Positions 1 through 64,000 of a stretch of 64,000 nt of DNA are shown here, in pieces. Position 1 is the first letter of the stretch. Every line of letters begins with the position of its first letter. The DNA is from Emticicia sp. BO119 (lineage in GTDB: Bacteria > Bacteroidota > Bacteroidia > Cytophagales > Spirosomataceae): positions 62,001 to 126,000 of the forward strand of contig NZ_JACETV010000010.1 in assembly GCF_013912375.1 (NCBI RefSeq). The letters are read 5' to 3'. The position numbers were made by a program, and so were the translations under genes. Under the pieces are notes generated by a model. That model did not search any database and was not told where the DNA came from. It saw only the letters and a program-made list of their open reading frames with translations.

Positions 1-272
1 ATACCATAGTTATCACCTTCATTTGAATAAATGTTTCTTGACAAGTATTGCACCCATAGCATGGCACCATCAAGATTCAAACGTTCAAATCTGATATTAC
101 TTCCCCAATATCTGTCTACTGATTTTTCAATAGCATAAGGCAAGAGGTATTGAGGGCTTATGCTTGTCGGGTTATTGGGGTCTGTATTCATTTCATCGAA
201 CTCTTCAGTGCAGGAGTTTAAAGAAATGCTCAATAAAATCAGTATTGAGGCTAATATTTTATATGATTTCAT
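1..272 (-). CDS. SusD/RagB-like outer-membrane lipoprotein, N-terminal part (truncated by window edge)
   Basis: Surface lipoprotein that would bind an oligosaccharide or other nutrient and hand it to the SusC-like channel encoded just upstream. About 90 codons are visible. They begin with a lipoprotein signal (short basic start, hydrophobic stretch, Cys at residue 21 followed by acidic residues). The mature start, with NTDPNNPTSISPQYLLPYAI, is typical of the SusD-like families. The gene follows the SusC-like gene on the same strand after about 40 bases, the usual susC-susD order. The 3' end lies outside the window, so substrate class cannot be judged. Confidence 0.85.
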   Translation of the reverse strand, partial: MKSYKILASILILLSISLNSCTEEFDEMNTDPNNPTSISPQYLLPYAIEKSVDRYWGSNIRFERLNLDGAMLWVQYLSRNIYSNEGDNYG

Positions 273-312
273 AAGATTTCAATTTAATTAATGAAAAACA
301 ATTTTCCCAGTA

Positions 313-3300
313 TTAGAAACCTAAATTCAGATTGACTCCAAGACTTCTTGATGATGGTAATTCACCATAGGCAAATCCTTGCGAATTGCCTCCGAATCGG
401 TCAACTTCGGGGTCAATATGAGGTGAATTTTTAAATAAAATAGCCAGATTTCTGCCTACTAAAGAAAGTTTAGCATTCTGGATCCCGACTTTTCTCAAGA
501 TTGATTCCGGTAATTTAATCCCAAATGAAACCTCACGAAGTTTTACATAACTTCCATCAAAAATCGCGGCTTCATGGTATCGTCTCGGATTATTATATCC
601 ATAGAATTGGTTGGCAGCTACCATCACATCATTAGGTACATATTGAGGGTTGTCCGCAGTTCCTACGTTTTTAACACCTTTACCAATCACACCCTCTTCA
701 CGACCAATAGCGGTTTCAGCATACTGGCCAGTCCAACGTGCCGTTCCAGTTCCCTCATCAAAGAAATCACCACCTTTTTTCACATCAATCAGAAATGTCA
801 GACTCAATCGCTTATAAGATATTGTGTTCGACATACCACCTGTCCAATCTGGTTGGATATTACCTAATACTCTTGGAGATGTTTCAACAACCGGTAAACC
901 ATCCACATATACCAGTTGTCCATCTGGGGCATGTTTAAAACCGATACCATATAAGGAACCATACGGCTGACCTACCTGTGCTATTGAAATCAATCCTCTC
1001 CGTTCTTGCAATGTGTACGTTGTAAGACCCTCGGCCAGTTCAACCACAAGGTTTCTATTTCGGGCAAAGTTCAGGGCTACGTCCCACTTAAAGCCGCTAA
1101 TAGTTTCGAATGGAGTTCCCGATAGAGTTATCTCAATTCCTTTATTGTTGATTCTACCCGCGTTCAGGATTCGTTTGTCGTAACCACTTGCTTTAGATAT
1201 CTCTACACCTAAAATCTGATTTTTGGTGGCCTGATCATAATATGTAAAATCTAAGCCTACTTTGTTTTTAAAGAAACGAAGGTCGAGTCCTAATTCAATT
1301 CCGGTAGTAATTTCAGGTTTTAGGGTTGAGTTAGAGATGGTTATGTTTTCATAATATTCCGGAATTGAGCCATTCCATGAGCCACTTGCACGGAAAGTTT
1401 GTGCCAACTGATAAGGGTCAGCATCATTTCCTACTTGTGCCCAACTTGCTCTTACTTTTCCAAACGATAAAATATTTTTTGGAATATTTATCAAATCAGT
1501 AACAACAGCACTTGCTGAAACTGATGGATAGAAATATGAACGGGCATTGGCTGGCAAGGTACTCGACCAATCGTTTCTTGCTGTAATATCTAAAAATAGG
1601 GCGTTCAGATACCCTAATTGAACAGACCCATATAAACTTTGTACGTTAGTTTTTTCAATTCGGCTTGCTACTGAATTCTGACTTGGGTTTGAATTAGATA
1701 GATTATAAACCCCGTCAACTACTAATTCGCCAACGTTTGTAAAGTTTCTTTTGTAGTAATTAGTTCTTAATGCTCCTCCTGCTTGTGCCACTAACGAAAA
1801 GTTTTTCCCAAAATTTTTGTCAAAACTTAACAAGAAATCATGGTTACTTTCCTGGCGGCGGAGTACCTCCTCCGAGTAGGTGCCTGGTGTTCTGTTACCA
1901 TTACGGACCCTTTCAAAATTGGCAATATTAATTCGTGTGTCTGTCCACAAATCTGTACCAGTTCTTAGCATTAATTTCAGATACGGAAGGATTTTCGCAT
2001 TAATAGCGATGTTTCCTAATAGACGGTCTTTATCATTTTTGTTTGGTAAATATTTATTGGTAAAGTATGGATTCGTAAAATAGGTATGTTGCCAGTTAGG
2101 AGGGTCAGTATCTGGTAATTTCCCGGCTACAGCCCTTTGAATATGGACACTTCTGTAATCTTCATAATTTGCTAATTGATCCCATGAAACATGTCTGTGA
2201 GACCATATAAAAGTGTCTCCATTCTGATACGTACGATTACCTCCAGATTTAATGTATTCGCCCGACGCAGTAACTGAAAGATACTTGTTAAGATTATAAT
2301 TTGAATTAAGCTTGAAGTTACTTCTTTCAAAATCATTCGAAAAGGCAATCCCTTTTTGCGCTAATCTGTCATAAGCTACTCGGAAACTTCCTTTTTCGTT
2401 AGCACCTGATAAGGCAAGATGATTTGTGAATGAAGTGCCTGTTTCCCAGAATTCATTCCAGTTATTAGGTTGTGGAGTCAATGGAGCAACTTCTTTTCCT
2501 GTAAACCATTGTCGAACGAGGCGTCCGTCCATGGGTGCACCCCAACTTTCGTCCGTTCCATCTGTCCCGGTAGTCTTCCCAGGATTTACAAAGCCATAAG
2601 CTGCTTTATATTGGTCGTAAGCATCTGGTTGGATAGTTCCACTCCAGCCATCTGAATACCAGGTTGTATAGCCATTTCCACCGCCATAGGTATTCTGAAA
2701 GTCGGGCTTAACAAGTGGGCGTTCTGCCGTAAAGTTGGCATTATATTCTATGCCAATTCCTTTTGAGCCTGAACCATCTTTTGAAGTAATCAGAATAACC
2801 CCATTGGCTGCTCTTGATCCGTATAGTGCAGCAGCGTTAGGCCCTTTAAGTACTGAAATATCTTTTATGTTGTCAGGGTTTATTTCCGAAATTCCCCCTC
2901 CGAATTGTTTATCATATTGTTGTTGTAGCGGAACACCATCTAATACAATCAAGGGTTGGTTATTGCCTGAAACCGATGACGAACCTCTGATTTGAATAGT
3001 TGAGCCACTACCTGGACCACCATTACTACTGATACGAACACCAGCAATACGGCCAGCAAGTGAGTTTACTACATTTGTAGAACGCGCTTCAACGAGATTT
3101 TCGCCTTTTACTTCCTGTTGTGAAAAACCCAAAGACTTTTTCTCGCGAGAAATCCCAAGAGCAGTAACAACCACTTCGTTTAATGCTCTCGCATCAGCTT
3201 TTAATGAAATTTCATAGCTGGTTCTGTTATCTATTTTTTCTTCTAATGTTGCAAATCCAATGGCACTGAATACCAGTATTCCACCAGATGGTGGAACTTT

Positions 3301-3483
3301 AATAGAGAATTTCCCATTAGCATCGGTTAATGTACCTATGGCAGTTCCTTTCAATGCTATCGAAACCCCTGGTAATGCTCCCTCTTCAATAGAGTTTACT
3401 ACTCCTGTTAGAACTTTGTCTTGTGCCAGAATACTAAAGGGGAGAAGCAACATAACTGTCAGATAGTATAATTGTCTTTTCAT
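313..3483 (-). CDS. SusC/RagA-family TonB-dependent outer-membrane transporter
   Basis: TonB-dependent channel that imports a ligand across the outer membrane with its SusD-like partner. The 1056-residue protein has a signal peptide (cleavage near Ala20-Gln21), a carboxypeptidase-D-regulatory-like beta-sandwich domain at about residues 24-95, the junction motif LNEVVVTALG at 101-110, a plug domain to about 235, and a long beta-barrel ending in GVNLNLGF with the C-terminal aromatic expected for BAM substrates. It has no N-terminal STN domain, so no FecR/ECF signalling is implied. Length is normal for the family. The 5' region (3484-3900) contains several hairpins. No glycoside hydrolase lies next to the pair inside the window, so the ligand is unknown. 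Confidence 0.95.
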   Translation of the reverse strand: MKRQLYYLTVMLLLPFSILAQDKVLTGVVNSIEEGALPGVSIALKGTAIGTLTDANGKFSIKVPPSGGILVFSAIGFATLEEKIDNRTSYEISLKADARALNEVVVTALGISREKKSLGFSQQEVKGENLVEARSTNVVNSLAGRIAGVRISSNGGPGSGSTIQIRGSSSVSGNNQPLIVLDGVPLQQQYDKQFGGGISEINPDNIKDISVLKGPNAAALYGSRAANGVILITSKDGSGSKGIGIEYNANFTAERPLVKPDFQNTYGGGNGYTTWYSDGWSGTIQPDAYDQYKAAYGFVNPGKTTGTDGTDESWGAPMDGRLVRQWFTGKEVAPLTPQPNNWNEFWETGTSFTNHLALSGANEKGSFRVAYDRLAQKGIAFSNDFERSNFKLNSNYNLNKYLSVTASGEYIKSGGNRTYQNGDTFIWSHRHVSWDQLANYEDYRSVHIQRAVAGKLPDTDPPNWQHTYFTNPYFTNKYLPNKNDKDRLLGNIAINAKILPYLKLMLRTGTDLWTDTRINIANFERVRNGNRTPGTYSEEVLRRQESNHDFLLSFDKNFGKNFSLVAQAGGALRTNYYKRNFTNVGELVVDGVYNLSNSNPSQNSVASRIEKTNVQSLYGSVQLGYLNALFLDITARNDWSSTLPANARSYFYPSVSASAVVTDLINIPKNILSFGKVRASWAQVGNDADPYQLAQTFRASGSWNGSIPEYYENITISNSTLKPEITTGIELGLDLRFFKNKVGLDFTYYDQATKNQILGVEISKASGYDKRILNAGRINNKGIEITLSGTPFETISGFKWDVALNFARNRNLVVELAEGLTTYTLQERRGLISIAQVGQPYGSLYGIGFKHAPDGQLVYVDGLPVVETSPRVLGNIQPDWTGGMSNTISYKRLSLTFLIDVKKGGDFFDEGTGTARWTGQYAETAIGREEGVIGKGVKNVGTADNPQYVPNDVMVAANQFYGYNNPRRYHEAAIFDGSYVKLREVSFGIKLPESILRKVGIQNAKLSLVGRNLAILFKNSPHIDPEVDRFGGNSQGFAYGELPSSRSLGVNLNLGF

Positions 3484-3546
3484 ATAGTGTAAGGAGTTTG
3501 TAAAGGTTTAATGAAAACAATAGGTGAGTGAAACTTACGAGACTGT

Positions 3547-3606
3547 CCGACTCAATCAATCGCTCGAAATTCCGACCGCTCAGCTTCGAGGTATGATTGA
3601 AGTCGG
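3547..3606 (-). repeat. Long imperfect hairpin in the SusC-gene leader
   Basis: Nested complementary blocks: CCGACT (3547-3552) with AGTCGG (3601-3606), CAATCA (3553-3558) with TGATTG (3594-3599), and CTCGAA (3563-3568) with TTCGAG (3585-3590). This gives an 18-bp interrupted stem around a 16-base GC-rich loop. It sits 64-123 bases upstream of the SusC start codon, so it would lie in the leader RNA if transcription begins farther upstream. Role unknown. Confidence 0.7.
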
Positions 3607-3709
3607 GAGCCACGTCAGCAAGAGAGGTGCAAGCCTGTCTCTTCTTAATCTTTAGAGGTTTAGATAATTAGTTTAGTTTATTGATGTCAAATGAGTAAAA
3701 CATACCCCA

Positions 3710-3732
3710 TATATGTCAGAAAATGACATATA
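3710..3732. repeat. Perfect 9-bp inverted repeat (candidate operator)
   Basis: TATATGTCA, five-base spacer GAAAA, then TGACATATA. It lies about 230 bases upstream of the SusC start and could be a protein-binding dyad or a short RNA hairpin. No T-run follows, so a terminator is unlikely. Confidence 0.6.
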
Positions 3733-3783
3733 GAAAAGTTTTTTCTCGTTCAGGAGTTTTTCTGAATATATTTCAATGGTATT

Positions 3784-3893
3784 CAGCAATTGCTGACAGT
3801 CGATAACAAGGTTAGACTATCAGCCCCGCAACTTCGATTAAGAGAAGTTCCTGTTTTATAAGGTTCAGACACTCGGCTTTTGCGGTCGGAAGA
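3784..3893. repeat. Cluster of palindromes: CAGCAATTGCTG and a CCGCAA/TTGCGG stem
   Basis: The 12-base CAGCAATTGCTG (3784-3795) is a perfect palindrome. It is followed by an imperfect hairpin (TGACAGTC with GACTATCA) and by CCGCAA (3826-3831) pairing with TTGCGG (3880-3885) around an inner AACTTC/GAAGTT hairpin. GCGGTCGGAA at 3882-3891 is the exact reverse complement of TTCCGACCGC at 3570-3579. Function unknown. Confidence 0.5.
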
Positions 3894-4221
3894 GAGTTTC
3901 TGATGAAGTGTTATTGTACTTTTCTAATAATTTCTACTGCAATAGTATATGTTGTAATAATTACTTGCAAATTATTTTAACGAAAATTTAACTTAATATT
4001 AAAAATAGTTCAAATCGTTAAATAATAACTTGAATATGTGCAATAAATTAAAATTTACTATTATAATATGAAGATTATGTAAAATATATATCAAGTGTGA
4101 AACTTTATAAAAATTTATCAAATTTTTATAAAAAACTATTTTTTACATTTAAATTTACAGTAGTTGAATATTAAAAATTAAAAATAATTTAAAATTAAAT
4201 TGAAATTTAATCAAATAAAAT

Positions 4222-4252
4222 TTTGGTAGTTTGTTGTATTATACTACTTTTG
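4222..4252 (+). promoter_or_regulatory. Bacteroidota housekeeping promoter for the HisC-like gene
   Basis: TTTG at 4222-4225 and TACTTTTG at 4245-4252, separated by 19 bases, match the -33/-7 consensus TTTG / TAnnTTTG exactly. Transcription would start near 4259, leaving a leader of about 185 bases. Confidence 0.7.
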
Positions 4253-4445
4253 TCTTAAGTATTACTTTTCTACAATTTCTCAAAACATTGAAATACTCAG
4301 CAATATTTCGATGCCAAAGCAAGCCAAATCTTCTGAATTGTACAGTTCAGTTTAGTCAACTGCTATCTGTTTTAATAAACACATTAAATATATCAGCGTT
4401 TCGTAAAAGCTAAACAATTTTATACTCTTTAAACACTTCAAGAAA

Positions 4446-5639
4446 ATGAATCAGAATATTGACAGACGCAATCTTTTAAAGTCGGGCTTGATGACATTGG
4501 GTGGAATGGTAATCGCTCCTCAATTGAGTATGGGTGCCTTCCCGAATACACCTGTTCAGTTAGACAGTAAAAACAGATTATATTATACTCCTTTAATGCG
4601 TGAACACTTCGTCAGCAACCCACCTGATGTGACTAAATTAAAGGCGCGTTTGAATGCCAACGAAAATCCTTATGGCCCACCAGCGAGTGCAAAGCAGGCA
4701 GTAGTCGATTCAGTAGTATTAGGTAACCGTTACGCATGGAAAGAATTAAGTGATTTAATAGGTAAAATTGTAAAGAAAGAAGGCCCAGGAGTAACACCTA
4801 ATCATATCATGATGGGTCCTGGTTCATCTGATTTGTTAGAAAAAGTTGCCTTAGTGCAATTTATGAATGGGGGCAATATTGTTTCAGCAGATCCATGCTA
4901 TATGTCTTTAGTAAGCGTTGCTAAATCTGTTGGTGCAAAATGGAAAGCTGTTCCTTGTAAGAGTGATTGGTCTCATGATTTATCTGCCATGGAAGCTGCG
5001 ATTGATGCAGACACCAAATTAGTATATATCTGTAATCCGAACAATCCAACAGGAAGTATAACTGATGGCAAAGCATTATTGGATTTTTGTTCACGTGTAT
5101 CTGAAAAAGTTCCTGTATTTATTGATGAAGCCTATTTAGAACTCGCTGAAGGAACCGGAACTCAAAGCATGGTTTCGCTTTTAGGGCAAAATAAAAACGT
5201 AATTATTGCCCGTACATTTTCGAAAATCATGGGTATGGCTGGTTTACGAGTAGGCTATATTGCGGCTTTGCCTTCTTTCTTAGATAAGATTCAGAATATT
5301 ACCAGAGGAGGCATGGGCATCTCATATACCTCTGTATTGGCAGCATCAGCAAGTATCGAAGACATGGAATTTCAAACCATGACAAAAAAGCTGAATTCTG
5401 AAGTGAAAGCATACTTGTATGCAAATCTGGACAAGATGAACTTTAAGTATATTCCGTCTTATACCAACTTCGTTATTTTTCCGATTGCTATGGATGGGAA
5501 AGATTTTCTTGCAAAAATGTATTCAAAAGGTATCGGTGTCAGAACTTTTGACATTCAGAAGAAAACCTGGTGTAGAGTAAGTATGGGAACAATGGATGAA
5601 ATGAAACTCTTCGTTAAAGCTTTAGAAGAAATCAGCTAA
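4446..5639 (+). CDS. Tat-exported HisC-like class I/II aminotransferase
   Basis: PLP-dependent aminotransferase of fold type I, closest by motif to histidinol-phosphate aminotransferases. The 397-residue protein begins with a twin-arginine signal (RR at residues 7-8, DRRNLLKSG, then a weakly hydrophobic stretch). This predicts export of the folded, cofactor-loaded enzyme. Visible family motifs are YICNPNNPTGS, the cofactor-ring Asp in IDEAYLEL, and the Schiff-base Lys in RTFSKIMGMAGLRVGY. No other his genes are near. A permease gene follows in the same direction. A periplasmic enzyme cannot easily serve histidine synthesis, so the true substrate is open; an amino acid or amino-phosphonate outside the inner membrane is possible. 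Confidence 0.85.
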   Translation: MNQNIDRRNLLKSGLMTLGGMVIAPQLSMGAFPNTPVQLDSKNRLYYTPLMREHFVSNPPDVTKLKARLNANENPYGPPASAKQAVVDSVVLGNRYAWKELSDLIGKIVKKEGPGVTPNHIMMGPGSSDLLEKVALVQFMNGGNIVSADPCYMSLVSVAKSVGAKWKAVPCKSDWSHDLSAMEAAIDADTKLVYICNPNNPTGSITDGKALLDFCSRVSEKVPVFIDEAYLELAEGTGTQSMVSLLGQNKNVIIARTFSKIMGMAGLRVGYIAALPSFLDKIQNITRGGMGISYTSVLAASASIEDMEFQTMTKKLNSEVKAYLYANLDKMNFKYIPSYTNFVIFPIAMDGKDFLAKMYSKGIGVRTFDIQKKTWCRVSMGTMDEMKLFVKALEEIS

Positions 5640-5674
5640 GCTTGTCTCTGATTTATTTTTTATTTATTTATTGA

Positions 5675-5715
5675 TGTTTGGATAAGCACGCTATTAAAAA
5701 GTGCTTGTCCGAACA
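5675..5715. repeat. 15-bp hairpin between the aminotransferase and permease genes
   Basis: TGTTTGGATAAGCAC (5675-5689) pairs with GTGCTTGTCCGAACA (5701-5715) over 15 positions with two G-T wobbles and an 11-base loop. It lacks a clean T-run, so it may be an attenuator, an mRNA-stability element or a weak terminator. It overlaps the GTG at 5701, which argues against that codon as a start. Confidence 0.65.
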
Positions 5716-5751
5716 TTCAAGGAAGGTTTTTTCCTAAATCTACAATTTCTT

Positions 5752-6864
5752 ATGGCAGTCGCACTTCAAAAAACATTTATACTCATATTACTTATTGTGA
5801 TTGGATTGTCGTTAAGGTCGAAATTCAAGAGTAAGACAGAATTGAATGGAATTAAAGAAATGATTCTTTCAGTGGCACTTCCCTCAACTGTTTTTGTGGC
5901 CTTAATGGGTGTCAAAATAGACTCAACATTATTAATATTTCCACTCATTACATTGGCATTTAATTTTTTCATTTATTTGTCAATGCCATACATTTTAACG
6001 CTCTTCAAGCTTGAAACAGATAGCTCAATAGGTCGTACTTTAACTATGCTCATGCCTTCTTTGGCACCCGGATTGTCAAGTTTTCCTTTTATCCATGAAT
6101 TTCTTGGCAAAGAACCTTTAGCTAAAGCAGCTATGGCTGATGTCGGGAATAAATTCTTTGCTTTAAACTTTCTTTATTTTGTTGCGATGAATATGTATCT
6201 CAAAAACAACAAAACCAACGATGTTAAAGAAGAAGGAAAATTAAAAAGTTTATTATTAAGTCTCGTAAAAGAACCTATTAATATCGTGATGCTTCTGGCA
6301 ATTACTTTTTTAAGTTTTGGAATCAGTTTTGATGATTTGCCTTCAGTTGTTTCAGAAATCTTTAATCGTACGAGTGCATTGATGACACCTATGGTTCTCA
6401 TTTATATCGGATTGGCCGTACAATTAAAAGAAGGTAAAATCAGATTAGTGAGTTCAATTTTATTATTCCGCGCAGGAATAACGATACTTTTTAGTGTATT
6501 AATTATTACTGTTTTCCAGATTTCATCTCCCACAATGGTTCTTTTAGCTGTGGTAGTTCCATTAAGCTCGTGTAGTTTCTGGCCATTTGCGCATATGTCT
6601 GCAGTTGCCCTGAAAGAAGAAACCAATCATATACCAAAAGAGAAACGGACATTCAATATAGAATTTGCCGTATTGGTATTGGCTTTCTCACTACCTTTTT
6701 CAACTATTCTGGTAATGGGTATTCTCACAGCGGGCACATTCTTTGCCCATACAGAGACACTGATTGTGACAGCACTTGGATTAATTGCTGTCAGTTTTGT
6801 GCCTAAATATTTGGCAAAAACATCAAGGATGGTAAAAGCAAGAGTTGAGAAAATAGAGGCATGA
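5752..6864 (+). CDS. AEC-type (auxin efflux carrier-like) membrane permease
   Basis: Predicted inner-membrane transporter of about 370 residues with roughly ten hydrophobic helices. Segments such as EMILSVALPSTVFVALMG and the polar break PLAKAAMADVGNKFF, plus the two-bundle layout around a short charged central loop (near residues 160-180), fit the AEC/bile-acid:sodium symporter-like permeases. I start it at the ATG at 5752: the upstream in-frame GTG at 5701 lies inside a hairpin and adds a non-hydrophobic tail. It follows the Tat-exported aminotransferase and may share its transcript, suggesting uptake or release of that enzyme's substrate or product. Substrate unknown. Confidence 0.65.
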   Translation: MAVALQKTFILILLIVIGLSLRSKFKSKTELNGIKEMILSVALPSTVFVALMGVKIDSTLLIFPLITLAFNFFIYLSMPYILTLFKLETDSSIGRTLTMLMPSLAPGLSSFPFIHEFLGKEPLAKAAMADVGNKFFALNFLYFVAMNMYLKNNKTNDVKEEGKLKSLLLSLVKEPINIVMLLAITFLSFGISFDDLPSVVSEIFNRTSALMTPMVLIYIGLAVQLKEGKIRLVSSILLFRAGITILFSVLIITVFQISSPTMVLLAVVVPLSSCSFWPFAHMSAVALKEETNHIPKEKRTFNIEFAVLVLAFSLPFSTILVMGILTAGTFFAHTETLIVTALGLIAVSFVPKYLAKTSRMVKARVEKIEA

Positions 6865-6938
6865 AGTCTCAATTTCAAAATACTACCCCTAAAATGTTAA
6901 GAGCATTCATGAAATAATTCATAGTAGAAAATTTAGTG

Positions 6939-6973
6939 CCACGTTAGAGGCAAGGTGCTACCTTGTCTCTAAC
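6939..6973. repeat. REP-like hairpin / two-way terminator
   Basis: GTTAGAGGCAAGGT (6943-6956), loop GCT, then ACCTTGTCTCTAAC (6960-6973): a 14-bp stem with one G-T pair, preceded by GCCAC. It lies between two convergent genes. A diverged relative is at 3609-3640 (shared GCCACGTnAG, AGGTGC and CTGTCTCT or TTGTCTCT blocks), so this may belong to a dispersed hairpin family. Confidence 0.7.
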
Positions 6974-7026
6974 AGATGCGATCTGGAAAAATATTTTATT
7001 TTAAAATCTGATCACTACCACTTATT

Positions 7027-8187
7027 TTACAGCCTACATAATCTCTCGGCAGCTTTCTCAAGCATTTCATCATCTTTCGCAAAGCAGAATCTCAGAATTT
7101 TATTATCATTTCTTTGATTGTAAAATACAGAAATTGGAATTGAGGCTACACCAATCTCTTTTGTCCAACGTACTGCTAAATCATAATCTGGTTCATTAGT
7201 AATCTGAGTATAGGAAACCATCTGGAAAAAACTACCCTCCGCAGGCTTCAAGGTAAATCTTGAATCTTTTAGCCAATTGATAAATTTATTGCGTTTCTCT
7301 TCATAAAATCCTCTGACTGACAGGTAGTTATCAGGCTCTTTCATAAAATCTGCAAAGGCATGTTGCATAGGAGTAGGAGAGGCAAAAGTAATCCATTGGT
7401 GTGTTTTTCTGAATTCGGCCGTCAATTCTTTTGGTGCCATACAATAGCCTAATTTCCAGCCTGTAGTATGAAAAGTTTTACCAAATGAACCGCACAAAAA
7501 TGTTCTTTCTTTTAGTGCTGGATGAGACGCAGGAGATAAATGTAGTCTGTTATCAAAAATGATATGTTCATAAACTTCGTCAGAAACAATGAAGATATTG
7601 GTCTCTTTAACTAAAATAGCCAAATGATTCAAATCTTCTTTTGTAAGGCATTTTCCGGTTGGATTATGTGGAGTTGTCAGCATAATGGCTTTAGTCCTCT
7701 CCGTAATTTTGCTTTTAACAATTGTCCAATCAATAGTAAAATCATTTTCAGCGGTTAAAGTTACATAAATAGCTTTCCCACCATTCAACTCTATCGATGG
7801 AACATAGCTATCATAAGCAGGTTCAAAAACTATAACCTCATCATCTTTATGCAAAATAGCAGCCATGGTGGCATAGATAGCTTCTGTACAACCTGATACA
7901 ATAGTTATTTCTTCAGCTGGTTGATAATATAAACCATATAAATCGGCAGTTTTTTGGGCCAGTATTTCCCGTAAAGGCATAATGCCAGCCATTGGGGCAT
8001 ATTGGTTCATGCCTTTATGCATATAATGATTAACCAATTCGATAAGCTTAGGCGAGCAGTTATAATTTGGAAACCCTTGCGAAAGATTCAACGCTCCAGT
8101 TTCAGCGGCTAACTGAGACATAACCGTAAAAATGGTAGTACCAATATTCGGTTGTTTAGATGTAATTGTCATTGAGTAGAAATTCAC
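7027..8187 (-). CDS. Methionine/kynurenine-type class I aminotransferase (YbdL-like)
   Basis: Cytosolic PLP aminotransferase of 386 residues, similar in motifs to methionine aminotransferase YbdL and kynurenine aminotransferases. It shows NLSQGFPNYN near the N-terminus, LTTPHNPTGKCLT, IVSDEVYEHIIF, and the PLP-Lys motif GSFGKTFHTTGWKLGY; the C-terminal arginine for the substrate carboxylate is in ILRFCFAK. Likely role: transamination of 4-methylthio-2-oxobutyrate in methionine salvage, or of aromatic/large hydrophobic amino acids. It lies 44 bases downstream of the XRE regulator on the same strand and could be co-transcribed with it. A second ATG five codons in is an equally plausible start. 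Confidence 0.85.
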   Translation of the reverse strand: MNFYSMTITSKQPNIGTTIFTVMSQLAAETGALNLSQGFPNYNCSPKLIELVNHYMHKGMNQYAPMAGIMPLREILAQKTADLYGLYYQPAEEITIVSGCTEAIYATMAAILHKDDEVIVFEPAYDSYVPSIELNGGKAIYVTLTAENDFTIDWTIVKSKITERTKAIMLTTPHNPTGKCLTKEDLNHLAILVKETNIFIVSDEVYEHIIFDNRLHLSPASHPALKERTFLCGSFGKTFHTTGWKLGYCMAPKELTAEFRKTHQWITFASPTPMQHAFADFMKEPDNYLSVRGFYEEKRNKFINWLKDSRFTLKPAEGSFFQMVSYTQITNEPDYDLAVRWTKEIGVASIPISVFYNQRNDNKILRFCFAKDDEMLEKAAERLCRL

Positions 8188-8231
8188 TTTGAGGGTAAGT
8201 GAATGGGTAAATTTTCAGGGTAAAAGGTAGT

Positions 8232-9290
8232 TTATTTTTTCAATCGTTCTAATTCGAATTTCATTTCACCAACCAGATGACTCAACTTGTCGAAACTTGG
8301 GCTTGGTTCTGGTAATTGATAGCTAAGAAAAGCCTTTATCTCCCATGTCTCAATCACATCATTTATTGAAATTTCAGTACTCGGAAAGCGATGATTATCT
8401 GAACTTAATAATAGCGTTCCTTTGATTTTTACCTGGTTATAAACTCTTCGATAGATTATCCCCTGTGGCTTAGTAACCAAGACATAATTTTTGCTATCAA
8501 TAATATCATACCAGTTATTAACCCGAGAACCTATCAGCAAAGCACCTTCAAAGGTAAAGTCTTCCGTTGCTTCAAATGCCCTGTATTCTCCTATGGGTAA
8601 TGTTGGCAAATGAAACTCAATCAAGGTTTTCAGAAAGCCTGATTCCTTATTTTTTATGAGATAATCATTATACTGAAACCGACGAACAATCTGGATTGTG
8701 TTTTTATACGAATGTGAATCAGGTATATTTTTAGAGACTGGTTCAATATATGCCGTTTGAGAAGGAACTTTATTAGATGGGTTATCAAAGATATGCTTTG
8801 GAGATGTTTCAGTATATTCTTTTATCTGATTTATCTTAGGCTGAGTATTAGAAATAAAAGGATCAGACTCAAATTGCACTTTATCAGTAGGCTTGAGCAT
8901 TACTTTTTGGGCAATCATCTCTGTGTTCTTTTCTTGTAATGGTGGTTCATCGCCTAAAAATTTATTCATTAAATCTCCGATAGAAGGAGGGAAGTCAAAC
9001 GGGTCGTCTTCAGATTCAGGAGCATCTTCGCTATAGGTAGGTTTTGAATCAAACCCAAAAGTAAGATCCGGGGTTTCTCTTAGTTTTCGTATATCCTTTT
9101 TTACAAAGTCATCGACACTGATGCCAAAAGTATTAGCAATTATTTTTAGCGTATCTACAGGCGGAACAGCTCTTGCCTCCTCATAAGCACCAACGTTCGC
9201 TCTTTTAGTACCGATGCGGCGGGCAAACTGGTCTTGTGTAAGTCCGTTTATACGCCTAAGATATTTGAGATTATTACTGATTAAAGACAT
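8232..9290 (-). CDS. XRE-family regulator with a degenerate S24/LexA-like C-terminal domain
   Basis: DNA-binding transcriptional regulator of 352 residues. Residues 3-65 form a Cro/C1-type helix-turn-helix (YLRRINGLTQDQFARRIGTK, VPPVDTLKIIANTFGISVDD). Residues about 70-200 are low-complexity, acidic and proline/serine rich, a probable linker. From about 205 to 330 the pattern IGEYRAFEATEDFTFEGALL ... IIYRRVYNQVKIKGTLLLSS follows the S24 peptidase layout. The serine of the usual GDSM motif and the lysine of the usual VKR segment are not there, so self-cleavage is not expected. The C-terminus (LVGEMKFELERLKK) looks helical. The 6-bp dyad at 9331-9345 is a possible autoregulatory site. Confidence 0.8.
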   Translation of the reverse strand: MSLISNNLKYLRRINGLTQDQFARRIGTKRANVGAYEEARAVPPVDTLKIIANTFGISVDDFVKKDIRKLRETPDLTFGFDSKPTYSEDAPESEDDPFDFPPSIGDLMNKFLGDEPPLQEKNTEMIAQKVMLKPTDKVQFESDPFISNTQPKINQIKEYTETSPKHIFDNPSNKVPSQTAYIEPVSKNIPDSHSYKNTIQIVRRFQYNDYLIKNKESGFLKTLIEFHLPTLPIGEYRAFEATEDFTFEGALLIGSRVNNWYDIIDSKNYVLVTKPQGIIYRRVYNQVKIKGTLLLSSDNHRFPSTEISINDVIETWEIKAFLSYQLPEPSPSFDKLSHLVGEMKFELERLKK

Positions 9291-9330
9291 TTTTGCTTAG
9301 TTAGAGGTGCGAAATTCTTAGGATTATTAG

Positions 9331-9345
9331 TATCTCAATGAGATA
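9331..9345. promoter_or_regulatory. Candidate operator dyad upstream of the XRE regulator
   Basis: TATCTC-AAT-GAGATA is a perfect 6-bp inverted repeat 41 bases upstream of the regulator start, in the spacer shared with the divergent aldehyde dehydrogenase gene. Size and position suit a C1-type dimer. No second copy was seen. Confidence 0.45.
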
Positions 9346-9484
9346 GAAAGCATAAATACCACTCGAATATCTAAAATTTTTAATAAATCACCAAATTGCA
9401 GTTGTTTTTGAAAGTTTTTTGCATATTTCTGAGATTTTTTTTGAATTTTGTTGGTTGTATTTCAATCAGGCAAATACCATTTTT

Positions 9485-10900
9485 ATGACACATATTCCGG
9501 CTATCGTAGAAACAGATATAGAAGCTTTGTTTAGGCTTCAAAAGAAAAATCTTTCAAACATTGCTGCTACAAGTTCTAAAGAGCGCATTGTTAAGATAAA
9601 AAAAGTTATGCAATGGGTACTTGACAATCAGGAACGGATCGCAGAAGCATTGGGTGCAGATTATCAGAAAAATCTTTTTGAGGTAAAAGTAAGCGAAGTG
9701 ATGCCTGTAGTAAGTGAAGCAAAGTTCATTATCAAGCATTTAGACAAATGGATGAGGGCAGAAAGTGTTGAAACTCCACTTAAAATGCTTGGCACTACCA
9801 GCAAAATCGTACACGAACCTAAAGGTAACTGTTTGATTATGAGTCCATGGAATTATCCATTCAATCTTACTTTAAAGCCTTTATTGCAGGCGCTTGCCGC
9901 TGGAAATGCAGTAATTATAAAACCCTCAGAAATTGTTGTTAACGCCTCCATTCTTTTGGTGGAAATGATTAATGAATTATTTCCACGGAATGAAGTAGCT
10001 GTTGTGGAAGGAGATGCCCGTATTGCAACCACACTGTTAGATTTACCTTTTAATCATATTTTCTTTACAGGTAGCCCAGCTATAGGTAAAATAGTGATGC
10101 AAGCCGCATCTAAACATCTTGCTTCAGTTACATTAGAATTGGGAGGTAAATCTCCGACCATTGTTGATGAAACCGCAGATACTAAATTTGCTGCTCAAAC
10201 CATAGCAGCAGAAAAGTTCCTGAATAACGGACAGACCTGTATTGCTCCAGACTATATACTAATTCATCGTTCCAAGACCCGACAGTTTATTGAAGAAATG
10301 GGTAATTATATACAAAAGATGTATGGAAATGATGTTTCGCAATCACCTGATTATTGTAGAATTGTTAATGAGAAGCATTTTAGCAGGATTAAAGGTTTAA
10401 TAGATGATGCATTAGTAAAAGGAGCTAAAATAGCTATTGGCGGAGACACTAATCTCACAGAGAACTTTATAGAACCAACAGTGGTTAGCCATGTAACGAA
10501 TGAAATGCGCATCATGCAGGATGAGATTTTCGGGCCCGTTTTGCCAATTGTCGAGTTTAACCACCTTGAAGAGGTAAGCGATTATATAAATGCAGGGGAG
10601 AAACCACTCGCATTGTATATGTTCAGCAAAAAAAGAAGCCATATCGACTATATAATACAGAATACATCTTCAGGTGCGGTGGTAATTAACGAAACCACTA
10701 TCCATTATCTGCAAAACAATCTACCTTTCGGAGGAGTGAATAATTCTGGAATCGGGAAATCATTTGGAAAATATGGTTTTGAGGAATTTTCAAATAAAAA
10801 GGCTGTGGTGGAAAATAAATTTTCAACATTTAATATGTTTCATCCACCTGCATCAAAAAGAGTTATGAAAATGCTTGATATGGTCATTAAATGGCTTTAA
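9485..10900 (+). CDS. NAD(P)-dependent aldehyde dehydrogenase (class 3-like)
   Basis: Oxidises an aldehyde to its acid. The protein is 471 residues from the ATG at 9485; an upstream in-frame extension has no homologous look and was not used. Family motifs: PWNYPFNLTLKPLLQALAAG, cofactor and general-base region VTLELGGKSPTIV, catalytic Cys in NNGQTCIAPDY, and EIFGPVLPI. The short length and the C-terminal segment (MLDMVIKWL) resemble class-3/fatty-aldehyde dehydrogenases, some of which are membrane associated. The next gene starts 12 bases after its stop, so the two form an operon with a NAPE-PLD-like hydrolase, hinting at lipid-derived substrates. Confidence 0.9.
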   Translation: MTHIPAIVETDIEALFRLQKKNLSNIAATSSKERIVKIKKVMQWVLDNQERIAEALGADYQKNLFEVKVSEVMPVVSEAKFIIKHLDKWMRAESVETPLKMLGTTSKIVHEPKGNCLIMSPWNYPFNLTLKPLLQALAAGNAVIIKPSEIVVNASILLVEMINELFPRNEVAVVEGDARIATTLLDLPFNHIFFTGSPAIGKIVMQAASKHLASVTLELGGKSPTIVDETADTKFAAQTIAAEKFLNNGQTCIAPDYILIHRSKTRQFIEEMGNYIQKMYGNDVSQSPDYCRIVNEKHFSRIKGLIDDALVKGAKIAIGGDTNLTENFIEPTVVSHVTNEMRIMQDEIFGPVLPIVEFNHLEEVSDYINAGEKPLALYMFSKKRSHIDYIIQNTSSGAVVINETTIHYLQNNLPFGGVNNSGIGKSFGKYGFEEFSNKKAVVENKFSTFNMFHPPASKRVMKMLDMVIKWL

Positions 10901-10912
10901 GAGATTAATACT

Positions 10913-12019
10913 ATGAGATTTACACGCAGAACATTTATTTTTATAATTACTTTTATTACTCTTGCTGTTGTAAGTTCAATAATATTTATGAGACAAAAAT
11001 TTTTTGGAAAAAATCCATTTGGAGAAAGGCTAAGGAGGATTCTGAAATCGAATAATTACCAAAACGATTCCTTTCAGAATTTATCACCTACCACAGTTAC
11101 GTTAAAAGATGCCTCTTATCTTAAAATGATGAGAGAGTTTTTTAATAAACCAAAGAATGTAAGACCATCAGTTGCTTTACCGTCGGTTAAAACTGACTTG
11201 AAAAACCTAAAGGCGGATAAGCCAACCATTGTCTGGCAGGGTCATTCTTCATACTTTATTAAGTCAAAAGACATAACAATTATGATCGACCCCGTAATGA
11301 GTGGTTCTGTTTCACCATTCGGGTCTTTTGCAAATGCTTTTGATGGAACAGATATTTATGAGGTCAGTGAATTACCGATGATTGATATGCTCTTTCTCTC
11401 TCATGACCACTATGATCATCTTGATTATAAAACTATTATAAAGCTTATTCCCAAGGTTAAGAAGTTTTATGTTTCATTAGGAGTTGGCTCTCATTTAGAG
11501 TTCTGGGGTGTGGACCCAACAAAAATTATTGAATTTGACTGGTGGGATAAGCATGAGATAACTGATGATATTGAAGTGATTGCTGCCCCGGCTCGTCATT
11601 TCTCTGGTCGTAGTCTCACAAGAGGTAAAACCCTCTGGTCGGCTTTTGTACTTAGTATTCATGGGTATAAATTATTTTTAGGCGGTGATTCAGGTTATGA
11701 TACGCATTTTAAAGAAATAGGAGATAAGTACGGGCCATTTGATATAGTAATGCTTGAAAACGGACAATATGGGTCTGAATGGCCATTGATACATATGTTT
11801 CCTGAACAAACGGCACAAGCTGCTCAAGATTTGCAGGCGAAACTTTTATTACCCGTTCACTGGGGCAAATTTGTTTTAGCTAATCATTCCTGGAACGAAC
11901 CAATTCAAAGACTGATTGTAGCTGCGGAAAAAATTAATCTTCCCGTTACTACACCCATGATTGGAGAACCCGTTATTATAGGTGAAAAAAAACCAGACAA
12001 GGTCTGGTGGAATTTATAA
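10913..12019 (+). CDS. Membrane-anchored metallo-beta-lactamase-fold hydrolase (NAPE-PLD-like)
   Basis: Binuclear-zinc hydrolase of 368 residues. An N-terminal hydrophobic segment at about residues 8-26 is a signal anchor. The MBL core shows WQGHSSYFIKSKD, the metal motif LSHDHYDHLD (HxHxDH), a further His in APARHFSGRS, Asp in GGDSGYD, and the final His in PVHWGKF. The pairing of HSSY, the DPVMSGSVSPF stretch, ARHFSGR, LGGDSGYDTHF and HWGKF is characteristic of N-acyl-phosphatidylethanolamine phospholipase D and its bacterial relatives. Phospholipid or N-acyl lipid cleavage at the membrane is the likely activity, but UlaG-like lactonase roles cannot be excluded. Confidence 0.8.
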   Translation: MRFTRRTFIFIITFITLAVVSSIIFMRQKFFGKNPFGERLRRILKSNNYQNDSFQNLSPTTVTLKDASYLKMMREFFNKPKNVRPSVALPSVKTDLKNLKADKPTIVWQGHSSYFIKSKDITIMIDPVMSGSVSPFGSFANAFDGTDIYEVSELPMIDMLFLSHDHYDHLDYKTIIKLIPKVKKFYVSLGVGSHLEFWGVDPTKIIEFDWWDKHEITDDIEVIAAPARHFSGRSLTRGKTLWSAFVLSIHGYKLFLGGDSGYDTHFKEIGDKYGPFDIVMLENGQYGSEWPLIHMFPEQTAQAAQDLQAKLLLPVHWGKFVLANHSWNEPIQRLIVAAEKINLPVTTPMIGEPVIIGEKKPDKVWWNL

Positions 12020-12044
12020 ATACCGAATTAGGTATTTTAATAGC

Positions 12045-12091
12045 AAAAGAGTCTGTCATTTACTCAAAAGTAAGGACAGACTCTTTTTTTT
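12045..12091. terminator. Two-way intrinsic terminator
   Basis: AAAAGAGTCTGTC (12045-12057) pairs perfectly with GACAGACTCTTTT (12075-12087); an inner TTACT/AGTAA stem extends it and a T-run reaches 12091. It lies between the convergent hydrolase and ferritin-like genes. Confidence 0.9.
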
Positions 12092-12110
12092 AAATTACTT
12101 TCCAGAAACC

Positions 12111-12908
12111 TTAAGATTTGATGAAAGGTGTAGCAATTGCTAATACCTGATCTTTGGTTAAAGGCTCATCAAATGCTTCTGAAATAGCTTCATTTGATTT
12201 ACCTGCAAGCCCCGTAAGGTTTACTCCCGCCTGTGTCAGATTATCGTCGCCTGCATAAACGGCTGCCGGAGTTCCTTGGTTTAAGGTAATCCATCCTTTT
12301 GCTCCCGGAACAAACCCTTTGGCATTGAGCAAACGTCTTACCATAGAGGCATGGCGTGCTTCAACCGAATGAATCTGTAATGCGGTTTGCAATAATGGTT
12401 TATCCTCAGCTGTCATTAGATTACCAGCCTGTCCTTTGTACGCTCTTACACCCGTATCCTCCAATGCATGCGAAACAATGGCAAATGTCTTGTAATTGGT
12501 CAATACATCTGCAAATGCACCATTACCAGTAACATCGAATGTCGGTTTTGCAATAGCTTTAGTACCTAATGCTGACTTTAAAAGTGCAACGTGTGCCGAC
12601 TCATGTTTACTGATTTGTTGGAAGATAAGTCTATCCGTTCCAGGAATTAAATTTGTTGCCGCAAGTCCTGCCTTGTAGAAATCGTCTTCTAAATACTCAA
12701 GGGTTAAGGCGAAATTTAATATGTCTATTGCTCCTGGAGTTGCAGCATATGCCTTTTGAAGAGAAGCCGCCAGAACTGCAGGAATGGTTAACGCCGAAAC
12801 TTTTTTCCCAAGTGTATTAAACATACTGCGTCTTGAAATATGTTCGAGTCTTTCGTGAACATCCGTGTCCACTTTCTCTAATTCTGAAATTATATTGAAA
12901 AAATTCAT
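12111..12908 (-). CDS. Ferritin-like domain protein, secreted (second of a pair)
   Basis: Member of the ferritin-like family often annotated as desiccation-related; 265 residues. A short N-terminal region precedes a twin-arginine-like signal at about residues 25-57 (HISRRSMFNTLG, then a hydrophobic stretch to AYAATPG). The mature part is a four-helix bundle with LNFALTLEYLEDDFYKAGL, FQQISKHESAHVALLKSALG, FAIVSHALEDTGVRAYKGQA and IHSVEARHASMVRRLL. Glu and His residues lie where a di-metal site would be. Twelve bases separate it from the paralogue upstream, which is probably co-transcribed. Function is not established for the family; a metal-storing or peroxide-protecting envelope role is inference. 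Confidence 0.8.
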   Translation of the reverse strand: MNFFNIISELEKVDTDVHERLEHISRRSMFNTLGKKVSALTIPAVLAASLQKAYAATPGAIDILNFALTLEYLEDDFYKAGLAATNLIPGTDRLIFQQISKHESAHVALLKSALGTKAIAKPTFDVTGNGAFADVLTNYKTFAIVSHALEDTGVRAYKGQAGNLMTAEDKPLLQTALQIHSVEARHASMVRRLLNAKGFVPGAKGWITLNQGTPAAVYAGDDNLTQAGVNLTGLAGKSNEAISEAFDEPLTKDQVLAIATPFIKS

Positions 12909-12920
12909 TGTCTGTTTGGA

Positions 12921-13643
12921 TTATGCAGTTGGAAGATTTGATGCTGTAATTGTTGTTTTTACATAAGGTTTAACCGCCGCTAATATATCAGCTGGCTTGG
13001 TGGCATTGTCAAGGCCATTGCTGTTGACAATGTCATCTCCTGCAAATGAAGCAGAATTCGGAGATAACAAATCTCTGATAGCTGCAGCATGGCGAGCTTC
13101 TACAGAAACAATTTTACCCGCAACTAATAAATTGGTTCCATTTGTAAGTAAATTACCTGCACCATTATACGCAGCAACTCCTGTGTCTTCAAAGAGTTTT
13201 GCCGCACCTAAAACACTGGCTCTGCTGGTAAAGTCAATACTTGAAAAGTTTACTTCTAAACTTCCGATGGCACTACCTCCTAACGCAGCTTTTAAGAAAT
13301 CTCTGTGAACAATTTCATGATCACGAATGTCTGTTAGCAAGGTTTTTTCGGCATCTGTAATTCCAGAATAAGGGGTCGCAACTACCTGAGTGTAAAAAGC
13401 AGCTTCTAATTGTTCGAGAGCATAAGCATAATTCAGAATGCCAGTATCTCCACTACCTAAATCTACTGATGATGGTGATGGATCCATATCATCATCTTTG
13501 TCACAACCGGCTAAAAAAACTGCTCCAGCAACTGTTGTCAACCCGGCTCTTCTTAAAAAGTTACGTCTGTCTACGGATTTTACTGATTCATCATTTAAGC
13601 GCATAGTAGGCGATGAACCCAAATTTGGTGTTTCCATGGGCAT
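12921..13643 (-). CDS. Ferritin-like domain lipoprotein with Tat signal (first of a pair)
   Basis: A 240-residue paralogue of the next gene. The signal VDRRNFLRRAGLTTVAG ... LAGCDKDDD combines a twin-arginine motif with a lipobox, predicting a Tat-exported lipoprotein. The ferritin-like bundle follows: LNYAYALEQLEAAFYTQVV, LTDIRDHEIVHRDFLKAALG, AKLFEDTGVAAYNGAG and VSVEARHAAAIRDLL. Either ATG (codon 1 or 3) could start it. Tandem Tat-exported ferritin-like proteins of this type recur in Bacteroidota; their exact role is unknown. Confidence 0.82.
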   Translation of the reverse strand: MPMETPNLGSSPTMRLNDESVKSVDRRNFLRRAGLTTVAGAVFLAGCDKDDDMDPSPSSVDLGSGDTGILNYAYALEQLEAAFYTQVVATPYSGITDAEKTLLTDIRDHEIVHRDFLKAALGGSAIGSLEVNFSSIDFTSRASVLGAAKLFEDTGVAAYNGAGNLLTNGTNLLVAGKIVSVEARHAAAIRDLLSPNSASFAGDDIVNSNGLDNATKPADILAAVKPYVKTTITASNLPTA

Positions 13644-13982
13644 GAAATTGTTTAAAAGATTAAATAGCTTTTGCTATTGTTGGATTTATTTATTGTAATA
13701 CTAAGACTTACGGGATTTTATTAAGGTCGGATTTGTTAAGAAGAATATTTTTTAAATTATCTGAAAAAGACCCTTCGTTATTCTTTACTTTTTTTATCCC
13801 CGAATTTTATTTGTTTACTCATAAAAAACTATACCAACTCTAATTGTTATAATTTTAATCAAATGGTAGGGGCAATGTTTCCACTTACAGGTCAATAATT
13901 TCAAATTTATGGGGAACAAATGACGCTTAAAAAAAATCCTACCCAAAGGAGTAGGACTTTTACAAAATAAAATGTTTAAATT
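13644..13982. other. 339-base spacer upstream of the ferritin-like pair
   Basis: AT-rich, without a convincing gene. It must hold the promoter of the ferritin-like operon (minus strand) but I find no full TTTG/TAnnTTTG match. Its far end contains the terminator of the metalloprotease gene (13929-13961). Confidence 0.5.
13929..13961 (-). terminator. Intrinsic terminator of the secreted metalloprotease gene
   Basis: On the minus strand TCCTAC (13956-13951) and GTAGGA (13942-13937) form a stem with an eight-base loop, directly followed by eight T residues (13936-13929). It lies about 20 bases after the protease stop codon. Confidence 0.8.
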
Positions 13983-16970
13983 TTAATTACATCCACCAGT
14001 CTCAGCTCTGAAAATGGTTCCTGTTTCGGCTTTAAAGCCTGCATTTAATTCTACTGCTTTAGCCTGATAAGTTGCTTTTGTGCCTGTTCCTGTTACATAA
14101 TTAGTCGCAGTTATTTTACCATTGGTAGCAGAGGCCTGCTTGGTAATATTGCCGGAGTTTATATTATCGGTTGGATTGACGAGAACAACATTACTACTAC
14201 ATGGTGTATTACTTGTAATAGTAACATTAACAAAATTAGTACTTAACTTACCGCAAATGGTATTGTTGTTAAGTAGCGATTGGAATGAAGCAAAAGAATT
14301 GCCATCATAAGGTGCTAAAGACAATCCACCTTGATAAGATAAGCCATAAATACGGTACGAACCCGCCGGATAAGTGCCAGCAATAGATAAATTAGGATCA
14401 TCTTCAAAATTGATAATTGTACCCGAGTTGGTATCGTATATTACATACGTATAGGCATACGGCGAACCTGAGATTGGGCTATATAAATTGGAGTTTGCCG
14501 GTTTTGCGGTGAGATTGACTGTATATGAAGCTGGGTCTGGAACATCATCAAATCCGGTAATGACAATTTTATATACTGTAAATGCTACGAGATTAGCTGT
14601 TATATTTGAGCCTATTGATACAGAACTACCATTAAAAGTAGCACTTGAAGCTATCCAATTTGAACAGGTATTTGAGGTATTGTAGTTACCTTGATAAATA
14701 TTCATAATTTTAGGAAAGTCTAATCCAGAAAATGTATAACTACCACTTATACTTGGTATAAAGGTGAAAATATCGTAATAAGTTGAATTGCCAAAAGATT
14801 GACAATTTCCTGAATTATTCTTAACTGTAATGGTTGTAGTTGGGTCAGTATTTGCAATAGTACCTGCAAAACTGCTAACAACACTCCCTACTCCTGAAAG
14901 TGACAAATTAAGGTTAGCCGAGCCAACTTGCTGAGAAACTGAATTGAAAGGAATGACATTAGATGTTTCTGGCGAGCAAGAATTGGTAATAGTAATATTT
15001 ACATTATTAATATCAAAAAAGATATTTCCAATGGCTTCAACTTTTATTCTTGCTGTTGATGTTAAATTATTGGGGATTGTTATGGTATGAGAGCCATCAT
15101 TTGGAGTACTCGCAGCTAATACAACCGGAAAGGTTTGCCCGCCATCTGTTGATAAAGATATTTTTACGTTCGCACAATTGATAGGTGCTATATTAGTATT
15201 ATTGACCGACCACAATATGTTTGCTGTATTTGTCCCATTATAAATCCATAAGGTTGCACTATTTTGTGTAGTAATCAAGAAAGGCCCCGAATTATTCACA
15301 GTAATGATTGTTTCATCAGAATCAACACCACCTCCATTAGCCTTGTTGTCTCTTACTGTTAACCTGAATTTCATTGATCTTGCCGCTTGTGGTAAATCCT
15401 CGCCTTCATTATCTGCCGGATTATTAGCACTATTAAGTATGAAATTTAAAGCCGGAAAAGTTCTGGTTGGAACATTGGAAATTTTACTTCTGAATAAGGG
15501 CGCACTTGCAGTACTATTTACAGCAGAATATCCACCATTACCGTTTGTGCTACTTCCAAAAGCCCCCTTATCATTCGAAGTGGCTATATCATATTCTTCC
15601 CAGGCATAACTTAAAACGTCTGAAACATTAGGGTCAGTTGCTGAACCTGTTAATGTAAAAGGAGTACCTTTTGGGATTGTATAATTACTGCCTGCATTTG
15701 ATGTAGGTGGGGTATTACCTGTAGCTGATGTTGTATAGCAAGTATTAAAATTATTTACAGAATTAAGTATTTGTTCAATACTCTTGGTATGGAAATAAGA
15801 TTCACTGTTTGGGGCAGTTAAAACATAGTTAACAGGAGTACTGCAATTGCCTCCATACCCCATTAAAGTTGAACCACTTCCTGGTTCAACAGCAGTTTCA
15901 TTATCCCAACCATTGGTGCAAAAACCATTGTCACCTCCAATTGCGTTATAAGTATGCCAGGCCATAAATTGATGTCCTGTTTCATGTGCAAATACATCTA
16001 CGATCGTCCCTAATGCAGCATTGCTTACAAATTCTGTCCAACCTCTTGCTTTGCTATCATCCACACAAGGCGTTGGTCCGGCCTGTCCACGAACATAGTA
16101 AGTAGGGCCGGAGCCACTAACATAAGAGTTAAAAGTGTGTCCAATATCATATTCGCTGTAATTTAAAATACCATTATATGGGTTTGGTCCTGTACTATGA
16201 AAGGCTGTAAATCCTGTTTGTGCATTGGCAGCACTGGCAAAGGTTGGGTTAATTACAAATGGGTCAGATCCTTGTGTAGTCAATATAAGAGACATTGAAG
16301 TAGTAGTTTTTGCAATCAAAGTAAATCTAATAGCTACCTCTACCTCATAAATGAGATTTACTGCATTAATAATTGCCACAATTTTATCTCTTGCCTGAGT
16401 TTGCCCTCCTAAAGCAGAGGTCATTTTATTAGTTGCAGCCGCAGCCATTCTAAACGTTCGTAATTGAGAACCAATCGGAAAAGGGGTTATACTCAAAATA
16501 CGGCCATTCCTATGCTCTTTTAAAAATGACTCATCTCCATTCAGGTTACACGCTCCATCAGGTGCTTCGTTTATATTATACAATCTATAAATGCCAGATT
16601 TGCCCTCAATAGGTTCTAAAAAATAATAACCATTATTATAATGCATAATAGCGCTAAAACCAGAAGGGGTAATAGTCATTCTGATTGGCACACTTTTATC
16701 AAGTGATTCTCCATTAAATGTTTTTACTTCGGCGGCCTGATTTTCCATAATGAGAGAGGTCTTCATTCTAAAAAGTATAGAATTTCCATCAGGACCTGGT
16801 AAATTAACAATGGGTAGTAAATTTTCATTAGCAGCATTGGCGTTTTTTAATTGCTGTGTTAGTTGATCAATATTTATTTGCACTTCACGCCCAAAAGAGG
16901 TTTGATTTTGCGCAAAAATATGGCTAAGTGAAAGCAAGTATAAGGCAATAATTGATAGAAGTTTCTTCAT
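13983..16970 (-). CDS. Secreted metzincin (reprolysin-like) metalloprotease with C-terminal coathanger-type tail
   Basis: Extracellular zinc endopeptidase of 995 residues. The order is: signal peptide (to IFAQ, residues 18-21), a prodomain-like region to about 190, and a catalytic domain with the metzincin zinc motif HETGHQFMAWH. An Ig/PKD-like domain follows (TPPTSNAGSNYTIPKG ... ATDPNVSDVLSYAWEEYD), then further beta-sandwich segments, and a last domain of about 70 residues ending KAETGTIFRAETGGCN. That tail closely matches the end of the esterase at 41373-43949, so it is a shared module, perhaps for sorting or surface attachment. It lacks the usual type-A T9SS C-terminal motif. Probable role: protein degradation outside the cell. 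Confidence 0.88.
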   Translation of the reverse strand: MKKLLSIIALYLLSLSHIFAQNQTSFGREVQINIDQLTQQLKNANAANENLLPIVNLPGPDGNSILFRMKTSLIMENQAAEVKTFNGESLDKSVPIRMTITPSGFSAIMHYNNGYYFLEPIEGKSGIYRLYNINEAPDGACNLNGDESFLKEHRNGRILSITPFPIGSQLRTFRMAAAATNKMTSALGGQTQARDKIVAIINAVNLIYEVEVAIRFTLIAKTTTSMSLILTTQGSDPFVINPTFASAANAQTGFTAFHSTGPNPYNGILNYSEYDIGHTFNSYVSGSGPTYYVRGQAGPTPCVDDSKARGWTEFVSNAALGTIVDVFAHETGHQFMAWHTYNAIGGDNGFCTNGWDNETAVEPGSGSTLMGYGGNCSTPVNYVLTAPNSESYFHTKSIEQILNSVNNFNTCYTTSATGNTPPTSNAGSNYTIPKGTPFTLTGSATDPNVSDVLSYAWEEYDIATSNDKGAFGSSTNGNGGYSAVNSTASAPLFRSKISNVPTRTFPALNFILNSANNPADNEGEDLPQAARSMKFRLTVRDNKANGGGVDSDETIITVNNSGPFLITTQNSATLWIYNGTNTANILWSVNNTNIAPINCANVKISLSTDGGQTFPVVLAASTPNDGSHTITIPNNLTSTARIKVEAIGNIFFDINNVNITITNSCSPETSNVIPFNSVSQQVGSANLNLSLSGVGSVVSSFAGTIANTDPTTTITVKNNSGNCQSFGNSTYYDIFTFIPSISGSYTFSGLDFPKIMNIYQGNYNTSNTCSNWIASSATFNGSSVSIGSNITANLVAFTVYKIVITGFDDVPDPASYTVNLTAKPANSNLYSPISGSPYAYTYVIYDTNSGTIINFEDDPNLSIAGTYPAGSYRIYGLSYQGGLSLAPYDGNSFASFQSLLNNNTICGKLSTNFVNVTITSNTPCSSNVVLVNPTDNINSGNITKQASATNGKITATNYVTGTGTKATYQAKAVELNAGFKAETGTIFRAETGGCN

Positions 16971-17120
16971 AAATGCTCAGTTAAGGGTAATGAATTGAAG
17001 TACTCTTTAATATAAAAAATACTTCCTGCAAAATTTGATATTGAAGGAAGCATTAATATTGCAATTTAGCATTAAAAAAATCGCAAAGCCGGATTTAGTC
17101 CTACTTTTTATCTAATGGAT

Positions 17121-18725
17121 TTATGTCTGAATCACGCCCACATTATAGCGTTTAGTCAGAGGGGCATGGTTTGCCGCTTCTATTCCTGTGGAAATAATTT
17201 TTCGGGTTTCTAATGGATCAATAACACCATCAACCCAAAGGTTTGCTGCGGCATAATATGGACTTAACTGGGAATTGTACTTGTCAGTTATGGAGTTTAG
17301 AAGTTCCTTTTCTTTTTCTTCCGAAAGCTCCACACCTTTCGATTTTAATGCGGCTTCCTGAATCTGCAATAAGGTCTTTGCGGCAGAAGATCCACTCATA
17401 ACGGCCATCTGACCGGTGACCCAGGAATAAATTAACCGAGGATCATAAGCTTTACCACACATTGCATAATTACCAGCTCCATAAGAATTACCAACAATAA
17501 AAGTAAATTTAGGTACAACCGAATTAGCCATTGCGTTCACCATTTTAGCACCATCTTTAATAATTCCTCCATGCTCTGAGCGACTTCCAACCATAAAGCC
17601 TGTCACATCTTGCAAGAAAATCAGTGGAATTTTTTGCTGATTACAATTCATAATAAACCGAGCCGCTTTATCTGCAGAATCAGAATAGATTACACCACCC
17701 ATCTGCATTTCACCTTTTTTTGATTTAACAATTTTTCGCTGATTTGCTACAATTCCAACAGCCCAGCCATCAATTCTGGCCAGACCACAAAGAATAGTTT
17801 GCCCGAATCCTTTTTTATATTGATCAAATTCAGAATTGTCTACGAGCCTCTCTATAATATCAATCATATCATAGGGCTTCGCTCTATCTAATGGTAAAAT
17901 AGTATAGATCTCTTTCGGGTCTTTCAAAGGTAGGATCGACGTTTTTCTGTCGAATCCTGCTTTAACGTTATGTCCCATCTTATCAAAAATCTTTCTTATT
18001 TCATCAAGGCAAGCCGCATCATTTGGAAACTTGTTATCTGTTACCCCCGAAATTTCACAATGTGTAGTAGCTCCTCCTAAAGTTTCATTGTCTATCTCTT
18101 CACCAATTGAAGATTTAACCAGATAGGAGCCGGCCAAAAAAACTGAACCTGTGCCTTCGACAATCAGTGCATAATCTGACATAATAGGTAAATAAGCCCC
18201 ACCTGCTACACAACTACCCATAATGGCGGCAACCTGTGGAATACCCATTGATGACATCTGGGCATTGTTACGAAATATGCGTCCAAAATGCTCTTTATCA
18301 GGAAAAACATCTGCCTGCATAGGTAAATAAACTCCCGCTGAATCAACAAGGTATATAATTGGTAGATGATTTTCCATGGCAATCTCCTGAGCTCTGAGGT
18401 TTTTCTTGGCAGTAATCGGAAACCAGGCTCCGGCTTTAACGGTGGCATCATTTGACACAATCACACACATTTTCCCACTAACAGAGCCAATACCACACAC
18501 AACCCCACCGTTAGGGCAGCCACCATCCTCCTCATACATACCTTCGCCAGCAAATATCCCGAATTCCGTAAATTCTCTGTCTTTATCAATCAGGTATTCA
18601 ATTCTTTCCCAGGCAGTCATTTTCCCTTTGGCCTTATGTGCCTGAATTTTTTTTAAACCACCGCCCAGTTTTATTTGTTTTTTCTTTAGATTCAATTCCT
18701 CTAATAACGATTCCAGATTTAGCAT
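17121..18725 (-). CDS. Acyl-CoA carboxylase carboxyltransferase (beta) subunit, methylcrotonyl-/propionyl-CoA type
   Basis: Transfers carboxyl from carboxybiotin to an acyl-CoA. From the ATG at 18725 the protein is 534 residues, the usual length for methylcrotonyl-CoA carboxylase beta; the longer reading to 18785 adds 20 residues outside the conserved start. Crotonase-fold halves are visible: GKMTAWERIEYLIDKDREF, NDATVKAGAWFPITAKKNLR, YLVDSAGVYLPMQ, MGSCVAGGAYLPIMSD, then FLQDVTGFMVGSRSEHGG and GNSYGAGNYAMCGKAYDPR. The divergent neighbours (acyl-CoA dehydrogenase, HMG-CoA lyase, crotonase) make leucine degradation the best guess. The biotin-carboxylase/carrier subunit is not in the window. 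Confidence 0.87.
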   Translation of the reverse strand: MLNLESLLEELNLKKKQIKLGGGLKKIQAHKAKGKMTAWERIEYLIDKDREFTEFGIFAGEGMYEEDGGCPNGGVVCGIGSVSGKMCVIVSNDATVKAGAWFPITAKKNLRAQEIAMENHLPIIYLVDSAGVYLPMQADVFPDKEHFGRIFRNNAQMSSMGIPQVAAIMGSCVAGGAYLPIMSDYALIVEGTGSVFLAGSYLVKSSIGEEIDNETLGGATTHCEISGVTDNKFPNDAACLDEIRKIFDKMGHNVKAGFDRKTSILPLKDPKEIYTILPLDRAKPYDMIDIIERLVDNSEFDQYKKGFGQTILCGLARIDGWAVGIVANQRKIVKSKKGEMQMGGVIYSDSADKAARFIMNCNQQKIPLIFLQDVTGFMVGSRSEHGGIIKDGAKMVNAMANSVVPKFTFIVGNSYGAGNYAMCGKAYDPRLIYSWVTGQMAVMSGSSAAKTLLQIQEAALKSKGVELSEEKEKELLNSITDKYNSQLSPYYAAANLWVDGVIDPLETRKIISTGIEAANHAPLTKRYNVGVIQT

Positions 18726-18809
18726 AATATTTGATAAATTTCTTTTTAAGGCAAAATAATGATATAAATTCTTAATATTGAACAATTATTTTGTAAATAT
18801 GATAAATAG

Positions 18810-18852
18810 TTGTTAAAAAAATAATTAGTATTGCAACTAATTCTCAACAACC
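18810..18852. promoter_or_regulatory. Candidate operator in the divergent acyl-CoA catabolism promoter
   Basis: A perfect 7-bp inverted repeat AATTAGT-N6-ACTAATT (18824-18843) is flanked by GTTGTT (18810-18815) and AACAAC (18847-18852). It sits in the 139-base spacer between the carboxyltransferase and acyl-CoA dehydrogenase genes. Shape and site suit a TetR- or LacI-like regulator of both directions; no such regulator gene is adjacent. Confidence 0.45.
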
Positions 18853-18864
18853 AAAAATAAAGAT

Positions 18865-20016
18865 ATGACAGTTTTTGAATTAGATACAGATGAACAATTA
18901 GAAATGATTCGTCAAAGTGCCAAAGACTTTGCCGAAAATTATATCCGACCGCATGTTATGGAGTGGGATGAATCCCAGAAGTTTCCAGTCGAGCTTTTTC
19001 ATAAAATGGGTGAATATGGTTTTATGGGTGTTCTTGTTCCTGAAGCTTATGGTGGTTCGGGGCTTGGTTATCAGGAATATATCACTATTATTGATGAAAT
19101 TTCACAGGTCTGTGGATCTATTGGTTTGTCTGTGGCTGCCCATAATTCATTATGCACTAACCATATTCTGAGTTTTGCCAATGAAGAACAAAAACAAAAG
19201 AATCTCCCAAAACTGGCAAGTGGGGAATGGATTGGTGCTTGGGGTTTAACCGAAACAGGGACAGGGTCTGACGCAGGTGGTATGGCAACCACCGCAGTGA
19301 AAGACGGTGATTTCTTCATATTAAATGGCTCAAAGAATTTTATTACCCATGCGATCAGCTCAAATGTAGCAGTGGTGATTGCACGAACAGGAGAAAAAGG
19401 CGATTCTCATGGGATGACAGCTTTTGTCATTGAAAAAGGCACTCCAGGTTTTTCAGCGGGTAAAAAAGAAAATAAATTAGGTATGCGTGCCAGTGAAACT
19501 GCCTGCTTGTTTTTTGATAATTGCAAAGTGCATAAAGATAATATTTTAGGTAATGTTGGCGATGGATTCATTCAGTCTCTTAAGATTTTAGACGGAGGTC
19601 GTATATCTATTGCAGCACTTTCTTTAGGTATTGCCAAGGGCGCGTTGGAAGCAGCATTGAAATATGCTCAGGAAAGAGAACAATTCGGCAAAACCATCAT
19701 TAATTTTCAGGGAGTTAGCTTCAAACTGTCTGATATGGCCACAAAAATTGAGGCATCAGAACTCTTGACCCGAAAAGCGGGTTATTTGAAAGACACTGGT
19801 AAAAAGGTAACGAAACTTTCAGCTATGGCCAAATTATTTGCTTCTGAAACGGCAGTTGAAGTAGCTAATGAAGGGATTCAGATACATGGTGGATATGGCT
19901 ATACCAAAGATTTTCCGGCGGAAAAATATTATAGAGACGCTAAACTTTGTACAATAGGAGAGGGGACATCCGAAATTCAGAAAGTGGTAATTGCACGAGA
20001 GATTACCAGAAAATAA
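18865..20016 (+). CDS. Acyl-CoA dehydrogenase (short/branched-chain type)
   Basis: FAD enzyme of 383 residues introducing a 2,3 double bond into an acyl-CoA. It shows GFMGVLVPEAYGGSGLGYQE, WGLTETGTGSDAGGM, the flavin-binding FITHAISSNVAVVIART region, RISIAALSLGIAKGALE and IQIHGGYGYTKDFPAEKYYRD. The canonical catalytic Glu is present in IGEGTSEIQ, as in short-chain and most acyl-CoA dehydrogenases. Isovaleryl-CoA dehydrogenases have Ala there. The context favours leucine breakdown, but this residue favours a butyryl-, isobutyryl- or 2-methylbutyryl-CoA enzyme. First gene of a plus-strand run of three. Confidence 0.88.
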   Translation: MTVFELDTDEQLEMIRQSAKDFAENYIRPHVMEWDESQKFPVELFHKMGEYGFMGVLVPEAYGGSGLGYQEYITIIDEISQVCGSIGLSVAAHNSLCTNHILSFANEEQKQKNLPKLASGEWIGAWGLTETGTGSDAGGMATTAVKDGDFFILNGSKNFITHAISSNVAVVIARTGEKGDSHGMTAFVIEKGTPGFSAGKKENKLGMRASETACLFFDNCKVHKDNILGNVGDGFIQSLKILDGGRISIAALSLGIAKGALEAALKYAQEREQFGKTIINFQGVSFKLSDMATKIEASELLTRKAGYLKDTGKKVTKLSAMAKLFASETAVEVANEGIQIHGGYGYTKDFPAEKYYRDAKLCTIGEGTSEIQKVVIAREITRK

Positions 20017-20042
20017 ATATTTAAAGGCTATCTAATAGAGCA

Positions 20043-20873
20043 ATGAAGATAATAGAGTGTCCGAGAGATGCCATTCAGGGGCTTCATCATTTTATTCCGA
20101 CCAATAAAAAGATTGCTTATATCAATCAACTATTGGAAAGCAATCTTTTCGATACTATTGATTTTGGAAGTTTCGTTTCACCAAAAGCTATCCCGCAAAT
20201 GGCAGACACAAAAGGTGTCCTTTATGGTGGGAACCTTTTTGAAACAAAAACAAAACTATTAGCTATAATTGCCAATGAACGAGGAGCTGTGGAAGCATCA
20301 GTCTACCCGCAAATAACTTATTTAGGTTATCCATTTTCAGTTTCTGAAACTTTTCAGTTAAGAAATACTAATGTAACCATATCAGAATCTGTAGAAAGAG
20401 TAAAGGTCATTCAGGATATTTGTTCAAAAACTAATAAGGAATTGGTAATCTACATTTCAATGGGATTTGGAAACCCCTATGGTGATATATGGAATGCTGA
20501 AATTGTATTAGTTTGGATAGAGAAATTGAAACAATTAGGGATAAAAATATTCTCTCTCTCTGATACAGTAGGTGTGGCAACACCTGAGAGTATAAAATAC
20601 TTGTTTGAAAATCTGATACCTCAACACCCTGATTTAGAATTTGGTGCGCATCTGCACACTATACCTGATACCTGGAGAGAAAAAGTTGAGAGTGCCTATA
20701 ATGCTGGATGCAGAAGATTTGATGGAGCCATATTAGGCTTTGGGGGATGTCCCATGGCTGCTGATGAACTGGTAGGCAATATGCCTACCGAAAATTTATT
20801 ATCTTTTGCCGGAAATGCTGAGACAGAAAAAATTGAATTACTAAAAATAGCTTTTCAAAACATGATAAGTTAA
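20043..20873 (+). CDS. Hydroxymethylglutaryl-CoA lyase
   Basis: Cleaves HMG-CoA to acetoacetate and acetyl-CoA, the last step of leucine degradation. The 276-residue TIM-barrel protein is slightly short for the family (about 300). It has the N-terminal ECPRDAIQG (a variant of the usual GPRDGLQ, keeping the catalytic Arg), FGSFVSPKAIPQMADT, SDTVGVATPES, the metal-binding FGAHLHT, and the signature GAILGFGGCPMAADELVGNM with its catalytic Cys. The stop overlaps the next start in TAATG, implying coupled translation with the crotonase gene. Confidence 0.9.
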   Translation: MKIIECPRDAIQGLHHFIPTNKKIAYINQLLESNLFDTIDFGSFVSPKAIPQMADTKGVLYGGNLFETKTKLLAIIANERGAVEASVYPQITYLGYPFSVSETFQLRNTNVTISESVERVKVIQDICSKTNKELVIYISMGFGNPYGDIWNAEIVLVWIEKLKQLGIKIFSLSDTVGVATPESIKYLFENLIPQHPDLEFGAHLHTIPDTWREKVESAYNAGCRRFDGAILGFGGCPMAADELVGNMPTENLLSFAGNAETEKIELLKIAFQNMIS

Positions 20874-21697
20874 TGTATTTCTCTGAAAACGATATTGCTT
20901 CTTTTCCGAATGTTGTGTTTAAACTGATTAAAACGGAAATCAGACAGAATCTGTTTGTTATTACACTTAACAGACCTGAAAAACGAAATGCATTTACGCC
21001 GACTATGGTGAATGAAATTGCATTTGCATTAGCATTTGCGAATAGTAAAAGCGAAATCTGGTGTGTACTACTGGAGGCAGAGGGACCGGTTTTTTGTGCC
21101 GGAATGGACTTGAATGTATTTCAGAATCCTGAACTTGATAAAGTTAACGAAAGTTTGCCCAGACCATTAAAAGAAATAAATTTAGGAGATACGTTTAAAA
21201 ACTTCTACAAACCTTGTATTGCAAAAGTAAAGGGTGATGTACTGGCTGGAGGTTTTTTGCTGATTGGTGGTTGTACGTTTGTTATAGCTACGGAAAAAGT
21301 TAATTTTAGTCTGCCTGAAGTTCTGAGAGGAATTTTTCCGTTGCAGGTGATGGGTACCTTACTAAAAATTATGCCCCCAAGAAAAGCCTTGGAAATGTGT
21401 ATTTTAGGAAAAAAATATACTGCAAGAGAAGCATTGGAATTGGGTTTGGTAAGCCAGGTTTCTTCGGTAGATGGCATTGATGATAATACAGAAAATTTAA
21501 TCCAGACAATTATAAGTGGCTCACCTTTTGCAGTTAAAAAAGGTATTGAAGCATATCAAAGATTATCCGATATTCCTGAAAGCCAACAATATCAATACTT
21601 GTTGGGATTACTACAGGAAATTCGGAACTCTGAAGATGCAAAGGAGGGTATTAAGGCTTTTAATGAAAAAAGAAAGCCTACCTGGCGCAATCAATAG
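20873..21697 (+). CDS. Enoyl-CoA hydratase/isomerase (crotonase) family protein, likely methylglutaconyl-CoA hydratase
   Basis: Crotonase-fold protein of 274 residues, translationally coupled to HMG-CoA lyase. Visible motifs: ITLNRPEKRNAFTPTMVNEI, the oxyanion-hole strand FCAGMDLNVF, the second oxyanion segment AGGFLLIGGCTFVIA, and the PE motif in FSLPEVLRGIFP. The second conserved Glu of classical hydratases (in the GGxxE position) is replaced by Leu, so a standard two-glutamate hydratase mechanism is uncertain. From context it should hydrate 3-methylglutaconyl-CoA, between the carboxylase and lyase steps. Confidence 0.75.
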   Translation: MYFSENDIASFPNVVFKLIKTEIRQNLFVITLNRPEKRNAFTPTMVNEIAFALAFANSKSEIWCVLLEAEGPVFCAGMDLNVFQNPELDKVNESLPRPLKEINLGDTFKNFYKPCIAKVKGDVLAGGFLLIGGCTFVIATEKVNFSLPEVLRGIFPLQVMGTLLKIMPPRKALEMCILGKKYTAREALELGLVSQVSSVDGIDDNTENLIQTIISGSPFAVKKGIEAYQRLSDIPESQQYQYLLGLLQEIRNSEDAKEGIKAFNEKRKPTWRNQ

Positions 21698-21775
21698 GCC
21701 AAAACTTTTCAAAATTTTAATTTTCAGGAATATTTTTTGAAAGAAAGTATTTCAATTCTTACCTTTTTCCGCAAA

Positions 21776-21806
21776 TTTGCAGTCCGGAATTTTAATGTTA
21801 TTTTTG
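21776..21806 (+). promoter_or_regulatory. Bacteroidota promoter for the DinB-fold pair
   Basis: TTTG (21776-21779), 19 bases, TATTTTTG (21799-21806): exact match to the -33/-7 consensus. Transcription from about 21813 gives a short leader of about 15 bases to the ATG at 21829. Confidence 0.75.
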
Positions 21807-21828
21807 GCGAAAATTAAGAATAGTGCTT

Positions 21829-22293
21829 ATGAATCGTAACGAGCTTGAGAAAATTGTCGACAATCTGGATACAGTTTTTAGAGGAGATGCCTGGCATGGA
21901 CCATCAGTAATGGAGTTTATCAACTCAATGCCAATAAATGTTGTAGATGTGAAAAAAGCCTATTCAAAACACACTATTTGTCAGATTATCTATCATCTTG
22001 GGGTCTGGAGAAAGTTTGTACTGGAAAAACTAAATGGCAATATCAGGTTTGATTTGGTAAGTGATGAAGAAAACTATGGAAGTGAAGATGAGATTACAAA
22101 AGAAAACTGGCAGAACTTAGTAGAGCAATTAAAAAATAATCAGAGAGAATTACTCAGTAAACTTGATGAGTTTGATGATGAATTGCTGGTTAAATTAGTT
22201 CCAGGCCAGGATTATGATTATTATAAATTATTGACAGGATTGATTCAGCATGATACTTATCATTTAGGGATGATTTGGGTTTTATGGGAATAA
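21829..22293 (+). CDS. DinB-fold protein (first of tandem pair)
   Basis: Small four-helix protein, 154 residues from the ATG at 21829 (a GTG two codons upstream lies between promoter and ATG). The DinB-like metal site is suggested by DAWHGPSVMEF, ICQIIYHLGVWRKFVL and the C-terminal HDTYHLGMIWVL. Members of this superfamily include thiol transferases such as bacillithiol S-transferase, but many have no known activity. The paralogue follows 44 bases later. Substrate not predictable. Confidence 0.75.
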   Translation: MNRNELEKIVDNLDTVFRGDAWHGPSVMEFINSMPINVVDVKKAYSKHTICQIIYHLGVWRKFVLEKLNGNIRFDLVSDEENYGSEDEITKENWQNLVEQLKNNQRELLSKLDEFDDELLVKLVPGQDYDYYKLLTGLIQHDTYHLGMIWVLWE

Positions 22294-22337
22294 TAAGGCA
22301 TATTTAAACGTTAGAAATAGAATTAGATATAAATATA

Positions 22338-22892
22338 ATGGAAGAATTACAAACTAAGGAAATAGACAGAATTAAAACTTTATTGAACGCCGCTTTTCAT
22401 GGGGGCTCTTGGCATGGGCCGTCTGTATTAGAGAATGTGAAAGATATAAAGCCTAAAACTGCTGGCAACCGTCAGAAAGGAATTCATACTATTGCAGAGT
22501 TAGTTTATCACATGACAACATGGAGAATTTTTGCCTTAAAGAAAATTCAGGGCGATGCTGATTTTGACATTAAAACTGAAAAGCAAAATTGGGGAAATCT
22601 AAAGGAAATCGATGAATTTGAATGGGAAACGCTTCAAATGGAATTGACTCTGAGTCATGACGAACTGATTAGCAGCCTCGAAGATAAAACTGATAATTTT
22701 CTGGCTGAAATAGTTCCAGGCAGTGAGTATGATTTTTATACACTTCTACATGGTATTATAAACCATGATTTATATCATAACGGACAGATTGGTATTCTGA
22801 AAAAAATGGCTCCTAAAGTAAGTAAGTTCGATGACGAGGACGATTCGAGAAGTAGCCGTTATTTCAATGAAGGGTTTGATGATGAGTACTGA
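22338..22892 (+). CDS. DinB-fold protein (second of tandem pair)
   Basis: A 184-residue paralogue of the preceding gene. The shared landmarks are GGSWHGPSVLENV, IAELVYHMTTWRIFALKKI and NHDLYHNGQIGILKKM, which place three histidines as in DinB/YfiT metal sites. It carries an extra acidic C-terminal tail of about 30 residues (FDDEDDSRSSR...). The tandem copies probably arose by duplication. Confidence 0.75.
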   Translation: MEELQTKEIDRIKTLLNAAFHGGSWHGPSVLENVKDIKPKTAGNRQKGIHTIAELVYHMTTWRIFALKKIQGDADFDIKTEKQNWGNLKEIDEFEWETLQMELTLSHDELISSLEDKTDNFLAEIVPGSEYDFYTLLHGIINHDLYHNGQIGILKKMAPKVSKFDDEDDSRSSRYFNEGFDDEY

Positions 22893-22916
22893 TAACTAAA
22901 AAAATATGGCGAAAAC

Positions 22917-22948
22917 TTGGAAATGTATAAATGTTTCTTATAATTTTG
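22917..22948 (+). promoter_or_regulatory. Promoter for the orphan membrane protein gene
   Basis: TAATTTTG at 22941-22948 matches the -7 consensus TAnnTTTG exactly; TTGG at 22917-22920, 20 bases upstream, is a partial -33. The start codon is at 22984. Confidence 0.55.
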
Positions 22949-22983
22949 AATAAAATTAAATTCACACACAAATTTATACGGCC

Positions 22984-23715
22984 ATGTTTCAAATCACCAG
23001 GTGGGCAGCAAAGCACCCCACACTTGTTCGCTTCATTATTCTCCCTATATTATTTTATATCCAATGCCGGATGGCGTTTGTTTTAGGGGCAGAAATGTTT
23101 TTTCAAGGCACCATTTTTACCATTGCCTTTTTCCTGACAATGGTCGTAATTAATGTTGGTGTATGTCTTGCTTATCCTTTTAATGCTAAAGAATTAATCC
23201 ATAGATTTTATTACAGGCTTAAAGTTATGCAATTGGTGGCGTGCATATCTGCTGCTGCATTATGGGGATTTATCGGCAATCAAACCGCTGCTTATTTTGA
23301 GCATGTCCGATTAGCTGAATTAAACATAAAACCAACTTATAGCTATCCCTTTTCGGTTTTAGCAGTTACCCTAAGCAATTCAACCCTTGAAGAAAGGGAA
23401 AGCTCGATGCTGACCACCAAATCAGTATTTAAGAACTACTTCAAAAACGCAATCGCGAAAATAAAAAAATCAACTTTGTTCAGACCTAATCCGAAAGCAG
23501 ATCAGGCTACAAAAATCCTGTTAATTATTTTAGGGATAATTTTGCTTGGAGCCGGAATTGTAGTACTTGTTTGCGGTATCCAATGTGGAAGTGCTGGAGG
23601 AGGGGTTGCCCTTGGAGTAATTGGTGGCTTAGCACTTTTGGGGTTGGGAATCTGGGCACTTGTAGGTGGATTCAGAAAAGCAATAAGAATGATGAAAAGA
23701 CCTGTAGTAAATTAA
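22984..23715 (+). CDS. Unrecognised multi-spanning membrane protein
   Basis: A 243-residue protein I do not recognise. Hydrophobic segments lie at about residues 16-35, 38-62 and 78-98, and a glycine-rich pair at about 177-235 (LLIILGIILLGAGIVVLVCG, then GVALGVIGGLALLGLGIWAL). Between them is a soluble, probably periplasmic or cytoplasmic loop of about 75 residues. It has its own promoter and a strong terminator, so it is a single-gene unit. No catalytic motif is visible. Confidence 0.65.
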   Translation: MFQITRWAAKHPTLVRFIILPILFYIQCRMAFVLGAEMFFQGTIFTIAFFLTMVVINVGVCLAYPFNAKELIHRFYYRLKVMQLVACISAAALWGFIGNQTAAYFEHVRLAELNIKPTYSYPFSVLAVTLSNSTLEERESSMLTTKSVFKNYFKNAIAKIKKSTLFRPNPKADQATKILLIILGIILLGAGIVVLVCGIQCGSAGGGVALGVIGGLALLGLGIWALVGGFRKAIRMMKRPVVN

Positions 23716-23728
23716 CAGAAAAGCATAA

Positions 23729-23766
23729 ATATGAAAAATGGGCTTTTCAGAGCCCATTTTTCATAT
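23729..23766. terminator. Perfect 16-bp hairpin terminator
   Basis: ATATGAAAAATGGGCT (23729-23744), loop of six, AGCCCATTTTTCATAT (23751-23766). The T-run lies inside the stem. It sits after the membrane-protein gene and after the broken minus-strand gene, so it can act in both directions. Confidence 0.85.
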
Positions 23767-23781
23767 GCAATAAGTTCATTT

Positions 23782-24009
23782 CTAATAACTTAGTATCAAT
23801 TCTTCAACAAGTTTTTGTTCTTCTTCATTCAGGTATTTTGAGGCACTTAAATAGCTTAAAGAATTCAGCATTTTTCCTTTACCAAGTTCAGTACTAGGAT
23901 TGCTAATATAAGAGGCGAGTATAAAAGGCAATGGTTTTAAATCTCTTCTTTCTCACCATTTTTCAATTAAGGCTTTTAGTATCAGGTTTTGATTTTCTAA
24001 GACATTCAT
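23782..24009 (-). pseudogene. Small gene interrupted by an in-frame TGA
   Basis: Reading the minus strand from the ATG at 24009 gives 18 codons (MNVLENQNLILKALIEKW), a TGA at 23955-23953, then 56 further open codons (ERRDLKPLPFILASYI... EEEQKLVEELILSY) to a TAG at 23784-23782. The composition on both sides looks like normal, mostly helical protein in one frame. The most likely reading is a recent nonsense mutation in a small gene of about 75 residues; a sequencing error or recoding is possible. Family not recognised. The second part has no good ATG until GKGKM. Confidence 0.6.
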
Positions 24010-24146
24010 TCTTTTTATCCTTCTTTAATACTTGATTTTATCAGAGATATAATGCGAGGCAATAAAAAATAAAAGCTTTAAACTCATTAGCTTCCTTCAA
24101 ACTTTGCATTCATACCTTTAGAGCATAACTATAGTATTACTCCATA

Positions 24147-26468
24147 TCAATGAGGAATATTTACAGTATCTAAACCTCTAATGCTCACTTTATTGCCTTC
24201 AACTAAAACAGAAATAGGTGAATCTGATAGGTTTTCAATGGCAATATGTTCACGTTGGATAGCCACTTTTAAAGCATTGTTTCTGAAACCGACCCTGAAA
24301 GAGAAACTTTGCCATTGCTCTGGCAAAAAAGGACTGAATGAAAGCATATCGGCTTTTACTCTTAAACCTCCGAAACCTTTAACAACCGACATCCATGTTC
24401 CGGCCATAGAAGTAATATGAAGGCCATCTTCTGTATCATTGTTATAGTCATCTAAATCTAAGCGAGCCGTTCTTACATACATTTCATAGGCTTTGTCTTT
24501 CTTTCCTAATTTTGCCGCTTGAATTACGTGAACACATGGTGATAGTGAGGATTCATGAACAGTCATCGGCTCATAAAAATTAAAATTTCTACGAAGTTCT
24601 TCAATTGAAAAATCATCCTCAAAGAAATACATCCCTTGTAGTACATCTGCCTGTTTAATAAAGCAAGACCTTAGAATTCTATCCCACGACCATTTCTGGT
24701 TAATAGGTCGATGTTCAGCAATATCATTAACAGTCAATAATTCTTTATCCAGGAAGCCATCTTGTTGCAAAAATACCTCACGCTGTGTGTCGTAAGGGAA
24801 ATACATATTTTTAATAATGTTTTTCCATCTGGATGTTTCGGCAGTTTCATCAAAATTGGTAATTCTGATAATATCCTCAAATCTGAAATTATCTTTCTTT
24901 ACTTTTTCAATTGCTTCTAACGTATATTTCAAGCACCAAACTGCCAGGTAGTTTGTGTACCAGTTATTGTTAACATTGTTCTCGTACTCATTTGGCCCGG
25001 TCACGCCCAGCATTACATATTTTTGTTGAGCCGATGACCAGTTGATTCGTTGCGCCCAAAATCTTGAAATACCAATCAATACTTCTAATCCGTATTCATT
25101 CAGATAATTTTCATCGCCGGTATATCTGATATAATCAAAAATAGCATAAGCGATGGCTCCATTTCTATGAATCTCTTCAAAAGTAATCTCCCATTCATTA
25201 TGACATTCCTCTCCATTCATAGTTACCATCGGATACAATGCAGCACCCCCTGAAAAACCCAGCTTTACTGCATTTTCAATAGCTCTTTGTAAATGATTAT
25301 GCCTGTAAACCAGCAGGTTTCTCGCTACTTTTTGCTCAGAGGTAGAAAGGTAGAATGGCAAACAATAGGCTTCCGTATCCCAATAAGTTGAGCCACCGTA
25401 TTTTTCACCTGTAAAGCCCTTTGGGCCAATGTTTAATCTTGCATCTTGTCCAGTATAGGTTTGTTGCAAATGAAAAATATTGAATCTTATGCCCTGTTGT
25501 GCGGCTATATCACCATCTATTTGTATATCATTACCTTCCCATTTGGTTTTCCAGGCCTGTTTTTGTTCTTCAAGCATCTGATTGAAACCTTTGGCAACAA
25601 TTCTGTCCAGATATTTTTTTGCTTCGGGCAAAAGATTTTCATTAGAATAGTTCTCTGATGAAAGATTAACAGCGTATTTGTAAATGATTGTCTCTTCGTT
25701 TTGCTTTAGTAAAGTTTTTACTTCATTTGCCACATATTTATCTTTCTTGATAGGAAATGTCTGACAGCTAAGTAATTCGTTATGCTGGTAGCATTCAAAT
25801 TTCATTCCTGTACAAACCTGAAAAGTAGGCACCGATTCCCATATCGATTTTTTAGTTTCTAATGTCAGATAACATTCACTGTACCCTGTTTCTTTATTTA
25901 TTTCATTCCAGAACTTTTCTCCGTGATTTGAGTCTTTATTTGATACGTCTCCGTCTAATGAGACTGTTAATTTTGCATAAGAAGAGAAATTCAAAGGAGT
26001 AATTGAAAATCGGATAGCTCCAGATTCATCATCCTTTAAACTACAAAAACGTAAAGTATTAATTTTGATTGACTTACCAGATGGGAGTGTAGCCACAAAA
26101 GAGCGTTCAAGTGTGCCCTCAAACATATTCAACACTCGTCTGAAATCATATACGTCGCATTTGGATAAGTCGAGTAATTCCCCTTCAATCTCTAAATCTA
26201 TTCCAATCCAGTTACAAGCATTAAGGACTTTGGCAAAATAGTTTGGATAGCCATTTTTCCACCACCCAACACGTGTTTTGTCTGGAAACCATACCCCAGC
26301 CACATAACTACCTTGTAATGTTTTACCTGAATATTTTTCTTCAAAATTTCCTCTTCCACCCATTCGTCCATTACCCAGGCTCATCAGGCTTTCAGTAATT
26401 TCGTTATATTCGGGGTGGAATCCATCTTCAATAATGCACCATTCATTATGGACAATATAATTTTTCAT
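24147..26468 (-). CDS. GH65 disaccharide phosphorylase (maltose/kojibiose/trehalose phosphorylase family)
   Basis: Inverting phosphorylase that splits an alpha-glucosyl disaccharide with phosphate, releasing beta-glucose 1-phosphate. The 773-residue protein has the N-terminal super-sandwich domain (SLGNGRMGGRGNFEEKYSG), then the (alpha/alpha)6 barrel with YWDTEAYCLPFY, the general-acid Glu region HNEWEITFEEIHRNGAIAY, VTGPNEYENNVNNNWYTN, and the phosphate-binding HESSLSPCVH. No signal peptide, so cytosolic. The beta-phosphoglucomutase gene next to it converts its product, and the GH13 and transporter genes supply substrate; maltose phosphorylase is the best guess. Confidence 0.9.
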   Translation of the reverse strand: MKNYIVHNEWCIIEDGFHPEYNEITESLMSLGNGRMGGRGNFEEKYSGKTLQGSYVAGVWFPDKTRVGWWKNGYPNYFAKVLNACNWIGIDLEIEGELLDLSKCDVYDFRRVLNMFEGTLERSFVATLPSGKSIKINTLRFCSLKDDESGAIRFSITPLNFSSYAKLTVSLDGDVSNKDSNHGEKFWNEINKETGYSECYLTLETKKSIWESVPTFQVCTGMKFECYQHNELLSCQTFPIKKDKYVANEVKTLLKQNEETIIYKYAVNLSSENYSNENLLPEAKKYLDRIVAKGFNQMLEEQKQAWKTKWEGNDIQIDGDIAAQQGIRFNIFHLQQTYTGQDARLNIGPKGFTGEKYGGSTYWDTEAYCLPFYLSTSEQKVARNLLVYRHNHLQRAIENAVKLGFSGGAALYPMVTMNGEECHNEWEITFEEIHRNGAIAYAIFDYIRYTGDENYLNEYGLEVLIGISRFWAQRINWSSAQQKYVMLGVTGPNEYENNVNNNWYTNYLAVWCLKYTLEAIEKVKKDNFRFEDIIRITNFDETAETSRWKNIIKNMYFPYDTQREVFLQQDGFLDKELLTVNDIAEHRPINQKWSWDRILRSCFIKQADVLQGMYFFEDDFSIEELRRNFNFYEPMTVHESSLSPCVHVIQAAKLGKKDKAYEMYVRTARLDLDDYNNDTEDGLHITSMAGTWMSVVKGFGGLRVKADMLSFSPFLPEQWQSFSFRVGFRNNALKVAIQREHIAIENLSDSPISVLVEGNKVSIRGLDTVNIPH

Positions 26469-26645
26469 ACGCGTTCTATAGCGTTTGTTCGCTTTTTTAT
26501 GGTTAAAGTAAGTGTACTATTTTAATTACATTTATTGCCTGATTAACTGAATCAGACTTTAGTATTAAAATATCTAATTCATATCTTTTCTGTCGACCTC
26601 TTTGGTTACTTTGAATTCAGACTTAACTTTTGTTGAGCACAAGAA

Positions 26646-27296
26646 TTAAGCTATTTGTTTTAAAAGCTCATCTATATTGAGACCTACCAGATTTTCGACC
26701 ACAAAATCAGCCTTCGTTAAAACTTCCTTTTTACCAATACCTATTGCTTTCATTCCTCCAACCTTAGCCGCTTCCACGCCAGCAACGGCATCTTCAAATA
26801 CCAGGCATTCTTTTGGCGAAACGCCTAATTCCTCTGCACCTTTTAAAAAGACCTCAGGATCAGGTTTGCCTTTTGCAATCTTATTACCGTCAATAATGAT
26901 ATTAAAATCATCTAACATACCAATTCTTTCTAAAATCAATTTGGCATTCTTGCTTACTGAACCTAATGCTGTTTTGATTTTTTCTTTCCTTACTTGAACA
27001 AAAAAGTCACTAACCCCGGGAAGAATATCTGCAGGGCTCATTTTACTCACTAAAGTAAGATAGTTTTCGTTTTTTTTCGTAGCTAATGATAATTTCTCGG
27101 CTTCGCTGAGTTTAATACCACCATATTTCAGTATAATATCTAACGACTCCATTCTACTAACTCCTTTGAGTTGCTCATTAAATTCTTCTGAAATATCAAA
27201 TCCCAAATCATTGGCCATTTGTTTCCATGCCTGATAATGATAAATGGCGGTATCCACAATAACCCCGTCTAAATCAAATAAAAAAGCCTTAATCAT
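26646..27296 (-). CDS. pgmB: Beta-phosphoglucomutase (HAD family)
   Basis: Converts beta-glucose 1-phosphate to glucose 6-phosphate. The 216-residue HAD protein has the nucleophile motif FLFDLDGVIVDTA, a cap domain (YHYQAWKQMANDLGF, LKGVSRMESLDIILK), motif II in ALGSVSKNAKLIL, the conserved Lys in IAKGKPDPEVFLK, and motif IV in LVFEDAVAGVEAA. Same direction as GH65, which it feeds into, with 177 bases between them. Confidence 0.93.
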   Translation of the reverse strand: MIKAFLFDLDGVIVDTAIYHYQAWKQMANDLGFDISEEFNEQLKGVSRMESLDIILKYGGIKLSEAEKLSLATKKNENYLTLVSKMSPADILPGVSDFFVQVRKEKIKTALGSVSKNAKLILERIGMLDDFNIIIDGNKIAKGKPDPEVFLKGAEELGVSPKECLVFEDAVAGVEAAKVGGMKAIGIGKKEVLTKADFVVENLVGLNIDELLKQIA

Positions 27297-27413
27297 GTTT
27301 TCTTTGGTTGTTTTGTTGCCATTGCAATGACATTACAAATTAACTAATAGTTTTTCTAAGAGCAATTCTCAAAATATAGAAAATTGCGCTTAATTATATT
27401 TTTGACAAATTAA

Positions 27414-29291
27414 CTAATTGTTGATTTCTAATATCATGGCTGTCATGGGAGGAACTTTGATCCGTTTTATATCAATAATGGTTTCGCCTGTCATAATATT
27501 TTTTGCAGATTGTGATGTTTTCAATAGCTCAGCAAAATTCTGAGTATTGACCTCTTTTTCAACAGTATTTGAGTTGCTAATAATCATTACACGTTGATTA
27601 TTGGTATGTCTGAAATAAATATAAATACCATCGAAAGGCAGGAACTGTGTCATTTTGCCTTTTGTAAGTGCTTCTGAAGTTTTTCGATAGTTTAACAGTT
27701 TCTTATTCCATTCAAATGCTTCGTTTTCTTTTGCATTTCTTCCGCTTGCTACAAATTTATTTACTGAATCGCCAGCCCAACCCCCCGGAAAATCTTTACG
27801 AACTTCAGCATCAGTTGGGTTTTTGAAGTTTTTCATTAGTATTTCTGTACCATAATACATTTGAGGAATCCCTCGCAAGGTGTAAAGCCAGGTAAGCCCC
27901 ATTTTGTATTTATTGAAGTCTTCTCCGATAACAGAGAAAAATCTGTCGCTATCATGGTTTTCAACAAAAGGGACCAATCTCTCAGGATTCTGATAAACCA
28001 TATCCTGAGCAATTACCTGATACACCCTGTTAACACCTTCATTCCAGCCGAATTTCTCATTTAAGGCTGTATTAATTGCATTTTGTACCTGAAAATCACA
28101 GCTTGAAGGTAGATTGCATTTGAATGAAATATTATAATTATTTTTCGTAAAATAAGACTGACTGATTACAGTTCCTACAGCAGACTCTCCGAAAAGTAGC
28201 ATATTTGGATGTTCATCTAAAATTGCCTTATTACACCTATTCATAAACTCCATATCATTGTAAATATAAGTGTCAATTCGCCAGGCATCAATATTAAAAT
28301 ACTCAATAGTCCAAAGTGCATGTTGAATCAGAAAGTTTGCTAAAAATGGATTTTTCTGATTCAAATCAGGTAAGAATGGCACAAACCAACCATTTGACGT
28401 AACCTTTTTATCATATTCAGAGGCATGAATGTCGAACAAAGGCTGGTCTTTATATGAAGTATTTGTATAATTATCCCATTGATTTAACCAATCTTTAGAT
28501 GGCATATCTCTCAAAAACCAATGATTAATTCCTGTATGATTATATACTGCATCCTGCACCACTTTAAGCCCTTTTTCATGTGCAGCATTTATCAGTTTCA
28601 GATAAGTTTCGTTACCTCCCAAACGTCTGTCAACATTATAGTGATCGGTGAATCCATAGCCGTGATAAGCACTGCGCATGCTGCCCCCTTCATTTGTAAC
28701 AGGCTGGTTATTTTCTATAACAGGAGTAAGCCACAAAGAAGTTACGCCTAACTCCTTAAAATAATCTAAATGATTAATAATTCCCTGCAAATCTCCTCCA
28801 TGACGTAACCACGGATTGTTTCTGTCTGAATTATTATCAACCATATCCGCAAATTTGTCATTTGATTCATCACCATTCGAAAAACGATCAGGCATAATCA
28901 GGTAAACAACATCAGCCTGGGTTAAGGTTTGTGGTTTAGCCGTACGCGTCTTTAGTTCGTAATCAATTTTCGACGAATTTACTTCCGAACCAATAATAAA
29001 ACTTAATTTTCCTGCTTTAGTAGTTTTAGCAATTTCTAAATCAACAAAAAGATAGTTTGGGTTTTCAACTTTATTGATTTTTTTAATTTTTACCCCAGGA
29101 TAAGCATTCAACGAAAGTTTATAAGAGGCTATATCTTTGCCATAAAGCAAGATTTGAAGGTTCGGATTTTTCATGCCAACCCACCAATTTGAGGGATTGA
29201 TTCGTTGAATATCAGGTTTTTGTCCAAAAAGTTCTGTAAATAGTAATAATTGTACAAAAATAAGAATAATAGGCTTTAAGTGTAATTTCAT
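27414..29291 (-). CDS. Secreted/periplasmic GH13 neopullulanase/cyclomaltodextrinase-like enzyme (SusA-like)
   Basis: Hydrolyses alpha-1,4-glucans or maltodextrins. The 625-residue protein has a signal peptide (to about Gly23-Gln24), an N-terminal beta domain of the cyclomaltodextrinase type (about 27-120), then the GH13 barrel. That barrel shows VYLIMPDRFSNGD, LKVVQDAVYNHTG, nucleophile Asp in AWRIDTYIYND, acid Glu in LLFGESAVG, and the transition-state Asp in FVENHDSDRF. A C-terminal beta domain follows. All three catalytic residues are present. It is divergent from the second GH13 gene across a 101-base promoter region and is the closest counterpart here to Bacteroides SusA. Confidence 0.92.
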   Translation of the reverse strand: MKLHLKPIILIFVQLLLFTELFGQKPDIQRINPSNWWVGMKNPNLQILLYGKDIASYKLSLNAYPGVKIKKINKVENPNYLFVDLEIAKTTKAGKLSFIIGSEVNSSKIDYELKTRTAKPQTLTQADVVYLIMPDRFSNGDESNDKFADMVDNNSDRNNPWLRHGGDLQGIINHLDYFKELGVTSLWLTPVIENNQPVTNEGGSMRSAYHGYGFTDHYNVDRRLGGNETYLKLINAAHEKGLKVVQDAVYNHTGINHWFLRDMPSKDWLNQWDNYTNTSYKDQPLFDIHASEYDKKVTSNGWFVPFLPDLNQKNPFLANFLIQHALWTIEYFNIDAWRIDTYIYNDMEFMNRCNKAILDEHPNMLLFGESAVGTVISQSYFTKNNYNISFKCNLPSSCDFQVQNAINTALNEKFGWNEGVNRVYQVIAQDMVYQNPERLVPFVENHDSDRFFSVIGEDFNKYKMGLTWLYTLRGIPQMYYGTEILMKNFKNPTDAEVRKDFPGGWAGDSVNKFVASGRNAKENEAFEWNKKLLNYRKTSEALTKGKMTQFLPFDGIYIYFRHTNNQRVMIISNSNTVEKEVNTQNFAELLKTSQSAKNIMTGETIIDIKRIKVPPMTAMILEINN

Positions 29292-29296
29292 TGAGG

Positions 29297-29380
29297 TAAA
29301 GTGTTTCGTTTAGGTAGCAAAATAACACAAACAAAGTATTTTTTCATAAAAAAATACTCATTAGATTTGAAAACACTTTA
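29297..29380. promoter_or_regulatory. Divergent GH13 promoter region with mirrored 10-bp boxes
   Basis: TAAAGTGTTT (29297-29306) and AAACACTTTA (29371-29380) are exact reverse complements, so each of the two divergent GH13 genes has the same AAACACTTTA box just before its start. A 9-bp hairpin GTATTTTTT/AAAAAATAC lies between them, and TAGATTTG (29362-29369) is a full -7 match for the plus-strand gene. A shared regulator or a translation-start signal could explain the box. Confidence 0.5.
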
Positions 29381-29392
29381 ACCTGTAATCGA

Positions 29393-31195
29393 ATGTATAA
29401 GATAATATGTTTTGCCTTATTTCTATTTTGTAATAAAGCAATTGCACAAACCCCGATAAAAATGACCAAAGAAAAAACTACAATTAAAAAGAATGCAGAT
29501 AAACTGGTAGTATATCAGATTTACACAAGGTTGTTTAGTAATACCAAAACAACAAACAAATTCAACGGAACTATTAAAGAAAATGGTTGTGGAAAATTTA
29601 ATGATATTAATGATGCTGCGCTTACGTCGTTAAGGAAATTCGGAGTCTCTCATGTCTGGTACACTGGTGTAATTGAGCATGCCACGATGACTGATTACTC
29701 AAAATATGGTATAGCAAAAGATAACCCTTTAGTTGTAAAAGGAATTGCCGGTTCACCTTACGCAGTTAAAGATTATTATGATGTTGACCCTGATTTAGCG
29801 GTCAATGTAAAAAATAGAATGAAAGAATTTGAGTCTCTGGTGCTAAGAAGCCATAAAAATGATTTAAAAGTTATTATAGACTTTGTTCCTAATCATGTGG
29901 CTCGTCAGTATCATTCAGATGTAAAGCCAAAAGGTGTTAGAGATTTAGGAGAAGATGATGACAAATCTAAAAGCTTTGCGGTCAACAATAATTTCTATTA
30001 CATAGAAGGGCAGGAATTTGTTGTTCCAGCAAATGTTAATCCACCCATAAAAGCTACGGAAGTATTTGTTGAGAATCCGGCCAAAGCTACTGGAAATGAT
30101 GTTTTTATGGCAAATCCAAGTATTAATGACTGGTTTGAAACTGTAAAACTGAATTATGGGGTAGATTATTTGGATAATCGGACAACCTATTTCAACCCAG
30201 TACCCGATACATGGCTCAAAATGAGAGACATATTACTTTTCTGGGCTACTAAAGGTGTCGATGGTTTCAGATGCGACATGGCTGAAATGGTACCAAAAGA
30301 ATTTTGGGGCTGGGTTATACCTGAAGTGAAAAAGATTAATCCACATATTATTTTTATTGCAGAAATCTACAACCCATCAGCTTATTGGTCTTATATTAAC
30401 GAAGGAAAATTTGATTATCTGTACGATAAGGTAGGCTTGTATGATAGTTTAAGAAGATTAATGCAGGGAGGTGGTGATGCAAATGATATCACAAAGGTAT
30501 GGCAGAATGAATCTGGCAATTTTGCCAATCACATGATTCGCTTTTTAGAAAATCATGATGAACACCGCATCTGCTCAAAGTTCTTTGTAGGAGATGCTTT
30601 TAAGGCTGTCCCGTCAATGATCTTAAGTGCTACATTGCACTCCAGCCCTGTAATGCTATTCTTCGGGCAGGAGTTAGGTGTAAATCCAAATACAGCAGAG
30701 GGTTTTAGTGGAGACGACGGAAGAACAACAATTTTTGATTACTGGGGAGTACCCGAGTTCCAGAATTGGGTAAATAATTATAAATATGATGGCGGTAAAT
30801 TAACCTCAGAACAAAAGAAAATAAGGAAATTTTATGCAGATTTATTAAAATTTGTGAATACAAGCGATGCGGTACAAAATGGACAATTCTTTGATTTGCA
30901 GTATGTCAATAATCATGGTCAATCTCCTAATTATAACGATCTGAAAATATTTAGTTATCTAAGATTTACTGAAAAACAAAAATTGTTGTTTATTTGCAAC
31001 TTTGACTTGGAAAATTCATATTCGACAGATGTTAGTATTCCAAAAGGAGCATGGGAAATGATGAAAATAAATCCTTTAGAAAAGCATACTTTTAAGGGAG
31101 TTTTTGGTAATAAATTAATTTTGGCAGAGCAAAAAACTGACAGAATCAAGGTCGAAATTCCGAAAAACAGCGTCCTGATTTTTGAGATTAAATAA
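29393..31195 (+). CDS. Exported GH13 alpha-amylase family enzyme
   Basis: A 600-residue GH13 enzyme with a signal peptide (to IAQ, residues 17-19). Barrel motifs: VSHVWYTGVIEHA, region I VIIDFVPNHVARQ, region II DGFRCDMAEM (nucleophile Asp), region III IIFIAEIYNP (acid Glu), and region IV RFLENHDEHRI. A long insertion (about residues 160-245) precedes the nucleophile, and a short C-terminal beta domain closes the protein. It probably degrades starch or maltodextrin in the periplasm. The transporter gene follows 36 bases later, suggesting one transcript. Confidence 0.92.
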   Translation: MYKIICFALFLFCNKAIAQTPIKMTKEKTTIKKNADKLVVYQIYTRLFSNTKTTNKFNGTIKENGCGKFNDINDAALTSLRKFGVSHVWYTGVIEHATMTDYSKYGIAKDNPLVVKGIAGSPYAVKDYYDVDPDLAVNVKNRMKEFESLVLRSHKNDLKVIIDFVPNHVARQYHSDVKPKGVRDLGEDDDKSKSFAVNNNFYYIEGQEFVVPANVNPPIKATEVFVENPAKATGNDVFMANPSINDWFETVKLNYGVDYLDNRTTYFNPVPDTWLKMRDILLFWATKGVDGFRCDMAEMVPKEFWGWVIPEVKKINPHIIFIAEIYNPSAYWSYINEGKFDYLYDKVGLYDSLRRLMQGGGDANDITKVWQNESGNFANHMIRFLENHDEHRICSKFFVGDAFKAVPSMILSATLHSSPVMLFFGQELGVNPNTAEGFSGDDGRTTIFDYWGVPEFQNWVNNYKYDGGKLTSEQKKIRKFYADLLKFVNTSDAVQNGQFFDLQYVNNHGQSPNYNDLKIFSYLRFTEKQKLLFICNFDLENSYSTDVSIPKGAWEMMKINPLEKHTFKGVFGNKLILAEQKTDRIKVEIPKNSVLIFEIK

Positions 31196-31231
31196 TAAAA
31201 ACCTTTAACCTACTATAAACACTATTGAATA

Positions 31232-32776
31232 ATGGCGACGAGCGTCCATAAAGGCAAACCACTACTTACATTCTGGCAGATATGGAATATGAGCTTCGGA
31301 TTTTTTGGCATTCAGTTCGGGTTCGAGTTACAGAACTCTAATGTTAGCCGTATTTTTGAAACATTGGGAGCCAATAAAGACGAAATACCTTTGCTATGGA
31401 TAGCAGCCCCTGTAACCGGTTTAGTAGTACAACCTATTATCGGGTATTTAAGCGATCGCACCTGGCATCCCTATTGGGGACGTAGAAGACCTTTCTTTTT
31501 TATAGGGGCTATTTTAGCAACTATCGCACTGTTCGTTATGCCAAATTCATCAGTATTATGGGTGGCTGGAGGAATGTTATGGGTTCTTGATGCTTCTATT
31601 AATATTTCGATGGAACCATTCAGAGCGTTTGTGGGTGATAAGCTGAATTCGAAGCAAAGAACCACAGGCTTTGCCATGCAGAGTTTTTTTATAGGAGTAG
31701 GGTCTGTAATTGCAGCTTTACTTCCGTGGATATTTACTAACTGGTTTCATTTTAGTAATACTGCAGCTGCTGGTGAAATTCCTGATTCTGTTAAATATAG
31801 CTTTTATATAGGTGGGGTAGCCTTTTTATTGTCGGTATTCTACACAGTATTCACAACAGATGAATTCCCTCCTGAAGATATAGAAGAATTTAAAAAAGAG
31901 GTGAAAAATGCAAGCTTTATAGATGGCTTTAGGGAAACCTTTATCGGTATCTTTAAAATGCCTAAGACTATGGCACAATTAGCAGTTGTACAGTTCTTTA
32001 CTTGGTTTGGTCTGTTTGCCATGTGGATTTACAGCACCAATGCTGTTACAAGTACGAAATATGATATGAAAGTAGAGAAAGGCTTGGTTACAAAAATGGA
32101 AACTGCGCTCCATACTAAATTACAGTCTCCTCAATTAGGTGATAAAGAAGCCAAAATTTTCAAGTCTCTTCAAGCAGACATTAATGAGATAAATGAATAC
32201 AGGGCAAATCAGAATCCGGTTACGATTTCGATAAATTTAGCGAATTACTTTGAAGAGAATAAAGAAAATATTCTCAATACAGAAGAAATAAGCGAGTTGA
32301 AAAGGGTAAAACAGGAATATAACGATGGTGCAGACTGGCTTAATGTATGTTCAAGTGTAAGAAATGGGGTAGCTGCTTTATTTGCTTTCATTATTCCACT
32401 CATTGCTTTACGGACAAATCGTAAAATTACGCATATGATCTGTTTGATAATCGGGGGTATTGGGCTTATTTCTATTTACTATGTTACTAACCCTCAATTA
32501 ATTATTTTATCAATGGGTATGGTCGGTATAGCCTGGGCAAGTATATTATCAATGCCTTATGCGATTCTTTCAGGCGCCCTTCCAGCCAATAAAATGGGGT
32601 ATTATATGGGGGTATTCAATTTTTTTATAGTTATACCTCAAATTGTAGCTGCTACTATCCTGGGCTTTTTTACGATGAAAGTTTTCGGAGCTAATACTTT
32701 GTACACAATAGTTTTGGGTGGGGTATCTATGATTTTGGCGGGCTTACTGGCACTTAGGGTTGAGGATAAAGATTAA
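31232..32776 (+). CDS. SLC45/GPH-type MFS sugar (maltose) transporter
   Basis: Inner-membrane symporter of 514 residues with about 12 helices. [20 protein letters not shown], the loop-2/3 signature [19 protein letters not shown] and [20 protein letters not shown] are typical of sucrose/maltose carriers of the SLC45-like group. A soluble insertion of about 90 residues (roughly 270-365) between helices 6-7 and 7-8 is larger than in plant relatives. Its place after two amylases and near GH65/beta-phosphoglucomutase points to maltose or maltodextrin uptake into the cytosol. Confidence 0.88.
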
Positions 32777-33026
32777 GTTAAGTAGATATTAAAGCTCTGT
32801 ATGGTCTTATATTTGAATCTTAATTGCTTATATCAATTAATGATTAATTAGGTTACTTTGTTATAAAATTGCTTCATTAGTCTATTTTACATTTAAAAAC
32901 AATGCTGTATTTAACCACATTATAAGTCTATACAAAAATAAAAATGGTCTTCTTACACTACCACTTTATCTTAAAAGTATATCTATTTTAGAAAATAATT
33001 CTAAATTGTATTGAAAACCGACGCAA

Positions 33027-34052
33027 ATGTTTAAGAACAGGTATCTGTATGTATTTCTCCATATTATTATGTGGTTAGGCTATACCGCTTTACCCGTGTT
33101 AAATGCTATTCAGCGTGATACATCAAGACCACAAACAAATCCGTATACCAATCCAATTTATTGGGGGTATGTATCGTTTTCTTCAGTTTTTCTCTTCTAT
33201 ATACACTCTGAATACCTCTTTCCAAAGGTTTATAAACAAAAACCAATTCGCTATTTTTTATACTTGTTTTCAGTAATTACAATCTTGTTGGTAGGCCGGT
33301 ATTCCGTAAGGATTTATTTTGTCGGAAATGATATCAATGAAACTTTGTTTTATGTAAATGGATTTATACAGTATATGTATATTTTTGGAATCAGTGCTTC
33401 CTATAGTTTTTTTACAGATTATCAGAAACAGCAAAGTACTAAAAGAGAGAATGAACATGAAAGGCTTAAGTCTGAACTTTCATTCTTGCGCTCACAGATT
33501 TCGCCCCATTTTATGTTTAACCTTTTGAATAGTCTGGTAGCTTTGAATAGAAAAAAATCGAATCTTGTTGAGCCTGTATTATTAAAAATGTCGGATCTTT
33601 TAAGATACATGCTTTATGAAAAAGACGATAAACAGATTACACTTGATAATGAAGTAAAATACCTCCAGAATTATATAGATCTCCAGAAATTAAGATTTGG
33701 TGATTATGTAGACATAGATTTTTCAGTAAAAGCTCCCACTTTTAGCAAGAATATTGAACCTATGCTTTTAATTCCGTTTGTGGAAAATGCTTTTAAACAC
33801 GGCGTTGGAATGATAGAGAAACCTACTATAAGAATTGAATTACAAACTGTCGATAATCAATTGTTTTTTAAAGTAACTAATAAATTTAATTCCGATATTC
33901 AGGAAGTAAAAGATGGGGCATCTGGTATTGGTTTAACAAATGTTAGGAGAAGGCTGGAACTTTTATATCCTGAACAGCATACCCTAAAAGTAGAGGAAAA
34001 AAATAATTTTTATACAACTGAACTGAAATTGAATTTAAGACAAGCAGCATAA
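33027..34052 (+). CDS. LytS/YehU-type membrane histidine kinase
   Basis: Sensor kinase of 341 residues. Four hydrophobic segments at about residues 6-25, 50-65, 78-95 and 112-132 are followed by a coiled linker and the His_kinase domain with the phospho-acceptor in LRSQISPHFMFNLLNSL. Its HATPase shows EPMLLIPFVENAFKHGVG (N box) and ASGIGLTNVRRRLELLYP (G box). There is no separate periplasmic sensor domain. The cognate LytTR regulator follows after 140 bases. Ligand unknown. Confidence 0.93.
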   Translation: MFKNRYLYVFLHIIMWLGYTALPVLNAIQRDTSRPQTNPYTNPIYWGYVSFSSVFLFYIHSEYLFPKVYKQKPIRYFLYLFSVITILLVGRYSVRIYFVGNDINETLFYVNGFIQYMYIFGISASYSFFTDYQKQQSTKRENEHERLKSELSFLRSQISPHFMFNLLNSLVALNRKKSNLVEPVLLKMSDLLRYMLYEKDDKQITLDNEVKYLQNYIDLQKLRFGDYVDIDFSVKAPTFSKNIEPMLLIPFVENAFKHGVGMIEKPTIRIELQTVDNQLFFKVTNKFNSDIQEVKDGASGIGLTNVRRRLELLYPEQHTLKVEEKNNFYTTELKLNLRQAA

Positions 34053-34192
34053 CTTTTGTTTCTATTTGAGGTTTCATTGTTAAAAGAGGTGAATAAACAT
34101 TTTGAATTTCATAGGTTTGTATTGTAATTGTTTGAGAAACTTTCGTTTCTTTTGCGAAATTTTCAGCAAAAAATAAGAAAACCCCCAATAAC

Positions 34193-34918
34193 ATGCGTTG
34201 TATAGCCATTGATGATGAACCCCTTGCATTAGACCTATTAGAAGATAATATAAGACAGGTTCCCTATTTAGAACTTGTCGGACGCTGTAGAAATGCCTTC
34301 GAAGCCATACAGTTAATTCAGAAAGAAAAAGCAGAGTCGCGCCAGATAGATTTACTTTTTTTAGACATACAAATGCCCGGAATCACAGGTGTCCAATTCC
34401 TGAAAAGTCTGGTATCAAATCCAATGGTTATTTTCATAACCGCTTATGAACAGTTTGCCTTAGAAGGTTTTGAATTAAATGTTATAGATTATCTTCTAAA
34501 ACCAGTTTCTTTTGAGCGTTTTCTCAAAGCATGTAACAGAGCGCACGATTTATTTCAGTTAAAAAATATTCCTCAGCAAGCGCCACCCCCGGTTGCATTA
34601 GAAGAACATTTCTTCGTAAACGCGGAGTATTCCTTAGTTAAAATCCGCTATAACGACATCCTGTATATAGAAGGACTAAAAGATTATATCAAAATTTATC
34701 TTGCAACACAAAGCAGACCAGTCATTACTCGTATGACGATGAAAGGTATTGAAGAAAAACTATCATCAATGCCATTTATGCGTGTCCACAAATCTTTCAT
34801 TGTTTCCCTCAATAAGATTGAATCTATCAGAAATCTGAAAATAAGTATTGGAACTCATCAGATTCCCGTCAGTGAGCAGTTCTCAGACGAGTTAATGCGT
34901 AGGATTGGTGGTAAATAG
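34193..34918 (+). CDS. LytTR-family response regulator
   Basis: A 241-residue regulator. Receiver domain at residues 1-120: acidic pair in AIDDEPLALD, phospho-acceptor Asp in LLFLDIQMPGITG, conserved Thr in FITAYEQFA, and Lys in LLKPVSFERF. LytTR DNA-binding domain at about 140-241: FFVNAEYSLVKIRYNDILYI, then MRVHKSFIVSLNKIES and QIPVSEQFSDEL. It pairs with the preceding kinase. Target genes are not evident. Confidence 0.95.
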   Translation: MRCIAIDDEPLALDLLEDNIRQVPYLELVGRCRNAFEAIQLIQKEKAESRQIDLLFLDIQMPGITGVQFLKSLVSNPMVIFITAYEQFALEGFELNVIDYLLKPVSFERFLKACNRAHDLFQLKNIPQQAPPPVALEEHFFVNAEYSLVKIRYNDILYIEGLKDYIKIYLATQSRPVITRMTMKGIEEKLSSMPFMRVHKSFIVSLNKIESIRNLKISIGTHQIPVSEQFSDELMRRIGGK

Positions 34919-34991
34919 ATGTCGCAAAAATCGGGTGTTTTGTCGAAAGTATTTTAAAGAAGGTGCATATATGCTTAATATTGTGCATCTC

Positions 34992-35258
34992 TTTAGTATA
35001 AATCATCGTCTTTATACTAAACTCAAAGAGAGTTTCCTGCACTAAGTGAAAAAAGTTCGAATTTGGGTGTACTTAAATTGCTCAATTCATGCTCGATGTG
35101 TAAATCAGCATCTCAGGTAATTTGTAACGCGAATATCGTTTAAACAAATGAGGCAGATTAAGGAAGTGTGTAGAGAAATTAGAATAAGGAGTAAATATCT
35201 ACTCATAAATAATAGGTTAGTACGTAAAACTCGCGAGCTTTGCTTGCGAGTTTTTTTA
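34992..35258 (+). ncRNA. Candidate structured non-coding RNA (class uncertain)
   Basis: The stretch has an 11-bp perfect hairpin TTTAGTATAAA/TTTATACTAAA (34992-35002 with 35011-35021). A 12-bp long-range stem AGTTTCCTGCAC/GTGTAGAGAAATT (35031-35042 with 35168-35180, one bulge) encloses about 125 bases with an inner hairpin at about 35091-35113. GAGTA/TACTC follows, and an intrinsic terminator ends it at 35258, before the next gene's start. That pattern suggests an independent transcript of 200-270 nt. A 6S-like RNA (closing stem, open bubble, apical hairpin) is one idea; a long 3' UTR of the two-component operon is the main alternative. No RNase P, tmRNA or SRP core motif is seen. Confidence 0.4.
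35227..35258 (+). terminator. Intrinsic terminator upstream of the class-III aminotransferase
   Basis: ACTCGC-G-AGC, loop TTT, GCT-T-GCGAGT, followed by seven T residues. Ten paired positions including one G-T. It ends 42 bases before the ATG at 35300, so it stops a transcript coming from upstream. Confidence 0.8.
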
Positions 35259-35299
35259 TTCCAAATTTTTATAAAATCAATAACCAGAAACCTTTCGAG

Positions 35300-36493
35300 A
35301 TGAATCATCGACAAATTTTTTTACAAAATATTGCCCAGACTTCTGAATTTCCATTAGCACTTGAAATCGAAAAAGCCGATGGAATTTATTTGTATGGAAA
35401 GAATGATGAGCGATATATGGATTTAATTGCAGGTATTGGTGTAAGCAATGTTGGACACCGACACCCGAATGTGGTTAATGCAATTAAAAACCAGCTTGAT
35501 AAATATATGCATTTAATGGTATATGGCGAATATGTTCAGCAACCACAGGTATTATTAGCAAAAGGCCTGGTGAAGACATTAGAAAACTTTCATACCTCAT
35601 CGAATTTAACTTTAGATAACGTTTATTTTACAAATTCTGGGACGGAAGCCGTTGAGGGAGCAATGAAACTTGCTAAACGTTTTACTGGAAGAAGTGAAAT
35701 TATCTCTTGCTTTAGTTCCTATCACGGTTCTACACAAGGGGCTCTATCGTTAGGAGACGAACTCTTTAAAAGAAATTTCCGACCTTTATTACCATCTATT
35801 AGCAAAATTTTCAGAAACCAGTTAACTGACCTTGAAAAAATTACCAGGTTTACTGCGGCTGTTTTTTTTGAGCCGATAGGCGGAGAGTCGGGTGTTCGTC
35901 CGGCTGATCCTTATTATTTGAAACAATTAAGGGAACGCTGTAATGAAGTAGGCGCATTATTAGTTTTTGATGAAGTACAATCAGGATTTGGTAGAACAGG
36001 AACATTCTGGGCTTTTGAAAAATATGATGTAGTCCCAGATATCTTATTGTGTGCAAAAGGAATGGGAGGTGGAATGCCCATAGGTGCTTTTATTGCACCA
36101 AACTCAATTATGGCAGTTCTTAAAGATAATCCAATTCTCGGGCACATTACAACTTTTGGTGGGCATCCTGTGAGCTGTGCAGCTTCTTTGGCAACTCTTA
36201 ATACCATTCAGGATGAAAATCTGACCATGGACGTAGAAAAGAAAGCAAATCTCTTCAAAGAACTATTAGTTCATCCAAAAATAAAAGAAATACGCAATAA
36301 AGGGTTGATGATGGCAGTTGAATTTGATAATTTCGAAACTCTTAAACCTATTATTGACAGGGCGATTGGCAAAGGTGTGATTACAGACTGGTTTTTATAT
36401 TGTGATAATTCAATGCGGATAGCCCCGCCATTGATTATTACTGAACAAGAAATAAGATACGCTTGTCAAGTAATTTTATCAAGTATTGAATAA
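35300..36493 (+). CDS. Class-III PLP aminotransferase (acetylornithine/ornithine aminotransferase-like)
   Basis: Omega-aminotransferase of 397 residues from the ATG at 35300. The in-frame TTG at 35240 lies inside the upstream terminator and is rejected as a start. Motifs: FTNSGTEAVEGAMKLAKRFT, SSYHGSTQGALSLGD, VFFEPIGGESGVRPA, VFDEVQSGFGRTGTFWA (ring-binding Asp) and the PLP-Lys in LLCAKGMGGGMPIGAF. No arginine or other biosynthesis genes are adjacent, so the amino donor is uncertain. It ends two bases before the convergent DUF2461 gene. Confidence 0.88.
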   Translation: MNHRQIFLQNIAQTSEFPLALEIEKADGIYLYGKNDERYMDLIAGIGVSNVGHRHPNVVNAIKNQLDKYMHLMVYGEYVQQPQVLLAKGLVKTLENFHTSSNLTLDNVYFTNSGTEAVEGAMKLAKRFTGRSEIISCFSSYHGSTQGALSLGDELFKRNFRPLLPSISKIFRNQLTDLEKITRFTAAVFFEPIGGESGVRPADPYYLKQLRERCNEVGALLVFDEVQSGFGRTGTFWAFEKYDVVPDILLCAKGMGGGMPIGAFIAPNSIMAVLKDNPILGHITTFGGHPVSCAASLATLNTIQDENLTMDVEKKANLFKELLVHPKIKEIRNKGLMMAVEFDNFETLKPIIDRAIGKGVITDWFLYCDNSMRIAPPLIITEQEIRYACQVILSSIE

Positions 36494-36495
36494 TA

Positions 36496-37164
36496 TTATG
36501 CATTATCATAAAAGAGGTCGTTCTGGTAATCAAGATAGGGCTTTAATATAGCACATCCTTTAATTACCTCAAACGCAAAATCCTTTTCAATAACGTCTTT
36601 ATCTGAATATTTATGATAAAAGAATAGCTGTTTATATTTCAAAAGTTCAATATTTGGGTGGTCGGCAGAGTAGCCCTTAGGCATATTTTTAACTTTTTCT
36701 CCAGATATATTGTCAAAATAACTTCTGAATTTCTGATCATCGATAATACTTTTCAGGTGCTCAGGATTATAATCAATTTCCTGTCTGAAAGTAGCTAACT
36801 GAGCAGGGGAGGGTTCCCACATTCCACCGCCCAGAATTGACTGATTATCTGGTTGTATCTGAAGATAAAAATCTATTCTTCCTGATGACCTGCCTCCAGG
36901 TCCAAAGGCTGCAGAAAAATATTTTTTATAAGGCGATTTATCTTTAGAAAACCGGATATCACGGTTAATTCTAAAAATGCAATCTTTAACTTTTGTATTT
37001 AATAAATCTTCCTGTATCTGAGCCAAACCTCCCAAAATCTGCTGACAGAATTTCTCAAATTCAGCTTTCTCTATTTCATATTCTTTTCGGTGGGCTTGAA
37101 ACCATTCCCTGCTATTGTTTTCTTCCAGATTTTTTAAAAATTGAAGTGTATCTTGAGTCGGCAT
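36496..37164 (-). CDS. DUF2461 family protein
   Basis: A 222-residue cytosolic protein of the widespread DUF2461 family (TIGR02453 type). Landmarks are TLQFLKNLEENNSREWFQAH, FRINRDIRFSKDKSPYKKYF, RIDFYLQIQPDNQSILGGGM, and a C-terminal FYHKYSDKDV. Function unknown in the family; length is normal. Its stop abuts the convergent aminotransferase gene with no room for a terminator, so the two transcripts overlap. Confidence 0.88.
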   Translation of the reverse strand: MPTQDTLQFLKNLEENNSREWFQAHRKEYEIEKAEFEKFCQQILGGLAQIQEDLLNTKVKDCIFRINRDIRFSKDKSPYKKYFSAAFGPGGRSSGRIDFYLQIQPDNQSILGGGMWEPSPAQLATFRQEIDYNPEHLKSIIDDQKFRSYFDNISGEKVKNMPKGYSADHPNIELLKYKQLFFYHKYSDKDVIEKDFAFEVIKGCAILKPYLDYQNDLFYDNA

Positions 37165-37184
37165 TATTAATTTGTCTATTTTTG
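37153..37184 (+). promoter_or_regulatory. Probable promoter for trpS
   Basis: TATTTTTG (37177-37184) is an exact -7 match; a partial -33 (CTTGAG, TTG at 37153-37155) lies 21 bases upstream. It overlaps the first codons of the divergent DUF2461 gene. Leader about 36 bases. Confidence 0.5.
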
Positions 37185-37226
37185 CTTCAAATTACATCAT
37201 AATATCGAAACATTTACTAAAATTTT

Positions 37227-38201
37227 ATGACAAGAATCCTGACAGGTATTCAAGCAACGGGCCGTCCGCACTTAGGTAATATTTTAGGTGCTATTTTACC
37301 TGCAATTAAACTTTCTCAAAAACCAGAAACCGAATCTTTTTTATTTATTGCAGACCTGCACTCACTTACAGCGGTTAAGAATGCTCAGACATTGGCCGAA
37401 AATACACGTGCTGTAGCTTCTGCATGGCTGGCTTGTGGTTTTGATGCTGATAAAAATTTCTTCTATCGCCAGTCAAGACTGGCTGCATATCATACGGAGC
37501 TTTTATGGTATCTTTCATGTCAGACACCTTATCCTATGCTTGCGAATGCGCATTCTTTTAAAGATAAATCGGATCGACTTTCTGATGTAAATGCCGGACT
37601 TTTCACCTATCCTGTTTTGCAGACAGCAGATATAATATTGTATCATGCTGATTTTGTCCCGGTCGGGAAAGATCAGAAACAACATCTCGAGATGTCGAAA
37701 GATATTGCAGCGGCTTTCAACAGAACATACGGAGAAGTATTTAAGTTGCCAGAACCGCTGATAGATGAAAATGTAATGGTTATACCTGGTACCGACGGCT
37801 CAAAAATGAGCAAATCATATAATAATTATATTGATATCTTTTTACCGGAAAAACAATTACAAAAGACCGTAAAATCAATTATCTCAGACAGCACACCTTT
37901 AGAAGCACCAAAGAATCCTGATACTGATGTTACATTTAAGCTGTTTTCTTTAATTGCTAACGAAACAGAAATCGAAACCATGCGTCATAATTATCTGAAA
38001 GGTGGGTTTGGTTATGGTCATGCAAAACAGGCTCTTTATGAAGCTATTTTGAAAAGGTTTGAAAAGGAAAGAGAACTTTATAACTATTATATAGAAAATA
38101 ATGAGGCTCTTGAGAAAAAACTAAAAGAAGGCGAGGAAAAAGCCGGAGAAATAGCCAAAAAAACAATTTCTGAGGTCAGGAATGTATTAGGATTTAATTA
38201 A
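37227..38201 (+). CDS. trpS: Tryptophanyl-tRNA synthetase
   Basis: Charges tRNA-Trp. Class Ib synthetase of 324 residues with the HIGH-type motif RPHLGN (residues 13-18), FIADLHSLTAVKN, YPVLQTADIILYHADFVPVG, KDQKQHLEMSKDIA, and the KMSKS loop DGSKMSKSYNN. Length and motifs fit the bacterial short form. A one-base gap separates it from the PAP2 gene. Confidence 0.96.
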   Translation: MTRILTGIQATGRPHLGNILGAILPAIKLSQKPETESFLFIADLHSLTAVKNAQTLAENTRAVASAWLACGFDADKNFFYRQSRLAAYHTELLWYLSCQTPYPMLANAHSFKDKSDRLSDVNAGLFTYPVLQTADIILYHADFVPVGKDQKQHLEMSKDIAAAFNRTYGEVFKLPEPLIDENVMVIPGTDGSKMSKSYNNYIDIFLPEKQLQKTVKSIISDSTPLEAPKNPDTDVTFKLFSLIANETEIETMRHNYLKGGFGYGHAKQALYEAILKRFEKERELYNYYIENNEALEKKLKEGEEKAGEIAKKTISEVRNVLGFN

Positions 38202-38202
38202 T

Positions 38203-38766
38203 ATGATTGAAACTATCAGATATGCGGAATATGAATGGTTTCTGTGGCTGAATAGCTTTCATTCATCGTTCTTTGATACAATCATGTATTGGGTAACTCA
38301 TCGGTTTACTTGGATACCTTTATACATTTTTTTAATTTATTATATTTTTGGTATTATCAGGAAAAATGCCTGGTATAAGCTACTTTTTATTCTGATTTCT
38401 GTTGGTTTATCAGATCGTATCACCTCAGGTCTTATGAAGCCCTATTTTCAACGTTTCAGACCCTGCCACGATCCAGCTATTGAAAATCTTGTTCACGTAG
38501 TTGGGGGTTGTGGCGGGCAGTACGGATTTGCCTCCAGCCATGCTGCTAATAGTTTCGCTTTGGCATTGGCATTTTCACTGTTCAATACACAGAATATCCG
38601 GTTGAAATTTTTTCTTTTTTTGTGGGCAATTTTAGTCTCTTACAGTCGTATATATGTAGGAGTACACTATCCTACTGATCTCATTGTTGGTGCTATTGTT
38701 GGTATGGTAATTACAATGAGTACCTATTTTATTATTATAAAATTCAATCAAAAATTACTAACTTAA
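38203..38766 (+). CDS. PAP2-family membrane phosphatase
   Basis: Membrane acid phosphatase acting on a lipid phosphate, such as undecaprenyl diphosphate or phosphatidate. The 187-residue protein has about five helices and the three family motifs: KPYFQRFRP, the SxxxH-containing YGFASSHAANSF (SSHA instead of the common PSGH), and SRIYVGVHYPTD. The insertion RPCHDPAIENLVHVVGGCGG between motifs 1 and 2 is typical of the Bacteroidota form. Co-directional with trpS and the DUF2147 gene. Confidence 0.9.
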   Translation: MIETIRYAEYEWFLWLNSFHSSFFDTIMYWVTHRFTWIPLYIFLIYYIFGIIRKNAWYKLLFILISVGLSDRITSGLMKPYFQRFRPCHDPAIENLVHVVGGCGGQYGFASSHAANSFALALAFSLFNTQNIRLKFFLFLWAILVSYSRIYVGVHYPTDLIVGAIVGMVITMSTYFIIIKFNQKLLT

Positions 38767-38792
38767 AACTGAGGGATTTCTCACTTTAACAC

Positions 38793-39218
38793 ATGAAAAA
38801 ACTATCTTTTTTTGGTATTTTATTTTTACTTTCCACAATTACATTTGCTCAGGACATTACCCAAGGAACCTGGTTTAATCAGGAGAAAAGCGGTAAAATT
38901 CAGTTTTTTAAACAAGGAGATAAATATTTTGGTAAAATTGTTTGGTTAAAAGAACCTAATGATGGTGGCAAGCCAAGAACCGACAAACAAAATCCTGACG
39001 AAAAACTAAGAAACATACCTCTGATTGGCTTAATAAATCTTAAAAATTTCAAACAGGCTGGTAAAGATTCATGGGTTGATGGAGAGGTATATGACCCTAA
39101 AAATGGTAAAACATATTCATGTAAAATGACACTTACAAGCCCTAAAACTTTAGACGTAAGAGGTTTTATAGGACTATCAATTATCGGGCGGACAGAACAT
39201 TTTACAAAAGCTGACTAA
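38793..39218 (+). CDS. DUF2147 family exported protein
   Basis: A 141-residue secreted protein with a signal peptide (to FAQ, residues 18-20). The body has the DUF2147 look: GTWFNQEKSGKIQFFKQGDK, KIVWLKEPNDGGKPRTDKQN, WVDGEVYDPKNGKTYSCKMT and LDVRGFIGLSIIGRTEHF. The fold is a small lipocalin-like beta barrel; function unknown. Last gene of the trpS group, followed by a strong terminator. Confidence 0.9.
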   Translation: MKKLSFFGILFLLSTITFAQDITQGTWFNQEKSGKIQFFKQGDKYFGKIVWLKEPNDGGKPRTDKQNPDEKLRNIPLIGLINLKNFKQAGKDSWVDGEVYDPKNGKTYSCKMTLTSPKTLDVRGFIGLSIIGRTEHFTKAD

Positions 39219-39225
39219 TACTTGA

Positions 39226-39263
39226 TATAAAAAAATCCCTTAATGCTAAGGGATTTTTTTATA
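39226..39263. terminator. Two-way intrinsic terminator
   Basis: TATAAAAAAATCCCTTA (39226-39242), loop ATGC, TAAGGGATTTTTTTATA (39247-39263): 17 perfect pairs with T-runs on both strands. It separates the convergent DUF2147 and dnaK genes. Confidence 0.92.
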
Positions 39264-39280
39264 CATAGGCCATGGTGAAC

Positions 39281-41173
39281 TTATTTTACTTCTTCGTAAT
39301 TTACATCGGTTACTTCTTCATCTTTACCGCCACTTGTTGAATCATTGTTAGCTGGTTCGCCAGTTGGTGTTGCACCTGCTGCGTAAATTTCCTGAGAAGC
39401 TGCCTGCCAGGCGTTATTTATTTTTTCCATTGAAGCATCAATAGCGGCTACATCTCTTGTCCCGTGAGCAGCTCTTAATTCTGCCAAGGCATTTTCGATA
39501 GCTGATTTATTGCCTGCTGACAATTTATCACCATATTCTTTCAATTGTTTTTCAGTACTGAAAATCATGGTATCAGCAGCATTCACTTTTTCAACTTTTT
39601 CTCTCTCAGCTTTATCTGCTTCTTCGTTGGCTTTTGCTTCATCACGCATTTTTTGGATTTCAGTATCAGATAAGCCAGAAGAAGCCTCAATACGGATTTT
39701 TTGTTCTTTCCCTGTCCCTTTATCTTTAGCAGTTACGTTCAGAATACCGTTAGCATCAACATCAAACGTTACTTCAATCTGAGGTACTCCGCGTGGTGCT
39801 GGTGGAATACCATCCAGATGGAATCTCCCAAGCGTACGGTTCTGAGTAGCCATAGGTCTCTCTCCTTGTAAAATATGTAACTCTACAGAAGGTTGATTAT
39901 CGGCAGCTGTTGAGAATACTTCATTCTTTTTAGTTGGAATGGTCGTATTAGATTCAATCATTTTGGTAAATACACCACCCATTGTTTCAATACCTAATGA
40001 GAGAGGAATAACGTCCAATAAAAGAATATCCTTTACTTCCCCTGTCAATACACCACCCTGAATCGCTGCACCAATAGCCACTGCTTCATCAGGATTTACG
40101 TTTTTAGAAGGTTTTTTACCGAAAAACTTCTCAACTTCTTCTTGTACACGAGGAATACGAGTCGAACCACCTACCAGGATTACCTCATCAATATCACTAT
40201 TGCTCATGCCAGAATTTTTCATAGCTCTGCGACACGGCTCCATTGCTCTCTGAATTAATTTATCAGCTAATTGTTCGAATTTTGCTCGGCTTAGGCTTCT
40301 TACCAGGTGTTTGGGAATACCATTCACAGGGAAGATATAAGGGAGGTTAATTTCAGTTTGAGCAGAGCTTGATAATTCAATTTTAGCTCTTTCTGCAGCC
40401 TCTTTCAAACGTTGTAATGCCATAGCATCCTGACGTAAGTCAATACCTTCATCTTTCTTGAATTCATCTGCTAACCATTCGATAATCACCTGGTCGAAAT
40501 CATCACCACCTAAGTGTGTATCACCATCGGTAGCTTTTACTTCAAATACACCATCACCTAATTCAAGAACTGAAATATCAAATGTGCCACCACCTAAGTC
40601 AAATACGGCAACTGTAATATCTTTTCCTTGTTTGTCAAGGCCATAGGCTAATGCAGCGGCAGTAGGCTCGTTAATGATACGTTTTACATCTAAGCCTGCA
40701 ATGAGACCGGCTTCTTTAGTAGCTTGACGTTCAGCATCATTAAAATAGGCAGGAACTGTAATAACGGCTTCAGTAACAGTTGTACCTAAATAATCTTCAG
40801 CCGTTTGTTTCATTTTTTGAAGAATGAAAGCTGAAATTTCCTGCGGAGTATATTGGCGGTCTCCTATGCGAACACGAGGCGTATTATTTGGGCCTTGCTC
40901 AACATCATAAGAGATTGTTTTCATTTCTGCACTTACTTCATTGAAACGTTTTCCCATGAAGCGCTTAATAGATTGTATAGTATTTTTAGGATTAGTGATT
41001 GCTTGACGCTTAGCAGGAGCACCTACTTTTTTCTCACCATTTTCTAAAAAAGCTACGATTGAAGGAGTTGTGCGGGCACCTTCGCTGTTGGCAATAACAA
41101 CTGGTTCGTTACCTTCCATTACAGCAACGCAAGAGTTTGTTGTCCCTAAGTCGATTCCAATAATTTTTCCCAT
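39281..41173 (-). CDS. dnaK: Molecular chaperone DnaK (Hsp70)
   Basis: ATP-dependent Hsp70 chaperone of 630 residues. The nucleotide-binding domain starts [20 protein letters not shown] and includes [19 protein letters not shown] and [14 protein letters not shown]; the linker ([17 protein letters not shown]) leads to the substrate-binding beta domain and helical lid. The C-terminus ends in an acidic [12 protein letters not shown]. It stands alone, without grpE or dnaJ. No CIRCE element is visible; the upstream region instead has a sigma-54-like promoter and repeated TTGGCAG sites (41223-41275). Confidence 0.98.
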
Positions 41174-41222
41174 ATTATTTATTTATCAGTAAATTTATTC
41201 AGAAATATTTTATCTCTCTATC

Positions 41223-41275
41223 ATCAATGGACGTGCCAAGCATTTTTTTGGCAGAAAAAACTGACAGATTGGCAG
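41223..41275 (-). promoter_or_regulatory. Possible sigma-54-type promoter with upstream dyad/repeats for dnaK
   Basis: On the minus strand TGGCACG (41238-41232), four bases, then TTGAT (41227-41223) fits the -24/-12 pattern except that GC at -12 is GA. Upstream, CTGCCAATCTGTCAG (41275-41261) is an imperfect palindrome, and plus-strand TTGGCAG recurs at 41248-41254 and 41269-41275, 21 bp apart, about two helical turns. That layout recalls enhancer-protein sites. Predicted start about 41212. Confidence 0.45.
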
Positions 41276-41372
41276 AGAGTAATAAACAAATAAATGAGCA
41301 ATTATGCGTTTTTGGCTTAGCAGACAATATTGTGTTCAGAAATAAATATTAATTCTGTCAATAAGACTTTAA

Positions 41373-43949
41373 TTAATTGCATCCGGCAACCTGAGCGCGG
41401 AAAACAGTACCGAGTTCGGCCTGAAAACCAGGTTGCAAGGTAATGGATTGGCCTGCCTGATATACAATTTTAGAGTCAGGGAGAATCAGATTCTGAGCTT
41501 TAACAGTAGTAGAAGCCCTATAAATTAAATTTACATTTGAACCATAAAAATCGTCAGCCGGGCTGGATAAATTATAAGAATTTGCACAGTCAGGAATTAC
41601 CTTAACCGTTATCTTAACAGGATTACTGATACAATTGCCGATTTTACACGAGGCACTGTATTCGGTTGTAACAGTAGGACTGACACTTACCGATTGGGTT
41701 TGAGCTGAAATTCCCGGGCTCCAGATAACTGCCCCGCCTGTGCAACCGTATGTGTCTAATATGGCAGATTGACCAACATTAATAGTTTGAGGACTTGCAG
41801 CAACCAGAAAAACTGTTGAGGTAACGATTTCTGCGATATTACTAAAATCTGATATATTTTCCGAAAAATCTTTCGCCTTTACTTTTACTGTATAGTAATG
41901 TGATGGGTCTAATCCTTGAATATTATAGCTGGTAATAGGGGCATCAACCGACCCAACTAAAATACCATCAAGGTAAATTTCATATTTCTCCACCTCCATA
42001 TTGTCTGTAGAGGCATTCCAGATAACAGTTGCGCAATTCTGACCTACCTGGCTTACACTTAAATTTTGAGGAATCGATGGTGCCTGGCCATCAACACAAT
42101 GTAATCTTGCTCCTGCCCAATCTGTATGATCAAAATTGAAATTATCTGGTCCTTGATTCGTAATTAATTTTAATTCCTGAACACCCTGGACATCAATATT
42201 GAGCTTAATCGTGGCACTGGTATTGCTTAAAAGTGGGCTTTCATAACGTAAGGCATTGTCGGCATACACTCTGAAATAAACCGAACCACGCGTTGGTGGA
42301 GGTGCGATTTCGTCGTCAATTCCGATATGAGTAATGAAGCGGCCAAAATTACCATTTAGTTTGTAAGTAATTTCAGAGTTGGCATGGCAACCAATCCCCT
42401 TAGGATAAGTAATACCTTTTAATTTTATAGGATGCCCGTCATGGCTTTGGTCATACTTTACGGCATCAAGCCCACTGATTGCGGTACATGCAACCATATT
42501 GGAAAGGTAGGTAACATCACTACAATTTAAAGCACCTGAACACCCACAGATAACAGACTGAGTAAAGGTAATATTTCCCAGATTATCAGTCAGGTAACAA
42601 CGATAAGTTCCGTTTGTTCTGCTAATCATCTGAGAAGTGGACTCTGCCGTATCTTCATAGTCTGAGTTTCCGATATCTAATCTGACCCATTTATAGGAGA
42701 CGTATCCACCTGGGGCAGTTAACTGAAACTCTGAATTAACCTGACTGACTCCCACTGCAGGAAGTATTTTTGCCGGAATCGGAGTTGCTTCATTAAAGAA
42801 GGTCGAGTTGAGAGCGGCGTCCCATAAATTTGCCAATTCTATAATACCAGCCTGATTGAAATGTACATCATCTTGTCTGAATGAAGCTCCTAAAACATCT
42901 GTGTCCGGGCCTGAGAAGAGTTTATTTCCATTATTACTCCCTAAATTTTGTTGAGCTACTCTGATATCTGCTTGTGTATCATTATAGTTAAATAAAGTGG
43001 CTTTAGAGATAACCCAGGAAATAGTACTGCCAAAATCGTTTCGGCTCTTATTAATCACATAAGAAATATTATTCTGATATTCAGCACCTGTAATAGTATT
43101 AACAAAATTATCTGTTTCTCCTTGATGCCATAAAATTGCTCTTACTCCGAAAATCGATGCATAATAATTCATTACTCTTTTCAGACCAGAATACGGAACG
43201 CCTAATTGATTACAAAAAGTAGTCTGGCTGCCATTATAGTGGTTTACAGTTGCCTGTCCGTCAGAGCTTTCTTTCCAGTTAATGCTTGAAGTAGAAGTAG
43301 CAGCAGCATTAAAAAACGCAATTGGAACCCCAAGCCTGCTCGTAAGCAGATCGCCTAACTTGCCATAGGCCCAGGTGCTAAGACCAGTCTTTGAGATATA
43401 GCCATCTGAAAGTTGCGTAAGCGCAGGGTAGCTGGGGAATTTATTATCACATTTTTCATCAACTTCATTGTACCATGATACTTCGTTATGAGTCACAACA
43501 CGCTCATCACTTGCTCCGGTGGCAATTCCTCCAATGCCTTGAGCATTTGATTGTCCGGCAATTAAAAAAACTTCCCCTACACCAACATGATTGAGAGTGG
43601 CAGTTCCATTTATTTCATTGTTATTTGCAAAACTTCTTAGCTCTAATCTGTACCAACCTCCAGGCACACTGGTAAGAGTTCCGTTAAATACACCTCCTGT
43701 CGGGTTACTATGTATGGTTGCCCAACCAATAACCTGATTCTCATTTAATGGATTAACAAGTCTTGCCTCTACTCTGTTTATTGTTATATTAGGTGGGAAA
43801 CTACCAGCGATTGAGAGGCTCGCCAGATTATTCTGATTTCGCTGGAATACAGCTTTTTCCATCGGAAATGTAATGCTTATCTGAGCATTTACTTGTACTA
43901 CTATTGTCAGCAAAAGAATAGATAAGTAGTATGGAGATTTAATAGTCAT
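41373..43949 (-). CDS. Secreted SGNH carbohydrate esterase with NPCBM, Fn3 and coathanger-type tail
   Basis: An 858-residue exported protein. Signal peptide to about NAQ (residues 21-23); an N-terminal beta domain; a sialate-O-acetylesterase-like SGNH domain with nucleophile Ser in LIAGQSNAQGIGG, the block III-like ILWHQGETDNF and the catalytic Asp/His in DDVHFNQAG. Next come an Ig-like segment, an NPCBM carbohydrate-binding domain (GLDAVKYDQSHDG... KGIGCHANSEITYKLNG), a fibronectin type III domain (PSIPQNLSVSQVGQNC...), another Ig-like segment, and the same tail as the protease at 13983-16970 (QPGFQAELGTVFRAQVAGCN). It probably removes acetyl groups from polysaccharide at or outside the cell surface. 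Confidence 0.87.
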   Translation of the reverse strand: MTIKSPYYLSILLLTIVVQVNAQISITFPMEKAVFQRNQNNLASLSIAGSFPPNITINRVEARLVNPLNENQVIGWATIHSNPTGGVFNGTLTSVPGGWYRLELRSFANNNEINGTATLNHVGVGEVFLIAGQSNAQGIGGIATGASDERVVTHNEVSWYNEVDEKCDNKFPSYPALTQLSDGYISKTGLSTWAYGKLGDLLTSRLGVPIAFFNAAATSTSSINWKESSDGQATVNHYNGSQTTFCNQLGVPYSGLKRVMNYYASIFGVRAILWHQGETDNFVNTITGAEYQNNISYVINKSRNDFGSTISWVISKATLFNYNDTQADIRVAQQNLGSNNGNKLFSGPDTDVLGASFRQDDVHFNQAGIIELANLWDAALNSTFFNEATPIPAKILPAVGVSQVNSEFQLTAPGGYVSYKWVRLDIGNSDYEDTAESTSQMISRTNGTYRCYLTDNLGNITFTQSVICGCSGALNCSDVTYLSNMVACTAISGLDAVKYDQSHDGHPIKLKGITYPKGIGCHANSEITYKLNGNFGRFITHIGIDDEIAPPPTRGSVYFRVYADNALRYESPLLSNTSATIKLNIDVQGVQELKLITNQGPDNFNFDHTDWAGARLHCVDGQAPSIPQNLSVSQVGQNCATVIWNASTDNMEVEKYEIYLDGILVGSVDAPITSYNIQGLDPSHYYTVKVKAKDFSENISDFSNIAEIVTSTVFLVAASPQTINVGQSAILDTYGCTGGAVIWSPGISAQTQSVSVSPTVTTEYSASCKIGNCISNPVKITVKVIPDCANSYNLSSPADDFYGSNVNLIYRASTTVKAQNLILPDSKIVYQAGQSITLQPGFQAELGTVFRAQVAGCN

Positions 43950-44102
43950 AATTTTTTTTTATATACTACCAAAGCACAGATTTAAAATGCTTTACCATTA
44001 TCCTGATCTTAGATAAAAGAACTATTTTTAATAAATGCTCGAGCAGTTATGCTTTATACTTTCCGGGGGCACAATACCAATACAAAAATATTAAAAAACA
44101 AA

Positions 44103-44160
44103 AACCAAACCATAAAAAAACACCCATAATTGATTTTATGGTTCTGTTTTTATGGTTTGG
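44103..44160 (-). terminator. Two-level hairpin terminator after the DUF937 gene
   Basis: ACCAAACCATAAAAA (44103-44117) pairs perfectly with TTTTTATGGTTTGGT (44146-44160); inside it CCATAA (44123-44128) pairs with TTATGG (44135-44140). T-rich sequence follows on the minus strand. Confidence 0.8.
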
Positions 44161-44183
44161 TCAACATAATATTCAGTTAAAAA

Positions 44184-44774
44184 TTATTTACCGCCAAATA
44201 ACCCACCTAAAAGGCCGCCAAGACCGCCTCCATTATTTTGCTGCCTTCCGCCTCCCATTGCTCCTCCTGCAATGTTAATTAAATCATTCATGTCTAATTT
44301 GCCATCAGCCAATGCACCCGCTCCTTGACTAAGAATACTTCCAAAATCAATTCCTGAAGTTTTACCTCCTGACAATACATCCATAATACCCCCCGTATTG
44401 ATAGAGTCATCATCAGGATCATTGACTTTGTTAATGAGGCTTCCTAATACTGACGGTAACATGCTTGCTACTACGTTTGCTGCTGCAGAGTTAGACAAGC
44501 CGAATTTTTCCATCAGATTACGGATTACACTTTGTGCAATACTACCTACTATTGGATTTGACATCATACTTTGTCCTGAGCCAGCCCCACCGCCAAGTAG
44601 GCCCAATAAACTTCCAAGACCGCCCTGGCTGTGTGCCTGGTTTGATAAACCACCCATGAGGCCTTCCATTACTTCATTCATAACACCCTCATTATGTTGA
44701 TTTGGTACGGCTGGATTGTTAACTACGGCACCTTGGCCATATTGCTGAATAAGACCTTGCAAAACTTCTAACAT
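44184..44774 (-). CDS. DUF937 family protein
   Basis: A 196-residue protein of the DUF937 family, related to YidB. It is rich in Gly, Asn and Gln, with LLGLLGGGAGSGQSM, then the conserved helical part NPIVGSIAQSVIRNLMEKFG and VVASMLPSVLGSLINKVNDP. The Gly-rich C-terminus is GGLGGLLGGLFGGK. No signal peptide. Function unknown. It is divergent from the NuiA-like gene, with a 9-bp dyad between them. Confidence 0.85.
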   Translation of the reverse strand: MLEVLQGLIQQYGQGAVVNNPAVPNQHNEGVMNEVMEGLMGGLSNQAHSQGGLGSLLGLLGGGAGSGQSMMSNPIVGSIAQSVIRNLMEKFGLSNSAAANVVASMLPSVLGSLINKVNDPDDDSINTGGIMDVLSGGKTSGIDFGSILSQGAGALADGKLDMNDLINIAGGAMGGGRQQNNGGGLGGLLGGLFGGK

Positions 44775-44826
44775 TTTCTTGAATTTTTATGGTTGTTAAA
44801 GGGTAAATTTATTATTTTTTTCTTAC

Positions 44827-44851
44827 ATTTAAACCAGAATCCGGTTTAAAT
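44827..44851. promoter_or_regulatory. Perfect 9-bp inverted repeat between DUF937 and NuiA-like genes
   Basis: ATTTAAACC (44827-44835), seven-base spacer AGAATCC, GGTTTAAAT (44843-44851). It lies in a 117-base divergent spacer and has the form of a dimeric repressor site. No regulator gene is adjacent. Confidence 0.5.
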
Positions 44852-44891
44852 ATGCGATGTTTAGACTATTAATTTTTTGTAAAGTAACAAA

Positions 44892-45347
44892 ATGGAATCA
44901 GAAAAAAATAGTATTGAATCAGAATCTTCTAAGGAAACAAGCGTGGTACAAAAATCAGTTGTTGAATTGCTAAAAGAAAGTGTTGTTGATGTGTTCTATC
45001 CAAGTGAGTCAGACGAAAAATTAAAAGTAATTGATTGGCAAGCTGACCATCCTGCACCATTCAATACAATTTTATTCAGAAAATATATCGGGCTTACGCC
45101 TGCAGACAGGGTAGAAACAATGCCCTGGGAAAAATTCTTTACAGTTGTACTTGATGAGCAAGACTGGTGGACTGATTTTGAAAAAGAAAGGGCTGAGAAA
45201 TTTTCAAGAATTAAAAGTATTATGCAAGAAAACCTGACCGAATTGGAATATCTGAGAGCCGGAAGAGTAGAGATTGAAGCCTATTTGATAGGCAAAGATT
45301 ATGAAGGGAAATGGAAAGGACTTAAAACAATAATTATTGAAAGCTAA
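44892..45347 (+). CDS. Nuclease A inhibitor-like protein (NuiA family)
   Basis: A 151-residue acidic cytosolic protein. After a charged N-terminal tail (about 30 residues) the NuiA pattern is clear: ELLKESVVDVFYPSESDEKL, EKFFTVVLDEQDWWTDFEKE, KFSRIKSIMQENL, and YLRAGRVEIEAYLIGKDYEG with GLKTIIIES at the end. In cyanobacteria NuiA binds and inactivates the non-specific nuclease NucA. No NucA-like gene is in the window, so the partner, if any, lies elsewhere; some family members may do another job. Confidence 0.82.
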   Translation: MESEKNSIESESSKETSVVQKSVVELLKESVVDVFYPSESDEKLKVIDWQADHPAPFNTILFRKYIGLTPADRVETMPWEKFFTVVLDEQDWWTDFEKERAEKFSRIKSIMQENLTELEYLRAGRVEIEAYLIGKDYEGKWKGLKTIIIES

Positions 45348-45415
45348 TTGTAAATAAAGAAGAGGTACCAATATAAATTGATACCTCTTATCACAGAAAA
45401 TAAACTATCTGCTCC

Positions 45416-45760
45416 TTATTTTACTTTCTCAACTACGGCTCTGAACGCTTCAGGGTGGTTCATTGCTAAGTCGGCCAATACTTTTCTATTCAATTCAATG
45501 CCAGCCTTGTTTAATTTGTCAATTAAAACAGAGTAAGATAATCCTAATGGACGAACCCCTGCGTTTATACGAACAATCCACAAACGGCGGTAACTTCTTT
45601 TCTTTTGCTTACGTCCTTCATAAGCATAAGCTAAACCTTTTTCTACGGCGTTTTTAGCAACCGTCCAGACGTTCTTACGACGTCCGTAATAGCCCTTGGC
45701 TAATTTTAAAACTTTTTTACGTCTTGCTCTTGAGGCAACGTGATTGACACTTCTCGGCAT
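45416..45760 (-). CDS. rplT: 50S ribosomal protein L20
   Basis: Primary rRNA-binding protein of the large subunit, 114 residues and highly basic. [40 protein letters not shown], and [20 protein letters not shown] are typical. It lies 105 bases downstream of rpmI. The spacer can form alternative stems (45788-45832), so autogenous control by L20 is possible. Confidence 0.97.
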
Positions 45761-45787
45761 TTTAATTTTAGTTTTTTTGACTTTGGC

Positions 45788-45832
45788 GTTTCAGTTAATC
45801 TGAACTCTTCGGTGCCATTCATCGGGTGAAAC
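45788..45832 (-). promoter_or_regulatory. Possible L20-responsive leader between rpmI and rplT
   Basis: GTTTCA (45788-45793) can pair with TGAAAC (45827-45832), or TTCAG (45790-45794) with CTGAA (45800-45804). The two pairings share bases and exclude each other. The region lies 28-72 bases before the rplT start. Autoregulation of rpmI-rplT by L20 is known in other bacteria; here it is only inferred. Confidence 0.3.
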
Positions 45833-45865
45833 AATTGAACCAATGTAAGAGCCTTAAGACTACAA

Positions 45866-46060
45866 TTACATACTTAGTAATGACTCAATGCGATTAGCAT
45901 CAGCCGGACTTACAAGCGTTGCAGAAACAAGATTTCTTTTACGCTTGTTTGATTTTTTTGTAAGGATATGGCTATGGAAAGCGTGTTTGCGCTTAATTTT
46001 ACCAGTACCCGTAATTTTGAAGCGTTTTTTTGCTCCAGAATTGGTTTTTTGTTTTGGCAT
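45866..46060 (-). CDS. rpmI: 50S ribosomal protein L35
   Basis: Small basic large-subunit protein of 64 residues. [40 protein letters not shown] and the tail [12 protein letters not shown] match L35. In most bacteria infC precedes rpmI-rplT; here the upstream neighbour is an epimerase gene, so infC has been separated. Confidence 0.97.
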
Positions 46061-46129
46061 TGTACTGAAACTTTAAGTATTGAACAAAAAAGTAAATTGG
46101 GGTGCAAAAATACAAAATATTTGATTTAA

Positions 46130-47407
46130 TTACAAATTTGAGTCTAAAAGTTTGTTTAAACGTACTACAGATTGCACCATTGAACGAACATCATGGTAAT
46201 TTATCTTCCATGAGTGGCTCATATGCTTCCAGATCGGCTTGCCCTGACGTGTCATTAAAGGCCACCACTCACCCACAGCACGGTTAATCATTTTATCAAA
46301 TACAAAACGGTGGACATTTATATAGGCATTCCAGTAATTTTCATCCTTCAGGTATCTGAACGCATCTAACATACCAATCAGCATCTCTGCCTGCTGCCAG
46401 AATTCTTTCTCACGGTCATATACTTCACCCGCGTGAGAGCCTTCTACATATACACCTCCAAATTCCCAATCTACGCCGTAATTAACCGAATGGCTGAATG
46501 ATTTAATAATTTGTTCACGATGATCATCATATGGTAATCCAAGTATATCCAGAGCATGCATGAGTAACCAGGCAAATTCTGAATTATGGCCATAACTGGT
46601 ATTGTCTTCTGCCGCTGCTTTTTGGCCGTCCTCAGTAAATCTATCCCAACCCCAGACAATATCAAACTTAATCTGAGGGGCAACAGTCCAGTCGGACCAG
46701 AATTGAGGTATTCCTGTGCCGTACTCTGGGTGCATAATTTTGTGTGTAAGTAGTTCAATTATTTCTAATAATTTACGCCGATGCACTTGCTTGCCGGTAC
46801 ATTCATAAAGTGTCGTAAAGGCTTCCATCAGGTGCATATGGGCATCAAGTGTTTTTCTGTCCCCTCCGGCCGCACCGGGGCCTTTCAAATCCCAGTTTCG
46901 TAGAAACATTTCCCAATAGCCTCCATAATAAGTGTCCACTGCATGTTTTTGTAATAAGTCAAAAACTTTTTCTGCATATTCTTGCCCTCTTGGGTCACCA
47001 GTTGCAAGGGTATATTCACTTAGGCTATAAATCGCAAAACTATGGCCATATACAATTTTTTCATCAATAGTAACCTCACCTTTTCGGTTTACCATCCAGT
47101 AGAAACCGCCATATTCTTTATCCCACATTTTTTCTATTAAGAAATCAACACCTTGCCTTGCCATTTCGGCTAATTGCCCGTTTCCATATCCTGCTCGATG
47201 AGCAGAAGAATAAGTAAATACTGAACGTGATTGAGCAATGAGCGACTTTTCATCTTCTCCTGAATCGTTCCCGAATTGGTCAAAATGAGTAATAAACCCC
47301 CCATATTGTTTATCAACAGTACGAGTTATCCAGAAAGGAAGAAGGCTCGTATTCAGGTAATTTACGATTTCATCTCGAAGTTTAATTGCGGTTTCTTTTG
47401 AGTACAT
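46130..47407 (-). CDS. AGE-family epimerase (cellobiose 2-epimerase / GlcNAc 2-epimerase-like)
   Basis: Sugar 2-epimerase of 425 residues with the (alpha/alpha)6 barrel. Catalytic-region motifs: EKSLIAQSRSVFTYSSAHRA, KIVYGHSFAIYSLSEY, TLDAHMHLMEAFTTLYE, DNTSYGHNSEFAWLL, FWQQAEMLIGMLDAFR and SWKINYHDVRSMVQSVVRL. The paired histidines in GHSFA, DAHMH and GHNSE fit the acid/base sites of cellobiose 2-epimerases. The PfkB-type kinase gene ends eight bases upstream, so they form a two-gene operon. Substrate not certain. Confidence 0.87.
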   Translation of the reverse strand: MYSKETAIKLRDEIVNYLNTSLLPFWITRTVDKQYGGFITHFDQFGNDSGEDEKSLIAQSRSVFTYSSAHRAGYGNGQLAEMARQGVDFLIEKMWDKEYGGFYWMVNRKGEVTIDEKIVYGHSFAIYSLSEYTLATGDPRGQEYAEKVFDLLQKHAVDTYYGGYWEMFLRNWDLKGPGAAGGDRKTLDAHMHLMEAFTTLYECTGKQVHRRKLLEIIELLTHKIMHPEYGTGIPQFWSDWTVAPQIKFDIVWGWDRFTEDGQKAAAEDNTSYGHNSEFAWLLMHALDILGLPYDDHREQIIKSFSHSVNYGVDWEFGGVYVEGSHAGEVYDREKEFWQQAEMLIGMLDAFRYLKDENYWNAYINVHRFVFDKMINRAVGEWWPLMTRQGKPIWKHMSHSWKINYHDVRSMVQSVVRLNKLLDSNL

Positions 47408-47414
47408 AGGTATG

Positions 47415-48437
47415 TTATATATTTTGAATTGAATTTGCCTGATAAACTGTTATGATTTCTTCTAATGTGGCAGTGCCTGTCTGCTGTAATTTCTGTACCG
47501 TTACAGCAGCAGCCAGATTGGCGATTTCTAAAGATTCCTGAATGGATGCCCCAGCTCCTCTACTGGCTGAAAAAGCTGCAACAACTGTATCACCCGCACC
47601 AACGGTATCTATCTCATTCTTGATAGAGACTGCCCTCACATTCTGTGTCTCCTCTTTATCTAAGTATAAAATGCCATGTTCTCCTCGTGTTACAATCAGA
47701 CAATCTCCGATTTGAGTTTGAAGTGTTTTGCCATGAACTACACAAGCCTCATGGTCAGCTTCATCAATTTCTTTTACATTCAGTAACCTTGCCATTTCTT
47801 CAGTATTGACTTTTAAAATGGTATTTTTAATGTAGGAGCCATAAGTACGTAAATCAGAGACGAAAAGGCATGCTGAAAATTGCGCAATCAATAAATTGAG
47901 TTGTTCAATTCTTTTTGGGTTTAGTAAAGGATTAGGAAACTGTTGATTGATAACCAGAACATCTAAATTGTGAAGAGAAGTGGCCAGAGTACCTAACAAT
48001 TCGTTAAATAATTCATCAGCTAATCGATTATTTGTACCAAAATCAAGTCTGTTCGATTCACCATCTTTGGCCATTGGTTTAGTATAAGTGCAGGTGTCCC
48101 AATCAGAAGACAATACTTTCAGAAATTTAGTATCTACCTTAATATCATGAAAAAGGTTTTGCATTTCACGGCCGTAAATGTCATTACCGATACAGCCGAA
48201 AACCTGAATATTTTTGATCCCTAAAGTACTTAAATTATTCACTACATTTCCGGCTGCACCTAAAGACGAGTGAGGTTTACTTGCCCAGAATACTTCTTTA
48301 TTTGTTTCAACTGAATATTCATTGGTGTTATAATTTATATCATAATAAAAATCAACTGCAAAATCACCAATTACTCCTACTCTTAGGCTACTAATTCTTT
48401 TAAAAATTGCTTCAATTTCACTTTTGATAATAGGCAT
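47415..48437 (-). CDS. PfkB-family carbohydrate kinase (RfaE-like kinase domain)
   Basis: Ribokinase-fold sugar kinase of 340 residues. It has RVGVIGDFAVDFYYDI at the start, GAAGNVVNNLSTLGIKNIQV (the first PfkB signature region) and DTVGAGDTVVAAFSASRGAG with the catalytic Asp. The nearest familiar pattern is the kinase half of heptose-7-phosphate kinase RfaE/HldE, but no adenylyltransferase domain is attached. In an operon with the AGE epimerase, so it probably phosphorylates the epimerised sugar or a related heptose. Confidence 0.85.
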   Translation of the reverse strand: MPIIKSEIEAIFKRISSLRVGVIGDFAVDFYYDINYNTNEYSVETNKEVFWASKPHSSLGAAGNVVNNLSTLGIKNIQVFGCIGNDIYGREMQNLFHDIKVDTKFLKVLSSDWDTCTYTKPMAKDGESNRLDFGTNNRLADELFNELLGTLATSLHNLDVLVINQQFPNPLLNPKRIEQLNLLIAQFSACLFVSDLRTYGSYIKNTILKVNTEEMARLLNVKEIDEADHEACVVHGKTLQTQIGDCLIVTRGEHGILYLDKEETQNVRAVSIKNEIDTVGAGDTVVAAFSASRGAGASIQESLEIANLAAAVTVQKLQQTGTATLEEIITVYQANSIQNI

Positions 48438-48698
48438 TCGTCTAATATTAATTTCTTACTAAGATTTATTTTTATAGTGCAAAACAGAAAGGGGGTAAAG
48501 TTGCTAAAAAAATGGTAAATAGAGATTAAAAACCTCAAAAACTTATTAATCTGAAAATTAGTCTTTTTATAAAACTTGAAAAAAATCAAAAACGACTACT
48601 GATATTCAGAGTTTTAGTTTTTTGTTGAAAAATAATCCGTGTCTGAAACAGATTTTTTCCGTAAATTAGTGTTATAGTAATATAAGCAAACTTAATAT

Positions 48699-51600
48699 AT
48701 GAAGTTCTCCCATTTACATAATCACACCCAATTTTCGCTCCTCGATGGTGCTTCCGATATAAAAAAATTATTTGCAAAAGCTGAAGCAGATGGCATGCCT
48801 GCAATGGCAATTACCGACCACGGAAATATGTTCGGGGTTTTTGATTTTGTAGCTACAGCAGGAAAGTTTAATGTAAAACCTATCGTTGGTTGTGAATTTT
48901 ATGTGGTTGAAGACCATACCCGCAAACAGTTTACTAAAGAACAGAAAGACCAGCGTTTTCATCAGCTTTTATTGGCAAAAAACGCAACTGGTTATAAAAA
49001 TCTTACAAAACTTTGCTCATTAGGTTTTATTGAAGGCCTGTATGGGAAATTTCCTCGAATTACAAAATCCTTAATAGAGCAATATAAAGAAGGTTTAATT
49101 GCCACTACTTGTTGTATTGGGGCTACAGTGCCAAAAACAATACTTAGAAAAGGAGAAGAAGAAGGAGAGAAAGAGTTCCGTTGGTGGCTTGACAGATTCG
49201 GGGAAGATTATTATGTTGAAATTCAACGACACGAAATTCCGGAGCAGATTAAAGTAAACGAGGTATTATTAAAGTTTGCCAAAAAATATGGAGTAAAGGT
49301 AATTGCTTCAAATGATAGCCATTATGTTGATCAGCAAGACTGGGTGGCTCATGATATTTTACTGTGCGTAAATACCAATGAAAAATTATCAACGCCGTCT
49401 GCCAAAGAATTTAACGATGATGAGGCAACTTCAAGAGATACCCGCTTTGCTTTTTTTAACGACCAGTTTTATTTTAAGACTACACAGGAGATGTCCACCC
49501 TATTCAGCGATATCCCTGAATCAATTGATAATACAAATGAAATTGTAGATAAGGTTGAGACACTGAAGTTGAAGCGAGACATTATGCTACCAAACTTTCC
49601 GATTCCAAAGGAGTTTAAGGTACATGAAGATGATGTGATGAATCAATGGGAGTATCTCAAGCATTTGACTTATGAAGGAGCAAAGCAACGTTATGGTGAG
49701 ATTGGTTCTGAAGTACAGGAACGCCTTGATTTTGAGTTATTTACAATTAAATCAATGGGTTTTGCAGGGTATTTTCTAATCGTTTCAGACTTCATCAAGG
49801 CGGGTCGTGATTTAGGCGTAATGATTGGGCCTGGTCGTGGCAGTGCCGCTGGCAGTGCTGTTGCTTATTGTATTGGTATCACAAATATCGACCCGATTAA
49901 ATATAATCTGCTCTTTGAGAGATTCCTGAATCCAGACCGTAAGTCAATGCCCGATATTGATACAGATTTTGATGATGAGGGGCGTCAGAAAGTAATTGAT
50001 TATGTGGTTCAGAAATATACTAAGAATCAGGTGGCGCAAATCATTACCTACGGTACAATGGCTACTAAATCTTCTATTAAAGACGTGGCACGTGTAATGG
50101 AATTACCCTTGGCCGATGCCAACTATATTGCTAAGCTGATACCTGATAAACCTACATATGGTATTGATTTCCAGAAATTGATTCATTATCCATTGGATGG
50201 CCCCAAAAGTTTATCAGAAATTGGCTTACAGCCTGATGAAATTGAGAATGTAAAGAAAGTAAGAGCATATTATAACGGAAATGACCTGACCGCCAAGGTT
50301 CTGCAACAAGCCGAGAAGTTAGAAGGAACCATACGAAATACAGGTATTCATGCGGCAGGTATTATTATTGCTCCCGAAGAATTATATAATATCCTTCCCG
50401 TTTCTACCTCTAAAGATTCTGATTTATTAGTTACGCAATATGAAGGGAAAATCATTGAAGATGCCGGCGTAATTAAAATGGACTTTTTAGGTCTTAGAAA
50501 CTTGACCATCATCAAGGATTGCCTGCGTATGATTAAAGAGAATCATGATGTAGTTATAGACATTGATAGTATTCCGTTAGACGATAAATTAACATACGAG
50601 TTATTCCAGAGAGGAGAAACCAATGCGGTGTTCCAATTCGAGTCTGATGGTATGAAAAAATATATGAAAGACCTGAAGCCTGACAGATTAGATGATTTGA
50701 TCGCGATGAACGCCCTATATCGCCCCGGGCCGATTGCCTACATCCCCAACTTCATTAACCGTAAACATGGTCGTGAAGAGGTAACATATGACTTACCTGA
50801 TATGGAGGAATATCTCGGTGAAACCTATGGGATTACGGTGTATCAGGAGCAGGTTATGCTTTTATCTCAGAAATTGGCCGGGTTCTCTAAAGGCGATGCC
50901 GACGTTTTGCGTAAGGCAATGGGTAAAAAAGACCGGAAAACACTCGATAAGCTTAAACCCCAGTTTTTAGAAGGTGCAAAAGCCAAAGGGCATCCTGAAA
51001 AGAAATTAGAGAAAATCTGGACCGACTGGGAAGCATTTGCTTCTTATGCTTTTAATAAATCTCACTCAACCTGTTATGCTTTTGTAGCCTACCAGACCGC
51101 ATACCTGAAATCCCATTATCCTTCCGAATACATGGCTGCTGTATTGACTTCTCAATTAGGTAATATTGAAAAAATTACCTTTTTTATGGAAGAATGCAAA
51201 GCAAAAGGTTTGCCAATTTTAGGGCCAGATGTAAACGAGTCTCAAAAGCAATTCAGTGTGAATAAGAAAGGGGAGATACGCTTTGGTATGGGTGGAATCA
51301 AGGGAAGTGGCGATGCAGCTGTTGATGCAATAATTGAAGAAAGAACTAAGGGGGGACAGTTCATTGATATTTTTGATTTTATCACCAGAGTTAATTTAAG
51401 AACAGTCAATAAAAAAACGCTTGAATCTTTTGCTTATGCAGGGGCATTCGACTGCTTTACAGATTTACACAGGGCTCAATATTTTGATAATACGGATGGA
51501 ACCACTTTGATTGAGAAATTAATTAGATATGCTAATAAGCATCATGAAAATGCTTCTGCCGGACAAAATTCCTTGTTTGGATCTATCGGGGGTAGTGGAT

Positions 51601-52283
51601 TTGATATTGCCAAACCTAAAGTAAATATTTGTGAAAAATGGGGCGATATCGAAAAACTTCGATTAGAAAAAGATGTTGTTGGATTTTATATTTCAGGCCA
51701 CCCGTTAGATGAGTTTTCAATGGAAATGAGGCGTTGTACTGCACTCGACCATGTTTTTGACCCAAACAACCAGAATAAAGAAATTACTATTGGGGGAGTA
51801 GTAACAAACGTGCAACATAAGCAATCTAAAAATGGTAACCCATTTGGTATTCTGAAGATCGAGGATTATGGTTCAAGTATGGAAATGATGCTTTTTGGGC
51901 AAGACTATGTTAATTTCTCTAAATTCCTTAATATGGGGTTGTTTCTTTTCATCAGAGGTAAATTACAGAATAAATGGGGTAGGGAAGGTGAGTGGGATTT
52001 CAAGCCCGTCAGTATGGAATTATTAAGCGAGTTAAGAAACAAAATGTTTAAAGAGATTAAAATAATTTTAGGTCTGCAACAAATTAATGCCCAACTGATT
52101 GAGGAGATTGATGCGATGGCTTCACGCTACCCCGGAACCTTTGACTTTAAATTATCTGTACATGATGCGGAAGAACGTCTCGACGTTTTACTGCTTTCAA
52201 GAAAGGCAAAAGTGGCCTCAACAAACGATTTTGTGAAAGAATTAAAACAAATTGTAGGCGATGAAAATGTTGTATTCGGATAA
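48699..52283 (+). CDS. dnaE: DNA polymerase III alpha subunit
   Basis: Replicative polymerase catalytic subunit, 1194 residues. An N-terminal PHP domain (HLHNHTQFSLLDGASDIKKL, AITDHGNMFG) is followed by the polymerase core with MIGPGRGSAAGSAVAYCIGI and the metal-binding PDIDTDFDDEGR, then the thumb and fingers, HhH (LRKAMGKKDRKTLDKL region) and a C-terminal OB fold (EITIGGVVTNVQHKQSKNGN) ending with a small tail domain. Normal DnaE1 size. It is divergent from the PfkB gene; trxA follows. Confidence 0.97.
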   Translation: MKFSHLHNHTQFSLLDGASDIKKLFAKAEADGMPAMAITDHGNMFGVFDFVATAGKFNVKPIVGCEFYVVEDHTRKQFTKEQKDQRFHQLLLAKNATGYKNLTKLCSLGFIEGLYGKFPRITKSLIEQYKEGLIATTCCIGATVPKTILRKGEEEGEKEFRWWLDRFGEDYYVEIQRHEIPEQIKVNEVLLKFAKKYGVKVIASNDSHYVDQQDWVAHDILLCVNTNEKLSTPSAKEFNDDEATSRDTRFAFFNDQFYFKTTQEMSTLFSDIPESIDNTNEIVDKVETLKLKRDIMLPNFPIPKEFKVHEDDVMNQWEYLKHLTYEGAKQRYGEIGSEVQERLDFELFTIKSMGFAGYFLIVSDFIKAGRDLGVMIGPGRGSAAGSAVAYCIGITNIDPIKYNLLFERFLNPDRKSMPDIDTDFDDEGRQKVIDYVVQKYTKNQVAQIITYGTMATKSSIKDVARVMELPLADANYIAKLIPDKPTYGIDFQKLIHYPLDGPKSLSEIGLQPDEIENVKKVRAYYNGNDLTAKVLQQAEKLEGTIRNTGIHAAGIIIAPEELYNILPVSTSKDSDLLVTQYEGKIIEDAGVIKMDFLGLRNLTIIKDCLRMIKENHDVVIDIDSIPLDDKLTYELFQRGETNAVFQFESDGMKKYMKDLKPDRLDDLIAMNALYRPGPIAYIPNFINRKHGREEVTYDLPDMEEYLGETYGITVYQEQVMLLSQKLAGFSKGDADVLRKAMGKKDRKTLDKLKPQFLEGAKAKGHPEKKLEKIWTDWEAFASYAFNKSHSTCYAFVAYQTAYLKSHYPSEYMAAVLTSQLGNIEKITFFMEECKAKGLPILGPDVNESQKQFSVNKKGEIRFGMGGIKGSGDAAVDAIIEERTKGGQFIDIFDFITRVNLRTVNKKTLESFAYAGAFDCFTDLHRAQYFDNTDGTTLIEKLIRYANKHHENASAGQNSLFGSIGGSGFDIAKPKVNICEKWGDIEKLRLEKDVVGFYISGHPLDEFSMEMRRCTALDHVFDPNNQNKEITIGGVVTNVQHKQSKNGNPFGILKIEDYGSSMEMMLFGQDYVNFSKFLNMGLFLFIRGKLQNKWGREGEWDFKPVSMELLSELRNKMFKEIKIILGLQQINAQLIEEIDAMASRYPGTFDFKLSVHDAEERLDVLLLSRKAKVASTNDFVKELKQIVGDENVVFG

Positions 52284-52385
52284 TGGAACTTTTCTTAAAT
52301 GCCTATTTGTTAGACCTATAACAAACAAAATAATAAATAAAAAACCTTTCCGCATGACGCGTAAAAGGAACTAAATGATTATAAA

Positions 52386-52712
52386 ATGGCACATAAAGCA
52401 ATTGAAATCACGGACGCAAATTTCGCAGAACTGATTAACTCAGACAAACCAGTATTAGTTGATTTTTGGGCAGAATGGTGTGGGCCTTGTAAAATGATTG
52501 GACCAGTAGTTGAAGAAATGGCCGGCGATTATGAAGGTAAAGCAATCATTGGAAAAATGGACGTTGATGCTAATTCAAATGTTCCAATGAACTTTGGTAT
52601 TCGTTCTATCCCAACTTTGATGATTTTCAAAAATGGTCAACTGGTTGATAAAATTGTTGGAGCTGTTCCGAAACATATACTTACTTCAAAATTAGAAGCA
52701 CAGTTGAACTAA
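52386..52712 (+). CDS. trxA: Thioredoxin
   Basis: Cytosolic dithiol oxidoreductase of 108 residues. Active site WAEWCGPCKMIGP, the buried Asp in PVLVDFWAEW, and the cis-Pro in IRSIPTLMIFKNG. No signal peptide. It ends at a strong terminator. Confidence 0.96.
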   Translation: MAHKAIEITDANFAELINSDKPVLVDFWAEWCGPCKMIGPVVEEMAGDYEGKAIIGKMDVDANSNVPMNFGIRSIPTLMIFKNGQLVDKIVGAVPKHILTSKLEAQLN

Positions 52713-52727
52713 TCATATATGCAATAA

Positions 52728-52764
52728 AAAAGAGCCGGATTTTCTTTGAGAATCCGGCTCTTTT
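52728..52764. terminator. Two-way intrinsic terminator
   Basis: AAAAGAGCCGGATT (52728-52741) pairs with AATCCGGCTCTTTT (52751-52764): 14 perfect pairs with flanking A/T runs. Between convergent trxA and the serine hydrolase gene. Confidence 0.93.
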
Positions 52765-52782
52765 GTTCTAACGTGTTCAGAA

Positions 52783-53877
52783 TCAATTCGTCAGGCTCAA
52801 TGCCTTACCAAAATCAATTGTGGTATCATCAATTTTTTCTACTTTCAACAATTCTCTGATAGGGTTTTCAATTCCATGATTATCTGCAATATTAGAAAAA
52901 CAAACAAATAGGAACTGCTTAACAGGTACCATATTCACTATATTACTAAAGCCGCAAGTACTTCCCGTATGATATAATTCAATGCCCTTATCTCCATCTC
53001 CATTAAACCAACCTAAGCCATAGTTAATATTTTTTATCCCTTCTATCCGATGGTTTATTCTCTTCAGTTCTTCAACTATATTAATCAGCTTATTTTCCAA
53101 TAGCGCCTGATACCATTTGGCATAATCCTCAATGGATGTGTAAACACAACCATCACCTTTAGTAGCACTGGTAATACTCTGGTCTGAGAATATAAGTTTC
53201 CCTTCCCGATTACGGGCATATCCCATAGCTCTGTTGAGTAGGGGTCTGTTTGCTTCAAAAATGGTGCTATTATTCATCTCCAAAGGCTCGAAAATATTTG
53301 CCTTTACAAATGTTACAAAATTTTGTCCAGAAGCTTTTTCGATGATCTGTTCAAGCAAGCAAAAACCGGAATTGCTGTAACGGAATTTACTGCCCTCTTT
53401 AAAATAAACTTTGGACTGATTTTGCAAGAATTTTAACACATCGGAATCAGATATTTGTTTAGTCTGATTATCTGGAATTAACTCTTCATAATCTAAAATG
53501 CCTGAAGTATGGGTCAATAAATGTTTGACTTTTATCTTTGAACCAACCTCCTGATTAAAATCAGGAAAGAATTTCAGTAAATTATCCTCATAACTCAGTT
53601 TCTTTTTGTTTTCAAGCAGAATGATGCAGGCTGCTGTAAATTGTTTCGAAACAGATGCCATTCTGAAATTTGTTTGAGTAGTAAGAGGTATATGGGTATC
53701 AATATTAGCCAATCCAAATGCGTCATTATAAAGTATTTTACCGTTTTTCATTATCATTATTGCCACCCCGGCTTCACCTTCACCTACATTTTCTTTAAGT
53801 AAAGAATCCAGTTTTTTCTGAAAAGATTGAGCAAGAGAAATATTTGCCATCAGTAGAATTAGAATGGTTTTTTTCAT
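52783..53877 (-). CDS. Exported serine hydrolase (class C beta-lactamase / penicillin-binding family)
   Basis: A 364-residue exported protein with a signal peptide (to SLAQ, residues 14-17). Active-site motifs: SxxK in MASVSKQFTAAC, YxN in RYSNSGFCLLEQI, and HTG in ELYHTGSTCGFSN. It also has LLTHTSGILDYEEL. Such proteins are typically D-amino-acid peptidases or esterases acting on peptidoglycan or small molecules; true beta-lactamase activity cannot be judged. The sirtuin gene ends 21 bases upstream on the same strand. Confidence 0.88.
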   Translation of the reverse strand: MKKTILILLMANISLAQSFQKKLDSLLKENVGEGEAGVAIMIMKNGKILYNDAFGLANIDTHIPLTTQTNFRMASVSKQFTAACIILLENKKKLSYEDNLLKFFPDFNQEVGSKIKVKHLLTHTSGILDYEELIPDNQTKQISDSDVLKFLQNQSKVYFKEGSKFRYSNSGFCLLEQIIEKASGQNFVTFVKANIFEPLEMNNSTIFEANRPLLNRAMGYARNREGKLIFSDQSITSATKGDGCVYTSIEDYAKWYQALLENKLINIVEELKRINHRIEGIKNINYGLGWFNGDGDKGIELYHTGSTCGFSNIVNMVPVKQFLFVCFSNIADNHGIENPIRELLKVEKIDDTTIDFGKALSLTN

Positions 53878-53898
53878 GTAGCTAAATATAAGACAAGA

Positions 53899-54594
53899 CT
53901 ATTGATAATCATGAATAAGAATTCTGGCCAGTTGAGGTACACCAACAGAGGCTGTTTCAGTAATAAATGTAATATTTTTATAAAGAGTCGAAGCTTCTGG
54001 AATGGTGGGATCAACAATGAATTTGGGTATTGTTTTATTGACAAAATTAATAAGCCCTGCAGCCGGGTACACTTGTAACGACGTGCCAATGACTACAAAA
54101 ATATCTGCATTCTTTGTTATGACTGTGGCGGGCTCAATCATTGGTACAGCTTCACCGAACCACACAATATGTGGGCGTAGCTGATAACCATCTTCACCCA
54201 AATCTCCAATTTCGATGACCTTGCCACCAATATCTGTAATTAAATGCTGATTTTTGACACTTCTTACTTTAGTCAACTCTCCGTGTAGATGTAGAACATT
54301 TGTAGAGCCTGCTTTTTCGTGAAGATTATCGACATTCTGAGTAATTATACTTACATCAAAATATTTCTCTAATTCGGCCAATACCATATGTCCTGCGTTG
54401 GGTTTGGCTTCATAGGCTTTTACTCGGCGGTCATTGTAAAACTTTAAAACTAAGGCCGGGTTTTTAGCCCAGCCTTCTGGTGTTGCCACATCTTCAATTC
54501 TATGATTTTCCCATAAACCATCACTATCTCTAAAGGTTTTAAGGCCACTTTCAGCGCTAATGCCTGCACCTGTTAAAACGACCAGTTTTTTCAT
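53899..54594 (-). CDS. Sir2-family NAD-dependent protein deacylase (class III, zinc-free)
   Basis: Removes acyl groups (possibly succinyl or malonyl) from lysines using NAD. The 231-residue core has GAGISAESGLKTFRDSDGLW, TQNVDNLHEKAGSTNVLHLH (catalytic His), and IGTSLQVYPAAGLINF. The FYNDRR stretch keeps the Tyr and Arg that in CobB/SIRT5-like class III sirtuins recognise acidic acyl groups. The protein contains no cysteine at all, so the usual four-Cys zinc ribbon is absent, as in a subset of bacterial sirtuins. Confidence 0.92.
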   Translation of the reverse strand: MKKLVVLTGAGISAESGLKTFRDSDGLWENHRIEDVATPEGWAKNPALVLKFYNDRRVKAYEAKPNAGHMVLAELEKYFDVSIITQNVDNLHEKAGSTNVLHLHGELTKVRSVKNQHLITDIGGKVIEIGDLGEDGYQLRPHIVWFGEAVPMIEPATVITKNADIFVVIGTSLQVYPAAGLINFVNKTIPKFIVDPTIPEASTLYKNITFITETASVGVPQLARILIHDYQ

Positions 54595-54632
54595 AAAAAA
54601 GTGAATAGTTAGGTTAATTGTAATCTTGAAAT

Positions 54633-57101
54633 TTATCCATTCGCCAGCTTCTTACAGTCTTCTAATGTCAACGAGGCAGGATCCGTCCCTTTAGGTATCT
54701 TTACATTCCTTTTTCCTACTTTGATGTAAGGCCCATATTGCCCGTTTAATACCTGGATTGTTTTATCTTCAGCAAATTCTTTGATAATTTTATTACTCTC
54801 TGCTGCTTTCTTAACTTTAATAATTTCGACTGCTTTCTCAAAGTCTATCGCAGATGCATTAATGCCTTTATCGATATTATAATATTTATCTCCATGTTTT
54901 ACATAAAAACCAAATCGGCCTTTACCAATATTCACTGCTAACCCTTCAAAAATACCTAAATCTTTGGGTTGAGATAAATCACCGCTATTCCGTTTGGCTT
55001 CAATAATCTGTATGGCTCTTTCCTGATTTACAAGATAAGGATCGTCGGTTTTTTCTAAATTATAGAATTTATCATCATGTTTGATATAAGGCCCGAATTT
55101 GCCAATAGCAACTACCAGAGGCTTATCTTCAAAAAAACCTACTTCTTTTGGTAATTTAGGCATATCAAATAGGGCCAATGCGTCCTCTAAGTTAATATTG
55201 TCCACTAACTGACCCTTCAACAGACTGGCGAATATTGGTTTTTCTTCATCATTTATATCACCTAATTGTACATAAGGACCAAACTTGCCGATTTTTACCG
55301 AAACTTTTTTTCCAGTTCTTGGGTCAAACCCAAGCTCTCTCGCACCTTTGGTAGCTTTTACACCATCCGCTTGTTCTACTTTCTGGTGAAAATCTTTATA
55401 AAAGTCAGCAATCATTTTTTGCCATTCTACTTTGCCATCGGCAACTTTATCAAAATCTTTTTCGACATTGGCAGTAAAGCTATAATCAATTACATCATCA
55501 AAGTTATCCACCAGGAAATCATTTACCACTATACCGATATTGGTAGGGAATAACTTGGCTTTTTCTGTGCCAAAGGTTTCTGTTCCTGTTCTTTCTGAAA
55601 CTATATTATTTCTAAGAGAAAACTCTTTGAAGTTTCTTTCCTTGCCCGGTCTATCTTCTTTAACTACATAATTACGTTTAATGATAGTGGTGATAGTAGG
55701 CGCATATGTTGACGGACGTCCAATACCCATTTCTTCAAGCTTTTTTACCAGACTTGCCTCAGTATATCTCGCCGAAGGTTTAGAGAATCTTTCAGTTGCT
55801 TTCATTTCTGAAAGATTAAGTATTTGACCTATATTTAATGGAGGCAGCATACCTTTATTTTCTTCATCTTCATCATCGCTCGATTCAAGATAAACTTTCA
55901 AAAAACCATCAAATTTAATTACTTCGCCAGTAGCTACCAACTCCTCAGAAGTTGTTGAAATACTAATGGTTGCAATCGTTCTTTCTAATTCAGCATCTGC
56001 CATTTGAGAAGCAATCGAGCGTTTCCATATTAATTCATATAAACGCTGTTCGCTTCTATCGCCTTCAACTTTTTCAACACCAAAATCAGTTGGTCTGATA
56101 GCTTCGTGAGCTTCCTGTGCAGATTCACTTTTGGTTTTGTACTGTCTGACTTTTATATATTTTTCGCCGTAAGCATTTTCAATCTGAATCTTTGCTTTTT
56201 CAATTGCTTCACCCGAAAGATTAGTCGAGTCAGTTCTCATGTATGATATTTTACCCGATTCATAGAGTTTCTGAGCTACTGTCATGGTTTGCAAAACAGA
56301 AAATCCCAGTTTTCTTGATGCTTCCTGCTGTAAAGTGGACGTAGTAAACGGCGCTGCGGGTGATTTTTTAGCTGGTTTTACCTCTAAGTTTTTAATGGTA
56401 AAAATTGCATTGATACATTTTTCTAAAAATGCTTTAGCCTGCGCTTCAGTTTCAAAATTTTTAGGTAGTTCAGCGTTCAATACCTTGCCTTTTTCTACTA
56501 AGAATTGAGCAATTACCTTAAATGAGGATTTCGAATTATGATTATCAATTTCTCTTTCTCTTTCAACGATTAGTCTTACTGCCACAGATTGAACTCTACC
56601 TGCTGATAGATTGGTTCGTTCTCCGGTTCTGATTTTTTGCCATAATACTGGTGATAACTCAAAACCAACCAGACGATCAAGAATACGACGCGCCTGTTGG
56701 GCATTTACCAGATCCATATCAATTGTACGTGGATTCTGTATAGCCGAAGTAATAGCTTTTTTTGTGATTTCTCTAAAAACTATTCTTGGTGTTGAATCTT
56801 TCAGCCCTAAAGATTCTTTTAAGTGCCAAGAAATAGCCTCTCCTTCACGATCGTCGTCAGTTGCTAACCAGACTGTTTCAGAATCCTTAGCCAATTTCTT
56901 CAACTCATTAATTACTTTTGTCTTGTCAGAAGAAATAGCATATTTAGGTGCAAAATTTTTACCTATATCTATTCCTAACTCCTTTTCCGGTAAATCTCTT
57001 ACATGTCCGAAACTTGATTTGACTGTAAAATCTTTTCCAAGATAACCTTCAATGGTTTTTGCTTTTGCTGGGGACTCAACTATTACTAAATTCTTCGACA
57101 T
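54633..57101 (-). CDS. topA: DNA topoisomerase I
   Basis: Type IA topoisomerase relaxing negative supercoils, 822 residues. Toprim domain at the start (LVIVESPAKAKTIEGYLG, then the DDDREGEAISWHL metal motif), active-site Tyr in ISYMRTDSTNLSG, and RPSTYAPTITTIIKRNYV. From about residue 600 come four short C-terminal repeats, each centred on a GxFGPY/GRFGFY/GQYGPY segment. No Cys4 zinc ribbons, as usual in Bacteroidota. Confidence 0.97.
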   Translation of the reverse strand: MSKNLVIVESPAKAKTIEGYLGKDFTVKSSFGHVRDLPEKELGIDIGKNFAPKYAISSDKTKVINELKKLAKDSETVWLATDDDREGEAISWHLKESLGLKDSTPRIVFREITKKAITSAIQNPRTIDMDLVNAQQARRILDRLVGFELSPVLWQKIRTGERTNLSAGRVQSVAVRLIVEREREIDNHNSKSSFKVIAQFLVEKGKVLNAELPKNFETEAQAKAFLEKCINAIFTIKNLEVKPAKKSPAAPFTTSTLQQEASRKLGFSVLQTMTVAQKLYESGKISYMRTDSTNLSGEAIEKAKIQIENAYGEKYIKVRQYKTKSESAQEAHEAIRPTDFGVEKVEGDRSEQRLYELIWKRSIASQMADAELERTIATISISTTSEELVATGEVIKFDGFLKVYLESSDDEDEENKGMLPPLNIGQILNLSEMKATERFSKPSARYTEASLVKKLEEMGIGRPSTYAPTITTIIKRNYVVKEDRPGKERNFKEFSLRNNIVSERTGTETFGTEKAKLFPTNIGIVVNDFLVDNFDDVIDYSFTANVEKDFDKVADGKVEWQKMIADFYKDFHQKVEQADGVKATKGARELGFDPRTGKKVSVKIGKFGPYVQLGDINDEEKPIFASLLKGQLVDNINLEDALALFDMPKLPKEVGFFEDKPLVVAIGKFGPYIKHDDKFYNLEKTDDPYLVNQERAIQIIEAKRNSGDLSQPKDLGIFEGLAVNIGKGRFGFYVKHGDKYYNIDKGINASAIDFEKAVEIIKVKKAAESNKIIKEFAEDKTIQVLNGQYGPYIKVGKRNVKIPKGTDPASLTLEDCKKLANG

Positions 57102-57406
57102 TCTTTGGCCTTAAGTTTTAATTTTTGTGCGATATTAAGATAATAATGCAAAACCGAATACAAAAGTTTTAGAAAAATTATTAAAAAATTATAAAACAGA
57201 CAATATTTGAACAAAAAAGTAGCATAATGAGGTTATTTTTATATAGACCAACTTATAAAAAAGTTTTTTGTAACTGTTTAAGCATATATTTTAGCAATAT
57301 TTGAAAAATTACTGTTTATAATTGATGATGTTTTGTAATTTTGGCGCAATCCTTCATCTCATCAATCCAGATTTGAGTTTTTAACATTTAAAATTTTCTT
57401 TAACAA
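57102..57406. other. 305-base divergent spacer between topA and aconitase
   Basis: Very AT-rich with no gene. TAATTTTG at 57336-57343 is an exact -7 match for the aconitase gene, with only a weak -33 (TTTA near 57315-57318); the start would be near 57350. The topA side shows no full consensus. Confidence 0.5.
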
Positions 57407-59671
57407 ATGGCAGTTTTTGATTTAGATATGATTAAGAGCGTGTATGCTCAAATGCCCGAAAGAGTAGAAGCAGCTCGCAAAATTGTGGGAAGACCTTTAA
57501 CTTTAGCGGAAAAAATACTTTATTCTCACTTATGGGAAGGAGCTCCGGCAAAAGCTTATAATAGAGGGGTTGATTATGTAGATTTTGCTCCAGACCGTGT
57601 AGCTATGCAAGACGCCACTGCGCAAATGGCTTTATTGCAGTTTATGACTACAGGACGCCCAAAAGTTGCCGTTCCATCAACTGTACATTGCGACCACCTG
57701 ATTCAGGCTAAAGTTGGTGCGGCAGACGATTTAAAAGTTGCCAACGAAAAAAATAAAGAAGTTTACGACTTCCTTTCATCAGTTTCTAATAAATATGGTA
57801 TAGGTTTCTGGAAAGCAGGGGCAGGAATCATTCACCAGGTAGTGATTGAAAACTACGCTTTCCCTGGTGGTATGATGATTGGTACCGACTCACATACTCC
57901 AAACGCTGGTGGTTTGGGCATGGTTGCAATTGGTGTTGGTGGTGCTGATGCCTGCGACGTAATGTCTGGCCTGGCTTGGGAGTTGAAAATGCCAAAATTA
58001 ATCGGTGTTAAATTAACCGGAAAATTGAAAGGATGGGCATCTGCAAAAGATGTAATTCTTGAAGTAGCAGGTCGCTTGACTGTAAAAGGCGGAACAGGTT
58101 ATATTGTTGAATATATAGGTAAGGGTGCAGATGCTTTATCAGCAACAGGTAAAGGTACAATCTGTAATATGGGTGCTGAAATCGGAGCTACTACCTCATT
58201 ATTTGGTTATGACCGTAAAATGGCAGCTTATCTAAAGGCTACAGGCCGTGCAAGAGTTGCTTCTTTAGCCAATGGTATCAAAAACTTACTTCGCCCGGAT
58301 CAGGAATGTATCGATAATCCAGAGCAATACTACGATCAGGTAATTGAAATTAATCTTTCAAGATTAGAACCACGTATTAATGGCCCTTTCACACCTGATC
58401 TTGCCTGGCCTCTTTCTAAATTTGCCAAAGCTGTTAAGAAAAATAAATGGCCGGAGAAATTAGATGTAGGTTTGATAGGTTCTTGTACTAACTCTTCTTA
58501 CGAAGATATGACACGTGCTGCTTCAATTGCAGCACAGGCGGCCTCTAAACACATTGTTGCAAAATCAGAGTTTACTATTACTCCGGGTTCAGAACAGGTT
58601 CGTTATACAGCCGAAAGAGATGGCATATTAAATACGTTTAGCTCCATTGGCGGTGTAGTATTAGCCAATGCTTGTGGACCATGTATTGGTCAGTGGGCAA
58701 GACATGGCGCAGAAAAAGGAGAGCGTAATTCAATCATCACGTCGTTTAACAGAAACTTCGCAAAACGTGCTGATGGTAACCCGAATACCCATGCTTTTGT
58801 GGCATCTCCTGAAATCGTAACTGCATTTGCTATTGCAGGTAGTTTGACATTTAATCCCGCAAAGGATACTTTAACGAACGAAAAAGGCGAGCAGGTTAAA
58901 TTAGATCCTCCTTTAGGCGTAGAGTTACCGCCATTAGGATTTGACGTAAAAGATGCCGGATACCAGAAACCTAAAAAAGATGGTAGCGGGGTAAAAGTAG
59001 CCGTTAGCCCAACTTCTGACCGTCTGCAATTATTAGAGCCATTCAAACCATGGGAGGGTACTGATTTAACTGGTCTGAAACTATTAATAAAAGCCAAAGG
59101 CAAATGTACAACTGACCATATTTCAATGGCTGGCCCATGGTTAAAATACCGTGGTCATTTAGATAATATCTCTAATAATTTATTAATTGGTGCAATTAAT
59201 TTTGCTAATGGCACAGCCAATAAAGTAAAAAACCAATTAACTGGCGAATATGGTGAAGTACCAGCGGTTCAACGTGCTTATAAAGCGGCTGGTGTTGGAA
59301 GTATTGTAGTGGGTGACGAAAACTATGGCGAAGGTTCATCGCGTGAACATGCTGCTATGGAGCCACGTCATTTAGGTGTTCGTGCCATAGTGGTTCGCTC
59401 ATTTGCACGTATTCATGAAACAAACCTTAAAAAACAAGGTATGTTAGCATTGACATTTGCTGACCCAGCAGATTATGACAAAATTCAGGAGAATGATACA
59501 TTCGATATCTTAGGCTTAACTACCTTTGCCGAAGGTGTTCCATTGACTTTAGTAGCTAATCATGCAAATGGTTCAAAGGACGAAATTAAACTGAATCATA
59601 CCTATAATAAAAGTCAGATTGGCTGGTTCAAAGCTGGTTCTGCTTTGAATCTGATAGCTGCAGAGGCTTAA
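57407..59671 (+). CDS. acn: Aconitate hydratase
   Basis: TCA-cycle enzyme converting citrate to isocitrate, 754 residues, of the mitochondrial-type lineage common in Bacteroidota. It shows [20 protein letters not shown], the iron-sulfur cysteines in [14 protein letters not shown] and [31 protein letters not shown], and the C-terminal swivel domain with [20 protein letters not shown]. All expected catalytic regions are present and the length is normal. Confidence 0.96.
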
Positions 59672-59710
59672 CAAGTTAATAAGATAGAATAATTAATAGC
59701 ATATTATAGA

Positions 59711-59736
59711 AAAATCCTGTAGTAATACAGGATTTT
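59711..59736. terminator. Two-way intrinsic terminator
   Basis: AAAATCCTGTA (59711-59721), loop GTAA, TACAGGATTTT (59726-59736), then more T. Between convergent aconitase and GH140-like genes. Confidence 0.9.
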
Positions 59737-59767
59737 TGTTTTTTACATACAATTAGGCTTTATGAAT

Positions 59768-61135
59768 TTACGGCTGAGGAAAATTCTTAGAAGCATCATC
59801 CAAAACCAATATCCAATCTTGTCCATAACCTGAACGAGGTGGGCTGAATTTTTGACTTCCTTTATTATCGACTTTATTAATTCCCTGAACCTTGCCGTTT
59901 CTTGGGTCAAACCAGTAAGCATTTAATTGCGAGCCTGAAATTTTACCTAAATTAACTGTAAAAGGCTTACCGGCTGCTGAATAAATAAAAGCATAATCTT
60001 TTCCTCTCGTAGCCTGGATACGTTCACTTGGTGCCTGATTATTTTCAACTATCAACGATTGGTCAGGTACTCTATCCAGAAAAGGACGGGATTCAATTAA
60101 TCTTCTGGCATGTTGCATTTGTTTCGCTCCTGGTAGTTCTAAGGCTTGCTGCCAGTAAGTATGTGGGCCATTAACCGCTTCTCTATTCGGAGAATACATT
60201 TGCCAGATGTCGTGGCAACCATAAGTATGCCCGAATGCTCCTGCAAAAAGGTCTAAATAAGCGTATTTGCGTACATCGTAGGCATTTGAAGTACCTAAAT
60301 CATTTGCATTGAAACAAACCGGATGGTCTTCATAAATAGGCTCTCCATCAATTACTGGTTTCACAACTGCTCTATCATACGAACCTTTGATATTATCATA
60401 TATTGGCGTATCTCTGCAATGCCCGTTCTGAAACATATTAAAATCAAACCAATCATCGGAGTGAAACCATTGGCTCGAGCCTTCTTTATTCGGTTGTGGG
60501 TGAAAAGTAATCAGTGCCATATCGTTGCCACCAATACCCTCAACAATTCCTGCCGCCATAGCTCTCCATACCTCAACATCATTAGTATTTTCCCGTGGTT
60601 GTCTGTCTCCTCCTAATATCCAGATTATATTTTTTCTGTTTTTATATCTTGTCGCTAACCATTTTCCATAAACCTTGGCATTATCCATATTAAAAACCTC
60701 CGGGCCTTTTCCCCAGCTTGATTTATTCAGTTTATCTCCCCAGGTTGGTAAAAAGCCAATTGTTAAGCCATAATCTGCCGCTCTGTCAATGATATAATCA
60801 ACATGTTTAAAATAGGTCTCATTGGGTTTAGTTGGGTCATTATTAATCAAAGGCAAATCTCCATAAGGATTCGGCACGGTTAACCCGTCAAATTCTGCCA
60901 ATGCTACAGCTTGGATAACCGTATAATTTTGAGAAGCACGTTTTTTTAGGTAATAATCGGCATCTGCTCTGTCAAGTCGGTGAAATAATTCCCATGCCGT
61001 ATCACCTAACCAGAAAAATGGCTTTCCATCCTTCATTAAAAACCGTTTATTTTCACTAACTGAGAAGGTTTGGGCTGATAAATTCAGGCCAATAAAAAAA
61101 AGTAATAAAAACAAATTAGGTCGCGTTGATTTCAT
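59768..61135 (-). CDS. Exported GH140-type (DUF4038) glycoside hydrolase, apiosidase-like
   Basis: A 455-residue secreted enzyme with a signal peptide (to LSAQ, residues 18-21). The DUF4038 TIM barrel has RFLMKDGKPFFWLGDTAWEL, DADYYLKKRASQNYTVIQAV, GLTIGFLPTWGD and NIIWILGGDRQPR; a small C-terminal beta domain ends FSPPRSGYGQDWILVLDD. GH140 members cleave apiose from pectin (RG-II), but the DUF4038 group is broader and substrate is uncertain. No SusC/D pair is adjacent. Confidence 0.85.
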   Translation of the reverse strand: MKSTRPNLFLLLFFIGLNLSAQTFSVSENKRFLMKDGKPFFWLGDTAWELFHRLDRADADYYLKKRASQNYTVIQAVALAEFDGLTVPNPYGDLPLINNDPTKPNETYFKHVDYIIDRAADYGLTIGFLPTWGDKLNKSSWGKGPEVFNMDNAKVYGKWLATRYKNRKNIIWILGGDRQPRENTNDVEVWRAMAAGIVEGIGGNDMALITFHPQPNKEGSSQWFHSDDWFDFNMFQNGHCRDTPIYDNIKGSYDRAVVKPVIDGEPIYEDHPVCFNANDLGTSNAYDVRKYAYLDLFAGAFGHTYGCHDIWQMYSPNREAVNGPHTYWQQALELPGAKQMQHARRLIESRPFLDRVPDQSLIVENNQAPSERIQATRGKDYAFIYSAAGKPFTVNLGKISGSQLNAYWFDPRNGKVQGINKVDNKGSQKFSPPRSGYGQDWILVLDDASKNFPQP

Positions 61136-61216
61136 TTTTGGTAGAAATGCTTGGTTAAATATGCATACAAACTAATGAAAAAAACCGATAAAATGTAATA
61201 TTTAAAGGATTTATTA

Positions 61217-61255
61217 TAAAAAAAAGCCGATAATCCCAGAGAGGGGCTTATCGGC
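61217..61255 (-). terminator. Intrinsic terminator of the ATP-grasp gene
   Basis: GCCGATAA (61226-61233) pairs with TTATCGGC (61248-61255), plus an inner CCC/GGG. On the minus strand a run of nine T (61225-61217) follows. It marks the end of the right-edge operon. Confidence 0.88.
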
Positions 61256-61277
61256 CAAAGCATTATTAATTTAAATT

Positions 61278-62474
61278 TTAATCTTCAAAAAATCCGCAAC
61301 TGCCACCAACCCAATCAAAGTTCTTATTGAAGTTGACACCTATCATTTCTCCGCGACTCAACCTGGCAAGATTAGTAACCAAAGTTGGCCGAGGTGCTGA
61401 GTCTTCCCAGGCAAACAACAGTCTGATTTCAGTTTTTATCAGGTTACCCTCAGGGTCTTCAATAATGGGTTCATATTTTACCTTACGTTGTAGCAGGAAA
61501 TTTTCTTTATCTTCAATGGCATCTAAATCTTCTTTTGTAAAATTAAGTTTTACCCCACTTCCGGCAAACGAAAACAAAGGTTTCAGTACATAATTTTCTA
61601 AATCGATAGGATATCCCCTCAGTTCTGATAAATACTCACTCTTAGGCACAAACGGACTGTTGAGCAGTGGCAAGGTGAACTTGCTGATTCTGAAAAACCA
61701 GTTAGGGTGTGTTACCCATTTTACATCAACATCATCAGTCAACTTAAATTCTGTTTCTAAATCAGGGAAATTCTGCAATAAATCATCAAAAATCAATCGG
61801 TTGTAAATTCGTTTAATCTCAATTTTTCGGCCTTCTTTCTCATAATAAAGCTTTCGGCCTTCTTTTTTTATTTTAGTATAGCAAACAGGTGTAATCCCCC
61901 ATAATTGCTTGGTAATTTCAAAATCTAACCGTGTCTTTTGTTTTTCCGGGTAAATTTCCAATAGAATTACATTCTCTGAATTTTCACCACCAAGCAAGAC
62001 TTTCTTCATATACTCTACATAACTTGCCATATTAAGTCGATTAAAGTACTGATTAAAATTCTTTGGATGATAAAAGAACTTCTTGTACTTCTGACCGATA
62101 TACCATTGATAGCCAAACAAAGATGGGAAACCCTGTAATTCAATTAATTGCGGGCTTAATTCTCCTTTTTCGTCACGAGTGACGGCAAAATCAATAGCTA
62201 AAAAATTCGGATGGCTATCTTCATTAGGTACTATCTGGTTAATCGGAATCGCCCTTTCAGTTTTAGATTTAAAATCATCTTTCAACAGTGTATCAATTAT
62301 ATCGTTGCAAGCCTGTAGTAGCTTGATCTTGAGCAATTGAGGTACAAAAACCGGAGTTTCTGCTACACGAAAATCTAATTGAGATGGGAAATCCTTTTCA
62401 ATTTCTGCTAATAGAGCCTTATATTTTTCTGGAGAAAAACTTTCGTTGAATTGATGACGGATTTCGGGTATCAT
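61278..62474 (-). CDS. ATP-grasp ligase (glutathione synthetase-like), function unknown
   Basis: Probable ATP-dependent carboxylate-amine ligase, 398 residues from the ATG at 62474; the longer reading to 62528 would need a TTG start. LAIDFAVTRDEKGELSPQLI with ELQGFPSLFGYQ, the phosphate-binding-like FSFAGSGVKLNF, and the C-terminal metal region with TEIRLLFAWEDSAPRP and TNLARLSRGEMIGVNFNKNF resemble ATP-grasp enzymes, though sequence similarity to named families is low. Last gene of a run with a class-I amidotransferase and a GCS2-type ligase. Expected role: adding an amino acid or amine to a gamma-glutamyl-type product. Family call is moderately sure; substrate unknown. Confidence 0.7.
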   Translation of the reverse strand: MIPEIRHQFNESFSPEKYKALLAEIEKDFPSQLDFRVAETPVFVPQLLKIKLLQACNDIIDTLLKDDFKSKTERAIPINQIVPNEDSHPNFLAIDFAVTRDEKGELSPQLIELQGFPSLFGYQWYIGQKYKKFFYHPKNFNQYFNRLNMASYVEYMKKVLLGGENSENVILLEIYPEKQKTRLDFEITKQLWGITPVCYTKIKKEGRKLYYEKEGRKIEIKRIYNRLIFDDLLQNFPDLETEFKLTDDVDVKWVTHPNWFFRISKFTLPLLNSPFVPKSEYLSELRGYPIDLENYVLKPLFSFAGSGVKLNFTKEDLDAIEDKENFLLQRKVKYEPIIEDPEGNLIKTEIRLLFAWEDSAPRPTLVTNLARLSRGEMIGVNFNKNFDWVGGSCGFFED

Positions 62475-62587
62475 ATTATGAAAGGAATTTAATGTGATGA
62501 ATACCACCAGCGTTAGAAGAAAATACAATAAAAAGATAATCTATCAAATAAATAAGGTTTGCAATTTCCCCAGACTCGATACTTATT

Positions 62588-63397
62588 TTATGCCAGTTCT
62601 AAGATGCGCTCAGCAGCATTTCTTAAAAAAGTAGGGATAACCACAGATTCGGTCAGCATAATTTTATCAGGGTCGTCTAAACGTTCAATCATTTCCTCAT
62701 ATTTTTCAGTACCATATTCCTTAATGACTGCCAACATCTTTTCTTCCTGCTTGAAATACCGCATCATACCTTCAGAGTCAGCTTCGGGATGAAATTGAGT
62801 TCCAAAGACTTCATCAGAGAATCGGATAGCCATGATCGCACGCTCTAAAGGAACATAGGGTCTGACTTTCTCCAGACATAAAACTTTGGCTCCGAATCCA
62901 GTGATTTTATTCCAGTTTGGTTGAATTAATTGATAGTCTCTTGAATCAACGGCATAGAAGATTTCAGGTAATTTTTCGAAGAAAGGCTCATTGTTACCCT
63001 CTTCTGTACGATGAATTGGCATTACTCCAAAAGAAGTGGATCTTCTTTTGCAAACATTCCCGAATCCTAAATGATGGCTGGCTATCTGGAAAGAATGGCA
63101 TATCAGGAAAAGGTACTTCTTAACCTCATTTAGTTGGTTATATTCAAAGATACTATCTACAAAATCATTAAATTGTTTCTCCCAAAGATTACCTTCCGGT
63201 AATGGATTGCCAGGGCCTCCGGTAGAAATAAAAATCTGATATTTATTAATATCAGGAATTTCGTTTTTTTGCCTTACATCAAAAATATCATAGCTGCCAA
63301 CTCCTTGTTCAGACAAAAACTGATTACATAACATCTTTATACAGCGCATACCTTCGTTTGGTCGGCCATCGTACATATCTAAAATTGCAATATTCAT
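62588..63397 (-). CDS. Stand-alone class-I glutamine amidotransferase-like protein
   Basis: A 269-residue protein with the GATase1 flavodoxin-like fold, started at the ATG at 63397 (a GTG two codons earlier is possible). It shows FISTGGPGNPLPEGNLWEKQ, the nucleophile Cys in LFLICHSFQIASHHLGFG, and the catalytic His-Glu in GTQFHPEADSEGM, so the Cys-His-Glu triad is intact. It is not fused to a synthetase, so it may supply ammonia to a partner, or act as a gamma-glutamyl hydrolase like other free-standing members. It lies between the GCS2-like and ATP-grasp genes. Confidence 0.82.
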   Translation of the reverse strand: MNIAILDMYDGRPNEGMRCIKMLCNQFLSEQGVGSYDIFDVRQKNEIPDINKYQIFISTGGPGNPLPEGNLWEKQFNDFVDSIFEYNQLNEVKKYLFLICHSFQIASHHLGFGNVCKRRSTSFGVMPIHRTEEGNNEPFFEKLPEIFYAVDSRDYQLIQPNWNKITGFGAKVLCLEKVRPYVPLERAIMAIRFSDEVFGTQFHPEADSEGMMRYFKQEEKMLAVIKEYGTEKYEEMIERLDDPDKIMLTESVVIPTFLRNAAERILELA

Positions 63398-63407
63398 AAA
63401 CACTCAG

Positions 63408-63534
63408 GCTTGCCTAAATCGGCAAGGCATAAATTAGTAAAATTAACACAAATTTAATGTAAATTTGTGGATTCGGCTAAAAAACTACGAGTTAAACTAA
63501 TAATCCTGCAAGGACCAGACATGCAGGATTAGTT
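63408..63534 (-). promoter_or_regulatory. Three hairpins in the spacer between the GCS2-like and amidotransferase genes
   Basis: Within the 183-base spacer: CTTGCC/GGCAAG just before the amidotransferase start; a perfect 9-bp hairpin CACAAATTT-N5-AAATTTGTG (63447-63469); and a bulged 13-bp stem (63495-63510 with 63522-63534, ATCCTGCA/TGCAGGAT core). The last may be a weak terminator or processing site after the GCS2-like gene; the others could control translation of the amidotransferase. No metabolite-riboswitch consensus was recognised. Confidence 0.4.
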
Positions 63535-63580
63535 AAACCTAAAAGTATTTAACAAAAATATCTGGGTTTGTAGTTCATAT

Positions 63581-64000
63581 TTATAGCCCGATTTTAGTCT
63601 CTGAAACAATATAATCAACCACTGTTTTCAGGCTCTTGGTTTCTTCAAATACTTTCAACTGTCTGTCAGCACCACTACCCATTCTGAGTATTTCATGAAT
63701 ATATTCCACCTCTTTGCGGCTTCCTAATTCATCTAAAACATCATCAACAAACTCCATGAGTTCTTCCGCAAGGTAAGAATATGGCACCTCAACCTCTTTC
63801 CCAAAATCAATCAGATTACCATGAATACCATATCTTGCCGCTCGCCATTTATTTTCACTGATAAGCATTCTGTGGTAAGTACGGAAACTCAGATTCTGTT
63901 GATGTAATTTATGAATTTTTGCAATAATGGCTTGCATCAGAGCAGCCAGGCAAATGGTTTCATCAACCCTCATCGGAATATCGCATATTCTGAATTCGAC
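63581..64000 (-). CDS. GCS2-type carboxylate-amine ligase (YbdK/glutamate-cysteine ligase-like), C-terminal part
   Basis: The last 139 residues of a protein whose N-terminus lies beyond the window. The frame is open to the edge and begins VEFRICDIPMRVDETICLAA, followed by RMLISENKWRAARYGIHGNL and VPYSYLAEELMEFVDDVLDE. These match the end of the GCS2 family (weak gamma-glutamylcysteine ligases, YbdK). Members join the gamma-carboxyl of glutamate to an amino compound using ATP. Position upstream of a class-I amidotransferase and an ATP-grasp ligase suggests a small-peptide or amide pathway. Confidence 0.85.
   Translation of the reverse strand, partial: VEFRICDIPMRVDETICLAALMQAIIAKIHKLHQQNLSFRTYHRMLISENKWRAARYGIHGNLIDFGKEVEVPYSYLAEELMEFVDDVLDELGSRKEVEYIHEILRMGSGADRQLKVFEETKSLKTVVDYIVSETKIGL

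Follow-up and report, generated by a model that had tools for sequence, protein, structure and literature searches.

A conserved gene set of Bacteroidota with a possible role in building a small gamma-glutamyl-type peptide

The window (the whole stretch of 64,000 nucleotides from Emticicia sp. BO119 that was analyzed) ends within a set of genes that behaves as a unit among the Bacteroidota. The set encodes a GCS2 carboxylate-amine ligase (GCS2), a protein with the predicted fold of eukaryotic glutathione synthetases (A1), a RimK-like ATP-grasp ligase (A2), a protein of the class-I glutamine amidotransferase fold (GAT), and two PF00756 esterases (EST and EST2). Together these may form a conserved pathway for assembling and processing a small gamma-glutamyl-type peptide or peptide-amide other than the main thiol, a reading that we favor only tentatively.

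The gene run at the window edge

A previous reading of the sequence alone (hereafter, the sequence-only reading) had described a run of three co-directional genes at this edge. All three are real and are located on the minus strand, but the run is longer than was proposed: extension past position 64000 recovered the rest of GCS2, followed by A2 and EST on the same strand and by EST2 in divergent orientation, giving at least five same-strand genes and a divergent sixth. The features are as follows, where L002 is the stretch beyond the window edge and position p of L002 corresponds to window position 56000+p.

61215..61262, minus strand: intrinsic terminator after A1 (folded stretch), -18 kcal/mol, z -4.1 against shuffles
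61278..62474, minus strand: A1, predicted ATP-grasp ligase of the eukaryotic glutathione-synthetase/GspS/YgiC type, 398 aa, no Pfam or NCBIfam family
62588..63397, minus strand: GAT, class-I glutamine-amidotransferase-fold protein, 269 aa, possibly gamma-glutamyl peptidase-like
63581..64000, minus strand: GCS2 carboxylate-amine ligase (PRK13515/YbdK type), C-terminal 139 aa in the window
L002:7581-8678, minus strand: GCS2, whole gene, 365 aa, open past the window edge
L002:8765-9865, minus strand: A2, RimK-like ATP-grasp ligase, 366 aa, past the window edge
L002:9960-10679, minus strand: EST, PF00756 esterase (alpha/beta hydrolase), 239 aa, past the window edge
L002:10964-11857, plus strand: EST2, divergent PF00756 esterase, 297 aa, past the window edge

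A1 runs from an ATG at 62474 to a stop at 61278, and its listed TTG start at 62528 lies upstream of the start that is common to its homologs; GAT runs from an ATG at 63397 to a stop at 62588. That a strong terminator ends the run, as had been claimed, is supported by the hairpin 3' of A1 and the run of T that follows it. This terminator was absent from the output of a simple terminator scanner, probably due to the 8-base loop limit of that program. The gaps among the five same-strand genes of the window locus measure 86-183 bases, and a single transcript for the run therefore cannot be taken for granted; the same gaps in five other loci range from a 43-base overlap to a 120-base gap.

Distribution and co-inheritance of the set

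A total of 296 Bacteroidota genomes were sampled, with one search per gene (E<=1e-3 for A1; E<=1e-20 for A2, GAT, GCS2, and EST) and the results combined; a 99-residue A1 fragment with stops in one genome (G266, E 3.8e-5) was left out of the A1 set. It should be noted that all counts from this sample are raw and ignore kinship. A1 was detected in 92 genomes, A2 in 108, GAT in 70, GCS2 in 103, and EST in 125, and all five were detected in 50. A1 and A2 were found together in 89 genomes, leaving three with A1 and no A2, and the steadiest pair is A2 and EST, with EST present in 105 of the 108 A2-encoding genomes. A further 33 of the 92 A1-encoding genomes carry A1, A2, GCS2, and EST but have no GAT match at E<=1e-20.

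Comparison across the phylum revealed a conserved gene order. The order EST-A2-GCS2-GAT-A1, with each start at most 6 kb from the next, was found in 26 of the 296 genomes (strand is not part of this count), and the same order on one strand was found in 35 of the best 80 of at least 587 confirmed loci, five of the 35 having extra ORFs between the genes. Contig ends truncate several of the remaining loci among these best 80. In 33 of the 35 one-strand loci, EST2 lies immediately upstream in divergent orientation, and no extra conserved gene was seen inside the set in the best 80 of at least 587 loci (ORFs of at least 120 aa). Genera represented among these best 80 loci include Larkinella, Spirosoma, Hymenobacter, Dyadobacter, Runella, Lacihabitans, Chitinophaga, and Lewinella. 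Searches of a plasmid collection with A1, A2, and GAT gave no match.

The association is more than one of shared position, since 23 of the 296 genomes encode A1, A2, GCS2, and EST with no pair of starts within 6 kb of each other. Many of these are multi-contig drafts, but the genes are likewise scattered in G059 and G043, each a single contig (G043 was tallied separately due to its two EST places). Coupling within the set is not uniform: EST occurs without the rest of the set in 20 genomes and GCS2 in nine, GAT occurs without GCS2 in 12 genomes and GCS2 without GAT in 45, and GAT, A2, and EST are found with no GCS2 in 12. A family table was compiled for 59 genomes of the window's class that carry family tags, in which genomes without matches are included only in part. 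Each of five families (f2, f3, f4, f5, and f7) includes both genomes with the complete five-gene complement and genomes that lack all of it. In family f8, four genomes encode A1, A2, GAT, and EST and no GCS2, and one encodes none of the set. Other departures are one f7 genome with A1, GCS2, and GAT only and one f5 genome with only a distant A2 match.

A total of 19 sampled genomes encode A2 without A1, 15 of them with GAT and EST and four without GAT. In all 15, a different protein of about 450-480 aa adjoins A2; it is encoded between A2 and GAT in 14, and the other genome (G290) has GAT on another contig. When 59 of the 296 genomes were searched for this stand-in protein, it was confined to those 15; the 44 negative genomes comprised the four with A2 and no GAT, 20 with A1, and 20 with neither A1 nor A2. 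This pattern suggests that A1 and the stand-in act as alternative ligases at one step. The stand-in resembles the permuted ATP-grasp ligases only weakly: a domain scan of two copies revealed that one touches CP_ATPgrasp_2 below the cut-off (20.9 versus 32 bits) and that the other matches nothing, and a profile comparison with A1 was weak (hhalign probability 34%, E 4e-4, with three sequences on one side). The two are nonetheless likely to be related, because five of 51 A1 homologs weakly match the same CP_ATPgrasp_2 family and because of the pattern in which one protein is exchanged for the other.

Family membership and predicted folds

GCS2 (P0004) is a clear member, by sequence, of the YbdK/PRK13515 carboxylate-amine ligases, scoring 559 bits against PRK13515 (curated cut-off, 371) and 216.5 bits against PF04107 and matching YbdK in the PDB (E 1.6e-50). 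YbdK is not known to belong to such a gene set.

For A1, the sequence-only reading had noted a resemblance to no named synthetase. This holds at the level of families, as the window protein matched none in Pfam or NCBIfam, but not at the level of fold. An AlphaFold2 model built from 51 sequences (pLDDT 93.3, pTM 0.92) has the predicted ATP-grasp ligase fold of the eukaryotic glutathione-synthetase/GspS type, in agreement with the fold class first proposed for this protein. Its PDB matches at E<=0.001 number 31, every one of the eukaryotic glutathione-synthetase/YgiC type and none of another fold. These include the glutathione synthetases of yeast (E 4.5e-14), human, potato, and trypanosome, the homoglutathione synthetase of soybean (E 6.5e-11), nematode glutathione-synthetase-like effectors, trypanothione synthetase, YgiC (E 1.1e-11) and YjfC, a putative glutathionylspermidine synthase, and the E-64 ligase Cp1B. 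Enzymes of the eukaryotic glutathione-synthetase/GspS type are permuted ATP-grasp ligases. The predicted fold of A1 is like that of eukaryotic glutathione synthetase, glutathionylspermidine synthetase, YgiC/YjfC, and Cp1B, yet the matches are distant (TM-scores of 0.47-0.62 by query length, rmsd of 6.0-11.5), with only 9-16% identity in the structural alignments and no Pfam match for A1. By sequence profile, YgiC is the only PDB match of A1 at E<=1 (E 0.025, not significant), and 11 of the 51 A1 homologs weakly match GSP_synth (best, 9.4e-4). Eight residues (D95, E112, Q114, K298, G305, G307, E349, and R371) are invariant in alignments of 23 and 51 sequences; D95, E112, and Q114 are putative metal ligands, by analogy to GspS.

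A2 falls below the curated RimK-family cut-off (29.5 bits against TIGR00768, cut-off 143.4) and below that of R2K_2 (21.7 bits, cut-off 26.2), and its profile match to D-Ala ligase (E 1.6e-4) points to an ATP-grasp protein. EST and EST2 both match PF00756, and residues S117, D188, and H218 of EST are invariant in 14 sequences.

Membership of GAT in the class-I glutamine amidotransferases is indicated by its fold (model pLDDT 94.6), by its score against PF00117 (31.3 bits, over the cut-off of 22.8), and by its Cys-His-Glu triad. The triad had been described as intact, and Cys100, His203, and Glu205 are indeed invariant in 16 of 16 and in 44 of 44 aligned sequences. The usual nucleophile motif of class-I amidotransferases is C-x-G; that of GAT is C-x-S, with C100 and S102 invariant in 44 sequences. 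The solved structure nearest to the GAT model is, by a small lead, Arabidopsis gamma-glutamyl peptidase 1 (GGP1; E 2.3e-13), to which GAT is only 18-19% identical, with SMU.1228c (5.4e-13), TM1158 (7.1e-12), and the homoserine O-succinyltransferase MetA (2.9e-11) next, such that homoserine O-succinyltransferase and amidotransferases are close behind. MetA is also the best PDB match of the GAT sequence profile (E 2.9e-5) and has an F-Y/F-A-V-x-S-R stretch in common with GAT. Among viral structures, the best match is a giant-virus amidotransferase, which is uninformative. Structure and profile therefore speak, by a modest margin, for an enzyme that would handle an acyl- or gamma-glutamyl-enzyme rather than for one that donates ammonia. 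GGP1 cuts gamma-Glu off glutathione conjugates (PMC6243137). The sequence-only reading had left GAT a choice between donating ammonia and trimming a gamma-glutamyl product; its likeness to the peptidase favors trimming by a small margin and makes ammonia donation the less favored of the two.

Possible chemistry, alternatives, and significance

From the gene content, the conservation of the unit, the predicted folds, and the conserved catalytic residues, we infer an order of steps, their substrates, and a product in outline. GCS2 would link the gamma-carboxyl of glutamate to an amine or amino acid, after which A2 (RimK-like) and A1 (glutathione-synthetase-like) would add two more units, each addition presumably via an acyl-phosphate made with ATP. 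GAT, as a gamma-glutamyl peptidase-like thiol enzyme, would take off the gamma-glutamyl group once it is not needed; the group may be a protecting or activating handle, or its removal by GAT may represent turnover. EST and EST2 may hydrolyze a bond in the substrate or product, be it an ester, a thioester, or an amide.

The main difficulty for this scheme is that GCS2 and GAT are only loosely coupled. As each occurs without the other (GAT in 12 genomes, GCS2 in 45), GAT need not act on a GCS2 product; it may belong to a different step, or gamma-glutamyl groups may also come from other donors. The involvement of a gamma-glutamyl pathway, as the sequence-only reading had it, draws support from the clear family membership of GCS2 and is called into question by the four f8 genomes, all of which keep A1, A2, GAT, and EST without GCS2; the 12 genomes with GAT, A2, and EST but no GCS2 limit the reading as well. 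Gamma-glutamyl chemistry is therefore not proven.

A glutathione-like pathway had also been proposed. The pairing of GCS2 with a ligase of the predicted eukaryotic glutathione-synthetase fold is consistent with this, whereas its extension to the main thiol is weakened by the distribution of thiol genes. Of the 296 genomes, 80 were searched for PF10079 (BshC) and PF02955 (glutathione synthetase), half of them (40) carrying A1 and A2 and half (40) carrying neither. The BshC family was found in 39 of the 40 genomes with the set (the exception being G237) and in 40 of the 40 without it, 79 of 80 overall, and the window's genome has it. PF02955 matched in 14 of the 40 genomes that carry the set and in 21 of the 40 that do not, at values below 1e-50 in only three of these 35, and gave no match in the window's genome. 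Bacillithiol genes are documented in Bacteroidetes, according to an excerpt of PMC6282198. Since BshC is present with or without the set, the set would add to the main thiol and is no substitute for it, and replacement of glutathione or bacillithiol as the main role was rejected on this co-distribution in the 80 genomes.

Other products are conceivable. An unlikely one is a peptide-amine (polyamine-like) conjugate, where A1, acting like YgiC or glutathionylspermidine synthetase, would cap a gamma-glutamyl dipeptide with an amine to give an analog of glutathionylspermidine. The fold matches of A1 include YgiC and YjfC as well as trypanothione synthetase and a putative glutathionylspermidine synthase, the weak GSP_synth matches of its homologs and its sole sequence-profile match, YgiC, point the same way, and peptide-spermidine ligase activity of YgiC and YjfC is named in the title of Pederick et al. 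2023 (as given in the reference list of PMC12568646). Against this, yeast glutathione synthetase ranks above YgiC among the fold matches, and the YgiC sequence match is not significant. A true glutathione analog, that is, a new low-molecular-weight thiol made beside bacillithiol, is very unlikely: GCS2 and a ligase of the predicted eukaryotic glutathione-synthetase fold do recall the two-step logic of glutathione synthesis, a gamma-glutamyl peptidase-like GAT would suit glutathione turnover, and the window's genome lacks a PF02955 match, but the ubiquity of BshC leaves no gap in thiol supply to fill, A2 and two esterases do not fit a two-step thiol pathway, and family f8 keeps the rest of the set without GCS2.

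It is still less probable that GAT donates ammonia and that one of the ATP-grasp ligases forms a carboxamide on the product. The class-I amidotransferase fold and complete triad would suit such a role; nevertheless, the 33 of 92 A1-encoding genomes with A1, A2, GCS2, and EST but no GAT (E<=1e-20) suggest that the ligases do not need GAT, and both the C-x-S motif in place of the usual C-x-G and the gamma-glutamyl peptidase as nearest structure argue against it. Least probable of all is that the ligases act on a protein or a storage polymer, as in peptide tagging or cyanophycin-like metabolism, instead of on a free small molecule. Some RimK-like and permuted ATP-grasp ligases do modify proteins, and a Mur-ligase plus ATP-grasp protein adjoins the set in locus L035, but this neighbor was noticed in one genus only (G277 and G210), and no extra conserved gene was seen inside the set in the best 80 of at least 587 loci (ORFs of at least 120 aa). 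Returning to the preferred pathway for a small gamma-glutamyl-type peptide or peptide-amide, a more specific and rather doubtful version of it is a widespread Bacteroidota pathway to a hitherto unseen cofactor, a gamma-glutamyl tripeptide or peptide-amide. The pathway would be a bacterial copy of the way eukaryotes handle glutathione, with a gamma-glutamyl ligase, a second ligase of the eukaryotic glutathione-synthetase fold, and a gamma-glutamyl peptidase, to which a third ligase and two esterases would have been added, and which would exist in two interchangeable versions differing in the permuted ATP-grasp ligase.

A search of the literature by title or start of abstract returned no description of the five- or six-gene set; the 2009 amidoligase survey of Iyer et al., which would be the likeliest place for a mention of it, lies outside that scope. 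A partly comparable system is outlined in an excerpt of PMC2588565, where proteobacterial ligases related to GCS2 and of similar size adjoin amidotransferase-like thiol peptidases and are predicted to make glutathione or related peptides. That system has the same pairing of ligase and thiol peptidase as GCS2 and GAT but differs in its ligase family and phylum, and the excerpt names no ATP-grasp ligases or esterases beside it (PMC2588565).

If the pathway proposed here is real, roughly one in three of the species sampled from the phylum (A1 in 92 of 296) would carry an undescribed small-molecule pathway. Some carriers are culturable (Spirosoma, Dyadobacter, Hymenobacter, and Chitinophaga, among the best 80 of at least 587 loci), and the product could thus be found by single gene deletions coupled to mass spectrometry. 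The pathway would also bear on the history of the eukaryotic-type glutathione synthetase, the predicted fold of which is here tied to a bacterial GCS2 ligase.

The set in the window's genome

Past the intrinsic terminator of A1, the glutathione-synthetase-type ATP-grasp ligase gene, the first gene on the same strand encodes an apiosidase-like glycoside hydrolase, which lies outside the set of same-strand genes A1, A2, GCS2, GAT and EST.

Window 59768-61135, minus strand: apiosidase-like glycoside hydrolase; carries a putative collagen-binding domain

A2, the RimK-like ATP-grasp ligase (L002:8765-9865), ends in a low-complexity C-terminal tail rich in Ala, Lys and Pro; the tail varies in length and some homologues are without it.

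Enzymes neighbouring A1 in other genomes

GCS2 (carboxylate-amine ligase) and A1 flank a peptidase M29-like protein in two loci.

L046:5285-6304, plus strand: peptidase M29-like protein between GCS2 and A1
L067:3348-4367, minus strand: peptidase M29-like protein between GCS2 and A1

Among 20 loci drawn mostly from genomes with a dispersed set, A1 is adjoined by an amidohydrolase in six (L053-L056, L059 and L060), and the two of these six that were scanned both matched Amidohydro_3. One further locus carries, a few hundred bases beyond the end of A1, a protein that is perhaps of the cyanophycin-synthetase type, and a similar PF02955 match lies approximately 3 kb from A1 in a genome of the same genus (G210).

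L035:8558-10474, minus strand: Mur-ligase plus ATP-grasp protein

Symporters joined to or beside A1

In G125 (L069, L022), A1 and an upstream sodium:solute symporter (PF00474) form one in-frame fusion protein of 867 aa; in G133 (L072), a genome of the same family, the symporter adjoins A1.

L069:637-3237, plus strand: symporter-A1 fusion, PF00474 (G125)
L072:3487-4869, minus strand: sodium:solute symporter beside A1, PF00474 (G133)

In G272 (L030), the PF00474 match is split into two pieces. Symporters fused to or adjoining A1 may hint at import of a substrate.
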